Assembly: GCA_963920765.1 (NCBI GenBank)
Contig: OY987243.1
Location: 34,719,060 to 34,783,059 of the forward strand
Direction of reading: 5' to 3'
From: Ulota crispa
Lineage: Eukaryota; Streptophyta; Bryopsida; Orthotrichales; Orthotrichaceae
Length of the DNA stretch: 64,000 bases
Position 1 is the stretch's first letter. Each line of letters opens with the position of its first letter. The notes beneath the pieces were generated by a model. That model ran no database searches and was not told the origin of the DNA. It was given only the letters and a program-made list of their open reading frames with translations. Position numbers and translations under genes: made by a program. This document shows, one piece after another, positions 1 through 64,000 of this stretch.

Positions 1-628
1 GAAAAGATGGGCGTTAATTTGAGAAAAAAATGGAGATTTCCCTTGGGCACTCCCTTGGGCAATAAGGGCCCTTTTATTTTGTCATCTAACAAAATCTAAA
101 AGTGCTTTTGGACTAATTTCATTTGGAATGTCTTTGTTATACATGTTGGAATTCATTCACCATTGAATTTTCTTTCATTCATAATGATTTTTGGTTAATA
201 ATTGAGGTTTTCTTTTTTCTTTTGTATTAGGTGGTTGCACTTTGATAGTTTGGTTACATGCTCATTTGTGAAACTATGGTCATGGACTTGGAAGGGGGGC
301 CATTAGTTTTCAAGTAACAACTACAAACACTAAAGCATACTAAGTGGTTGTTTTCCAATTTTGTATCCAAAAGTTGTCAATTTGCATTAGAAGTTTTGGG
401 CGGCTAAAAAAAAGCAAAAACTTCCATATTCATCCACATTCAATCACAAATACCTTTAAATTTGCTTGACCATTTTGGATTTTTTTGGGTAGCGCTATCT
501 AGAAGCCTTGAAGTTCAAGATTTTACGGTTACAATTTTGTTTTGATGTTTAATAATGATCTTACAAAGACAACTCAAAATCTTCAAAACTGTCTTCCAAA
601 AACAAGAAAATGGGCATTTAGGGGTTAA
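1..628 (-). mobile_element. piggyBac-like non-autonomous element, cut by window start
   Basis: The end at 611-628 reads GGGCATTTAGGGG followed by TTAA, the reverse of the end at 12539. The whole stretch is a diverged reverse-complement copy of 12539-13127; for example the text around 241-340 mirrors that around 12765-12860. The opposite terminus lies outside the window. No transposase frame is visible. The TTAA plus CCCC end is the known piggyBac signature; assigning the superfamily without a transposase is inference. Confidence 0.75.
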
Positions 629-784
629 GTAGTTAGTTTGCCCTCTTTATCAAGGTTGTACATGTTTTGAACAAAGATAATGGTAATACCTTTTAGTATG
701 GCTGTGTGAGAGAGAGGATTTTTTAAGCAAAAATCAATAAAAGGTCACTTGCCTTTTAGATTATAAGTGCAAATTTTTAATGCA

Positions 785-1020
785 TTAACCCCTAAAGGAC
801 CAAACAACATTTTTTGGCAACATAGAGATTTTGGACAGGTTAGTATATATACAATAATGAATATATTTCTACAAAAAAATTAGAGGATGTTCAAGGAGTA
901 GCTTTCCAATGTAACAGTTTTTCAATTGTTTCAATTTGTAAAAAAAAGTTGTGATGCAATATGTACTCTTATTTGCTTGTAGGGTAGCTTGGACACATTT
1001 ATTTACACTAAAACTGAAAT
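785..1020 (+). mobile_element. Lone piggyBac-like left end
   Basis: TTAACCCCTAAAGGACCAAA at 785 is a left terminus matching the one at 9794 for about 50 bases. I could not find the matching right end, so the 3' limit is arbitrary. It lies back to back with the terminus at 628. Confidence 0.45.
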
Positions 1021-1089
1021 TTTGGGATCTTGCCCAAAGGTTGAGAGGCTAAGATATTTCTTGGTCAAACCTTGACCCAAACTCATTCC

Positions 1090-1223
1090 ATTACTAGAAA
1101 AAAACTCTGTTGAAATCAACATAAACTACTTCATGTTTTCTTGCTTCTAATGCAAATTTCTGCGTTAGAAACAAGAAAATATGAAGTAGTTTATGTTGAC
1201 TTTAACATAGTTTTCTACTAGTG
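1090..1223. mobile_element. CACTA-type fold-back MITE, family 2
   Basis: Two arms of about 55 bases pair almost fully around a short centre; the right end reads TTTTCTACTAGTG, so the ends are of CACTAGTAGAAAA type. Same family as 10205-10362 and 62815-62947 (shared core GTTGAAGTCAACATAAACTA). CACTA-like ends suggest mobilisation by a CMC/EnSpm transposase; that is inference. The left end has CACTA changed to TTACTA. Confidence 0.75.
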
Positions 1224-2171
1224 TGCATGAAGGCAATTGTTTTTGCTTACTCTCCTTTACTTCATCTTTGTTGGAAGTGGCCCAATGTTGATCAAGCTTG
1301 TCAAAACCACAATTTTTGGCCAATTTCCTTCTTTTTTTCCTTTGTCTGGAGCTACCTAAATTCTAAAGCTCCAATGTTCACATTTTGAAAATATCATTGT
1401 ATGTGGAAGCTAAAAATTGCAGAAAAACTAGTTATATTTGAGAATTTTCTTGAAGCTAGTTTATTTTTCTAAATTTTTAGTATGTGTTTTCCATTTCAAA
1501 ATGTTATGGATTTTTTGGACATATGGCCACGTCTATTAAAAATTTCAATCTAAAGGAGTTCAAGCAAGAAAGTGAAAGGAATCGGTGCAAAAGCCTCCCC
1601 ATATTGGAGCTCCCTAAAATGTGAATACCCCAAAAAGAACTATTTCTGACTTAAAACCCTATAATCTCACGATCCGTGCAACAAATATCTTTCACCTTTT
1701 ACTATAGCATAGTGAAGTAGTCAACTACTAGATCTTACAATAAGTTGCACCAAGATTTTTTTCTCCATTTTTTTCCCTTTGCTATCAAAACAACTCATTT
1801 TGAGTGTTAATTGGTGAAACATAGTCAAAGGATTTTAGGAGGTTAATAAGTGTCTCTTGTGCAATTATTTCTATAGATAAGATTGATTGGAAATTCAATG
1901 CTATAATGATCATGTAGAGGACCGGAGGGATCCTTCCGTTTTAGTGACCTTTAGTAAGACTTTCCAAATGTTCTTGAGTAATTTGGATTTATTTGTTGCA
2001 ACCTCTCCTGTTCATTTTCGAATGTCCCAAAACCACCATATTTTAGAAGTGCATGTCATGAGACACTTTTATGTTTGAGAAACAAGTAAAAAAAAACTAG
2101 TTGAGGTGCTTCTTAAAATACCATTGATTCTCTCTCTTACCTACATGCATTCTTCGGAACATGTCGCTCAA
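1224..2171. other. AT-rich stretch without recognised content
   Basis: Only short open frames are present, such as one at 1887-2078, with no protein signature. No inverted-repeat ends were recognised; probably decayed repeat sequence. Confidence 0.5.
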
Positions 2172-3587
2172 TTAACGCCTAAAGGATCAACTGTCCTATC
2201 GGGGAACAAATGGATTTTAATCATGTATCTACAGCTAAATTAGTTTTTGTGAATTTTTTAAATGATTATTAAAGGTGGAGATTTCAAAGATTTACGTGGG
2301 CATCTATTATTTTCTTCATTTTGACATTTAACAAAGAAGTTATCTAGAATTCTTCAAAATTAGGAGAGAAGGGGTAGTTTGGGCAAGGCCTCTTCTTTGT
2401 AAGTGGGTGTTGACTCCAAAGAGGGTTAGCCCTTGTGGGCATAAGGTGTGGACACTTGGGCAAAGGGGAGTTGAGAGGAAGGTGCCCATCTTGGGGGACT
2501 CTCAAACCTCCATTCCTTTAGCCCCTTGTAAAATTTGGTGCTTTAATTTTTTGATCGGTTTGAGTATTTGTTTATTGATTATTTTTTTCCCAAGTTGTCA
2601 GTAGGCTAAGATTCCTTGGTTTCTGAAGTTTACATACTGCCTCCAATTTTGCCTAGTGTATTTGCAAATTTCATGACCTTCTGGTGTCATGATGCAAATC
2701 ACAGCATTTGGTACATCTGTATAAAGTTTGATTAGATTGTAATTTGTGTGAGGCGTTGTACTCTTTTTCCTTCATCCGTAGTTTTGCCCTTGATTAGTAA
2801 GGTTTTCTCGGATATGGTTTTGATGAGGCAACAACTGTACATGAGTGTTAGTTAACTAGAGTCTATTGGAGTTTACTTTTATAAAAGGATTCCATGGACC
2901 AATAAAAGAGAGTGGCTTTTACCTTAGAATTTATTTTTACTTAAAGTAACTCAAGGACCAATAGTAGAGAAGGACTTTTACTTGATGTCTTTTCTTTAGT
3001 ATATAGGTGGAAACCTACTCAAGAAAGATGAGATGTACTTCATAATATATATTACATATTCCATATTTCTCACTTCTCTCTTCTTGCAAGTTTGGTTTCT
3101 TTTTCTTTTTGTAACATTGTTTGAGAGCAAGATTCTATTGAAATAGGCTACATTTAGAATCCCAGCAATTTCTCAAGGCAAACTCCTCTCTACCCAACAC
3201 CAGCATTCAAAAAAAATTTGAAGTATGTTATACACCTCCGATTGATTTGAGAGTTCTCCAACATGTACCTACCTTGGTCTTCTATATGGAGCAACTAAAC
3301 CCCAACTTTGCATAGAATAGTTTTTTGCTATAAGAGTGGTCAGATGCTTGTGAAATTTTTGGGCAGCAAGGAAAAAAACCTTTTTTTGTCACTTCAAATA
3401 TCAATATCTAACTCCTCTACATCTAGAATGAGTTGATTTTTTCCCCACAAGTACCTCCCATAGTTTAGGGCAAGATCTTGTGGTTGGGTTTTCAAAAAAA
3501 AAATCCTACTTTTCTACTAATTCCCTCAAAAGTGGCAATTTTTGGTGACTTTCATAGCAAGAATGGGCTTGGGCCTTTAGGAATTAA
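2172..3587 (+). mobile_element. Composite piggyBac-like element
   Basis: The left end TTAACGCCTAAAGGATCA at 2172 and right end GGGCCTTTAGGAATTAA ending at 3587 are degenerate forms of the family termini. The left 180 bases resemble the left part of 57385-58533 and the arms of 55157-55912. Positions 3239-3587 resemble 57970-58533. The middle (about 2370-3210) has no counterpart there and looks like a later insertion, including an LTR-like piece. Pairing the two ends into one element is inference. Confidence 0.6.
2846..3206 (+). repeat. Possible solo LTR
   Basis: The stretch begins TGTTAGTTAACTAGAG, contains a duplicated block (GGACCAATAAAAGAGA and GGACCAATAGTAGAGA), has a TATA-like site near 3000 (AGTATATAGG) and runs into a CT-rich segment ending near CCAACACCAGCA. 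This resembles a short retrotransposon LTR beginning TG and ending CA. I found no target duplication, primer binding site or partner LTR, so the call is weak. Confidence 0.25.
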
Positions 3588-3871
3588 TTAGCCTTAGTCC
3601 AAATAATGCTTCATGTCTGATTGGCTTACCTAATTTTGAAAATAGTGAGTTGGGTTGAATGGTATGTATTGTTTTGTTGTACTAACTAGCTTTTGGAAAA
3701 TGCATAGATCCTTTTTTGGAGAATGCATTTTCCAAAGGCAATGTCCTTAACTCCAAGAAAATGGGGGCTTGGTCAAATGAAACTTTTGCCAAAAACTTTA
3801 AATTATGAAATCTTAATTGATGCATGAATCCCTTTGAAAGCGTCACATAGGGGGAAAACAATTCAACCATA

Positions 3872-4000
3872 GACACAAGGAAACGATGGTCAAATCTACA
3901 AAAAGTTGACAAAGATTGTGACCTAATCTACAATATAATGTTGATTAGGTCACAATCTTTGTCAACTTTTTGTAGATTTGACCATCATTTCCTTGTAGTG
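3872..4000. mobile_element. CACTA-type fold-back MITE, family 1
   Basis: A nearly perfect palindrome of about 129 bases with arms carrying CAAAAAGTTGACAAAGATTG and outer ends ACAAGGAAA and TTTCCTTGTAGTG. Copies of the same length lie at 43498-43627 and 63722-63851. The right end keeps the CACTAC terminus in reverse; the left has lost two bases. Such arms would give an almost perfect hairpin RNA if transcribed. Confidence 0.85.
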
Positions 4001-4017
4001 ACATCACATTTCAAAAA

Positions 4018-4428
4018 TGGAAATCTATACATGTACCACCCCTTCTTGACTATTCTACCACACCCCACTATAAATGGTCAATATTTAAAATTTTAAAATA
4101 GTGTGGACCACGGAGAAAACATCATTAATTTGAAAATACAACTTGATATAGAAGATGCAATTTTAATTCTCTTAATGAGCTCTTAATCTTGCCCATAGTA
4201 TCATTTAAAAAATATATAAATTAAACCAAACATAATTTAAATTTTTTAACTGAGCAAGATCTGAAGCTAGAAAACAAAATCAAAGTTCCAACTTCTATGT
4301 CAAGTTGTATTTTCCAATTAGTGATGTTTTTCTTATGATTCACACCTATTTTGATATTGTAAATATTGACCATATATAGTAAGGTGTGGTAAAATAGTCA
4401 ACTAAAGGGGTGATGCATGTATCAATCC
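4018..4428. mobile_element. Fold-back MITE ending GGGAATTGATATGTGTACC-type, copy 1
   Basis: Inverted ends contain ATGTACCACCCCTTCTTGAC on the left and a matching GTGTGGTAAAATAGTCAAC region on the right. The interior is also largely self-complementary (TGGTCAATATTTA against AAATATTGACCATA). Same family as 28848-29256 and 43863-44273. No open frame of interest. Confidence 0.75.
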
Positions 4429-4618
4429 CCGCAAAAGTATGACAAAGAGAAATTTAGAAACTTGGCAATTTGCTAGTTGGTAAATAAAAATGACAAATTT
4501 ATAATGAGAAAAAAATGAGCTTTAGGCAATTACCAAGTTAAAAAAAAAGATTACCAACTTTCATCAACCAAACTACAAAATTCACTGATTCTCTCGTAGA
4601 ACTTCCCACACTATGGGG

Positions 4619-5727
4619 TTAATCCCTAATACACTAGAAGAAATCCGTTTTTTTTACACATTTTTTTAGACGTCTACTATTTATGTGTTAAAAATAACAT
4701 CAAACATAACATTAAGATGTTCATTTTGACATCAAACACAACATGAAGATGTTAGTTTTACCATCAATTGTAACTTAAAAAGAAGTGGATGTCCAAAAAA
4801 ATGAGTCAAGAAAAACACAAGTTTCTCCTTAACAAATGACCAAGCACATATTTTCTCAAAAAAGACTCAAAACTCATTTCTAGTGATTTGATCCCAAAAA
4901 CACTTTTTTTCAAAAAAGTTCAAATCTAACCTTAGGATCTTGTAGTAGACTCATTCAAGAACATACCATGAAATTTTTTTTGAAGTTTGACCAAACAAAT
5001 TGAGAGATATGATCATCTAAAGGTAGTACATGAAGTTTTTTTTTATCTCCACCCAAAATTTTCCGGAGCCTTTGACCTCATGTGGTGAATAACTTTTGCA
5101 CTATAGGTGTTAAAGAGATTTGCCCAACATGCTCCAAATCATGTTAAGCATATCTCTCCAAGTTTTTGTGATCAACCAAGACATAGAACACACCTTCCAT
5201 GGCCTTGCATTGCAAACATGTGCTTGAAATTCACTCTACACTAAGGTATTTTGCCAATCAAGTTTTCTAAAGATAAATTAAAGAAAATGCAAATCCAAGC
5301 AGTGGATGGGAATTGTTTAGCTTCATTGACAATCTCAAGAAAGAAGATTGGAAAAAAAACTAAATCTCTAGTAGCTATTGCAATTCAAAAGTTAATGTAT
5401 TTATCAAATAGAGTAATGTATTTATTTAGTACACTATTGCTTTGGATTGATTCCAATGAAGGGTCATCCCTTCATTGGTTCCCCTTGGGAGAAGTCAACA
5501 AAAAATGGCATGCCCAAGCTGTCCCTCCAACTAAAATTCACATGTTTACCCTTGTAACTTTTGAATTATAAATTGGAATTCAATAAAAATTGTTCTCCCA
5601 CGTAACTCTTGCAAAAATCTACCTTTGGAGAAAAACATATAGAAGTTGGTCATAAATTGTAATAGCATGACACTACCCCAAATTCCATTTGTCCCCATGT
5701 AGGGACAAATGGTCCTTTAGGGGTTAA
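4619..5727 (-). mobile_element. piggyBac-like element, family of 5858-6741, reversed
   Basis: The right end GGTCCTTTAGGGG-TTAA ends at 5727; the left limit TTAATCCCTAA at 4619 is degenerate and closely followed by a CACTAGAAGAAA sequence, probably a nested insertion. Text at 4860-5040 and 5195-5245 is the reverse complement of 6343-6700. The two elements thus lie head to head, 130 bases apart. No transposase is present. Confidence 0.65.
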
Positions 5728-5857
5728 CTCATGTTAGGAGTGAAAGGAATTGACTTGCAATCAACATTTGGAATTAATAGGACATGAAAAGACGCAAGAA
5801 CATCCCACTTGCTAACTTTGGTCCCATACCCATGTTGATTATGCCCTTAAGGGTTAA

Positions 5858-6741
5858 TTAACCTCTAAAAGCCTATTGTCCCTATGAGGCACAAAATGGG
5901 TTTTGGGAAAGCTTATGCTATTGGTTTATGATTGTTTCTTTCAAAAAAATCGTAAAATAAAGTTTTGCAAGAGCTATGCATGAGTAGAATTTTTATTGAA
6001 ATAAAAGTTTTGGTCAAAAATTTGTTTGTGTTTCAAGGGGGTTTTTTTTGGGTTCAAGGCAGAGTTCATGCAAGCCATTTTTCATTGACTTCTCCCAAAA
6101 GCAATCAATGGAGGCATGATCCTTCATTGGATTACATCCAAAACAATAGTGTACTATATAAAGACATTATTATTTATGAAAAATACAATAGCATTTGAAA
6201 TGTAATAGCTATGAGAGATTTGGTTTTTTTTTGTTTTTCCTTTTTTTTTGTGTTTGTCAATAAAGGTAAAGTGTTTCATTCTAGTCTTTGGGTTTTTGTA
6301 ACTCAAAATTAGCCCTTGAAGAATGGGTTTGCAAGAATCCCAATATAGTGTGAGTTTCAAGCACATGTTTGCAATGTAGGGCTACGTAGGGTGTGTTCCA
6401 TGTCTTTGTTGATCTTAAAAATTTGTGAAAATATGTCTAATATGATTATGAGCACGTTGAACAACTCTTTACAATATTCATGAAGCAAATAATGTTCAGA
6501 GCATGTGGTCAAAGGGATCTGAACATTTTGGGTAGAGGTCAAAAAACTATATATTGTAACTTCAAATGATGATATCTCTCAATCCATAGTCCATACAATC
6601 AAACTTCATAAAATTTTCACTATGGCTTCTTGAACAAGTATTATGTAAGATCCTATAGTTAGATTTGTAGAAAAAAAGAAGAAAATTCTCTTGGGATCTC
6701 ATATCTAAGAATGGCAATTTTGAGTGTCCTTTGACCGTTAA
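5858..6741 (+). mobile_element. piggyBac-like element, direct relative of 18907-19788
   Basis: The left end TTAACCTCTAAAAGCC at 5858 is followed by TATTGTCCCTATGAGGCAC; the right end is the degenerate CCTTTGACCGTTAA at 6741. The 884-base length matches the 882 bases of the 18907 copy, and shared blocks such as TTCATTGGA-TACATCCAAAACAAT are collinear. Open frames inside are not conserved between copies. Confidence 0.75.
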
Positions 6742-7232
6742 GGCTCTCTTAGATACCTCTATTCTGTATTAGAAGATGTTTTTTTAGAATGGGGGCATAT
6801 TTTGGAGTATCTACTCTTCTCTTACTTATTTCTACCTTCATAGGCATTTAACATTTGAATTGACATTTTACAGTAAGATAGAAATACCACAAACAGTTAC
6901 TCCTTGATAATGATAGAGTAGACTGTTCTAAAACCAACAAGAGCTGGCTTTGAATTTTTTTTTGAAAAGATGTTATTTCCTCGTATTTGATTGGTTCAAA
7001 CTTGTTTTGGAACAAGGTTCTAAAGGTAGTCGTTTAAGGTGCACCTATGAAACAAGAATCGGTCAAAATCAAGAATCCACATTTATAATTGCATAAAATA
7101 TTCACTACTGAGTAATTTTTTTTGCACTCTTTCTTATCCTTGTTTCTCCATAGATTGAGCTTAATTTCTCAAGAAATTCCCATATCTTATAGGCTAAAGT
7201 GGCTTACTTTAATTGTTTATGGTATTTTCACC

Positions 7233-7350
7233 TTAACCCCTAAATGCCCACAGTCCCAAATTTCAATGTTAGAAACACCACATTCTGGTGTTGTAGTCCC
7301 AGATTTCAGTGTTAGAAACACCACAGATGCTGTGGATATTTAGGGGTTAA
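7233..7350. mobile_element. Miniature piggyBac-like element, 118 bp
   Basis: TTAACCCCTAAATGCCCACA at 7233 mirrors TATTTAGGGGTTAA ending at 7350. The core holds two direct copies of a ~20-base unit (TTTCAxTGTTAGAAACACCA). This is the smallest complete member in the window and shows that the ends alone define the mobile unit. Confidence 0.85.
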
Positions 7351-7485
7351 TAATAAATGAGCAAAAAATGGAGGAGAAGCTTTTTCTGAAAAATATCAGC
7401 ACCATAAAGTAAATTCATTTCATTCTATATGTGTTGGTTTTTGGATGGGAATTCCAATTTTTATTTGGTCCAAGTCCCCAAAAGC

Positions 7486-8376
7486 TGCATCACTATACTG
7501 TACACTACCATGTAGTATTGATAGGTAGAACTTGTTTTGGTGTTCCAAAGAAGTTTGTATAACAAAAAATGTAAAGGTTAGTTTAATCTCATATTTTTGG
7601 TATCTAATTTTCATGCAATCGCAGTCGACTATACCAAATCTTGATTACTAAAACTCAAAATCCTATTTTTGGTACATTGTTTTATGTCAAAATCACGGTT
7701 TTTCAAGAAAGTTGATCAAAACATATTGGTGATGAATTTTTAAGATTTGATTGCATGGATAGGTAAGAGACATCTAAACACACATCTTTTCTATTAACAA
7801 ACAAGTTCAAAAAGTTCAAAATTTTGTCAATAGAGGTTCAAATGTTGGAGTGATTGTGACCAAATTTAGTAAAACAGATAATTCTTTATGGTAATTAAAT
7901 TGTGCTATTTGACTCATACATTGTGATTATATCTATACCTTTGAACATGATGATATGTTTATTTTGCCAAAAGCTAATTAAAAAATGCAGATATTTATTT
8001 TACTAAATTTGGTCACAATCACTCCAACATTTGAACCTCTATTGACAAAATTTTGAACTTTTTGAACATGTTTGTTAATAGAGAAGATGTGTGTTTAGAT
8101 ATCTCCTACCTATCCATGCAATCAAATCTTAAAAATTCATCACCAATATGTTTTGATCAACTTTCTTGAAAAACCGTGATTTTGACATAAAGCAATGTAC
8201 CAAAAATAGGATTTTGAGTTTTAGTAATCAAGATTTGGTATGGTCGATTGAGATTGCATGAAAATTAAATACCAAAAATATGAGATTAAACTAACCTTTA
8301 CATTTTTTGTTATACAAACTTCTTTGGAACGCCAAAACAAGTTCTACCTCCAATACTAACTGGTACTGTACAGAAG
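7486..8376. repeat. 890 bp inverted repeat (giant fold-back)
   Basis: Two arms of about 370-400 bases are reverse complements with few mismatches: for example GGTACATTGTTTTATGTCAA near 7670 against its complement near 8190, and TGGTCACAATCACTCCAACA near 8012 against its complement near 7845. A ~100-base spacer (about 7890-7995) separates them. The outer tips extend to ATACTGTACA and TGTACAG. A diverged unduplicated relative spans about 13970-14345, so the fold-back probably arose by inverted duplication of one unit. No TTAA ends were found. Confidence 0.9.
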
Positions 8377-8707
8377 AGGTCTGTCCTGTACAAATTGCTA
8401 ACTTCAAATTCCAGCTACAGTCATCTCCAGTCAGCCTCTTTTTCCCCTTTTGTTTTTTTTACTGGAGCTGCTCCCAAAATATGCGTTGAGCCAAGTATTA
8501 TATCACACCTTTTTGTTTCATTAGCAGCCGCAATAGAATTTCTGATAAGGTGCAAAGAATCTCTATAACTTTTGCCTTAGATATCTGCAAAAAGGACCGC
8601 TCATTGCGCTGCCCACACTACTTGGTCAACATTCACTATACTGAAAGTTTTCTTTTACTTGTTCCAATGTTGGTAACCATTGTACAAAAAATTCAGCAAT
8701 ATTAGTC

Positions 8708-9668
8708 AATAATCCCTAAAGGACCAAGGGTGTTTTCTGAGAAAATATCTCAGAAACTGCCAACTTTTAGTGCATTGCCCAAAATTTAAATTAAAAATCT
8801 TTTTTCTCAATTCCAACCATACAAAATTGTGTCAAATATATAAATTAATGTGTGCAAAAAAATTCAGCCCATTTAACGGCATAGATAGTAAGATTATAGA
8901 GTTTGAAGTGAGAAAAATAGCTTTTTCTCATCCTTGCAAAACAAGGTAAGAAGACCTTGAGCCTTCCTAGAGTAGAATTGTTGCTCTACACAAATTTGAG
9001 CTTTTTGACCATTCACAGGTATATGATGTTAGGTTCACTCATGAAAATTTTCAAATGCAAAAATAGAATTTAGCTTATTCTAAATCACCTTGCAATGCAA
9101 GGAGGTTAAGTGAATTGGCAATACATTAGTCATTCTTTCATGATTTCTTGTGCAATGAGGAAGTCTTTTATTTGAAATCTGAACAACAAAAAGTTAGAGA
9201 CAAACACTTGGAATATGCAAAAAAAAAAAAAAACAAGAGTTTTGGATTTAAAAAATTGAAATATAATAGAGCCTAAAATTAGAGGATTTTTTTTTCTTCT
9301 TGAAATTACCCAAACATAGTTAACAAAATTTGACTCCCTTCTAAATGTGATGTGAGATTTCAATTTTTTTTGACGATTGTATATTTTGTTTTTTTAGTTA
9401 CATACTTGCCAAATTTCAAAAGTTGATGAGAGTTTTAGCATAAGATTCTCCAAAGATGCCAAAGTTGCCCGACCTGCCCAAATTCTTTTGGATAACATAA
9501 CTTTTGAACCGGCAATCCAATTGGGGAAAAAATTACATCTCCACTTATGAGATACATATTTGCATCTTGTGTAACAATTTTGAGAACATCTAATAAAGAT
9601 TGACTTCATATGACCCTACCCAAGTTCTAAGTGGCTGTTGAACAACCACTTGATTATTTAGGGGTTAA
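8708..9668 (-). mobile_element. piggyBac-like element, inverted copy of 14358-15307
   Basis: Left end ATAATCCCTAAAGGACCAAG (TTAA degraded) and right end ATTTAGGGG-TTAA at 9668. The sequence is the reverse complement of 14358-15307 throughout, including CAACCACTTG beside the right end and CTCAGAAACTGCCAACTTTT near the left end. Length about 960 bases against 950. No transposase. Confidence 0.85.
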
Positions 9669-9793
9669 CAATCCTTGATTTTATGACTTCATGTGGTAAA
9701 CCTTCATGTATTGAGAAAGCCATTCATTTTACACTCAAGTAACACTGTAGTGAAAGTAAGGCAACCTAATGAGAGTATTGGAAGTAAAAAGAT

Positions 9794-10130
9794 TTAACTC
9801 CTAAAGGACCAAACTATAATTTTTTTGACAAACACAGCAATTTCAAATATCCGGTTGTGAAAAGAATTTTCATAACAATTGAACAAGATAGCAAAAAGCT
9901 AATGTGTGACTTCCTTTTTAAATTGGGGAATTCAGATTACCAAAGAAAAAACTCCAATTGGTTTAAGAATATTAACACATATTCTTAACACATTTATGAA
10001 ACATGTTCCCAAGAGCTACAATGCCAACAAGCACATAAACTGTACTTATGAACATTTAATAATGTTTTTTTTGTTTTTGGGCAACATCCAAAAGCAAAAA
10101 AAGATTAGCTTCAAATGTTTCTAAATCCAA
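9794..10130 (+). mobile_element. Lone piggyBac-like left end
   Basis: TTAACTCCTAAAGGACCAAA at 9794 resembles the terminus at 785 and the following 35 bases. A matching right end was not found before the next element at 10503; the 3' limit is a guess. Confidence 0.4.
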
Positions 10131-10204
10131 TGGTACTAAATTTATTCTTTTGAGCTTTTTTCATGATTGACAAATATTAGTGTGAGCTAAGTGCTTCGTA
10201 ATGA

Positions 10205-10362
10205 GCACAAAGCTTTGTTGAAGTCAACATAATTAACATAAACTACATGATGTTTTCATGCTTCCAATGCATAAATTTTTGTTGAACAATGCAATTTTCT
10301 CTATCATAAGCAAGAAAACATCAAATAGTTTATATTGACTTCAACAAAGCTTTCTTCTATTG
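10205..10362. mobile_element. CACTA-type fold-back MITE, family 2, diverged
   Basis: Arms share CTTTGTTGAAGTCAACAT on the left and its complement on the right, with the family core AAACTACATGATGTTTTC. It is longer (about 158 bases) than the other two copies because of a small internal duplication, and the CACTA tips are worn. Confidence 0.7.
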
Positions 10363-10502
10363 ATTGTTTTTGTCTTCCAAATAAACTTGATGCATAAATT
10401 TTTTTGCACCCTTCAACCCTTTGCATGATGAAATTTCTATACCACCTTTACAAATAGATCATTTGCACCATGTCCAATTGATCTTGCTTTTTTCACTTCT
10501 AC

Positions 10503-11425
10503 TTAACCCCTATAGGCCCAAGGAGCCCACTTTGGGCTTTATGAGAATTTGGGCAGGCTCTATTGACTTCATAATTTGGAAGATTTTCATGAAAATTTTA
10601 GGATGGATGCTACTCATCATAATCTACATGTGAAGCTTTATTTCATGTCATTCCAATAAGTACTGCAAAAGTTATAAGGTTTTTTCAATTTCAATGTCAA
10701 ACCAAACAGCAAAAAATATATTCTAAATTTTTTATTTTTATTTTTATATAATTGTATAGAATGATACCTACTCAAAAAAAAATTGAATCACTTAATTCCA
10801 AATAATGAGGTAAGATTTAAAAGGAGTTTTCTTTTGCGGGCAATGAAGGTAGGAAGAGGGTCGAAAAAACATATAAAGTTATCTTTTACTCTCAATTTTG
10901 AAAATTTTCAAATGAAAATGAAAATAAAAGTTACCAATTGTTTTTTAGAGCATTTTCACAATTGGGATTAACAATTTTCAAATTCTTCCAAAACTTATTA
11001 GCATATAAGTTACATCTTTCATTCATCAGTACCTTTCACTTTACAATTTTTGTAAAAATGAATCCAAAGTTTTTTTTGGTTAAATTTTTTTATATATGCT
11101 TTCAACCCATTCTCCAACATATTGCAAAAATTGCACAAGAAATACAACATACGTGTTTTTCTTTAAACAGTTTGAAAAACAAAACTTCACCTTCTAGAAG
11201 GGTTAGAAAAGCCTACATTTTAAAATTTAGGCACATCGATCTTGCAATTGGTGGGGATGTTCATTCTAAAATTTTGGGACAATGTAGTTGTGCAAACCAA
11301 CTAAAGGATCCTACGGTTGGATTTGTGAAAAAGTAAGTTTCAATGAATATTTTGACCCTAATTTGGGGACTAATATTTTGAAGCAGTTTTGGACCTCTAA
11401 ACACAAAAAAAAATTTAGGGGTTAA
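10503..11425 (+). mobile_element. piggyBac-like element, direct copy of 27726-28634
   Basis: Left end TTAACCCCTATAGGCCCA at 10503, right end AAATTTAGGGG-TTAA at 11425, length 923 bases. The copy at 27726 is collinear across its length (for example GGATGGATGCTACTCATCA and ATCCTACGGTTGGATTTGT). Open frames of up to 132 codons on + and 96 on - run through it but are not preserved in the other copy, so they are not genes. Confidence 0.88.
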
Positions 11426-12538
11426 AATATACCTATGCAATATATTCTTACGATTCAGTATGTACAAAAGCACAAAAGCTGATGTTACAAGACCTTGAAA
11501 TTGGATTTTCTCCTTTTGCATTGCCAAAAACATGAAAATTCCATCTTTCAATGCTAAGATTTTGTTACTTAAAAAGAACTAGGGTCTAAAGAGAATTATC
11601 ACTAATTCAAATTAAATCTTCAATAGCATATTCAAACATGTAAAAAACTCAAGGAAATGACTTAGTGTATCTATAACTAATCATGTGAGTTAAGTGAATT
11701 TTTGTCCCCTTATTTACTTTTAATGAAATATGATTTCAATTTATGATTTTGATCATTGTTTAATCAGGACTATAGGATTCTATTGCCAAAATCTTCAAGC
11801 CAAATAATATATTGAATGATTTCTAGAGAAGGTTGAAAAATGAACTAAAACAGCATGTTTTTCAACTCAATTATTTATAAAGAACACATTTAAATGACCA
11901 TTGCATCAATTAATCAATATTTAAGAAATATAAACTTTCAATAGAGCCTCATTTAAAAAAAATTGTGTATCCTTAAACAAAAAACTTCTTATACAAGACA
12001 GGGGTGTGAAAGTTGTTTCAATTTTGCAATGTATTGTTTTACTTCAAAAATTTGTAACTAATTATCATTAACAAATAAAATTATTAACAATTCATAACAT
12101 AAACTTTCAAAGTAGGAGAATCTACCTCATATTTTTTTCTTTTCCTTTTATTTAGTTTTTAAACATAAGATAGGGGGTCCAAAATCTTAACGGATGTAGT
12201 TTTAATGGACCCTCCAAATGATCATCCCGAGATAAAAAACACCTCGAAAAACCATTATGGAATAGATTTCTAAGAGGTTATAGTTTTTGACTGTTTTGGT
12301 CTCAAGATTGCCAATTGCTTTTAAGAATTAAATTGGTTTGAAGCCCACTCATTTGTTGACTTAGATAGTTTGGATTTTTGGAATCAATCACAAGATCACA
12401 CTAGAAGTCAATACCAATTTTTGAAAATTGAACCTACAAAGAGAAGATATGACTTCGCCCAAACTCCAAGATAAAAGGCTGATCCATTGAGTTGGGGACT
12501 TGGGGTCAATTACTAAACACAATTAAAACTCATGTTGC
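11426..12538. other. AT-rich stretch without recognised content
   Basis: No open frame with protein character and no clear terminal repeats. Probably old repeat sequence between two piggyBac-like elements. Confidence 0.5.
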
Positions 12539-13127
12539 TTAACCCCTAAATGCCCAAGGGTACTTTTCTGGTTTTTGGAAGGCAGTTTTGAAATTTTTGA
12601 ATTGTATTATTAAACATCAATATGTTCTTGAACTTCAAGGTTTATGGTCATATAAATTATAAGATAATTGTGATTGAATGTGGATGAGTACAAAGAAAAT
12701 CGGTTTTTTTGGAGTTTTTCAAAATTTCTAATGTAAATTGGTAAATTTTGGATACAAAATTGGGAAACAACCACTTAGTATGTTTTGGTGTTTATAGTTG
12801 TTACTTGAAAACTAATGGCCCCCCTTCCAAGTCCATGACCATAGTTTCACAAATGAGCTTGCAAAATTGCAATTGTCAAAACCCAACCACCTAGTACAAA
12901 GAGATTTTTTAACTTCTGTTATTGACCAAAAATCATTATGAATGAAAGAAAATTCAATGGTGAATGAATTTTGACTTGTATAAGAAAGACATTTCAAGTG
13001 AAATTAGTCCAAAAGCACCTTTAGACTTGTAAGATAACAAAATTTCAATTAAAGGGCCCTCACTACCCAAGGGAGTGCCTAAGGGAATTCTTCATTTTTT
13101 TTCTCAACTTGATGCCCGTCTTTTCAA
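12539..13127 (+). mobile_element. piggyBac-like element, copy of 1-628
   Basis: TTAACCCCTAAATGCCCAAG at 12539 begins a stretch that is the reverse complement of 1-628. Homology runs to about 13127 (CCCGTCTTTTCAATG), which corresponds to base 1 of the window, so the true right end may be further on. No transposase frame. Confidence 0.75.
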
Positions 13128-14357
13128 TGTGTCAATTTGTCAAAGGCTTTGTGACACTAATCATGACACGATTTTGTGCGCATGAAGCATGCATGTGGTT
13201 TAGCTTCCACAAAAAACAATCAGATATGTGCCTTCAACAGGGTTCAAAGTTTCTTGAAATTTCTTGAACACCAAAATTTAGGGAGTAAAAGAAAAACATT
13301 TGTAAAGAGATAGTTGACACCATTAGATAGAACTAAAGTTTCTAGTGCTGCTGACCATGGCTTTTTTCTAGGCAAGATAATCCTTGGTTGCACCAACTAC
13401 ACGTAATTTAGATATGAATGGGGCGAAATTTGAGAATTGTATTGCAAACTAAAGTTCCGTTCCATGTCTAACAAAAAGTTGGATGATATCATCAAATTTA
13501 AATGAAAATATTATAAAGCCTAGATGAACTAATAATGAGGTCTTTCCAAAACATATATGAATGTATAAACATATAACTGTAATGCACCCCTTATTTTCAC
13601 CATTAATGGCCAAAGAGAACCTATCTCTAATAGAAATAAAGAAAACGGAAATGGCCAAACAACTAACTAAATTTTGAAAAGAAAAAATCTAAATCCGTAA
13701 TAAATTTTGATTGGATTGAAAATGAATTGGGAGCCCTTCTTGAGGACCTCCAACCCTCTATTCTATTTGTCTCTTGTAAAATTTGGAAGTTTATTTTTTT
13801 GAGCAATTTGCGTGTTTGATTTATTTATTATTCTTCCCTATTGTAGTGAACTAAGATTTTTTGGTTTTCATTGTTTGCACAATACCCTTCAACAATGATA
13901 CATTTGGGCCTATTTTGCTATTCAAAAACTTTGCATGATATAGAGTGTAATTGGCATTTTCTTCCCTTGCATCACGGTTTTTGTACTTCTTTTGCGCTCC
14001 CAATTAAACATTTCAAACTTTTGTTCCAAAATTTCAAAACCTAGTTTTTGGAGAATTAATTTACATAAATATCATGATTTTAAGTGATAAATTACTGAAA
14101 AACATTAGTGATGAACTATTGAGATTAGATTGCATAAATATGTAGGAAACATCTATATGCACATTTTTCATGTTAAAAAAAACACCATTAAATGACAAAA
14201 ACATGATCTACAAAGAAATCAACATGAGGTGTGGTAGGACCAAAATTAGTAAAATAAAAATTTCTTTTATGATAATCAAATACTGCTACTTGACTCATAC
14301 ACTATGATTAACTTTGTACCATTGAGCATGACAACTTAGCCAAAATCTAGTTAATCC
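13128..14357. repeat. Diverged dispersed repeats
   Basis: Two pieces have relatives in the window. Positions 13728-13900 resemble 2455-2640 (shared CTTGTAAAATTTGG and a TTTATTxATTATT tract). Positions 13970-14345 resemble a single arm of the fold-back at 7486-8376 (shared TGACTCATACA and GATTGCATxxATAxGTA). The rest shows nothing recognisable. Confidence 0.55.
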
Positions 14358-15307
14358 TTAACCCCTAAAAGACCAAGTGGCTGTTCAATAGCCACTTGAG
14401 AACTTGGGTAGGGTCATATGGAGTTAATTTTTATTAGATGTTCTCAAAATTGTTACACAAGGTGCAAATATGTATCTCCCAAGTGGAAATCTATTTTTTT
14501 CCCCAATCAAATGCTTAGTTCAGAAGTTATGTTACCCAAAAGAAATTGGGCAGTTCAGGCAATTTGAGCATCTTTGGAGAATCTTATGCTAAAACTCTCA
14601 TCAACTTTTGAAATTTGGCAAGTATGTAACTAAAAAAACATGGTGTACAATTGTCAAAACAATAAAAAAATTGAGGACTCACACCACATTCTAAAGGGAG
14701 TCAAACTTTGCTAACTATGTTTGGGCAGCTTCAAGAAAAAAAAACTCCTTTAACTTCAAGCCCTATTATCTTTCAATCTAAAAGTCTAAAGCTCTTGAAA
14801 CTTTTTTTCACATATTCCAAGTGTTTGTCTCCAACTTTTCACCATTCAAATTTCAAATAAAAAACTTCCACATTGCACAAGAAATCATGAAAGAATGACT
14901 AATGTGTTGCCAATTCACTAAACCTCCTTGAATTGGAGGGTGATTTAGAATAAGCTAGACCCTATATTTGCATTTGAAAAATTTCATAAGTGAACCTAAC
15001 ATCATATACTTGTGAATGGTCAAAAAGTAGAGCAAAAATTTTACTCTAGGAAGGGTCAAAGTCTGCTGACCTTGTTTTGCGGGAATGAGAAAAAGCTATT
15101 TTTCTCACTTCAAATGTTATAATCTTACAATCCACGCGGTCAAATGGGCTGAAATTTTTTGCACACATTAACTTATCTATTTGACACACTTTTGTACAGT
15201 TGGAATTGAGAAAGAAGGTTTTTATTTTAAATTTTGGACAATGCACTAAAAGTTGACAGTTTCTGAGATTTTTTCTCAAAAAACACTCTTGGTCCTTTAG
15301 GGGTTAA
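14358..15307 (+). mobile_element. piggyBac-like element, 950 bp, complete
   Basis: Left end TTAACCCCTAAAAGACCAAG, right end CTTGGTCCTTTAGGGGTTAA: an almost perfect 20-base terminal inverted repeat including the TTAA. Inside, GTGGCTGTTCAATAGCCACT forms a short palindrome just behind the left end, also present at the right end of the inverted copy 8708-9668. No transposase coding frame. This is the best-preserved member and a good family reference. Confidence 0.9.
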
Positions 15308-15675
15308 ACATTAGGTTGGTCATTGTGACTAGCTTGGCTACCATACTCTATAGTATACATTGTTACACTGGCAAGTGCCCATCAATTATTGTATTACTTT
15401 CTAAAGTTGCAAAAGTCAACAATGCATGTTACCCTCATGCAAATTGCAAGAAGGGCAGCTTCGGACCTAATATTGTGTCTTTGAATCTTCTCACAATTTG
15501 GGTCACCTTAAAATATGAGTGCATCTAATGAGACAATTTTTTGGCTTCCATGAAGGACCATGTGTTTATGATCACTTCTAAAAAAACCAAATGAAAATTT
15601 ACCTTCTTATGTGCTACAAAATCCTTTTTCAGAGCGGAAGGACAAAATATGTCCTCCTTGACATTTAGGGGTTAA
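15304..15675 (+). mobile_element. piggyBac-like element sharing a TTAA with its neighbour
   Basis: Right end ACATTTAGGGG-TTAA at 15675. The body is collinear with 19910-20324 and 35274-35660 (shared TTGCAA-AAGGGCAGCTT and ATGATCACTTxxAAAA). The left end is worn and appears to share or abut the TTAA at 15304-15307 of the preceding element. Confidence 0.65.
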
Positions 15676-16536
15676 AAGGCATGAGAGAAAATCAGCTTCA
15701 AGTCATGAAAAAAAAATGTCATACACTTATCATGAAGAGAGCGTATAATCATTAACTCTCAAATGATAGTTTGGGTTTTAGTAAAATAACCTTAAAATCC
15801 ACATAAAGATTAAGAAGTAGATGTAAAGGTTGGACATGCATGCATGATTATCCCATTAGAGAAACAATTACATGAAGTATCAATTGGAGACTTGGACAAG
15901 AATATAAGGATCTTTCAAACTTCTTGTTTGCACATTGCAAACAAGTATGGAATAATTTGATGATGTAAAGAAGTATAGTGGATGATTTGCATTGACCTAA
16001 ATCGAAGGAACGTGACCTAAATTATCATAATTAAGTGGTACAGTTGCAAAAAGAGAAATTCTATGAAATCATGCCATTCGGAAAAATTTGGGCTCTCCAA
16101 GGGCCCCCTCCAAGTCTCTAAAAGGGTCTTAAGATATACTTACTACAACAAACAAATTATTAATCCCCTATATTTGCTCACCTTTCAAATTCAATGCAAT
16201 CATGAAATTTATATTATTATGTTATCCCAATTGGACAAAATTATGGGTACAAATGCATAATAGGATCATAGATTCTACTTTACTCTATTTGAATAAATGA
16301 GTGAAGTACTTGGATAATGAGTAGTGAGTACATTTACACATTTTATGAGTGCAATGTCTTTTGTATTGTTTTGGATCATGCATGTGGCTAAGATCCTTCA
16401 GACAAGGTAGCAATAAGTATGAGTGCACTTTTCTTGTACTCATGCTAGCCAAATAATAACTTGGTTTGTCAAATACTAGGGGAGCTCTTGGAGAGCTCCA
16501 AATTTTCCCAAGGGCCTTGGGGCTGGAGTATATTGT
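15676..16536. other. AT-rich stretch without recognised content
   Basis: An open frame at 16063-16260 has no recognisable features. No inverted repeat ends seen. Confidence 0.5.
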
Positions 16537-17453
16537 TTAACCCTTTAAGGACCACGCGACCATACTTTGGTGGCTAGGAGTGGTTTTTGGCCTATAGGAT
16601 GAAATCCCTCAATGATTTGGAATTTGGTCTTGAAGTATGCATGTGATCACAAGAATTTTGCATCCATCTAAAAAAAATAACAATGCAATTAGGTATGTGA
16701 GTTGATAAATAATGGTGTTTATACGGCATGGCTTCAAAATACATATCCATATTTGGTCAAAGATGGATCAAAGCAACAACACAATACATCAAACATCCAA
16801 GAAGAATGTCAAATTTCAATTGCACAATCCTAAAAAAATTCAAATTGCTTAAGAAATATGCTTGTATTGTTTTCCTATACGGTAGTAGTATAATTGTAGT
16901 ATTTGAAGATCTACTATAATGGTGCTGTCATTTTGGCTTTAAAAATTGTCATTCTACATTTAAGGCCTATTTTTAATTGTTTTCACCAATTGGATTTCCC
17001 ATAACATTTTATCAAATTTCTTGTAGAACTGTTTTAGGTTAGCAAAGAAAGTGGGTTTTTTGACCCTTTTTGTCCACTTAGCTACACCTTGTGATTGCTA
17101 TTTTTGTCTATTTTGTGTGAAACTAGTCTTGTTGGAAAGGTGGGAAACCCTGCTTTCTAGAAATGTAAGGCTCTTTTCAATCAAGGCTTGCATGAAGCGT
17201 CAACATTCAAAACCACACAAGCATGAAACATTATAGATTTTCCGCATACGATTCACTCAATTATTATAATGTTTCACCTTCAACGGTAGATTTAGCTAAA
17301 ATTTTGGTGCTTTAGAATAAACAAGTTGTACTTCCCATTTGTATTGTTGGATTACTAAAAATGGGTCCATATTTGAGTTAATTGCACATCTAAACTTACA
17401 GCCCCTGTTTTTAGTGGATTTTGTGAAAATGGGTGTGGTCCTTAAAGAGTTAA
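16537..17453 (+). mobile_element. piggyBac-like element, 917 bp
   Basis: Left end TTAACCCTTTAAGGACCACG and right end GTGGTCCTTAAAGAGTTAA, both with TTAA. Internal open frames of 60-63 codons (16728-16919, 17051-17236) show no protein motif. The ends carry CTTTAAGG rather than CCTAAAGG, a variant subgroup also seen at 21234-21467. Confidence 0.8.
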
Positions 17454-17739
17454 ACCATTTGTTACAAAACTGTGAAAGTGTTGCAGCTCATGTGACTCAT
17501 GGAGGACAGTCAAGACACTAGGTGGCTCGTTGGCGGGTGTCATAAAAATATTTATGGCAATGCTTGTGAATTTTCATAACTGAATGCTCATAATACAAAT
17601 ACCATATCTAATGCAGTTGATCGCAATTTGAAATCAATTTAAATCAGTGTCCATTACAGATCTTCATGACCACTTCACTTGGTCACTTTGTACTGTACAT
17701 CCATTTTGACCAAGTGGGAATCCTTTCCCAAAAGCTGCA

Positions 17740-18638
17740 TTAACCCCTAAAGGACCAAGCAAGGTTTTCACCAAAAACTCTTCAAAATTGCCATTTTTAG
17801 AACATCAACCAAATTTCAAAACAAAAACATTTTTATGCATATGTGACCGTAGGATTTTGTAAAAGAATGGTTATAGAAGATGTAGAAAAAAATTCAGAGT
17901 TTTTCACCTCGTGGATTGGAAGTTAGAATTGTTTGAATATTCAAAAATGTCTTGTGAAAAACCGGGCAGCTATCCTTCAAAAGGTGAAATTCCTGAGGAA
18001 AAAAGGCCATGTGGGTGGTGCTTCTCTAAATTCCTTACTCCACCTAAGTAAAGTACATGTCAAAAAAGTTTCAAATCATTTGGAGTTATATAACATATGG
18101 AAAAAATTAGTAAGTAAAAAGAAGTAGAGAATGATTCAAAACACAAAATTGTTAAGAATTTAATTATGGAAATGAAAAATGCCAATCCCAATGGTCAGAA
18201 TGTTGTCATAAACAACATTCATCCTTTGGTTTTGTTCTTTTTCCAAAATGTTGAAAATTGAGTAAAATAAAGGACTTCAAAGTTTATTTTGGAGTAGAGA
18301 ATCCATAACTGCCCGCAAACAAAAATCGTCATAACTTTCATCTCGTTGATCCAAACAGAATAATTAAAAGCTTCCTACATTCACATAAATCTCCTAAACC
18401 CATTTAAAAACTTTGTTTTTGAAAAAAGTAATTATTAAAAATCTAAAAAACATTATATTAGGCCGTAACTTTTTACTTGTAATTCCAAATGTCATGAACT
18501 TCATTGCATATGAAAGATAACCTCATCCCCGCATTCTATTAAAATTTCAACGTAAAATATGAAAAACTCCAATCATAGATACCTGCCTGAAATTGCTATG
18601 TTTCTAAAGAAAACGGGGTCTGGTCCTTTAGAGGTTAA
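17740..18638 (-). mobile_element. piggyBac-like element, inverted relative of 57385-58533
   Basis: Left end TTAACCCCTAAAGGACCAAG at 17740, right end TGGTCCTTTAGAGGTTAA at 18638; 899 bases. The stretch 17930-18420 is the reverse complement of about 57700-57960 and adjacent sequence (for example ATAACTTTCATCTCGTTGAT). No transposase. Confidence 0.85.
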
Positions 18639-18906
18639 GCCAAATCAGTCCTGTAAACCCAAGAGTATTGATGTCCATTTAAAACATATATTTTTCCTCA
18701 ATGCAACACGTATGAGTCCTTAAACACTCGACAAGATGAAAAATGTCAAAGATGAGGCCCTGATTTTTCTTTCTCCAATATTGTCTTGGGCAAATTGTTT
18801 TGACTAAAATGGGGCTACATTCACAATCCCCACAATGGAAAAAATGTCCTCAATGGCTTGGGTTAGATGGCATGTTGTTATGTGGGACCAAAGTGGAGAA
18901 TCTTAG

Positions 18907-19788
18907 GTAATCCCTAAAAGCCCAATGTCCCTACTAAGGACAAAATAGATTTTGCGCATGCTTATTTTATTGAGTTATTTTTACCATTTTTTAATAATTT
19001 TTATTTAGAAATAGATTTTTGCAAGGGCTCTATTAGTATGTGGGAGTTTGATTTTTATTGAAATCAGATTTATGGTTCAAAATTTATTGATGTTTTATGG
19101 ATTTTGTTTTTGTTCAAGTGACAATTTAGGATGATCATTTTTCATTAGTTTCTCTCAAAGGCAACCAATGAAGGCATGACCCTTCATTGGAGTACATCCA
19201 AAACAATTGTGTACCATATAAACACTTTATTTTTTATGATAAATACAACAACATTTGAAATGCAATAGCTACTTGGTATTCATTTTTTTTCAAATTTTTT
19301 GTAGGTGCCAATAAAAAGTCTTTCAATCTACAATTTGGATTTCCATATTTCAAAATTAGCCCCCAAAAATTTGGTTTGCAAATAACCTCAATTTATTGTG
19401 AATTTCAAGCACATATTTGCAATGTGTGGCCATGTGCGGTATGTTTTATGTTTTTGTTGGCCTTGAAAATTTGTGGAAATATACCTAGTATGACATAGAG
19501 CATGTTGGATAGCTCTCTACAACACTCACTTGCTATCAAAGCCTCAAAGGGGCCTTAGAATGTTGGGTAGAAGTCATTTAAAGAAAACTCTAACTTCAAA
19601 TTATCAAATCTCTCAATCAGTATGGTCAGACATCATGAAATTTTTACCATTGCTACTTACATAAGTCCAATGTAAGATTCTATGATTAGTTTTGTAAAAG
19701 AAAGAAAATTGCTCTTGAGGTCAAATCTCTAAAAATGACAGTTTTGAATGTTTTTTGAGAAAAATGGACTTAGGTGCTTAGGAATTAA
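18907..19788 (+). mobile_element. piggyBac-like element, direct relative of 5858-6741
   Basis: Left end GTAATCCCTAAAAGCCCA, where the first T of TTAA has mutated, and right end GGTGCTTAGGAATTAA at 19788; 882 bases. Collinear with 5858-6741, with many substitutions and small indels, so both insertions are old. Confidence 0.78.
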
Positions 19789-19909
19789 CTAACAAGGATT
19801 ACAGGAATTATCTATTCCCTATGCTGGAGTTGGTCAAAGTTGTTCTCCTGCAAGGCTTCAAACTAAATTAGGGTCCCTAAATCCACAATGGAATTCAAAA
19901 TTCTCAGAC

Positions 19910-20324
19910 TTAACCACCCTTAAGCGTCTACTGGGTCACCGTGGTCTGCCCAACTGTAGCTTCAATAGTATCTTCAACAGTATTTTTGCAAATGGGCACC
20001 AATAACATTTCTTCAAAAAGTTGTAAAAGTCAAAAGTGCTTGTTGAGTCAAAAGTGCTTGTTGAGTCAAAAGTGCTTGTTGATCCCATGAAAATTGCAAC
20101 AAGGGCAACTTGGGACCTAACACTGTGATTATGAATTTTCTCACAACTTGGGTATTTAAAAATATGGGTGTATTTGATGATTTTTTTTTGCCTTCCACGA
20201 TGCACTAAGCATTTATGATCACTTCTAGAAAAAAATCAGATGAAAAACTATATTTCTATGGGCTACAGAATCTTTTTTCAAAGTGAAAGGACAAAAAACG
20301 TCCTCCTTAATGGTTAGGGGTTAA
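19910..20324 (+). mobile_element. piggyBac-like element with internal triplication
   Basis: Left end TTAACCACCCTTAAGCG, right end GGTTAGGGGTTAA; 415 bases. Collinear with 35274-35660 (shared GGGCACCAATA and AAAAAACGTCCTC). It contains an 18-base unit in three tandem copies, which occurs once in the relatives. Confidence 0.75.
20029..20082. repeat. 18-bp unit in three perfect copies
   Basis: GTCAAAAGTGCTTGTTGA is repeated three times without a mismatch. The relatives at 15304-15675 and 35274-35660 hold a single related unit, so this is a recent local expansion. Confidence 0.95.
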
Positions 20325-21128
20325 TAGCTTGATAGGAAATATCTAAACTCTTACATCTTCTACAATCTACACTAAATATTGCATTTAGGTTGCCTTTATC
20401 ACAATTAGATTGCCTTATCTTGGAAAGTTATCTTATGACTCCTTGTTTGGCCACTTCCAAGCGCGTGTAACTCTCTAGATTGTAGGATATTACATGATTT
20501 ACAACATTTTGTTTTTAGGCACCTTTATTCTTGTTGCCAAGTCCTTTAAAATTTGTTTTGCAATAATTATTGGTGAAAATGAGGGTAGTAGCAGTAAGTA
20601 TTTATATAGTGTAAAATGTCAATAAATTGACATAGGGCAACCTAAAAATTAGAAAAAAATATGAGCCCTCCACATGGCTCCTAAGAACCCCTCTCAAGGG
20701 GTCTCCTTAATTGTTTTAATTTGTACTTTGGGACAAAATAAATTCCTTACACCCTACTATGCCTTTGAGTACAATCATGGCTCACATTGGCATGTCCAAT
20801 TTTCATTGGGCGTCACAATTACATGTACATATTATTACGGTCCTTTTTCTCTATATTAAAGCCTTTAACCTAGTACTTGTGAGGGTAACATTAGTTATGA
20901 TTGTGTACAATAGTAGGAGAATAATTAAGAAATTGTGACATAGTACTAGATTGCCATTTTCTATTCATAGTTTTTGTGATGTACAATAGAAAAGTCACAC
21001 AAGGTAGAGACACTTCACACATGCTTTTAATGTACCAAGTCTAGGCCCAATAAATGTTAAGAGAGACCATCTTAAGGGCCTTGTGGAGGGTTCATATTTT
21101 TTCTAATGATGCAAAATTTAGTGTAAGG
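20325..21128. other. AT-rich stretch without recognised content
   Basis: Short open frame at 20674-20859 only, with no motif. No repeat ends recognised. Confidence 0.5.
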
Positions 21129-21233
21129 TAGTGTGCTCTAATTTGGTGAGGTGCTCTAAAATAGTGCACTTCTAGGAATGGCTAACATTGCTCCTTCAAA
21201 TATCTATTACTCTCATTGATGAGTTAGGTGGGC

Positions 21234-21467
21234 TTAACCTTTAAACAACTGAAGGGTCCTTTGTGACCTGTACAATATGGGGTATTTTTCTTGTATTTGG
21301 GATGGATCCACATCTCTACTACATTTGAGACCACCAAAGAAGTTGAAGAATAGATCAATGCAATTCTAGTGGGCTACTTGAGATCCCAAATTAAAACTTC
21401 TTATTGGTAGCAAATGACAATTATATGTTAGCGTATATACTATGCCATATGGTCGTTTAAAGGTTAA
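21234..21467. mobile_element. Short piggyBac-like element, 234 bp
   Basis: TTAACCTTTAAACAACTG and TATGGTCGTTTAAAGGTTAA form the ends. It is nested at the inner tip of the left arm of the surrounding fold-back. No coding content. Confidence 0.7.
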
Positions 21468-22729
21468 GCCCTTTCACACCCAACACTATAGAAAATGCAC
21501 TATTAGACACTAGTATTGGTGGGCTTAAAAAACCTAGTTTGTATTCACATGGCTTTGCCTTCAAAACTGAATCACATTGCAATAATTAAAATCTTTTGAG
21601 AAATCTTTTGTTTCAGGTTCACATTAGAGTGTACATAAAGTGATAGCAATGTTAACATCTAACTTAATTGTGTGACTCCTCCGCACTTCCATAACACTCT
21701 TTCAACAATCCTAAAATCTATGTTTTCATAAGTTGTTACAATATTGTAACACTGCTGCTAACACCCAAGTAATGGCACAATCAAGGTACCCAAAAAGGAT
21801 TGCTTAACTCCAATTTGGCCATACCCACGATACTTCTTTTGTTATTACTGTTATTACATCTTACTAGATAGTGCTACACTCTTAAATTTTTGCCAAAAAA
21901 GTTGCTCATACTTGAAGATTAGTAGAAAAAAAATACATATTTTCAAATGATGAATGTTATCATGTCCAAATGAGCAATTTTGTGAGAAGTTCCGAAACTG
22001 TCTCATCTCATAAAAATGAAGTAAAGAACTCATCTGGACTACAAATTTGGTTAGTAGGAATTAGGTTAACTCATTTTTAGTTGTGCAAGCTTTTATGGTC
22101 CATGAATTTTAAGTGTATTAGTCCATACATTAGTAAAATTGGTTGTTATGAGTTCCTTTAGGGAAAGTTTCATGCGAGTTTTTCCATGTCCAATAAAGAA
22201 CATTAAAAATTTGTAATTTTTTTAAAGTGGCAAAAGCATGCACATATACTTATTTCTAGGTGCATATATAGTCAAAATTATTAAAATGTAAATACTTCAT
22301 TTTAGGGACCCATTACAAATTACAAGTCAAAAAAGTCTGGATCAAGACATTTGGGTTCTAAAACCTTTTTACGGTGTGAAAAAAAATCAAGAAAATCCTT
22401 TTAATGGAAGGAACACTTTCTAAATGAATGTCTTAACATAAGGAAAGCTTAAGAAAAATGTCTCATCACTTGCAACTTCAAATTTTCCCCTAAACAAAAA
22501 TAATCCAAACTCACTATGTAAGAGTCCTATCCATAGGTTTGGCAGGCTCTTACAGGGGTACCTTGATTGTGCCATCACCCACCCAACAATTGTGAGTGTT
22601 AAAAGATGCCACTGTAGACTCCACGTCATTTTCAATGCTCCATAGTACTCCAAGTGTGAATGCTAAGGCTCATATAGCACCCTTTTTTGACTCTCTAGTT
22701 TGCTCCATAACATTGGGTGTGAAAGGGCC
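21468..22729. mobile_element. 1.26 kb element with GCCCTTTCACACCCAA ends
   Basis: GCCCTTTCACACCCAACACT at 21468 and its diverged complement TTGGGTGTGAAAGGGC ending near 22729 form terminal inverted repeats of about 24 bases. The interior shows no transposase; a 77-codon minus-strand frame (22420-22653) is unremarkable. Superfamily unknown. Confidence 0.6.
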
Positions 22730-23269
22730 ATTAGCAAATTAGGCTAACTTGCTAAGCCCACCTGACTCATCAATGTCAATAATAGATATTTGAAAGAACA
22801 ATGTTAGCCATTCCTAGAAGTGCACTATTGTAGAGCACCACACCAACTAGAGCACACTACCTTAGCTGGTGGACAAGGTGAGATTTTCCACCTTGGCCCC
22901 ACAAATTGGCATGCCATCTAACCCTAGCCATCCACAATGGGTAGGTTACCTTCTTTACTACAACTAATAGTTTTTGAACCCAGTTGGTTTAGGGTTTTTG
23001 ACCTAAAAATGGAAGAATCAAATTACAAATTTTCATTTTTATTACATGATATGGCTTTGAATCCACGTTTTGACTTCATGTTGGCAATAATGAGTGTCAC
23101 TAACATGTACAAAGTAAATATTTTTTGTTTGTTTTGCATCATTTTTTAAAGTCAACTATGAATTGACTTCATTGGATTGTCCATGATCTCAATCAGGCAC
23201 TTTGGGTGTACGGACGGGCGGGCGGACAGACGGCCCAATGTTACAACCATGGTTGGTTGGGTTCAATTT

Positions 23270-23930
23270 ATTGCACTTACATCAATGTGGGGCTAGGGTG
23301 GAAAAGCACTGTTTTTTCACTCGCTAAAAATGTGAGAGTTTAGATATATACCTTGGGAAATTGAATTTGGAAATCTTGAATCAGATACCCTATTCTACTA
23401 TTGAAACCTAGAAGAGGATATAAATGAATTAAAAAAAAGGACAAATTATTACTAAGGTAGTCTGCTCTAAAACTGCTCACTCATTTTGAACTGCTCGAGT
23501 AGCTTGTAGTGAAATGGTGCACTTGTGGTTCTTAAATTGGCCTCTTACAAGTCATTGAATGCATGGAAGAAAAGGTGTTCAGTTGATTGCAAGAGCCAAT
23601 CATTCTCCTTGCTTCCCCAAGTCTCTTCACAACTAGCAAGTGAATGGTTTTTGGAAGGTCTAGGGTCATAAGTAGGGACCTATGACACATGCACTTTGAG
23701 AATTCATAAATAATTAAAAAATGATTCAAAAAATATGAAACAACTTGTGTTACATTCCGCATCTATTTCTCTTTATCTGAAAAACAAACTAAAAATCCTC
23801 ATATCCACAGAAAACCATAAAAAAGTGGATGAGCCCATAGATGGACGGTTTATGAGCACACTACCTTATCACCATTATTTGGAAAAAAACGTGAGCTTTT
23901 CCGCACTGGCCCCACATCGATGTATGTGCA
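23270..23930. repeat. Inverted repeat pair around ACATCAATGTGGGGC
   Basis: ACATCAATGTGGGGCTAGGG near 23270 mirrors CTGGCCCCACATCGATGT near 23915, with the flanking GGAAAAGCAC and TTTTTTCAC also matching. A third related piece, CCACCTTGGCCCCACA, lies near 22888. About 600 bases between the arms show nothing clear. A GC-rich patch (GGACGGGCGGGCGGACAG) stands just outside at 23213. Confidence 0.5.
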
Positions 23931-24266
23931 CTTGTGCAATAAACTGAGCAAGTTGGCTGGGGCTTCAGGCATCGACTTGCACTTACCATGACACAATCAA
24001 TGCGCGGACCGTGTAAAAAATTGTATTAAAATCTATAAATTCATCACCTTCGAAAGTTGAACCCCACATGCTCGAAAGTCGAAACCGCAAAACAGGAAAA
24101 GACATTTGCCTCAAGACAGAAATACAATTCCTTTCTAATTATAAGAATAAAAACACAGATTACTACCTTGGCCCCATTCACATTAGCACATCAGCAAAAT
24201 GATGTCCCCACAAGCCGGTGCTCAGCTTCCGACCTTGGTCCCCGCTTGGCCGCTTCCCAAGCCTGC

Positions 24267-24274
24267 TATAAATA
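24267..24274 (+). promoter_or_regulatory. Possible TATA box
   Basis: TATAAATA sits in GC-richer sequence about 180 bases before the open stretch starting at 24447, with a CT-rich tract downstream where plant leaders are often CT-rich. No independent evidence of transcription. Confidence 0.35.
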
Positions 24275-24446
24275 CCGCTTGCCATTCATCCCTGCAACAC
24301 AGCACCTCTCTATCACTCCCCTCCTGTTTTGGAATGTGCCCGACGTAAGCTCTTTGGTGGGTATACTCGTGACTTTTGCATTCGTGAGTGAGTGCCGGAT
24401 CATTCACATTCCATTGAGATTGCTCCACTCAACTATTTCAGCAGAA

Positions 24447-24740
24447 ATGCACAAGATTTGCGTAGTAGGTTTATAAGAGCTTTCTCTGGGCTTTGTTGGA
24501 TTTGCTCAAGATCATGGTATGAAAGCCGCCTTGCTAAATTCTCCACAGAATGCACAAGCGAAGTTTTTTGCAGCACCTGTGCATCAGACTGGCAGTCTGG
24601 TTTACCGTTTCCGAAGTTTTCTTCCACTGGTCTATGATGCAGATTCTTCATCTGTTTCACTCTTGAGTAGTGTGACAGACGAAGATCTGCATCATAGTCA
24701 AGGGGCAGAGAGCGAGCAGTTTATAGTGCATAACGTGTGA
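24447..24740 (+). CDS. Unrecognised coding-like open frame
   Basis: A frame beginning ATGCACAAGATTTGCGTAG reads 9 codons to a TAA at 24474 and then stays open from 24477 to a TGA at 24740, with an internal ATG at 24519 giving 73 residues. The product is rich in Ser, Ala and Leu with an acidic tail (ending SEQFIVHNV), but I recognise no family. A sequence resembling a 3' splice acceptor (TTTTACCTTGCAG) lies just beyond, near 24758. It could equally be non-coding RNA sequence because a strong hairpin lies within it. Confidence 0.25.
24632..24697 (+). ncRNA. 66-base hairpin, miRNA-precursor-like
   Basis: CTATGATGCAGATTCTTCAT and its partner ATCTGCATCATAG, extended by TCTGT against ACAGA, give arms of about 31 bases with a few mismatches around a tiny loop. 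It lies about 360 bases downstream of a TATA box. A chance hairpin of this length in non-repetitive, GC-balanced sequence is uncommon, but expression is unknown. Confidence 0.35.
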
Positions 24741-25335
24741 AGTTTTACCTTGCAGAATTCGAAGCGGGGCAACCGGATCCACCCTAGAGTTAGACGAACC
24801 CTGGTAACACTACCTCCAAAGTTTCTGTGCAGTTTAGGGCACAATAATCGGTACTTACTAGTAGTGCGTCTATCCGTAGTCATGGGAGGAGGAACTTACA
24901 TTGAAATTTTTAATCCACTTTTATTTTGTTTCAGTCTCGTCAGAAGTTTTGTCTTAAATAAGTCTTGAATAATTCCTCACTCTCTCCTCCACATTGTGAT
25001 ATAACCCTAGAAGCGAAGAACCGAATAGTCGTTTTTGTTCCCTTACAAAGCTAGGCGTTTTGACCGTTCTCTACCCCAGTGTACAAATCAAGGGACACGG
25101 ACTCTTGTTTACTTTTGTCTCTACGCTTAACCGCATGTTCGTTCAACTGGCGGATTTCGGAGTGATTGGAGCAGTTTCAATCACCCAATTTGCACATTGT
25201 ATCTATGCCTGTAAGTTACTAGTTTTCGAAGTCCTGGGAATTCTAGTGCAGGTCATAATAATGAAGCCCTGATACACGACATGATTCTAGTTCATCTTTT
25301 TGAAGCCTAGTGGTAGGTGTTGCTCAGTCCACAAC

Positions 25336-25377
25336 AATTGCTGGTATATATTCCTCGAATTATTTATACCAGCAATT
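25336..25377. other. Perfect 13-bp stem-loop
   Basis: AATTGCTGGTATA and TATACCAGCAATT pair perfectly around a 16-base loop. It could be a cruciform or protein site, or a tiny hairpin relic of a transposon. No context supports a particular role. Confidence 0.6.
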
Positions 25378-27725
25378 CATTGTGTTAGGTTCCACGTCCT
25401 CAAAGGTTCAGCATGGCTTGAAAGAATGTTATAACCCTCCAACTTACCAGCTTTATGCTTTAAATGTTGTAATGCTCTCTGTGCCAGGCCTGCAGTGAAC
25501 CAGTATAATTCTCAACTCAGTCGAAAAGACAGAAACTTTTGGGTTGTTCACTAACGTGTCTTTTCAGTCTGTAACAGGAATGAACTTAGTTAGCATACCA
25601 ATGTTTTTTGCTGTAGTTACATTAACTGCGCCTGCCCTTAAATGTTCCAAGCCAGAAGCTCACTTGTCACTAGCTAAGTCAGTAGGGTATCCTGTGGATT
25701 CTAAACCGACCCCAGCCAAGAACACCAACTTGGACTTGTTCTTAGTTAACTTACTAGTGATGCTTACTAACTAAAACATAAAGTACTCGCTCTGCTACTT
25801 TAATAGCGATATTGCCACTGTTAACAAATAATTGCCTAGTTTGGCTCGTAGCAGTAATTTCGGATCTCACTGATCTCAGTTCTTTACGAGAGAAGGTCAA
25901 CAATGCCACAAACTAACACGGTCGTAGCTATAAGCCGATAACTATGTATAATTGTATACTTAAACTTCAGATACGACTGTAACGTCGCATGCAATGCTGA
26001 AACAATATCAAAAATTTCAAAAATTTCAAGGTGCATTGGGCCAAGGACTGTAGTGTAGAGCTAGACTTCTCAAAGATGAGCTAGTAATGAAAACTTTCTG
26101 TTGGATTGTCACACAATTGAACCGTACATACAATGTAATGAAAAAAAATTTGGAAGTTCAACACCACGAGAGCATTGCTTGTGAGTTATCAATAATTAAA
26201 ACGAACTTTCAAGACTTGAACACATATTAAATAACTCCAAATAACAAAGTAAAAACTCATGAAATATCAAGTTAAAGATTGATGTTCATAAGTACATTGC
26301 ATAGTAGTCTAGCTTTTTCATAACTAATAAATTTTGTTATTATTGAAATGTTTCAAAATCATGAGAATGTAATTATGTTCAAAAGGAAAAAAACTATACT
26401 ATCATGTAAAACAATTATGAACGTTTCAAATTTATGAGATTGTTAATATATTTGAGAAAAGGAATTGTTAGACAAGTATACAATATAACTATACTTATAT
26501 AATTTTAAAACTCTTTAAGATTATAAATAAGTTTTAAAAGTAAAAATGCTAGACAACTATGCAATGTACTTATGAACATCAAATCGTAACCGAATAGTTC
26601 ATTAGTGGAAGTGTGTATATACAATCACAGTACTTAGCTTGTGCGTACAAGTCTCAACTCTTAAGCTAGAACGCCTTTAGTTCTCAATGATAAGCACACA
26701 CGGAGCTTTGACACTTGAAGGCTGAAGGCTGAAGCCATGCAAGCTTATGTACCTCAGTGCAGCTCAGAGATAAGAGATAGTAGAGCACCAACGTAAAAAC
26801 TGCTCAAAGTTATGCAGACTCTGCAGACTGATGAACCAGAAATACCAGGACTTTGGAAGGACGTTCGTAAAGTAAGCTTCGAGCGAGGAAACAGTGAACA
26901 TACATGAACCGTGACAGCCACACTGAACTGAACTTGCTTAGTCGACAGTGAGAAATGAACCTAGCCTTGGTGGTATCGGAGCTGGATCATGGCCTAGTTG
27001 GCAATTGGCAGTCAATATTAGATCCTACGGCAAGTTCCTGCGACAGAGGTCTCGGGCGGCATCGGTGTGCATGTGGTGACCATGAGATCTGGCCAGAACG
27101 AATATTATTGCATATTAATGCTCACCAGTCACCAGTGCCTGCCTGCCTGTTGACGCAAGCAAGTGCATCGCCCCCTGTCGGTGGCTAGAATTATACACGA
27201 TTATGTCGGGAATTCGGGATTTCACCATATCATCTTAAAGCCGAAAAAAGCTGGCTGGTGGAAAGTCAAGTAGCGTGTGCACTGCGATACCGCCTCTTTG
27301 TTGCTCTAAAGGGCATCCTTGATTCCTCGATGCAACTCTCCTTGCCTTCTGGCGTTCAGCAAATTGGATGAAAAGGATTTTTAACAGATACTTTTTTGCC
27401 TTTTCTGACCTGCAATGCTCTGCTGTAGCCAACATAACATGATTCAGCAACGGAACGGGGGTGAGGGCACTGAGGTGTCATAAGAGCCCATACAAAAGAA
27501 GAAGAAGACTATTTTGGCATGATTACACAATCCAACAGCGCCTGCTAAAGCTGGTGCTACTTGCAGGTTTCTCTTTAATTGTGACCTTTTGGCTATTGGT
27601 CCCTTTTTATGTACTTTGATTTGTTTGTTGCATTTTTATATCGAGACAATTGCCAAGTGTTTTCGCACTTGATTCTACAGTAGTATAGAAAACTGTCAGC
27701 TTTATTGAAAGTTGCTGTGAGAGTT

Positions 27726-28634
27726 TTCCGCTTCAAAGGCCCAAGGAACCCACTTTGGGCTTTATGAGAACTCGGGTTATGAGAACTCGGGCAGGTTCTA
27801 TTGAATTTTTTCATGAAAATTTTAGGATGGATGCTACTCATCACAATCTACATTGGAAGCTTTATTTCATGTCATTTCAATAAGTACTGCAAAAGTTATA
27901 AGGTTTTTTCAATTTCAATGTCAAATCGGGCAGCAAAAAATATATATTCTATTTTTTATTTTTTGTAGAACTTGATACCTACTCAAAGAAAATTGAACCA
28001 CTCAATTCCAAATAATGAGGTAAGATTTAAAAGGAGTTTTCTTTTGCGGGCAATGAAGGTAGAAAGAAGGTAGAGAAAACATATAAAGTTATCTTTTACT
28101 CTCAATTTTGAAAATTTTCAAATGAAAATGAAAAATAAAAGTTACTAATTATCTGTTAGAGCATTCTTACCATTGGGATTAACAATTTTCAATTTCTTCC
28201 AAAACTTATTAGCATATAAGTTACATCTTTCATTCATCAATACCTTTCACTATACAATTTTTGTAAAAATGAATCCAAAATTTTTTTTGGTTAATTTTTT
28301 TATATTTGCTTTCAACCCATTCTCCAACATATTGCAAAAATTGCACAAGAAATACAACATACATGTTTTTCTTTAAAAAGTTTGAAAAACAAAACTTCAC
28401 CTTTTGGAAGGACTAGAAAAGCCTACATTTTGAAGTTTAGGCACATTGATCTTGCAATTTGGGGGAATAATCATTCTAAAATTTTGGGATAATGTACTTG
28501 TGCAAGTCAACCAAAGGATCCTACGGTTGGATTTGTTAAAAAGTAAGTTTCAATGAAGATTTTGACCCTAGTTTGGGGACTAGTATTTTGAAGCAGTTTT
28601 GGGCCTCTAAACACAAAAGAATTTTAGGGGTTAT
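27726..28634 (+). mobile_element. piggyBac-like element, direct copy of 10503-11425
   Basis: Collinear with 10503-11425. The right end TTTTAGGGGTTAT has lost the last A of TTAA and the left end TTCCGCTTCAAAGGCCCA is badly worn. A 17-base local duplication (TTATGAGAACTCGGG twice near 27763) is private to this copy. Confidence 0.8.
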
Positions 28635-28847
28635 AGCTAAAGTTGGATCACTTGGAAAGTTGGATGGCCTATCAATCTGTCATTGAGGAATTCCTTGTTT
28701 GACTCACAATTATGAAACAACAAAAAATTGATATAGATAAGTAATTTCTAAATTTAATGACATGTAAGAAGCCATAAAGGCCTACTTCCATGTGAGGAGG
28801 TGGCACGTAGAGTCCACCAATAATTGGTTGGATGGGATTTGAGAAAG

Positions 28848-29256
28848 GGAATTGATATGTGTACCACACCTTCTTGACAATCCCACCACACCCGGAGGTA
28901 AATTTTAGATTTCTACCATCAAAAACCTAAATTTGAGAATTTGGAATTCAGATTTGGACTTAGAGACATGAATTTTGTCTAGAACCATAAAAAAATGTTG
29001 TAACTGAGCAACACCCAATGAAAAAGCTTAACGCGGGAGAAAAGTATAACTTTTACTTTTGTTTATAAAAAAGCTAAGCTTTTTCATTGGGTGTTGTTCA
29101 ATTAGAACTTATTTTGTGATTCTAGACCAAATCACGGTCTCTGAGTCCAAATCTAAATTTGAAATTTTCAAATTCAAGTTTTTGATGGTAGAAATCTAAG
29201 ATTTACCCTAGGGTGTGGTGGGATAGTCAAGAAGGTGTGGTACGCATATCAATTCA
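28848..29256. mobile_element. Fold-back MITE GGGAATTGATATGTGTACC, copy 2
   Basis: GGGAATTGATATGTGTACCA at the left mirrors GGTACGCATATCAATTC at the right. Arms of nearly 200 bases pair closely, including TTGACAATCCCACCACACCC against its complement, around a centre near 29055. Best-preserved of three copies. Confidence 0.88.
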
Positions 29257-29388
29257 ATTTGAGAAAACATGGACTCCCATTTGATCACTCATTGAGCTAT
29301 GATGGGCTTCACCAACCGCCCCCTCACATAGAAGGAGACCCTAATGGTGTCCAATCCCTAGAATGATGTTTTGTGCAATATTTATCAT

Positions 29389-29961
29389 AACCATATTAGG
29401 TAAATTGGGAAAAACTGAGGTATCATTTTGTACTCCACCTTAATCTTACATACAATAAATGTAGGTATAGCTATAGCTCTATGTTGAAAATTATTTGAAA
29501 TTCTTGTAGGGAATCATTGAAACTTCAATATTGCACAAGAAATTGCATGTTTTTCCTTTTTTTAATATGCTAAATTATATGTAATGACAAAAATAGTGAA
29601 AGTCCCAGAATCAACATCATGTCCAGACGTCTGGATGTCCGTCTAGCTAATGGACTTCACCCCTAGCGTCTGGCCGGATGAATCCGTCGATAGAAATTGT
29701 CGACGACGGATGAGAATAGCCTCTGAACGGACATTGTGTCGTCCGTGTTGGACGGTTTTGGTAGACAAAATATCCCAATGGATGGCCCAAGTCGATGGAC
29801 TTCATCCACGACCTGTACGAACCGTCAGCATTGCGGACGGATCCTGACGTGTTAGGACGTGTCATGACATCCGGACATGAAAAGCCCACATCATGTCACT
29901 TTTAACCTTGGCCAGAATGCACTCTATTTCCCAATTTAGTGAATTTACCTAATATGGTGTT
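29389..29961. mobile_element. MITE of the AACACCATATTTG family, interrupted
   Basis: Left end ACCATATTAGGTAAATTGGG, right end TTACCTAATATGGTGTT. Without the CpG-rich insert at 29614-29897 it would be about 300 bases, near the family norm. This copy belongs to the TTAGGTAAATTGGG-ended variant, like 51368-51623. Confidence 0.7.
29614..29897. mobile_element. 264-bp CpG-rich insert with 10-bp target duplication
   Basis: ACATCATGTC occurs at 29614-29623 and again at 29888-29897; the DNA between is far richer in GC and CpG than anything around it and is dominated by GACG and CGTC words (for example CGTCGACGACGG-like blocks). Partial inverted ends exist (TCTGGATGTC against GACATCCGGA). A 9-10 base duplication fits MULE or similar elements. 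Both strands stay open for 65-80 codons, probably by chance. No known family recognised. Confidence 0.65.
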
Positions 29962-30088
29962 TGACTTATAATTTGAGATCAAATTTGAATTGGTAGATTT
30001 TTCAAATATGCACTAATTTTATTGACTTTTTGTCGAATATAGCTCAATGAATATCCACTTATTTTCAAGAGTAATTTTAAAACACCTT

Positions 30089-30357
30089 AACACCATATTT
30101 GTTAATTTGGAAAAAACAAGTGTCCCACTTTGTACTCTACCTTAAACCCAAAAAGTTACCTTAAAACCAGATTTGAAGGGATTAGATTTAATTTGAGCCA
30201 CTAAGTTTTTTTCCCTCACAAATTTCTCCTCTCAAGTGAGGACACGTGTACAAAAAAAAATGCTAAGCTTGGTTTTAGGAGGCCTCCTAAAACTTTTAAA
30301 TCAAAATTTGAAAGTCCCAAAATGTACCGTTTTTCCCAAATTAACAAATATGACGTT
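30089..30357. mobile_element. MITE, AACACCATATTTG family
   Basis: Left end AACACCATATTTGTTAATTT, right end AAATTAACAAATATGACGTT. The core shares with its relatives CTTTGTACTCxACCTTAAACC and GAGCCACTAAG. 269 bases. Confidence 0.85.
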
Positions 30358-31033
30358 CCTTTCAAAAGATACTCGGTAATGATTGACAACAAGTTTTGTT
30401 TATATCAATTTCCTTGAACCACCTTCTAAAATTAATTATAGATGGATAATTGTAATTACTTCTACATGTAATAGAATCTTGTCTAGTATTTTAATAGTTA
30501 TAATCAATCATAACTGGTTCCTTAAAATTTTACTAGGTGCGGACAAGTATCTTGGTTGGACTTTGTGAAATGTGAAGCTTATAAAATATAACATTAGAGG
30601 AAAAATGAGCTCAAGAGAAGGCCTCCCAATCTTAACACACCACCATACTTATTGAGTTAGGAGAAGCATAGGTAAGGTACCTACACAAGGGTCTCTACCT
30701 TGTGTTAAATACTCAAATGTACCAAGCTATATGAGAAAAGGATTTGATGATGCAAAGCAATATTATAACATGACAATCACTAATGCAAGGACATCTAGTA
30801 GGATACAAGGATAAACTACAATTAGAGTTCCCAATCAAATAAGGGCACTCATCAAACAAAGAGAGTATAATATCTTAAAAAGAAATTATCCTCATGAAAT
30901 ACTACATCATAAGTTGCAAGCGGGTATAGGGCATTAGTCTCTTTTGATTTGAAAAAGGACATTACATTTAAGTGCTTCTTACCCCTCTATCCACCTCCCT
31001 TGAGGGCCTTCTCTTGAGCTCATTTTTTCTCTA
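30358..31033. other. AT-rich stretch without recognised content
   Basis: A 61-codon frame at 30383-30568 has no motif. No terminal repeats recognised. Confidence 0.5.
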
Positions 31034-31306
31034 AACGCCATATTCAATATAAATTCATTATTTGTTAAATTGGGAAAAAACTTATAGTTTGGGACTTTTG
31101 AAGGTTTGAGGAGGTCTCTTGTTATCGAGCTCAGCGCTTTTTTGGTACATGTGTCCTCACTTGAGAGGAGGAATTTGCAAGGAAAAAAATCTTAGTGGCT
31201 CAAACTGAATATGATACCTTTGATTCTGGTTTAAGTGACTTTTTGGGTTTCAGGTGGAGTACAAAATGGTACCTCCGTTTTTCCCAATTTAATGAATAAC
31301 ATGTTT
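31034..31306. mobile_element. MITE, AACACCATATTTG family, reversed
   Basis: Left end AACGCCATATTCAATATAAA then TTGTTAAATTGGGAAAAAAC, right end TTTCCCAATTTAATGAATAA. The core runs in the opposite sense to the 30089 copy (CTCAAACTGAATxTGATACC). Confidence 0.75.
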
Positions 31307-31810
31307 ATATTGGGAAAACCAAATTTCTAGGTTGTACTTCACCTTAAACTTGTCATTTCTCCTTTTGCGTTTAAATGCAAGATTCAAAAGTATCACATTC
31401 AATTTGAGCCATTGAGATTTCTTCCCTCGCAAATTCCTCCTCTCATGTGAGGGCATGTGTACCAAAAAAAAATCTACTTAAACCTAGAGCTCAATTAAAC
31501 CCCTTAGTGCCCATGCCTTATTCACTCAAATCCATACCCTTGTGTACTTAGTTCAAAAAAAATATTATTTAAGTAGAGTCAAATAGCTTGAATTTTTTTT
31601 GAGTGGTAGTAGACACATGCCTGGAGGTACATGAAAAAGTACAAGTCCTTTGACTTTACCATTAAGAAGAAGATAAGAGTCAAACATGAACATTTTTCAA
31701 AACTGAGTGACCACATAGTGGTTGCCAGGGCACTCAAGGGTTAAGGTGACCTTAAACCTAGTTTATTCCCAAAATTAGGGTTTCTTCCCAAATTATCGAA
31801 AATGGAGTTT
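31299..31810. mobile_element. MITE, AACACCATATTTG family, with nested piggyBac-like element
   Basis: Left end AACATGTTTATATTGGGAAA, right end TTCTTCCCAAATTATCGAAA. The 512-base span becomes about 262 after subtracting the 250-base piggyBac-like insertion at 31495-31744, matching the family length. Confidence 0.7.
31495..31744. mobile_element. piggyBac-like element nested in a MITE
   Basis: TTAAACCCCTTAGTGCCCAT at the left and GGGCACTCAAGGGTTAA at the right. The surrounding MITE reads through at GAGC-TCAA and GGTGACC, so this element is the younger of the two. Confidence 0.75.
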
Positions 31811-32267
31811 CTAATGAATAGATAAATATTGGTATATTACCAAAAATATAAACAAAAAGTGCCGTTTTGAAAATGTTTAATACAAGTCTCTGTAATATAT
31901 TTCAACTTTGTTTTCAATCATACTTTGATTTCAAAGCACCGAACTACACATTCTCCATCCAACAAATAGCAAAGGGATCTATTTTAAATCATCTCATGGG
32001 AGATTTGGAATATGAGACAATATTGTGTTACTTGTTTAATAATGGAGGTCCAGTGCAAATTTGTAATCTCATTAGATTTTAAAAGGATTCAAGTTGGAAA
32101 TAAGTTGAATACAAAGTAAGCTAGACCATTTTTTGATCATCTAGAAATAGGAGAGATTTTATAGGATAAGGGGCTCGGGAAGGGGCTAAGGTACTAAGTG
32201 GCTAACGATTTGTCACGTGAGTTCCTACATAAAAATGAAAATTTCCACTACCATGATTAAGGTAGGA

Positions 32268-32495
32268 GGCTCTGTTTTGGAGTGGGGTTTTAGTTTGGTG
32301 CACTTCTAGGAAAGGCAAACATGTTTCTTCAAATATCTATTATCATCATTAATGAGTTAGGTGGGTTATTGGGCTTAGCTTATAGCTAAGCCCACCTAAC
32401 TCATCAATGATGATAATAGATATTTGAAGGAGCATGTTTGCCTTTCCTAAAAGTGCACAACATTAGACCTTGGCACCTTGCTCCAAATTAAAGCC
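32268..32495. mobile_element. Fold-back MITE, relative of 21129-22870
   Basis: Arms GTGCACTTCTAGGAAAGGCA and its complement pair over about 100 bases, with a tight loop at 32375 (GGGCTTAGCTTATAGCTAAG). This shows the uninterrupted structure of the family. Confidence 0.85.
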
Positions 32496-32591
32496 GTTAA
32501 TGCTCTCAAGTCTCAATGTATAGTTCCCAGCCAATTGCCAAATTGAGTTAATCTTAAGATCCTACCACACTTAACAGGATACCTTAAAAGG

Positions 32592-32708
32592 TATGTTCAC
32601 ACTTGGTGCTAGGAGGGATGTTAGCAATATGAATGCAATCTAAAGGTGTGTCCAAATGCATTAAATTTTTCTTTGCTACTACCACTCTTAACACCAAGTG
32701 TGAACATA
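32592..32708. mobile_element. 117-bp MITE with TATGTTCACACTTGGTG ends
   Basis: TATGTTCACACTTGGTG and CACCAAGTGTGAACATA are perfect 17-base terminal inverted repeats. No second complete copy was seen; a fragment may be present near 22648 (CCAAGTGTGAATG). Confidence 0.7.
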
Positions 32709-32929
32709 GACTTAGGCTGCCTACCGTCTAATCGTCTATGCTCAGAATCCATATCATATTTAATATTTACTTTTACTGTAAGAACTGAGCATGTTGGTAG
32801 TTCTGTACTAAAATTTCAACAAAAAACAGTCATAAATAAAAAAGTCTTGGTGTGGTAAACCCCATGCGTCAACCACTTATGGAGAAAGTGGTTCATTTTA
32901 CACCCACATAAATTGAGCAAGTAGCCAAA

Positions 32930-33170
32930 ACACGATATTCGTCACTTTGGGAAAAACGATTTCCCAAAACGGATGTTGGGATACTGAATTTTGGGTTTGT
33001 GAGAATATTTTGGTGATTCAAACTTTCAAAGTGAGGTTTTTTTTTATAGTTCTTTAAGTTCTTCAGAAAATCATCATAAAATTCACTTTAAACCACCAAA
33101 AATATCTTAAAATTATAAAATCCAAAAGTCCCAAAATTATGTTTTTTTCCCAAACTATCCAATATCAAGT
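32930..33170. mobile_element. Degraded MITE, AACACCATATTTG family
   Basis: Left piece ACACGATATTCGTCACTTTG-GGAAAAACGA and right piece TTTTTTCCCAAACTATCCAA retain the TTTGGGAAAAA ends of the family; the core is too diverged to align by eye. Confidence 0.4.
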
Positions 33171-33311
33171 TGCAATCTAAATCAATAGACAACCTACTAA
33201 GAATATTTGGTGTAGATTGTGTGGTATCTTAGCAATGGTTCACATTGGTTGAGAGTTGAGAGTTGAAACTTGATGCTTCACAATATGTCCCAAGTCCCAT
33301 GTTTTGGTTCA

Positions 33312-33579
33312 AACACCATATTTGTTAATCTGGGAAAAAAAGATGTCCCACTTTGTACTCCACCTCAAACCCAAAAAGTTACTTTAAATCAAATTCAAAG
33401 GTATCAGATTCAGTGTGAGCCACTAAGATTTTTTCCCTCGCAAATGCCTCCTTTTAGGTGAGGGGACATGTACAAGAAAAACACTGCAAGCTAGGTTTGA
33501 GGAGACCTCCTCAAACTTTCACCTGAGAATTTGAAAGTCCCAAAATATATGGTTTTTTCCAAATTAACAAATATGGTGA
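33312..33579. mobile_element. MITE, AACACCATATTTG family
   Basis: Left end AACACCATATTTGTTAATCT, right end AAATTAACAAATATGGTGAT, 268 bases. Core shared with 30089-30357 (CCACTTTGTACTCCACCT, AGCCACTAAGATTTTTTCCC). Confidence 0.88.
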
Positions 33580-33781
33580 TTTCATTACATTTTGCAATTT
33601 TTTGCCTACATGACAACATTTTTTGGAAGTTTTAACATCAAGAAGATAGAATTACACTCAAGGTTTGGATTGACGATATTGACCATTTGCGTCACCCAAA
33701 TTTTCAGTCCAAATTCCTCTGGTACTTTTACATATATATTCATACACTGTTTTTTTATTACTCCTTTTTGTCCTTAACGGC

Positions 33782-34014
33782 TTAACCCTTGAACCCCAAG
33801 AAGGCCCTCTGTGGTCGTATTGTATTTATTTGTATACGATAGATTTGAGGGGGTCCAAGATGGAATTAGGGGTCACAATGTAAATGGAAGTGGTCTCTGC
33901 TGCAAATGCGCTTACAACCTCACCTTTGGCGGCACAAAATATGAAGTGAAATGCTTGGAAACGGGTAGAATACGGTGCCGTATTCTAGGAGCTCAACACG
34001 CTTTTAAGGGTTAA
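33782..34014. mobile_element. piggyBac-like element with GC-rich core
   Basis: TTAACCCTTGAACCCCAAGA at the left, CGCTTTTAAGGGTTAA at the right, 233 bases. The core is less AT-rich than other members and includes the palindrome AATACGGTGCCGTATT. Confidence 0.7.
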
Positions 34015-34137
34015 TAATAATAACCCAACAAAACTTGGATCTGGCATTGTGGTGGGAGGAAAATACAATATACTTATTAGTGTGAAATGCTCCTTAGAGC
34101 ATCCTCAATCTAGACCTTGCATTGGGTCTTGGCAATG

Positions 34138-34395
34138 AACACCATATTTGTTAAATTGGGAAAAACAATACATTTGGGGACTTTTGAAAGTTTTAGGTGA
34201 CCACCTAAAACCAAGCTTGCAACTTTTTTTCTAGTACATGTGCTTTCACATGAGCGGAGGAATTTGCGTGGGAAAAAATCTTAGTGGCTCAAACTGAATT
34301 TGATACCTTCAAATTTGGTTTAAGGTAACTTTTTGGGTTTAAGGTGGAGTACAAAATGGTACCTCTGTTTTTCCCAATTTAACAAATATGGTGTT
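34138..34395. mobile_element. MITE, AACACCATATTTG family, best copy
   Basis: AACACCATATTTGTTAAATT and AATTTAACAAATATGGTGTT are perfect inverted ends extending through GGGAAAAAC. TGGCAAT lies just outside on both sides (34130-34136 and 34398-34404), possibly part of an 8-9 base target duplication. 258 bases, no coding content. Confidence 0.92.
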
Positions 34396-35273
34396 AATGG
34401 CAATTACATAGCTTTGTCGCGTGGCCTTGAGCAAAGCGAGTAGCACACCAACTACTTTGACTCAATGCACAGAGGTAGAGAGGAATGTAAATTTCTTTTT
34501 TGTTAGACATTTGTAACAAGATGTCAAGATCTCAGTTTTGGACCTGCAAAATAGTCATCATTTCTTTGACGTTACAAAGCAATTTGAGGAACTCTTGAGG
34601 ATTGCTGAAACTACCAAATATGGACTAGGTTTTACTATCCCTTTAAGGCTTTAAGATCATATCCCATATGCAAGGTGCATTGGACTAGATTTATAGTTCT
34701 CAAACTAGGATCCACAATGAGAGTGAGAGTGTTGTTGTGTTACAAAGTTGATATACCTGCTGGATTGAGGATGCTCTAACAAGAAAGTGGTTTGGAAAAC
34801 CTTGTATAATACAACCATACAAAATGTTGGGATTCATGGTACAAAAGACTATGTTTGTGAATGCCAAATGTATTACAAAGCTTCATTGAAGGTTCTAGGA
34901 AGTGATAGTAAAGAGACGCCAGTAAAAACATCTCTTGCAACACGCTTTGTAACACCTAGATAAATGAGATTTCACAGGGAGAATGACGCAAACCTTCACA
35001 GCGAGGCTTGAAGTTCTTCTGCAACCTTGAAACCTTCATGGCTTGCACCTGCATTACGACAAATTGCACGGGTACACTTGGCTATGGAGTGGGGTTTAGA
35101 GTGAATAGTGAGTGAACAATGCTTGGGATGGACCGTGAAGGGGGTCTAGAGAAAGCTAGAATTTTACCAGAAAGAGCTCTCACGGTGAAGGCCCGCGCAT
35201 GTACTAGGACGCTTCTAGTGCTGTTGGGGACTTAAAACGCAAACGCTGTTAGCGCTGGGAGCGCAGGGCTGTT
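34396..35273. other. Stretch without recognised content
   Basis: No open frame of note. The part from about 34980 to 35270 is less AT-rich and resembles the low-copy DNA further on, but I recognise nothing. Confidence 0.45.
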
Positions 35274-35660
35274 TTAACCCTTAAAGGACTGCTAGGTAGC
35301 CGTGACTTGCCCACATTATAGCTTCAAGAATATTTATATTGTAACTTCAATAGTGTTTTGGTTGATGGGCACCAATAGTATTGCTTCTAAAAGTTTCAAA
35401 AGTCAATAGTGCATGCTGACCCCATGAAAATTGCAATAAGGGCAGCTTGGGACCCAACACTGTAATTTTGAATTTTCTCACAATTTGAGTTACCTAATAA
35501 TATGAGTATATTTCATAAAATTGTTATTTACCTCCTATGATGGATCATGCGTTTATGATCACTTTGAAAACAAAAGCAGATGAAAAACGACTTTTTTCTG
35601 TTGTCCAGATTGTTTTTTCAGGGCCACAGGACAAAAAACGTCCTCATGGGCATTTAGCTG
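35274..35660 (+). mobile_element. piggyBac-like element, worn right end
   Basis: Left end TTAACCCTTAAAGGACTGCT at 35274. The body aligns with 19910-20324 to CGTCCTCATGGGCATTTAG, where the final GGGGTTAA has been replaced by CTGCAGG. The break suggests a truncation where low-copy sequence begins. Confidence 0.7.
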
Positions 35661-36127
35661 CAGGAGATGCTGTAACGCCTCGACACTCTCCTTTCGCATA
35701 GCGTTAGCGAGTGATTCCACCGCTTTAGACCTCACAAGTTGCAGGTTTGTTGACATAGGGCCAAGTTGCATCCCAGATCCCTCGTAAGTTCGTCCGCTAT
35801 TTCCACATGTGAGCATCAGTGATCCTACCCAAATTTGTTCGCAGCCCTTTCAGATCACCAGTTCCAGTATATTCAATATCCTCTGAAATCAAAGACCGGA
35901 TAGGCGGACCCTGGCAATTGCAGTTTAGTCGGATCCATGAAAACTGCTACATGAGTACATGGAGTCTTCCTGTCTGGATGAGGTTGCCAATATGAATGCG
36001 ATTTGTCGTATACTTTTGAGGAATTTCAGCGATGACGCAAGCGGAAACCACCCAAGGGCCATGCGTACAACTACACAAACACTGCAGAGCGGTATTATAC
36101 GGCTCGGTTTACTGCACATACGTCGAT
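35661..36127. other. Low-copy, coding-like DNA outside the MULE
   Basis: GC-balanced DNA. On the minus strand, 35664-35816 encodes a helical-looking segment (KAVESLANAMRKESVEALQ), and another frame open over about 35802-35930 reads IRSLISEDIEYTGTGDLKG. On the plus strand 35959-36159 is also open. These may be exons of a gene next to or captured by the MULE, but no family is recognised and the strands conflict. Confidence 0.3.
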
Positions 36128-36444
36128 CTGGGCCCCGCATGTGTCAGGTCCAAAAATGAAAATTGTCTCCAGCTGCCCCTCACTACTAGCTGCCCAGGCC
36201 CCACACAGTCTTGGAAAATTTTCATCGACCTCCAAGGGCTTGGTGTACTCTCATCCACGCGATTGGGACAGCAGTTGGGACCTCGTCTGAAATCTGCAAG
36301 TTCAAATTCAAGACCTCAGAGCTGCGGGCATTGGGATAGACTGGAGCTATCAGGCAAGGGTGTTCCTTTTTTTCAGTCAGAAGCTGTCTTCATTCTTCTC
36401 ACGCAACTAATCTCTCATATTTCAAAACTTTTATACCTTTTGCA
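36128..36444 (+). repeat. Left terminal inverted repeat of the MULE
   Basis: From TGCCCCTCACTACTAG at 36174 to ACCTTTTGCA at 36444 this matches the reverse complement of 50680-50952, roughly nine bases in ten by eye. A further outer block (TGGGCCCCGCATG, 36130) also matches but is offset by about 35 extra bases here. It ends 305 bases before the transposase start codon and probably carries the promoter. The segment after it (36500-36720) holds three imperfect copies of a TTTTAAATCTCTCTTTGTTA unit, likely leader sequence. Confidence 0.85.
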
Positions 36445-36749
36445 CATTAGCGTGGTGTCAACTCTTGCACATCAGCTTGGAGTCTAGCGTGGAGTAAAAG
36501 TTCTTTTTGTTGTTCTACCTTGCTACTTGTCCTTTTTTTTTGAATTTTAAATCTCTCTTTGTTATTTTGTCTTGTAGTTCTTCTATTTTATTGAATCTTA
36601 AATCTCTCTTTTTGTTTTTTAGGGTTCTAGTCGTTCTTTCTTTTTGTATCTTAAACCTCTTTTTGTTATTATCCCCATATTTGTTGTGTTGTTGTCTACT
36701 TTAGTCTTCAAAAATAATTGTTTTAAATTTTAGGGTTTTAAACTCAAGT

Positions 36750-39700
36750 ATGTCAAGTGTTGATTGTCCATTTGTGGTCCAAGTTGTCACTGGACATTTG
36801 TATTATGAAGCTTTGAAATTTGAAAAAGAGATGCATAAAGTTGTAGGTATGTCAGAGTTGAAGGAAATTTTAGTGGCTTACATTCCATCATCTTCAACCA
36901 ATGATTTTATTAAAGGAGAGTGTGAAAATCTTGTAGCACCAACAACCTTTAAAGTTCAAGTTGTCAAGAAAAAAGAGCTTGGAGAATTGAAGAGGCCACA
37001 AGCTACAAGCTTCCTTCGACAGACTTGGTATGTTTCTTTCCTATGTGTTGTACATTTTTTATAAAGAATAATAAAATCAACAATTGAGAGCACTCTAATA
37101 CTAACAAACAAGCCACATAATCCTTGCGCTGCCAGCATTATAATTACATTGTCCCACACTTTGTACCTTTGAGGCTTTGGTCTTTCAAATTGAGAGCATG
37201 TCACATTTTCACTAGTAAGTGATAAGAGAATAAGGTGTCCATACTTATAATAGACTTGGATTGTATTATTTCTGTCGGTTAAGTTGGTAGTATAATAAAA
37301 AAATGCCTTCACTAAGCCTACAAGTGTAATTAGCATCTTTGGCCTTCACTAAGCCAAAAAGCTAATCTAATTTAAAAAGCCAAAAAGTATTAGGTTGGGG
37401 TTTAGCCGTGATATAATTTAAAGGCCTTCATTGAGCAAAGTATAATTAAAAAAAGAGATTGCAAATTTGCTAATGCCACAGTTTGCATTACCAACAAAGA
37501 AAATTGCCAACAAAGCAAACTTTTAACCAAAGTCTTCATGGATCTCCTAAAAAAACTGCTAAAAAACCATGAGATTTTTCAGTTGTCATGTGAAGGTGTA
37601 TTGATTATAGTTTGCTATATGATTAGGCCTTGCATGCCTTTGGGTTTTAATAAAAGTTTGACAATAAATAAGTGACTTACATGTTGAGCTTGGCTTATTT
37701 CCCAAATTGTATTTCCCAAACTGTGTCCATGGAACACATGGGTCATACTAGTTGGTTTATGATTGGCATTTATACTTTATCTCAAGCTTGAAGACATACT
37801 ATACTATTTTGTGGGAATTTATGCAAAGTTTCATTTAATGCATAAAACTTCTATTATGTGTTTATAACTATTTTTTTTTTTCTTCTATAGGTATGAATGT
37901 TCATATGGTCCCGAAGACTTTTGAACTTCACTAATGCCATTGATTGATAAAACATTCAAACCCAAAACTCGGTCTGGTAGTAGGCTGTATAGTGCTGAAG
38001 GGGGCCCTTCCATAAAAAGAGGATGTTTGTGTTATTTTTCAGTGAAGCAATTATATTTGTGGCCAACCGTATCACAAATCATATATTATCATGTAGGACG
38101 TATTGATAAAGAAGGTGTCCCTTGTCACGGTTATTTGGATCCAAGTGTAGAGAAACAAAAGGCTGTACACAAACCTTATCTTTCTCAGGAAATGAGAGTA
38201 TGGATAGAAGAAAGTTATCTTAAAACTGTACAGCATCTCAAATTATTGGTGAGCATATACAATTATTGCAAGCAAAGATTGATGTTCATGGACATGAAGA
38301 AGATATGTTACAAGACAATTACCTATTGATGATGGATATTATAAATCTCTCTATAAAATGGACCAAGAAAAAATATCAAAAACATGAAGATGACTGTACT
38401 AGTGTTCATATGTGGATGAGAGAGCATCTAGATTTGGTTTTTTTTCAACAAGACCAGATTTCAAGCTCAAGTGAATCTCAAGCCTACATACTAGGTTTAC
38501 AATCACCTTGGCAAGCTAACAAAATGTTAGAGTTTGGCCAGAAAAGCATTATAGCTTGTGATGCCACATTTGGAACAAATAAGTATAAGGTATGTATCTT
38601 TTCTTTTCATTATTTGTTGTTATTATGTAAGAAGTGACATTGTCATAAATTAAAAAATCATTTTTTAAAAGTAAAAATGCACTTTGCTATGTATTAGATT
38701 TAAATATTGAGAAATTTGATATGCAAAATTGTGTTGTTTTCATCAACTAATGTAATAACTTGTCACTTAAGTATATTTATAAAATCACATAATTTATAAG
38801 AATGTCTTACAAGTGCTTTCTAGACATGAAATAACAATATTTTACACTATATGAATACTTATTACTACTAAAATATTTTTTATCATTGATTATTGCAATG
38901 ATTATTTTAATAACAATAAAAAATTGCAACAACAACAAGCAACGTTGAAAAACAACCAACTAGCAACATGAATGCTGTAAATCATGTGAAATCCTACAAT
39001 TTAGAGAATTGCATGCATGTACAAATGGCAAATCAATTAATTGTCAAGTAAATTTTGAGGGTAAAGAAACCTAAATGTTAAGGCAACATAAATACACTAT
39101 TTAGCATAGATCTAGGGATATCCCCACATGGAGATCCAAGTCTACATTCTTGAAACTACTAAAATTGATTTAAATCATAAATTTGATTGATTACATGAGT
39201 AGACTATAATTTCAAAGAGGGCCACATTCACATCACCAAAATTAGTGATGTTAGTCACAAATTTAAACAAATTACACAAAAGAAAGACCCTAGACGACCT
39301 ATTCAAAACTGCTGAAAAAAATCATTAAGCTTAGTCCTAATTTGGGTCTTCAAATGCTTAAATTTTCCTTTTTTGTTTGACATCCTCAATGACTTTGCCA
39401 TCCTCATAGTTGTCTTTTGTCAAGTCAATGATTTGCTTAGTGACACATGTGGTAATAGAGGCAGAGTCAAGTTTGATTCCAAAAGATTGGGATTACATGA
39501 AGCTTGAAACGGGCAATACACATGCATTATTAGCTGTTAGAAAATGTTCAACACTCAAAGATTTCAAATAAGACATTGACAATTAATCTTAGAATAAATT
39601 ATAACATGTTCATAAAAATTTATGTACAATTCACTTTATAAGTGGATTTATTTTGAATTGTATAAAATATTTATACTATTATTTACATATCTTACTAATG

Positions 39701-41874
39701 CAATGTTTGGACTTTTGCAATATCACTTGTTTACACTTATGGTATTTGATACTTATTGCAATGGCATCCAAGTAGCATGGATAATCACTGACAGCGCTAA
39801 AGGTGATGACATATCATTGTGGATGTCAAAAATCAATGAGAAGATGAAAACAATGAATCCTGATTGGAAACCAAATGCCTTCATGGTGGATAATGCAGAT
39901 GTAGAAATCAACGCTATCAGGTAAATTACCAAAATGTAGCAACAATCTAAACCTTTGTTTCTTCTTGTGACTTTTTTAAAGATATCATTTTGGGGTTTCT
40001 TTTTTAATATAGGGTTTTGCTATTTTGCTGCCTTAAGTTTTCAATTATTTGAAGATGAGGATTTTTTTGCAAAATTACGTTTGTTTTGTTCTTGGCTTTC
40101 TAGTTTGTGCTAGGAATAAAATTGTGGTTGGTAGTTGTCCTTGTCAATAGAGTTTAATAGACAGTGACTACAATACATCTCTCAATTAGAAGTTCCTTAA
40201 TCATGGAGTTCTTGAATTTAATGGTGCATTAGTTAGTGGATAAAGAAGGCAACAATTCCTTTAATTGTATATGATTGTGATTGCATGTTGACAATTAGCC
40301 ATTTCTTTGTATTCACCACTTAGAGAGGTTTAATCAGATTTTTAATCATACTTTTAGGTATTCAATTTCATGTGATCACTCCTATCCTAATTAAGTACTA
40401 TTTTTAAAAAATGTTATAGTGATTTGAAGGATTTTTTGTCTTTTTAATGTATATTGATTTGAATGTTTTTTGGTTGTGAACACAGGCTTGTTTGGGGCAA
40501 TTCAATTGCAATTCTACTATGCCTATGGCATGTTTGACGTTGCTGGTTAAATCATTTGATTAAAAAGGTTTGCTCCCTTGAAGTAAGAGTGGACATAATG
40601 AAAAAGCTTGGCATGGTGATGTACATGGTTTCTTATGACAAGACAGTAGTGGAATCACATGAAGCGGTTTGTGCATTGTTGGACCAAATATTTATACAAT
40701 ATTCAAGTGAAATTGCCTTTATCACATATTTCAAACAAACTTAGCTATCTAAGATAGGTATGTCATTCTCTTTTTTTATTGCAAACTAAGCAATTTCAGA
40801 ATTTATTTTTAATTTAGTAAATTATATGTTGTTGTTGAAGTTGTTGATTTATGTATAAGTTGCTTTGTTTAAGTATCACTTTATTTACACAAAACTAACT
40901 CATTGTATTGTTTTTTGTTTTGAAATGTTTTAGATATGTGGATTAAAGCAACAAGGCAATTTCCTCATGCTGGGCAAGATACAAATGCTGCTATTGAAGC
41001 TTATGACAATGTTCTAAAACAATGACAAGCTCTAAGTAAGAAAACTCTAAGACCTAAACAACTTGATTGGTTGGTATGGTTCCTAACTTCCAATCTTATA
41101 CACCATTATTGGTACTTGGACTTTCTTAAACGCCATGGTTTTGTGAAAAATAAACACAAAATTGAAATTATATGCAACATGGTATTGAAAGCATCACAAA
41201 TTAAAAAAGAAGATGTTATCTTTCCGTCCAATTCATATGGTTCTATACTAGTTTGGAATGGTAGCCAAAAAACCAAGGTGGATTATTATGTTTCAAAACC
41301 ATCATCAAAATGGGCAGATTGTAATTGTGCTAAAGTTGGACAAGCAAATATTTGCAAACATGTCTTGAGAGTATTCCAATTGCTTTTTGGAGCAACTAAC
41401 CAACAATTGATTGGAGTATGTGAGAGGTACTTTGACTCACAGGTTGGTGGAAAGTGGACAATTCCAGAAAACCTTCAAGATTGTGATATGTCACAAATGA
41501 CTACTTATTTTTCTTTAGAGGAACCTCAATCTTGCTCTATTTTTTATGAGGAGAGTTTCACAGAGCCATGTCCTATTGTAGTACCTCCAGGGCAAGAAAT
41601 ACCTATAGACCTAAACCAAAAAATTCAAAGGCAATTTTCAGCTTTAGAGCAAATGGTTGAAGGAAAACCTTGGTTGCAACAGCATCTACTATCAGGAATT
41701 GATGCATTACAAAGTAGCATTATGGAGTTAAAAGGTAGATCACATGAGAGGGTACACAATCCAATAGATATTTTTGTTCCAATAGAAGGTACAAGTGATT
41801 CTCTAAAGCATATGAAACCACTTTGTGATATAGTATTGAGAAACTCATCCAAGAAGAAGAAATGTTCCAATTAG
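36750..41874 (+). pseudogene. MULE transposase with SWIM zinc finger, decayed
   Basis: Six inferred exons: 36750-37027, 37891-38589, 39721-39920, 40486-40757 and 40934-41874, with the second perhaps divided. Introns begin GTATGT or GTAAAT and mostly end in AG. The DDE core of MULE transposases is recognisable: ACDATFGTNKYK (first Asp codon 38560), the following FTLMVFD strand, FMVDNADVEINAIR (second Asp codon 39889) and the LLCLWHV motif before 40535. A SWIM finger of form CxCx8CxH follows (Cys codons 41320, 41326, 41353; His 41359). This enzyme family cuts and rejoins element ends in the nucleus. Breaks: TGA 37922, a one-base frameshift between about 38237 and 38266, an AA instead of AG acceptor at 39719-39720, TGA 40535, TAG 40742, TGA 41023. 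The last 267 codons (41071-41874) remain open. Confidence 0.92.
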
Positions 41875-43497
41875 TGATATTGTGAGTTGCATCTAACCTG
41901 ACCGCTTCTTTCCTCTCCACATATTCAAGTTTATTACTTATCATAAATGTCTTTAGCTTAGTCTTGGAATTTCTAGAACACATTTACTCTATCTAAGGAT
42001 ATTATGAATGATTTCTTTTATCTATTGGTATACTTTTCTAAATTCTTTGAATCCTCCATAGTAAAACAATTTAGTTTTGAAATAAAAGTGACCACATTTG
42101 ATCATTTTTGCATTGAAGCATTCATCTGGACATGTCTTGGGATACTATTTATAGAAGTGATCAAATCCTTGCATATCTTACTACTTTTTATTCAAATTTT
42201 TCTAAGTACTTTTTCTTTGAGAAGGCAATAAAGCTGCTTTTAATTGGTTTTTTTGGTTCACATTCAAGGAATCTGAAGCTCCCATGGAGAATAAGAAGAG
42301 CAAGCAGTTGCAACCTCGTCAATGTGGCCGCTCAAATGGGTTTAGGTACTGGAAACATTTTCCAATGAATTTGTTATACGTTGAGGTATTACTCCCTCTA
42401 TTTCACTAAAACACCCGTGTTTTGACTTATTCTTTGTTTCAAAAAAAATCATGTCTGTAAATTCACTTGTTTTTTTCCCAATAAAAACCTATGCTTATCT
42501 CTAAAATAAAATGATTTGCTTGCAATGCTTGTTGATATGTACTGGGCATTTCATGCTCATTAATTGCTAAAGCTAGCAATTAATATTTGATTTAGTGGTT
42601 TTTGTTTGCAAACTCTGCCTATCATAAAGCCAAAATTCATCAATATATAGTATCAACACTAAGATTTGGTTTTTTGATAGATGGGACAACTTGGGCATGT
42701 AGGCTAACTTGTTCTTTACTTACAATTGCATTGACACATTTCATATCAATCAAATTTTTAATTATAGGCAACAATAACCTTTTCTAGAAAACTTCAATTA
42801 CAAAAAAAACAAAAACTGACTTAATAATGGTTTAAACCTAATACCCAATAACTTCCAATTACAATGTCTTGGTAATATTTCTTAATCTGTCACAAATTCT
42901 CAAACACAGGTTTTTTAGTGAAACAGAGGGATTATTGTTTATATAGTACTTGCACCACTGTATTGCAATCTTGAACATCCTTCTGGTCAAGGAAAAACAA
43001 TTTTTTTGGACTTCTAAGTTCTTTAGCCATTGACAGCACTCCAAACCTTAGGCATTTGTGCCTATTCCTTGTTGTCTGATTATGTTTGTTTGGACTGGAA
43101 TTTTATAGTTAACCTTTCTATAGTTTGGGACTGTAACCTTGTCAAGATCTACTTGCTTGGTGAACTAGATAGAATAAATTGACAAAACTTTCTTTTATGC
43201 CGTGTTTTTGGGTTTATTGTAGGTATATCTTGGAGAACAAGGATCTAGAATTCTGCCAGAGGGAAATTCAAAAGGAGAATAACAAAGGTACTCTTGCTTG
43301 GGCTTGGAACTTCTCATCATTGGTTGGTAAGATTACAATGGATTATCAATCGTTGGCACAATTTGTTGTCTAGGCTTATTTGAGCTCTTGTGACTCCGGT
43401 CTTTCTGTAATGAAATGTTACAATCAGCCACAATGTCTTTTTTTTTTGTTCCATTGGCAGTGACATCCTTGCTTTTTTGAGGTCATATGAGAGCTTT

Positions 43498-43627
43498 CAC
43501 TACAAGGAAATCATGGTCAAATTTACAAAAAGTTGACAAAAATTGTAACCTAACCTAAAATGTATTATAGGTTTGGTCATAATTTATGTCAACTTTTTGT
43601 AAATTCAACCATGATTTCCTTGTAGTG
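43498..43627. mobile_element. CACTA-type fold-back MITE, family 1
   Basis: CACTACAAGGAAATCATGG at the left and its exact mirror CCATGATTTCCTTGTAGTG at the right; 130 bases with nearly full-length pairing. Both CACTAC tips are intact. It is nested in the MULE. The three bases outside (TTT and AGT) do not match, so no target duplication. Confidence 0.9.
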
Positions 43628-43862
43628 AGTTTTCCAATGTCTGATTACAACAAATGTCATGAGAGTCTAAGTAGAGGAGTCTAACATTCAACTTTGTTGG
43701 TCATGTGATTTTGCAGCTCAAGCATGCATTGAGCTGTAACTTATACATGGAGAATTATAATTTGCTCTTGATTCAAGCATGAACTGTAAACACGGTTTTG
43801 TTTGTTGAGTAAGTGAGTTTTAAAGTCAATAAGGATATGATCTCATTGACATTTTTTTGATG

Positions 43863-44273
43863 GGGAATTGATATGTGTACTACACCATTTCAATTATTGT
43901 ACCACACCCTAGAGTAAATTTAAGATTTCTACCATTAAAAAGCTGAATTTGAGAAATTGGAATTCACTTTTGGACTAAGAGACCATGATTTTGTTTGGAA
44001 CCACAAAAAAGTTGCAATTCAACAACACTCAATGAGAAAGTTTAGTTAGGGAGAAAAATGTTACTTTTACTTGTGTTTGTAAAAAAATATAAGCTTTTTC
44101 ATTGGATGTTGTTGAATTGCAACTTTTTTTGTGGTTCTAGACAAAATCATGGTCTCTAAGTCCAATATTTGAATTCCAAATTCTCAAATTTAGCTTTTTG
44201 ATGGTAGAAATCTTAAATTTATTTTGGGGTGTGGTAAAGTAATTGAAAGGGTGTGGTACACATATCAATTCCC
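43863..44273. mobile_element. Fold-back MITE GGGAATTGATATGTGTACC, copy 3
   Basis: GGGAATTGATATGTGTACTA mirrors GTACACATATCAATTCCC. Arms of about 190 bases pair, with TTGCAATTCAACAACA near the centre. Nested in the MULE between Josephin-like exon remnants. Confidence 0.88.
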
Positions 44274-46510
44274 TTTTTGATGATGTGATTACAGTTTTGT
44301 AATGTCCTCTATACTTTAAATAGGATGTTTTAGACTCAATCAATGGTGTTGGCACTAAATTTCAAAGTGTTGTTGGAGATTGGTGAAGTACATCAATCCT
44401 AGGATTTGACAAACAACTAAAACTTATAACTATGTCAAATTCTTCTTGAAAAGCTAGGGAAACACCTAAAGTATGGCAATAACTATACAAGGAAGTGCTG
44501 AGAACGTGTACCATGAGAGGCGACAATTTCAATTGACCTTGCAACATTGCCGAAATTATCTTCTTCAGGTCTATTTCTCTTCTTTAAATTTCTTCTGTAG
44601 TGTGATAAATTTTTTGAATTCCCGTCCATTATAAATGCTGAAATAGCAATAAACCTCCAAAAACCATTTTTCCAGCATTTCACCGGTTTTAAATAGACCT
44701 TCTTATTTTTTATATTTTTTGGTTCAGGTCCATGTTCCAAGCATGTACCTTGCTAGAAGGCTAATATACTCCATATCACAAAACACACCACAAATGATTT
44801 TGATAGTGTGTTTCTACCTTCAAAAATAGTTTTGAAGTATATTAGTATCCATGTTTGGGAGAGAGGAGTAACATAGAGGACCTCCACCCTAGACCCAGCA
44901 ATTTTTATGGTATGAAGGCAACAAAACCGTATGCAAAATAGCATTTATACTCTTCAAAGGTCCATGAGCTCACTCCATACAAAATTCTTGCTATTGTAAC
45001 TGGCCTAGTCATAAACCTTACTAGCTTCCCTCATGATTTGCAGTTTACAAGAGTCTTGGAAAAACACCTTAAAAGTTAGAATCAAAATCTTAATGGGGAA
45101 TGTTACACCATGATCGGGGATCTGTGTGCCGTGAGCTTGGATATTTTGACACAAAATTGAACTTCACCTACATCTATGAATAAAAGGCCTTATAATTGTG
45201 CATTTCAAACTATCATGTCTTGAAAAACTTGTTGTTTTTTTTTGTTTTCCATTGATTTGAGCTCAAAATGGACCCTAGCTCATTCAAATCTTGGCTCACT
45301 GCTCATGGATAATTGTTTACGCTCACAAAATAGTGTCGTCTGAGTCTTTATCTTGTAGGGCCTTAAAGGACAGAAACTGTATTACATGCTATATGTATCC
45401 TATGTTTCTTCCTCCGGAGTCTTTTAGAGTACAAACTTTCCTTATTTACACTTCCTAAAAGTGAGTTTGTTATTTAATTTGTATCTTTGGTGACATGGCT
45501 TCCTTAGGACTTTTGCTTATGATTCTTCATGATTGTTGCATCTGCTTGATAGGGCAAGGATACTTTTACCAAAGAAGAGCTGAACTCCATAGCAGATGGC
45601 TTATCCACTACCAATGTTCAATCTAGTGTGCTAAATCCTCTGTCCTTGATACTCAAGCCCCACAAAAATGTTGTGACAAGAAAGTACGATGCAAACATGT
45701 TGGTTCCTACTATGAATGCAAAGGTTAAGAGGTTGTTTGGTTTGATTGCCGCAAAGGAATTGATGACTTCATTTTGCAAGTTGCAAAATACGTGGACGAG
45801 CTACTAGGCACGGTAGTAATCTTTTCAACCAAGAGATTGCTAGGGATGTGGCAGGGCCGGCACTGGGTTGCAGTTTGGAAGCTGCAAGGCTTTTAGTATA
45901 ACCTAGACACTAACTATGTTGCGCCATTTTGCTTGGGGAATGGGATGATGACTTCAGAAACTATTTGAATATTGTAGCCTCTACTCAAACTGTAGTCATG
46001 TTTGTCTTGAACAAGCCATGTGATGGGCACATATGATCTAAATCTTATCATCCGGAATTCATAGTGCATTTTCCAATGAGTATGAGGTTGGGTTGCCAAA
46101 CCAAAATTTGATGTTTGTTTACAAAATTTGCTGTTTCTTAACATGTCAGGAGCCGCCACTAAGCTTAGGAGTGGAGCCATGTTGCGGTTTACAGAGAAAA
46201 TTGGAGGCAAACTCATTGTTACAATTAGAAAGAATTGCCCTCTCAATTTAAATTTCATATGCTGCACTTTGGTTCATTGAAATTTAAGCAAAGAAAGGTG
46301 TTTTTTGAAGTTAGTTTTCTTGTGCAATTACTGTCACTGGATTTGGACCCAAGTTGTGAGACTGTAATTGATTTAGTGATGTGAGATTTGGAGGCTTATA
46401 AATTCATTAATCTTTAGTAATTGATGATTTTTTACCTTTCTATTTTGCAAGCACGATATTTAGTATAAAGTCTTAACTCATATTATAATTGAAGAAGTTT
46501 TAACAATGAT

Positions 46511-47490
46511 AAATTTAGGGAATTGGTAAAGCCACATCCAAAATTGCTAACGCCACACCCCAAGGTGTGCTTTAAGCAAGAAATGTGAGAATTTGATGTT
46601 GATTTTTTTGGTTTGAAACCAAAAATTCGTTTCACCTACATCATTGTAAGTCTACATCCAAAAAAATGGAAGTGCTTGAATTTGGTTTTACAAGTATATA
46701 ACTTTTGAATCACTTAAAGCAGAAATACATATAAAGAATAGCAGTGGTGCAATAAAAGTTCAACAAGGTTTTATATTTGTTCTTCTTTCTTTCAAGGAGA
46801 TGGTAATGCCATGATTACATGAATGATGGACCACTTGAACAAAAGATATAGCACTACAAAATCAAATTATATGCTCATAAGGGTGTGGCATTAGCAATTC
46901 CCTATGTATATGGGGAATTGCTAAAGCCACACCCAAAATTGCTAATGCCACACCTTGTAAGCATGTGAATTGAGAATTGAATGCTACATCTTTTATTCAA
47001 GTGATCCATCATTCATTCAATCATGTCATCACCACCTCCTTGAAAGAAGGGAAAACAAAGGTATATATGAAGAATTGCCAAAGCCACACCCAAAATTGCT
47101 AACGCCACACCATGTGAGCATGTAAATTGAGAATTTAATGCTATATCTTTTATTCAAGTAATCCATTATTCATTCAATCATGTCATCACCACCTCCTTGA
47201 AAGAAGGTGAAACAAAGGTATATATTTTTTTGAATTTTTAATGCACTTTTGCTATTTTTTTGATGTATTTTTGCTTTAAGTGAATCAAAAATCCTATGTC
47301 TTTAATTTCAAATTTGAACATCTCCAAATTTTTTGAGTATGGCCTTAGAAGTTACAACAATAAAGGTGAAACAAATCATTTGTTTCAAATTTAGAAAATC
47401 AATACTAAATTTTCACATTTCATGCTCAAAGCACACCTTGGGGTGTGACGTTAACAATTTTGGATGTGGCTTTACCAATTCCTTAAATTT
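46511..47490. mobile_element. Nested fold-back array GGAATTGCTAAAGCCACACC
   Basis: Outer arms (46511-46625 and 47380-47490) begin AAATTTAGGGAATTGGTAAA and its complement. Between them lie a complete 385-base fold-back ending at 46902 and two direct units of about 155 bases (46913-47070 and 47071-47229) each starting with AATTGCxAAAGCCACACCCA. At least five copies of the same end occur in one kilobase, showing self-insertion plus tandem duplication. Confidence 0.8.
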
Positions 47491-49145
47491 ATTTGAAAGA
47501 GCACTTTTTGACAAAATATTGTGTGTTGCTCTCATAATGTATATCGTTTTTGAAAATACCGATGACCCATACAATTTGAAGTTCACTTTCAGATGTATTA
47601 TAATTTGTAAATTTATAAAAATAGTCATATGTACGATTTTTTGTGGGCCAAATTGCATTAGGTGTCGAGGCTTTGAGGAATGACAATAAATTTCAATATA
47701 CTCTAGTTTCTTCAATTTGTGGGTTATAAAGAACAAGCATGACAAGATTTTTGGCATATCTTTAAAGAAGTTTTTTTTGATTATGTATTTAAGAATATGT
47801 GATTTAGGACATTGGATCAAGGAAGATTCAACATCCTAAGTGCACTTTATCATGCAATTTTATTATTCTACTACAATGCATCTAACATTATATCCATTGA
47901 ATGATCTAGGCCCTTTCATTTCATCTACAAACCTCCTCATGGAAACAAAAATTATATTGAAGTATCTCTTGCCCCCCATTTGCATGAATTGGTCCCCATT
48001 TTTTGAATTGGCACACAAACCCATCCACAAATCTCTTGATGCACTTTAAGAGGGCTACAAATATGAAAAAACTCATGCATTTAAAGTTACTGTCATGCAT
48101 GGTTGTTGCTTTTTGAGTTTTTGGTTCTTTTGAAATAGTAAAAGATGGCATGTTATTCATTTATTGGAATCAAGAAGTGTCCATAAGTTGTATATCAAAT
48201 ATTTAGAACTAACATACAAGTTCTGGATTGCATGCCATAGTACATGTAGAAAATGCACCTTTATCATGGTATGCAAGTAACTATGAGTTTTGAAATAGTA
48301 AGAAAATAAGACTAACAATAATGTGAGGGTTTGAGTATTAAGATTTGACCAAATTGACAAATAGATTATGCATCTGTATGCTAAAGCAAATGACGTATAC
48401 TCTTCTCATGCTTCATGTATTGTAAACAGTGTATATTGATCTCCATGTCTGATCCCACCAACCACAGAAGAATTTGATTTTTTCTAGAAATTTAAACAAC
48501 AAAAACGGAGATCATTGTACTACTACAATTAGAAAGCCCTTTGTAATATCATATCTCTACCTCTTTGTGATATAATCACATATATAAAATTTGAAAACCT
48601 TTAAACAATGAATGAATTTGAACATGTCTCATGTTTACATCTACCCTTCCTTCATCCATTTGATTATATGTTTTCCTTCATGTTTGTTTGATTCAGATTT
48701 TCAAAATTCCTCCTTGTAAAGTCAAAGAGTATATGTATGTTTATTATCAAAAGGTAACATCGAAACAAGAGTTCCATTCATGAACTCAATAATTAACAAA
48801 TTTAAAAAAAAAATCAAGAACGCTAAATAGATATTTATATTTAAGCCCATGGGAATTTGTGTAGGTTGCCAAAATTATCAACAGTCACCAAATAGTGAAC
48901 TTAATCCCTAAATGTTGAGGCAAATGGAAAATGACCAATGCATACTAAAAAAAATACTCTAGAAAAAGTGGTTCTTCATTTCATTTGTTTAGTAAGTGAT
49001 CATAAATGCATGGTGCATCATGGGAAGGCAAAAAGTTATCTCATCATATGCACTTGTATTTTTAGGTGATTCAATTTCTAAAAAATATAGAGATAGGGTG
49101 TTAGGTTTCATGCAATCCTTCTTGGAATTTTCATAAAAGCAATAA

Positions 49146-49452
49146 ATCCCATATTCATTAAATTGGGAAAACCATATTCAAAAGTTGCACTTCATCTTAA
49201 ATCCAAAGTTTTTTTTTTTTGGCATTTGAACTGCAGATTTGAAGGTTGAGATTATTTGAATTGTAGATTTGAAGGTATCAAATTTGGTAAGAGCCAATGA
49301 GATTTTGTCCCTCGCAAATTCTCCCTCTCAGGTGAGGGCATGTGTACCAAATAATGTTGCTTAAACCTAGAGCTTGGTTTAAGGTGATCACCTTAAACCT
49401 AATTTATTCCCGAAATTGGGGATTCTTTCCAAATTAACGAATATGGCATTAA
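49146..49452. mobile_element. MITE, AACACCATATTTG family
   Basis: Left end CCCATATTCATTAAATTGGG, right end AAATTAACGAATATGGCATT, 307 bases. Core keeps GAGCCAATGAGATTTTGTCC. Nested in the right part of the MULE. Confidence 0.78.
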
Positions 49453-49692
49453 CATGCATTGTGCAGCTTTTTGAATCAATATTAAAATAGATGGGCACTT
49501 GCCACACCACTGTATAGCATTGTAGAGGGGCTAGTTGCAATGACTAGCACAATGTATAAGGGTTAAAAAGAATTTGAATTTTTGATTTTATATTATTTAT
49601 GAATATACCAAATGCTATAATGAATCCATATATACGGACATGATTTGTTGTAACTCAAGAGTATTTGGGTAATTTGCCGTAGTACCAAACCT

Positions 49693-50344
49693 TTAACCCC
49701 TCAAGGCCCATGCACTTTCGTGAGTATCTCAAAATCTATTCTTGGATGAACAAAATGTCAACATTTTGATAAGTTGCATCAATTTTTTAAAATTTTAACC
49801 ATACAAATTCACACTAAATATGATAGATCACATAGGAAAAGAAAACACAACATCACTTTTGGATTGAAAGATTATAACATTTTATCAAGAGGGTGTTAAA
49901 ATTGTGAACATGATTTAAAGTCTTTCAATCCTCTTTTCACATCTCAAATTTAAAATTGAGGATACCAAAAAAATATGAGTATGGAAATTAGAACATCTGT
50001 AACCCTATTTAGTTTACTGCTTCTTATAATTAATCTACTCTACAACTTTTTTAATTTAGTTTCTAATGTCAATGTTTCTCCAAATTCTAGTGTATTTTAG
50101 GCTCATTTCCAAGAGCTCTCAACACTAAAAAGTGAAGATTTTCAATAAACATCCTTGCACAAAATCTTAAATAGAAAAATTGTAATTAATCATTTTCAAA
50201 GTCAAACTTTTCATACTAAAACAAGATTCAACAATAACTTTAAAAAAGTAATAATCATTGTAATTAATCATGAAGAATTTTTTTGCATCCCAAAGTACAA
50301 AGAAGGAGGGACAATTTTGGTCCCCTTGGGCGTTGAGGGGTTAA
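49693..50344. mobile_element. piggyBac-like element, 652 bp
   Basis: TTAACCCCTCAAGGCCCATG at the left and TTGGGCGTTGAGGGGTTAA at the right. Nested in the MULE about 340 bases inside its right terminal repeat. No coding content beyond a 76-codon frame without motif. Confidence 0.85.
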
Positions 50345-50679
50345 TATGGAACATCTTGAATTATTTTGAGCACATTGTGAGCTAAAAATAAAGACTCCGC
50401 AATTTTGGTTGTTATTAAACATTCAACTATGTAGCAACAAAAATCCAAGCTTAGCAATTGCAATAATCAGTTGATTTTTGTTCCACTAATTTAGCAAGAA
50501 TGCAAAACTTTTCAAATTGCTTGATAGTATTTTTTATTTTATATTGTAGTGTAAACTTGTACTGATTATAGCTATTAAAAAATGCAATTAAAATATTTTG
50601 TTGCACCAACATTCAAATGCAACAAGCATCTCCACAAAAAACATACGTATTATACTGATTTTGAAGAAAGTGTAGGGAT

Positions 50680-50963
50680 TGCAAAAAGGTATAAAAGTTT
50701 TGAAATATGAGAGATTAGCTACATGAGAAGAATGAAGACAGCTTTTGACTAAAAAAAAGGGAACACCCTTGCTTGACAGCTCCAATCTATCCCGATGCTC
50801 GCAGCTCTGAGGTCCTGAATTTGAACTTGCAGATTTCAGATGAGGTCCCAACTGCTGTCCCAATCGCGTGGATGAGAGTATACCAAGCCCTTGGAGGTCA
50901 ATGAAAATTTTCCAAGATTGTGTGGGGCCTGGGCAACTAGTAGTGAGGGGCATGTGAGGCCCA
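50680..50963 (-). repeat. Right terminal inverted repeat of the MULE
   Basis: Reverse complement of the left repeat: TGCAAAAAGGT at 50680 to AGTAGTGAGGGGCA at 50952, with an outer GGGCC block to about 50963. A long open frame on the minus strand here is also open in the left copy, but amino-acid changes dominate over silent ones, which argues against coding. Confidence 0.85.
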
Positions 50964-51159
50964 AATTGGGACAAATAATATATTCTGGGACTTCACTATT
51001 TCTGTCGTTATGTATAATTTAGCATATTATAAAAAGTAAGCGGACCCTTTCTTGTGCAATAATGAAGTCTTAGTGGTTGCCTCCAAGAATTTCAAATAAA
51101 TTACAACTTTGAGCTATAGTTATGCCTACAGTTACTGTATGTTGTATTATTAAAATGGA

Positions 51160-51212
51160 GTACAAAATAGTCCCTCCGTGTTTCCCAATTTACGGTATTT
51201 ACCTAATATAGT
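51160..51212. mobile_element. Fragment of an AACACCATATTTG-family MITE
   Basis: Only a right end remains: AAATAGTCCCTCCGTGTTTCCCAATTTACGG-type sequence ending CCTAATATAGTGTTTA. The left part is missing. Confidence 0.5.
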
Positions 51213-51367
51213 GTTTATAGCTACTTGCTGCCTGTTCAGTACCAATATTGTAATTCAGGCACGCAACTTCCACCAACAAAGATTCATGCCAAAGGACCGA
51301 TATTGGCAGTACCACATACTTCACAGTCCAGACTCCAGTATCCGACACAGCAGGTCAAATTTGTTCC

Positions 51368-51623
51368 AAACACAATATTAGGTAAATTGGGAAAACGGGG
51401 GTCCCAATTTGTATGTAACCTAGATCCAGAGAAGTCACCTTAAACCAGATTTGAAGATATCAGATTCAGTGTGAGCCACTAAATTTTTTTCCCTCACAAA
51501 TCCCTTCTCTCAAGTGACGACACATGTACCCAAAAAAAATTCGAGCTTAGTTTTAGGTGATCACCTAAAACCTTCAAAAGTTCCAAAAAGTACTCTTTTT
51601 CTCAATTCACCTAATATGGTGTT
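51368..51623. mobile_element. MITE, AACACCATATTTG family, TTAGGTAAATTGGG variant
   Basis: Left end AACACAATATTAGGTAAATT, right end AATTCACCTAATATGGTGTT, 256 bases. Core keeps AGTGTGAGCCACTAAATTTT. Confidence 0.82.
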
Positions 51624-54600
51624 GTCCAACCTTGAACTTCACACCAAGTCAGTATATATTTGGATTGTCAATTTCATATACAACAAATTTTGGAAGACTC
51701 TTTTACTGGACGCAAGAAATTCTATGGCCACATAGGCCAAAACTGCCAATTCAAATCGGTAGTTTGTAAAAAACAAGTGACGGTTCTTACATGTTTGTGA
51801 AAAGGTAGATTCTTTAACTTTCCATGGCCCACTTTTCTAGTCTATACAAAACTGCTAGTTTTGAGAGTACACAAACTGCCATCTCAAACCTCCTGCCCTA
51901 GAATGGTGGAGAGGTTATCTTTAAGTGAACAATGGATGAAAACTTGGAAGAATAGCTATCTCCCAATTTTCCAAAAATACAAGTTCCTTCTCATCCGTTT
52001 CAAACTGCCAGTTCTGTGGCTGTGTGGCCCCGGCATCATATTGAATCCCAGGTGCAAGAAATGCACTACGAAGGTACATCAGCACCGACATCAGTACATG
52101 GTGGGAAAGCCAGTCTGTGCTTGCGTAAGCTAGTACAGGTGGCCCATTTGTATGGATGGGCTTGTACAGATGGCTAAATAAGCTAACCTTCGATTTGTCA
52201 TCTCTAATTCGCAAATCTTTTCTTCAAATATGCCATTTCCATATGGAACCGATTCCTTTTCCGTGACGTTGAAAATTACCATTGGGGCAAGTACCTACGA
52301 AATATTTCCACTTCTAGAATTGCAGCAAATCCAAGGAAAGAGACCAAGCGTGCAAGTTTCCTATTTGAGAATCCAAGCTGTCTGGCACTTCTGGGGACTA
52401 GTCCCCAGGACTCTCTTGCTGATCGTTGCCAACTTGGTAGTTGTTGACACTCTGGTTGGGATCTGGATGCTGACCCACGGATCCAGGTCCCTCGACTGCC
52501 ACGAGGATGTCGCGATTTGCTCTTTCCACCTCAAATCTTTGCCTCTTGAGTTTGTGACCGATACTCAAGTTTCCGAGTAACTGGGCAAAAACTTGGTTTT
52601 CCTTTGGGAGTGCTCTCTAATATCCCCACTAGGCAAAATCTCAAATGTAGCGTGAATTTTCAGAAGGCTCAGAGCCTCTGAGTATGAATTGGCCTGTAAT
52701 CGAGTTCTAACAACTTGGAGTGGTACAGGGTTAGATTTCTAGATGGCCTTGAGTAGTGACAAGCTTGTAAATTCACGCCTTTACGACGAACCTTGACGTT
52801 CTATCAAATGGCAGCTGCAAGTTTGACAGCCATGGTTCGGCTTCAGCCTGGTTGAAGTTCGAAAACGTTATTGACCCTTGAACATCACAATTTATTTTAA
52901 ATTCACTGAAGAGTTTGATTTGGTGTGACGTATGAAGGTTACGCATCTAGCCAGGAACTAATTGCACCAAAAATTTAGGGCTTTTAGAGAATAGGAAATA
53001 CATATTCAAAATCTACTAGCTAGCATTAATACGTTAATATGTGTGATTCTCTTAAATTGACATTTGATGAATCATTGCATCTGAAAAGGCAGGACCATAT
53101 TGCAGTAGAGACCTGACAAGTGATTACAATCATGCACATTCTGTTCTTACAGAGCCTTATTGTTGATTGTCGTGAGCACTGAAATCTAGATGAACGTCCT
53201 CCACCGACTTGGCAAATATCTCAATAATTCTGAAAGTAAGTTTAACTAACTACCAGCTTCGACGGTCCCACAGAATCCCATGTCATGAAAACCGTGGAAA
53301 AAGAAAAGAGATCCTGGTCAGATTCGGATAGCTGGCCTGATTTAGACACTCAGGCCCAAATTGTAACATTCATTGAATGCCCAGAAGTCAGAACTCAGAA
53401 GTACCAGGCACGCACGTCAGAGACTCAGAGCCCAGACGTACACAGTACAGCAGCTGCCATGCCAGCTTGCAAGATCTCGAGATTCTCGACCACGTGCAAG
53501 CTGAGACACAAATGCTCAAAACTGTGCTAAGCTTACTGCTACACACGTCGATATTCGTACAACCAAGCTCCCCAAGTTTGTCCGTTTCTGGAGGATAGCC
53601 AGTATTGAAATATGATTAATACCAGTTGACGACAGTGACGAGTAGTCGACAACTCGACATACGTTTAGAGATTCAGACACTTTTAAGGACATAAAATATG
53701 ATCCTGGAAGCGTTCATCACGCCTTACACTGGATTTACTATATCAAAAACTGTACCTACGTACACAGCAACAGCCTCAAGATCTCGTCCATTCTCTGAAT
53801 CCTTTGATCATCAACTATGGTATTGGAAAATTGCACGTACTTCTTTGTACCTGTCTGGGTTACGCTCAAGAAAGTAACGGCAGTGACTTACAGGCTCACA
53901 TTCATATCAAACACTTCAACTTCCAAACCAGCAGGCATGCAGCTGCACTTGAGAGCTGCACTAAAGGGGGACCTCAATTCAACTGTTGGGCTGATTTGCA
54001 ATGAGTTGGCAAGTTTTGCCTCTACCATTGCCAATTTTGTTAAAATCTCAGTGCATTAAGAAACTGACACTTTTCCAGGCACCCATCTAGAACCTCCGAT
54101 CTATTCCTATCCTAGTTATCCTGCCTTGTACCCATACTAAAGCTTTGTTACACAATTTTGGAGCTAGTGTGCCGTTTCAACTTTAAACATATATGACTAA
54201 AATTGTACTAAACTTACAGCTACATGGTACTCCTAGTCCTATTCTATATATCCAAGAAAAGAAACACTTATTGTGTATCTCGTATTTGGCAATCAGGAAC
54301 TTGCCAATTTACTTATAGAGCCTGATTGACTGCGACAAATACACTTCAACTAGCTACTAACTAAACTGAATGTCAAGTGAACCGACGTACACTCGTAAAG
54401 TAAGTACAACGAATAAGAGCTTCATATCCGTAAAAATCAAAACTTGCCTTTTTATCTACAGGACTTCAACTGGCAGGCAAAACGTTTCAATATGCAGATT
54501 GAATGAAACTGGCGCTGTTTCAATTGCCCAACCAGAAGCCCAAAGCCCCAAATCTACGTTAGCCTTATTCTCCAATGTTGAGGGCACTTGAACGTCTCAA

Positions 54601-55156
54601 TTCTGGTGCCCTGAAACACCCCAGTTAAAAGACCACAATCATTACATTTAGAAACATCAGTGCAACCCATGCAAGCCATTCACAACCAGCTCATACTGCA
54701 TTCCTTTTTGTAGAAACTTATACACCAACTACTTGGTCCAAGTGTCCAACAACTGGTGCACCTGGGATTCTGGGACCGTGTACCTCTGTAAATATTTTCC
54801 ACAAATAATTAGTATGCCAATGAGCTGCTGCGGTTATCACTCTAACTTAGAAGCAAAGCTGGACAGTGCAACACTTCTCAATTGTAAGATATGTCAGAGA
54901 TATTTCAAAATCCTCATTAATCAGCACCTTGTGCAGGTTTTTCTTTGAAAATTGGCTGTCAAGTGGATTTGCTCTGTTTTCTCATCTCGATGTTTTCTCC
55001 GTGTTGTGCCATTGGAGGTGGATTCGGAAACTTTACCAAAACAAGTAGAGGACAATTGTTCCTCCGCCCTTGGATTATTGTGTATATCAGCATATCCTTG
55101 GAGCAGTGAAGGCTGTGAAGCACCTAGTTTGGCCATCATAGTCACATCAATCTCGG
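51624..55156. other. Low-copy, GC-balanced island
   Basis: Like 23.9-27.7 kb this 3.5 kb lacks repeats and is richer in GC and CpG. Open frames of 60-116 codons occur on both strands (for example + 52230-52580 and - 51921-52214) but none has a recognised domain. It may contain exons of an unknown gene or old intergenic DNA spared by small transposons. Confidence 0.45.
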
Positions 55157-55184
55157 ATCCACCTCCAAAGACCATTGTCCCCAC
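54921..55184 (-). CDS. Unrecognised coding-like segment
   Basis: An 87-codon minus-strand frame begins MGTMVFGGGSEIDVTMMAKL and continues with a hydrophilic Ser/Arg/Lys-rich stretch (STSNGTTRRKHRDEKTEQ). The composition looks protein-like and an AAG-GTGCTG splice-donor-like sequence lies near its end (about 54930). Its start overlaps the worn end of the fold-back at 55157. No family recognised; it could be chance. Confidence 0.22.
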   Translation of the reverse strand: MGTMVFGGGSEIDVTMMAKLGASQPSLLQGYADIHNNPRAEEQLSSTCFGKVSESTSNGTTRRKHRDEKTEQIHLTANFQRKTCTRC

Positions 55185-55912
55185 TGCGGACAGATGGGAT
55201 TTTGGGCATGTACTTACAGCTAAACTACTATGTGTGATTTTTTGACACTTTTATGGAAGATGGGGAATTCAAATTTTTGTGTAGGTATCTAATTTTTTCT
55301 TCATTTAGACATTTATTAAAGAATTTACGCATGACTTTCTGGAAAACAAGGGAAGGCGGGCACTCTCAGTAGTTTGGGTAGCCCAAAAAAACTTCTTTAA
55401 AATTTGTATATTTTTAAAACAAAAAATTGAAATTGGTTCTTTAGATTTACATATATGTAAGAAGTTTTGAATCATTCAATTTTGATTGATGAGATGAAAA
55501 TTATGAGAAATTTTAGTTTGTGTGTAGGTATAGTTTTGACTTTTGAGAGACTCCATACGTACCAACCAAAAATTCTCATAACTTTCATCTCGTCAATCAA
55601 ATTGAATGATTCAAAGCTTCTTACATATATGAAAAACTAAAGAACCAATTTTAATTTTTTGTTTTAAGAATATAAAAATTTTAATGAAGTTTTTGGGCTA
55701 CCTAAACTGCCCTCCCTGTCCTATTTTCCAAAATCATGCGTAAATTCTTCAATAAATGATGGAATGAAGAAAAAAATTAGATGCCCAAGCAAATCTTTGA
55801 ACTTCTCATCTTCCATAAAAGTTTCAAAAAATCACACAAAGTATTGTAGTTGTAAGTACATGCCCAAAATCCCATTTGTCCTCCAAGGGGACAATGGTCC
55901 TTTAGGAATTAA
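55157..55912. mobile_element. Fold-back piggyBac-like element, 756 bp
   Basis: The right end CAATGGTCCTTTAGGAATTAA keeps the family terminus; the left ATCCACCTCCAAAGACCATT is worn. Unlike ordinary members, the two halves are reverse complements for about 370 bases each, meeting near 55540. The arm matches the left half of 57385-58533, so it is two left halves joined head to head. Confidence 0.85.
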
Positions 55913-55939
55913 AGAACTCCATGATAAATTTGCATTATA

Positions 55940-56140
55940 AGGAATTCCAACCATGTTCTAATTATGTTCTTTACCTAAGAATACGTGACATGTTCCTTCA
56001 AATATCTATTATTGTTATCGCTGAGTTAGGTAGCTTACGGACCATTTAAGCCTACCTAACTCATCAACAATAATGATAAATATTTGAAAGAACATGTCAC
56101 TCATTCCTAGATAAGAAAAATAATGAGAATATGGTCTAAA
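55940..56140. mobile_element. Fold-back MITE, relative of 32268-32495
   Basis: GTGACATGTTCCTTCAAATA and its mirror near 56090 pair, with outer arms ACCATGTTCTAATTAT against the complement near 56135. The loop TTACGGACCATTTAAG lies at 56034. Confidence 0.78.
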
Positions 56141-56251
56141 TGCAAGCCTCCTACCATGGTTCAATGCGTGGTTCATTACTCCGTTTCTTGTTACTCTAGA
56201 TTGATCCACTAGCCACGTTTTTACTTAATTAGTATACTCACCTTTTGGTGT

Positions 56252-56479
56252 GAACATCATATACATTAAAAGGGGAAAAACATGGGTCCCATTTGTTTTT
56301 CACTTGAATCCAAAAAGTCCCTCTTAATTCAATTAAGGAGGTCACCTGAAACCTGCTTAATGAACTTCTGTCCAAAATTTCTAGACTTTTTGTCCAAAAA
56401 GAGTGTATTTTTGGATGATTTATATCTCATTTCATTGAAAAACAATCAACAAATTCTCAATTCAATGAATATGGCATTC
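56252..56479. mobile_element. Diverged MITE, AACACCATATTTG family
   Basis: Left end AACATCATATACATTAAAAG-GGGAAAAAC, right end TTCAATGAATATGGCATT; 228 bases. Core partly kept (GGTCACCTGAAACCT). Confidence 0.65.
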
Positions 56480-57384
56480 TCAGAAAAAAAAAGCCAAAAA
56501 TTCCAATTTGTAAGAATTGTCCCTCTTTAATGTATATAACGTTTGCAACTTTTTGCACCGAGAAATGTACGTAGTACTGGCATATTCTTGAACTTCCAAT
56601 CAATGTGCAATTGACATGTTACAATACCAGGGTCACTGGACCTCAGGCCATTTTCACCAAAATCAGGGTTTTGGGGCCAACAACTTTTATGCATCCTATC
56701 TTAGTCAATTGGATGATTCACAAAAAATGACTTTTGAAAATACTGGAAATTTTATTTAGAAAACGGCTTGCATATTTTGGGAACAATTGACTGTGCAAGA
56801 TAGGAGATTATAACATTTGATCAAACAACATGGGATGGTAAAATCTCACTTTTTGGTAGGCAATTGCTATTTGATGACTTTTACAAAATTCTATAAGCCT
56901 CTAATTCATCTCAATCTTTGTGAGTAGCAAGATTAGATATGAATGCACTCACTTGCAAATTGTTGAAGATTATGCTTCTTTGTATGTAAAGTTTTAGGGC
57001 TTCAAACTACTATTGCACAAAAAACAATGACCAGCACAATTGGTGAAGGTTGCTACAACAAGGGTCTAGAACATGCTTGAACCCTTGCCAACAAATTTCT
57101 CGATACCACAAAGCACATACAAGAAAGCTTGTAAGGGATATTGACCAATTGTAGCCTATAAAATGCTACTTCCTATCACTCCCCTATATGGTCTTTCATT
57201 TAATCAAATCTCTTGTAGCATTTGTACAACATTTGGCTTGCCTTGCCATTACTCCATTGGCATGGACAACTTGAATGCCTTCATAATTGTACTTTATAGC
57301 AAAATAAAAAAGTTAGATCTAGTGCCTCAAATGAGGCTTTGAAATCATGGGAGGCCATATATAAGGCGCTTGGGCGCTCAAGAG
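56480..57384. other. Stretch without recognised content
   Basis: AT-rich, no terminal repeats or meaningful open frame found. Confidence 0.45.
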
Positions 57385-58533
57385 TTAACCCCTAAAACAC
57401 CATTGTCCCTTGGGGGACAGATTGGACTTTTGGCATGTACCTATGGCAAAACTAGTTTGTGTGATTTTCTGAAACTTTTACTGAAGGTGGGGAATTCAAA
57501 GATCTATGTGGGCATCTATTTTTTCTTCTTTCCGACATTTGATGAAGAAGTTATGCATGACTTTATGAAAATTTGGAGAGGACTACTTGCCCAAGCAGCC
57601 CAAAAACTTCTTTGAAAATTACATTTAGTTTTTAAATTAAAATTTTGAAAATAGATCTTTAGAATTTTTTATACGTGAGAAGCTTTTAATCATTCAACTT
57701 CAAACAATGACATGAAAGTTATGAGGAGTTTTTGTTTGCGGATAGTTATGGATTCTCTACTCTAAAATAAACTTTGAAGTCCTTTATTTTACTCAATCTT
57801 CAATATTTTGGAAAAAAATCAAAACCAAAGGAAGTAGATTGTTTATCACAACATTATGACTATTGGGATTGGCATTTTTCATTTCCATAATTAAATTCTT
57901 AACAATTTAGTATTTTGACTCATTCTCTACTTCTTTTTACTTACTACTTTTTCCCATGTGTTGTATAGTTCCAATTGACTTGAAAATTCTCCCACACATA
58001 CCTAACTTGATTCCTACATGGAAAAAAAAATGCAACTTTGGGTAGAGCAATTTTTTTGTTATAAGAGTGGTCAAAGGCTTCTAAAATTTTGGGCAACATG
58101 GAATTTTTTTTTTTCACTTTAGATGTAAATATCTCCACTAGAAGAAAAACAAGGATAAATGACTGTCACAAATCACAACAACTAGGTCACCAAAACTGCC
58201 TTGCAACTGCACAAACAACTGCACAACAATTGCACGACTAGATTGTAGTTGTGCAAATGTTGTGCAGTTGTTTGTGCAATTGCAAGGCAGTTCTAGTAAC
58301 CTAGTCATTGTGATTTGTGGCAGTCGTTTATCCTTATTTTTCTTTTAGTGCTCACACCTCTCTATCTAGATAGATCTGAATTTTTTCCGACAAGTACCTC
58401 TTCTAGTCTAGGGCAAAATCCTATGGTTGGATTTCTCAAAACAAAACATAAAATCTCTTTTTACTAAACCTCCTAGAAGTGGCAGTATTTAGTGATTTTT
58501 GCAAAAAAAAGGGCTTGGTTCTTTAGAGGTTAA
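57385..58533 (+). mobile_element. piggyBac-like element carrying a nested CACTA fold-back
   Basis: Left end TTAACCCCTAAAACACCATT, right end GGTTCTTTAGAGGTTAA, 1149 bases. Removing the 215-base CACTA fold-back and its three-base duplication leaves about 930, close to relatives. The left half matches the arms of 55157-55912, the right half matches 3239-3587, and the middle mirrors 17930-18420, so the family is mosaic. Confidence 0.85.
58136..58350. mobile_element. CACTA-type fold-back MITE with target duplication
   Basis: CACTAGAAGAAAAACAAGGA mirrors TCCTTATTTTTCTTTTAGTG. Nearly the whole 215 bases fold back, with GCACAAACAACTGCACAACA near the centre. CTC is present at 58133-58135 and 58351-58353, the three-base target duplication expected for CACTA transposition. 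Confidence 0.92.
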
Positions 58534-59095
58534 GGTACACACCCATTTCCAGTTGGTCCCCAATTTCGTACCCTACTTTTGGAGGTTTCATCACACAATA
58601 TTGAACCCATAGTGGAGCAGTGAACTCTGCTTGCACAAGCAAATCTTGCCACATTTCAATTGCTAAGTTAGTTTGGAAGGGTTGGGATTGGGACCGTCAA
58701 CTGCCATTATAGGAAAACATCCAAGCAATTTCAAAGTTAGTTTAGAGTTACTAATAGGGACTTCATGAGCTGTTAGTTTGCCCTTTAATATAACATAATC
58801 TACTATACTTTTTTCCACAAAAATTATGTTCCATTATAGCTTGTTGAAAGGCTAACCCTATAGATTTTTTTCTTGATTTTTCCCAAACCTTGAGGTACCC
58901 CAAACCCTTAAATGGTTGGGTATAGATATTTCTACCTTGTGTTAGTAGTTGCAATTAGCTTTAAATGTCAATTTTGATAAATTGGCCTTTTCAAGCACCA
59001 AAATAGTTACAAATATCTTCACAAAGTTCAAGGTATGATTGATATGGTAGGTAGCTCTTAAGGGTTGATATGCCTTTTCATGGGCTTTTCAATAT
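58534..59095. other. Stretch without recognised content
   Basis: AT-rich; a short minus-strand frame (58763-58954) has no motif. Confidence 0.45.
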
Positions 59096-59412
59096 AAGGT
59101 ATGTACACCCATAAGCGTCAAACTAAGGGTTTTGAACATGATGAGTATCAATAAACAGCTAGCAAATTATAAGATCCTATTAGGAATAGAAAAATAATGA
59201 GTTTGCACTTTTGAATGTATTATTTGGATACTGTGAGAATAAGTTGTGAATTTTTAAAGAGCAAACTGCCATTGCATCCATAACCACTTTCAAGATTTCA
59301 TGTTCACATACTATACATCCTTGTCATTACATCTATCCACTTCCACAGGTTTTCCAAGATTTTCAGAGTTGGCAGTTATGGGGACAATGACGCTTATGGG
59401 TGTACATACCTT
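59096..59412. mobile_element. 317-bp MITE with 25-bp perfect ends
   Basis: AAGGTATGTACACCCATAAG continues CGTCA on the left; the right is its perfect mirror ending CATACCTT. The interior is not self-complementary and has no open frame. No obvious duplication outside; no second copy in the window. Superfamily unknown. Confidence 0.8.
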
Positions 59413-60756
59413 AGGAGTTTTTTTTGTCTAATTTTTAAACAAAGAGACACAGATGTCAAATACAAAATATTTTTTTCATATTTTTGAAGTACTACTAAAT
59501 TGTTGATAGATTTTCAAAGTTTCTATATTAGGCACCTATTTGTGACTCTAGGTTTTTCATAAACTATATCCCTCCAACTTATAAAGAGATAAAGTGAAAC
59601 CAAGGAATATGATTGGCTCTTGTAATAAATATCACATTTTTTTCTATGACAGAGGAGGTCAAGTCAAAGATCACTTCATAACCATTCAGGAGCTATTTAA
59701 TGAACGCTTTACATGAGAGGGTTGCAAGCTACCTATAGCATTTGGATTCAGGATGTGTGCCTTGAATAGCGCCAAAGTAATGGCATATGATCATTTTATC
59801 AAAATTGATTGTATTAGTGATTGTTATTGGCATACTAGCAAAGATGAAAGAATTCACATCATTTTGTTAACATGCATTTGAAGAAAAGGGGACATGCAAT
59901 GACATGGTGACACCCTTAGAATTATGACATTAGCTATTACTAATTCACTATTAGGATGTCATTTGTAGTTCAAATCCTTTTTTTGAACAACATTGTAGTC
60001 CATATGTGTCAATGAGTATTGATGCTCCATAATTGATAAGCTATGTTATTCCATGATGTCATCCTATGTCCCCTTAAAGTTTCCTTTTAGTGATGTTACT
60101 CAAAGTCACTCACCCCAAACATAAAATTTGTTTCATTAAAATTTTACAATTCATTAGGAAATAGGGCGGTCACCTTTTTGACATGAAATTTTAGGAATAC
60201 GAGTTTCTAAATCTTTGTGCAAAGTTGAAGGCTTCAAGGTTGTAATTATGGCAACATGAACTTTCTTGGTATAGTGAAATTAGCGTAACTAGTATTACAT
60301 GCATCTTATTCTAGATATTGAACTAGTTTCAAAACCATTGAACTAATTATATGAAAATGATTAAAATACATAAATTTACAAAAAAAAATCGCAGAGTGCA
60401 AGACCACATATTGAAATGATACATTTTAAAATTATATATACAATTGCAATCATCTAGCCTAAATCAAGGAAAAGGACACAACATGACAAAACTAGACAAC
60501 ACATTGACAATTTGACATTATAGTGATCATAAGTCAATTTTAAAATACAACTAAGATGATCTTTACTTAGGATTTTAAAATTTCAAATCATATTTAAGAT
60601 GTCATAACATAATCAACATCCAAAGAATAAAAAGTGACGTCATTTCAAATGTGTCATTTTTAACCTTCTTTTTGGCATTTTGTTATAGTGCCAACATTAC
60701 TAAAGTCTCAATTTGCACCTAAGTAGCACAGCTTTGACATGTAAATTTTTTCCATT
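59413..60756. other. AT-rich stretch without recognised content
   Basis: No meaningful open frame or terminal repeats seen. Confidence 0.45.
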
Positions 60757-60830
60757 TTAATCCCTAAATGATCAAAGTTCCTATGGGGGACAAAATTGAT
60801 TTTGGACAAGCTTATGCTACTGGGATTGAC
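60757..60830 (+). mobile_element. Truncated piggyBac-like end, family of 5858-6741
   Basis: TTAATCCCTAAATGATCAAA is followed by TTCCTATGGGGGACAAAATTG and GACAAGCTTATGCTACTGG-type sequence matching the first ~75 bases of 5858-6741; homology then stops. Confidence 0.65.
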
Positions 60831-61391
60831 ATGTGCTAGACTAGTTATTCTTGTCCCATGTGCTCCACTACTAATTATCAAATTGATGATTAATGAAGTT
60901 AAATTTTTAATTAGGTTAGCAATTTATCTACCATTTTTAATCAATAAAATGGATTTAATCTTATTAGAAGACAGATATTGAAAATATAATAATATAATAA
61001 TTGTGATAGTTTTTGAAAAGGGGTTAGAAAATAAATTAGGAGATAAAAAAAAATGTTTTTGATTTTACAAAAAAGAAGAAAATTTCAATTTCAAAATTGA
61101 AGAGCATTAACTAATTTTAGTGCAGTCCAAAGTTCATTTGCATATATTTATCAATTACCAACAAAAAATAAGTTTATAAGCCATAATTAATCCAAAAGTT
61201 GAGCAATGATTTATTTCATGAATTTAAAAGGTGTACTTTTACAATTTAATCTACAAGCATTCTATTATTTAATAGGAATTAAAATATTTGCACAAACTTT
61301 GTTATAACTATATATTATCCATATCTATAATTAAATGCAATTTTAGAGTTTTCTGTGGTGGTCAGTCAATTGAATTAACTAAATTTTGTTA
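60831..61391. other. Very AT-rich stretch without recognised content
   Basis: A + frame from 60796 to 60981 is hydrophobic but without motif. No repeats recognised. Confidence 0.45.
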
Positions 61392-61530
61392 GGAGTAGGG
61401 TTTGTCTTGGGAGTAGGGTTTAGTTGAGGAGTAGGGTTTGGCTAGGGGATTGGGGACTTGGTTGGGGAGATTGGGAACTTGGTTGGGGAGATTGGGAACT
61501 TGATTGGGGAGATTGGGAACTTGGCTGGCA
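61392..61530. repeat. Two adjoining minisatellites
   Basis: First, an ~18-base unit GGAGTAGGGTTTxGTTGx in three copies (61392-61446). Then a 21-base unit GGGGAGATTGGGAACTTGGTT in about four copies (61447-61530). The first contains TAGGGTTT, the plant telomere word, but not in tandem register. The G-strand skew is strong. Confidence 0.9.
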
Positions 61531-61764
61531 TGGGACCATGGAGGGCCATGGAAGATAGAAGGCTATGGGGAGGGCCAAGGGAGGAGGAGGGAGGGCATGG
61601 GGCCATGGGATCTTAAGAGAAAGGCTACAAATATCTAAATCTAAAAACTTTTTTGAGGCAATCAATTTTTTAGATTGCTTTCATGCGTAATCATGTCTCT
61701 TGTGTGACCCTTTTGGTACGACAAATATTGAAGACTTGTGTATCTTATTTATATAATAGGCTTA

Positions 61765-62400
61765 TTTTTATTAGTTGGGTAGTTGGGTGTTTGTATTCCC
61801 AAATGATTACATAGTGGTTATGGTTGGTTATTTCTATTAGTTGGGTAGTTGGGTGTTTGTGCTCCAAGAAGATTAAATGGCGGTTATGGTCTGCCTTGGG
61901 GATGGGGTACACACAAAGATAGGGGTTGGCCGTAAGAGAAGGAGGTGAACTGCTTAAACTTTCTTGCATGATAGCCTTCCTCCAGAACGGTGGGTGCAGG
62001 AATCCATTAGTCTATATTATAATGATGCCAACCTCATCCTTCACTGTAAGTACTCATTTTTCCTATCCTTGCCCTATAATGCTCAACAAAATCAAATTTT
62101 AGGTTAAAAATACGTGAATCAAGTTTTACTTGTCTTAATCTTTCATCTATTAAAGCACAATCTACTGATAAGAGGAATTGCATCATTTCTTTCAATTTCA
62201 AAAATCAAGTTATGCAAAATTATGCATATCATCCCTTTATCTTCAATTACATCTAACTTATATTGCCTATGCAATCTAATTTCTATAATAGAATGCAATC
62301 TCTATTAATTGGGTAGTAGCAAAGTTGACATGCTTCAAGAAGATTAAATGGCGGTTATGTTGGCGGTGGTTGTCCTCAAGGATGGGGTATACACTAGGAT
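61765..62400. repeat. Locally repeated ~60-bp and ~130-bp modules
   Basis: ATTAGTTGGGTAGTTGGGTG occurs at 61778 and 61837, followed by related text; AGAAGATTAAATGGCGGTTA recurs near 61868 and 62338, each followed by GGATGGGGTA-CAC. Three related blocks thus lie within 630 bases. Their Pro/Leu-rich minus-strand frames follow from GT-rich repeats. Confidence 0.7.
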
Positions 62401-62538
62401 AGGGGGTAGCCGCAGGAGAATAGGGAGCAGCGTGGAGCAATTGCAAGAGATGGAGGAGCAACAGGGATTGAACTGTGAGAAAAAAACACAACAAAAAATG
62501 TAAGATGTGTGGCAAGACAAAGTAAATTAGTCTCAATA

Positions 62539-62655
62539 AACTACAACAAAATAAGCATTTTATGACTAAATTATGGCTATTGTGAGTCATTCATAATTAT
62601 AATGACTCACAATAGCCATAACTCAAACTCATAAATTGCCCATTTTGTTGTAGTG
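62539..62655. mobile_element. CACTA-type fold-back MITE with ATA duplication
   Basis: ACTACAACAAAATAAGC at the left mirrors CATTTTGTTGTAGTG at the right; the centre is the palindrome GACTCACAATAGCCATAA and complement around TCATAATTATAATGA. ATA flanks both sides (62536-62538, 62656-62658), a three-base duplication. 117 bases. Confidence 0.85.
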
Positions 62656-62814
62656 ATATAATATTGTTTTTGGTTATGTGATTTATAATTCTCATTTGAA
62701 ACCTTTGAAATTGTCATAAAAATTCAACCGTATGAGAATCAAGTACACAATGGAAAGCCAAAGTTCAAAAATAAGGTAGATTGTAAGTAGATAGCCTTCT
62801 ACCGGAACATTCCG

Positions 62815-62947
62815 TAGAAATTAGAAAATTGTGTTGAAGTCAACAAAAACTACATGATGTTTTCATGCTTCTAAGGCAAATTTTTGCGTTAAAAGTATGA
62901 AAACATCATGTAGTTTATGTTGACTTCAACATAGTTTTCTACTAGTG
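62815..62947. mobile_element. CACTA-type fold-back MITE, family 2
   Basis: AACTACATGATGTTTTCATG and its mirror pair through most of 133 bases; right end GTTTTCTACTAGTG is intact, left end worn (TAGAAATTAGAAAATT). Confidence 0.85.
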
Positions 62948-63721
62948 AACAGCGGGTGCACAAGTCCACTAATTGTAGTATAATACTCCTTTTTATTTGC
63001 AAAAAGCCAAAACAACATTCAATGTCTTTTTTTGCAGCCTCTCCTATTTTTGCAAAATATGTTTCCTTCTGCTATTGTTATCCATAGATGATTTGTACAA
63101 AATGCTCCACAATGGATAAATTGAATCCATCAACAATTGATAATATCTTTTATAGTCTGTCATTTACCTCAAACTTGAAATCATGAATTTGGTTTTTGAG
63201 ATAATTATGTAAGACATAGCTACTATCCAAAATGTTTATGTCACTATTGGTTCAAGACATACCAAGAAAAACATGTCAAATCCATAATGATTGGACGTCA
63301 TATATAGCTTCTAAAATGATTATGTAATTTCCGTCTTTGTCAATGAATTGACCTTGCCATGTCGTCAAATAATTCTTCTATTGTAGGTGCATGCAATCAA
63401 ATGATTCAAACATTTTTTTCAAATACTATTTATTTTCATTTCCTTCATTATGTCTTCACAACATATTTTTTTTTATAAATTTGTAGTATTACACACAAAA
63501 ATCTTCTTAATAATTTAACTAATGTAGATTCCAATAAACTTTACAGATTCATCACAAGCGTCCATAGTATATCCATATACCAGTTGCTTTATAATGGCAT
63601 AGCAATTTTGCATGCTTGAAATACCTTATTTTTGAGTTGCATTTAGTTTTTGTTAAAAACATTTTTAATGCACTTCAACATCTTTAACTATCTTCAAAAA
63701 CTTGCATTGACATTCAATATT
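62948..63721. other. AT-rich stretch without recognised content
   Basis: No meaningful frame or repeat ends seen. Confidence 0.45.
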
Positions 63722-63851
63722 CACTACATGGAAACCATGGTTGAATTTACAAAAAGTTGACAAAGATTGTGACCTAATCTACAATATATTGTAGATTAGG
63801 TCACAATCTTTGTCAACTTTTTGTAAATTTGACCATGATTTTCTTGTAGTA
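63722..63851. mobile_element. CACTA-type fold-back MITE, family 1
   Basis: CACTACATGGAAACCATGG at the left, mirrored by CCATGATTTTCTTGTAGT at the right; centre CTACAATATATTGTAG is a perfect palindrome. 130 bases, the same length as the copies at 3872 and 43498. Confidence 0.9.
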
Positions 63852-64000
63852 TACAAAATAATCTTTCACTGTTTAATTTTACTCTTGCTTCCAATCTTGA
63901 TATAAATTACATTTTTTTTGGTATTGAATCACCATGTTTTTTTTATTGTACTTGTGGAAGACATTGTAATAGTTGTTGTTGTAATTCAACATTTTTAACC

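What the first reader, a model, noticed from the sequence alone, without database searches (positions are those of the whole stretch)
36128..50963. A 14.8-kb MULE that appears to carry a Josephin-type ubiquitin protease beside its transposase
Seen: inward-facing ~270-base repeats flank a SWIM/MULE transposase and a Josephin-domain reading frame in the same orientation. Known: some plant MULEs (Kaonashi type) carry Ulp1-like SUMO-protease genes, and Pack-MULEs capture host exons. Inferred: here a different cysteine protease, an ataxin-3/Josephin deubiquitinase, was taken in or has become a passenger. I am not aware of Josephin cargo being described for MULEs.
Basis: partly seen in the sequence, partly recalled or inferred. 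Interest (0 to 1): 0.82.

Follow-up and report, generated by a model that had tools for sequence, protein, structure and literature searches.

The report
Transposon carrying a dead Josephin gene
A jumping-gene element in this genome picked up a whole host gene for a Josephin-type ubiquitin-cutting enzyme and copied it around, but the carried gene is broken in the same ways in the three copies examined, so it looks like dead baggage rather than a new tool of the element.

Summary
Window 36101-50952 is a Mutator-like element (MULE): inverted repeats of 269 bp at 93.7% (about 343 bp in full; the window's right end lacks the outer 73 bp), a decayed MULE-domain transposase, and Josephin sequence in the same orientation. 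In the same genome the Josephin sequence recurs beside these repeats at C2:8.7 Mb (both repeats found) and C1:1.04 Mb (one found), at nearly the same distance from the repeat (9452, 9497, 9471 bp) and with unrelated outer flanks. A deletion derivative on C9 has a perfect 9-bp target duplication. The Josephin therefore moved with the element. The cargo copies a complete two-exon host gene with intron and flanks; a homologue with open frames lies at C1:26.78 Mb. All three cargo copies share loss of the catalytic cysteine, two 1-bp deletions and a stop codon, and exon 2 diverges about as fast as the intron. The cargo was dead before these copies split: transduplication, not an added protease. Josephin cargo in MULEs was not found in the limited literature searched. 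The kind of event is known. Interiors of the other copies could not be fetched: the genome server stayed busy from then on, apart from one answer.

The parts
36092..36100 (.). left flank GTATTATAC, the expected place of a 9-bp target duplication; no partner found because the right end is truncated
36101..36441 (+). left terminal inverted repeat, full length (outer end GGCTCGGTTTACTGC)
   Evidence: aligned with the C9 repeat over 343 bp; common outer border in 7 of 8 fetched repeat loci
36502..36670 (.). about 51-bp tandem repeat just inside the left inverted repeat
37925..41872 (+). decayed transposase gene, exons roughly 37925-38588, 39721-39921, 40486-40741, 40934-41872 (joined by eye, splice borders uncertain); at least one frameshift (near 38220) and two in-frame stops
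   Evidence: PF10551 E=7.1e-12 and PF21056 E=3.1e-9 on the read-through
43078..47828 (+). stretch with homology to host Josephin loci, interrupted by later inserts: 43729-47776 colinear with the C1:26.78-Mb locus; 43078-43304 and up to 47828 matched only by the C7 pseudogene among the loci held
44473..44568 (+). Josephin exon 1 homologue (MAITIQGSAENVYHERRQFQLTLQHCRNYLLQ); catalytic Cys position is Thr
44569..45552 (+). captured intron; 614 aligned positions at 77.7% identity to the host intron
45553..46036 (+). Josephin exon 2 homologue through to the host's stop codon position (484 bp against 486 in the host), with two 1-bp deletions and a Trp-to-stop change
46519..47483 (.). foldback element nested in the cargo's downstream flank, 9-bp duplication ATAAATTTA/TTAAATTTA (8 of 9); present in L010 and L011 too
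47797..50952 (.). right-hand part of the element, the only interior kept by the 3.6-kb C9 derivative (94.9% identical); no Pfam match above cutoff among the frames scanned
50684..50952 (-). right terminal inverted repeat, outer 73 bases missing

Best explanation
A transposase-bearing MULE of about 15-16 kb took in, at the DNA level, a complete two-exon host Josephin-like deubiquitinase gene with its intron and flanks (transduplication). The copy lost its catalytic cysteine and its reading frame. The element then spread to at least three places, carrying the dead gene as a passenger. Shown here: the inverted repeats; target duplications on the two copies with both ends complete (one perfect, one 7 of 9); recurrence at nearly constant spacing with unrelated flanks; colinearity with the host gene including the intron; shared lesions; exon 2 diverging about as fast as the intron. 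Inferred: that the interval between the left repeat and the Josephin holds the transposase in the other two copies (from equal spacing only); that the capture went by aberrant gap repair or template switching; and that an intact transposase copy drove the spread.
For: The Josephin query hits five places (six matches). Three lie beside these inverted repeats (window; C1:1031820, 96%; C2:8713568, 95%). The distance from repeat outer end to exon 2 is 9452, 9497 and 9471 bp. The C2 copy is 15909 bp with flanks CTTTAAAAC/CTCTCAAAC (7 of 9), and the C9 derivative is 3591 bp with GATGCAAGT on both sides. Outer flanks share nothing at the borders. The C1:26.78-Mb gene is open over two exons, PF02099 E=1.5e-31, PDB Josephin-2 E=3e-24, with its Cys aligned to that of Josephin-2 and ataxin-3. 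The window is colinear with it over 5' flank, exon 1, intron, exon 2 and downstream DNA. The lesions are shared by 3 of 3 cargo copies. Pairwise differences in exon 2 are 4.2-4.9% against 3.6-5.0% in the intron. dN/dS of the cargo majority sequence against the host gene is 0.60.
Against: Only pieces of about 3.3 kb around the hits in the other copies were seen, so their transposases and full structures are unread. The C1:1.04-Mb copy shows only one inverted repeat. The C2 target duplication is imperfect. Of the five strong repeat loci, two (C9 and C1:2.31 Mb) have no Josephin hit. Two of three pairwise dN/dS values between cargo copies are below 0.5 (0.46, 0.48; the third is 1.62), and copy L010 against the majority gives 0.16 on 11 changes (the other two 1.22 and 1.56); counts are small, but the ratios alone do not prove neutrality.
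Confidence: 0.86

Rival explanations
1. The Josephin is (or very recently was) a working accessory protease of the element, a role in the way of Ulp1 in Kaonashi MULEs.
For: Same orientation as the transposase; both exons and the intron were taken in; much of the domain is still recognisable (PF02099 1.2e-11 on the read-through); two of three pairwise dN/dS values between copies are 0.46 and 0.48.
Against: Catalytic Cys replaced by Thr, two 1-bp deletions and a stop shared by 3 of 3 copies; exon 2 diverges about as fast as the intron; the C1 copy has also lost the AG before exon 2 at the host's position.
Confidence: 0.03
2. Segmental duplication: a MULE inserted beside a Josephin pseudogene, and the whole region was copied by other means.
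For: Window copy lacks a complete right end; the C1:1.04-Mb copy shows only one repeat.
Against: Flank homology stops at the repeat's outer base in 7 of 8 repeat loci, the eighth being the truncated window right end; the C2 copy has both ends and a 7 of 9 duplication.
Confidence: 0.07
3. Composite origin (a variant of the best explanation, not exclusive of it): two neighbouring MULEs with the same repeats, one with transposase and one like the 3.6-kb C9 element, lost their inner ends and enclosed a host Josephin gene, the route described for Pack-CACTA elements (PMC13317346, passages).
For: The C9 element equals the window element's right part plus a left repeat, and joins at 47797, close to where host homology ends (47776-47828).
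Against: The C9 element shares ten bases (GCACATTAGC) beyond the repeat with the left end of the large elements, which fits an internal deletion of the large element better.
Confidence: 0.1

Closest known systems
Kaonashi / Ulp1-carrying MULEs (Arabidopsis, melon, rice, grapevine)
   Same: A cysteine-protease gene taken into a MULE that also has transposase sequence (PMC13317346 and PMC2528002, passages).
   Different: Those have Ulp1 (Kaonashi is non-TIR, with conservation reported); this one has Josephin, long inverted repeats and a dead frame.
Pack-MULEs
   Same: Host gene DNA with its intron between MULE inverted repeats, with 9-bp target duplications.
   Different: Pack-MULEs are non-autonomous, without transposase (PMC3310237, PMC4858842, passages), and those of Jiang 2004 did not exceed 7 kb (PMC6431247, passage); here about 15-16 kb, with transposase and a whole gene.
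[quoted passage not shown]
   Same: Transduplication of introns and exons by a MULE family (PMC2528002, passage).
   Different: Other gene; details not compared.
Josephin deubiquitinases (Josephin-2, ataxin-3; plant Josephin-like proteins are recalled, not searched)
   Same: Host homologue matches PDB Josephin-2 at 3e-24 and ataxin-3 at 5.8e-13.
   Different: The element's copy lacks the catalytic Cys and an open frame.

Membership tests
Mutator-like element (MULE) | long terminal inverted repeats (usually 100-500 bp) | tested here: met
   269 bp at 93.7% in the window, 343 bp at 91.5% in the C9 element
Mutator-like element (MULE) | 8-11-bp target-site duplication | tested here: met
   2 of 2 copies with both ends complete: C9 9 of 9, C2 7 of 9; the window copy cannot be judged, its right end is truncated
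Mutator-like element (MULE) | MULE-type transposase | tested here: met
   PF10551 E=7.1e-12 on the read-through; broken in the window, not read in other copies
Mutator-like element (MULE) | SWIM zinc finger in the transposase | tested here: inconclusive
   E=0.025 and 0.058, below Pfam's cutoff
Pack-MULE | carries host gene sequence | tested here: met
   two Josephin exons and intron
Pack-MULE | no transposase (non-autonomous) | tested here: not met
   transposase sequence remains between the repeats, though broken
Kaonashi-type Ulp1 MULE | Ulp1 domain | tested here: not met
   no Ulp1 match among the 23 stretches between 36000 and 51000 scanned one by one (8, 5, 10, some overlapping); not every short frame was scanned
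Kaonashi-type Ulp1 MULE | no long terminal inverted repeats | tested here: not met
   long inverted repeats present
Josephin deubiquitinase | Josephin domain | tested here: met
   PF02099 E=1.2e-11 on the read-through; single frames alone gave none
Josephin deubiquitinase | catalytic Cys | tested here: not met
   host FQFCLLH is FQLTLQH in the window, and Cys is Thr in 3 of 3 copies
Josephin deubiquitinase | intact reading frame | tested here: not met
   two 1-bp deletions and a stop shared by 3 of 3 copies

The most novel reading that the evidence does not exclude
The Josephin gene once worked for the element, for example by deubiquitinating and stabilising its transposase or by countering ubiquitin-linked silencing, and decayed before the copies seen here spread; intact Josephin-bearing MULEs would then survive in relatives or elsewhere in this genome.
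Probability: 0.06. Interest if true: 0.75.

Novelty: new member of a known kind. Interest (0 to 1): 0.34.

Why it matters
It is a clear case of a complete host gene, intron and flanks included, taken into a transposase-bearing MULE and multiplied after it had died. [quoted passage not shown] It adds Josephin to the cysteine proteases caught by MULEs, and warns that 'protease cargo' seen by homology need not be a working gene.

Tried and rejected
Rejected: a working protease in the copies read (shared lesions). Rejected: a retrocopy, because the intron is present in the cargo and aligns with the host intron. Rejected: C7:18.84 Mb as the intact host gene. It is itself broken, and its apparent 266-bp intron is an insertion of a dispersed repeat with five near-full-length relatives in the window. 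Rejected: C7 as a relic of the same cargo, because it lacks the cargo's two shared deletions. It does share the 43078-43304 piece with the window, so its exact relation to the parent gene stays open. Three-taxon counts in exon 2 (422 columns; host-only 19, cargo-only 33, C7-only 38, all different 4) do not say which locus is the parent.

Led nowhere: Pfam on single open frames (nothing above a cutoff), PDB search with exon 2 alone, Rfam and tRNA scans of the window (none). A codon-position count used exon 1 one base out of phase and was not used; one search replaces it. The exon 1 difference counts carry the same one-base shift. The repeat places at 80% (C1:30.49 Mb) and at 71-74% (three) were not examined.

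Literature: 'Josephin' with transposable element (89 papers, 20 listed, many for other word senses), with MULE (13, all listed), with transposon, pseudogene and plant (1), with Pack-MULE (1), and two of Mutator-like, deubiquitin, ataxin-3 (649 papers, 10 listed, all on ataxin-3). None of the listed titles and abstract starts describes Josephin in a MULE. The Pack-MULE hit (PMC6431247) showed no 'josephin' in its main text, nor did the review PMC13317346. Papers were seen as search listings and passages only; none was read whole.
Full report
The finding says that a 14.8-kb MULE carries a Josephin-type protease next to its transposase. The window lies at C2:34719060-34783059 of an unnamed 275-Mb genome. 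It is probably a flowering plant, judging by content; that is inference and no tool named it.

Anatomy. The inverted repeats 36174-36441 and 50684-50952 match at 93.7% over 269 bp. Searching the genome with 36174-36444 gave 12 matches, the window's two included. Eight are at 92-100%, one at 80% and three weak at 71-74%; the last four were not followed. The eight strong ones form three pairs (window; C2:8.71-8.72 Mb; C9:5.60 Mb) and two singles (C1:1.04 Mb, C1:2.31 Mb). In 7 of these 8 places the sequence continues 73-74 bases outward to a common border GGCTCGG (GGCTTGG or GGCTCGA in single copies), after which the flanks are unrelated. The exception is the window's right end, where those bases are missing. 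In about 1.4 kb of flank each, the only similarity above the cutoff was between one C2 flank and one C9 flank: three pieces of 116-158 bp at 70-74%, the nearest ending 40 bases from the C2 border and 315 from the C9 border.

Target duplications. The C9 element (3591 bp) has GATGCAAGT on both sides. The C2 copy (15909 bp) has CTTTAAAAC and CTCTCAAAC, 7 of 9. These are marks of a MULE, whose repeats are given as usually 100-500 bp and duplications as usually 8-11 bp in PMC4858842 (passage). PMC3310237 accepts up to two mismatches (passage).

Transposase. Open pieces between 37925 and 41872 joined by eye give PF10551 at 7.1e-12 and PF21056 at 3.1e-9, both above Pfam's cutoffs; SWIM stays below its cutoff. 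In the window the gene has at least one frameshift and two in-frame stops, and the inner splice borders are uncertain. The window copy is unlikely to move by itself: its transposase is broken and its right end truncated (inference).

Josephin. The piece 45553-45968 gave six matches in five places: the window, C1:1031820 (96%), C2:8713568 (95%), C1:26776057 (85%) and C7:18843469-18844153 (two pieces, 80 and 84%). The first three lie beside the inverted repeats in the same relative orientation. The distance from the repeat's outer end to exon 2 is 9452 bp in the window, 9497 on C2 and 9471 on C1. The 3.4-kb stretches around the two other hits align with the window at 96% over their whole length. 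So 3 of the 5 strong repeat loci carry Josephin. For C1:1.04 Mb no right-hand repeat was found; the C1:2.31-Mb left end has no Josephin hit, and the C9 element lacks it.

The parent gene. C1:26.776 Mb (locus L012, reverse strand) is open in two exons, of 96 and 486 bases including the stop, separated by an intron with GT and AG borders, and codes for 193 residues. It matches PF02099 at 1.5e-31 and PDB Josephin-2 at 3e-24, ataxin-3 at 5.8e-13. Its FQFCLLH lines up with the Cys of both; that this Cys is catalytic is recalled knowledge. That the gene is expressed or functional was not tested. The window is colinear with this locus from 43729 (272 bases before the start codon in the host) to 47776: 5' flank, exon 1 at 44473-44568, intron, exon 2 at 45553-46036 through to the host's stop codon position, and downstream DNA. 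The capture was therefore of DNA, not of a spliced RNA, and it covered the whole coding region.

The cargo is dead, and was dead before it spread. Relative to the host gene, 3 of 3 element copies share Cys to Thr (TGC to ACC), a 1-bp deletion in GCAA-AGG, TGG to TAG, and a 1-bp deletion in AAT-GGG. Differences between copies are 4.2-4.9% in exon 2 and 3.6-5.0% in the intron; exon 1 gives 4.2-9.4% on only 96 bases. dN/dS, taken in the host's frame, is 0.60 for the cargo majority sequence against the host gene. That fits a constrained host branch and a free cargo branch, but does not prove it. Between copies the three pairwise ratios are 0.46, 0.48 and 1.62, and against the majority sequence 0.16, 1.22 and 1.56. 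Counts are small and the scatter is wide, so the case rests on the shared lesions. Cargo-to-host divergence (614 aligned intron positions, 77.7% identical) is several times that between copies. So either the capture or the split from the gene it came from is much older than the spread.

C7 is a second broken Josephin locus. Its 266-bp gap is an insertion of a repeat with five near-full-length relatives in the window. It lacks the cargo's two shared deletions but shares 43078-43304 and the stretch up to 47828 with the window. Perhaps the cargo came from that lineage; this is open.

The C9 element consists of the left repeat plus window 47797-50952 (94.9%), without transposase or Josephin. It also shares ten bases beyond the repeat with the left end of the large elements, so it is best read as an internal deletion of the large element. 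The alternative, that it is like one of two neighbouring elements that enclosed a host gene, cannot be excluded. That route is described for Pack-CACTA elements in PMC13317346 (passages). Frames in the right-hand part gave no Pfam match above cutoff.

What is known. MULEs with Ulp1 protease genes are described for Arabidopsis, melon, rice and grapevine, and transduplication is called common in grapevine (PMC13317346 and PMC2528002, passages). Pack-MULEs are defined as lacking transposase, so this element is not one, though its cargo behaves like theirs. No Josephin cargo turned up in the listings of five literature searches (two of them showed only part of their hits) of an open-licence library that lacks most subscription papers. 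What is particular here is the gene, its completeness, the size and the presence of transposase; the kind of event is known.

Limits. The genome server was busy, except. So the interiors of the other copies, a genome-wide Josephin count and the wider host loci are unread.

Noticed in passing
window 46519-47483: Foldback element with long arms and a 9-bp duplication (ATAAATTTA/TTAAATTTA, 8 of 9) nested in the captured Josephin flank; shared by the C1 and C2 copies at 2.0-2.4% divergence.
   Followed up: partly
window 43497-43628, also 63709-63850 and 3875-4001, and L006:2767-2898: Short hairpin repeat family (arms 88-89% alike inside the element), one copy inside the element.
   Followed up: no
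window 30095-30357, 31056-31305, 33318-33582, 34138-34389, 51375-51623: Dispersed repeat of about 253 bp (70-80% alike), the same that is inserted in the C7 Josephin pseudogene where it looks like an intron.
   Followed up: partly
L012, downstream of the Josephin gene (reverse-strand 2003-2220): Stretch in the host locus resembling window 38839-39077, which lies between transposase exons: probably a dispersed repeat (66.7%).
   Followed up: no
window 43863-44273: Foldback insert (82-90% arms) in the captured 5' flank, absent from the host locus at that point.
   Followed up: partly
window 61385-61528 and 61762-61890: G-rich tandem repeats with strong GC skew (0.40 over 61001-62000).
   Followed up: no
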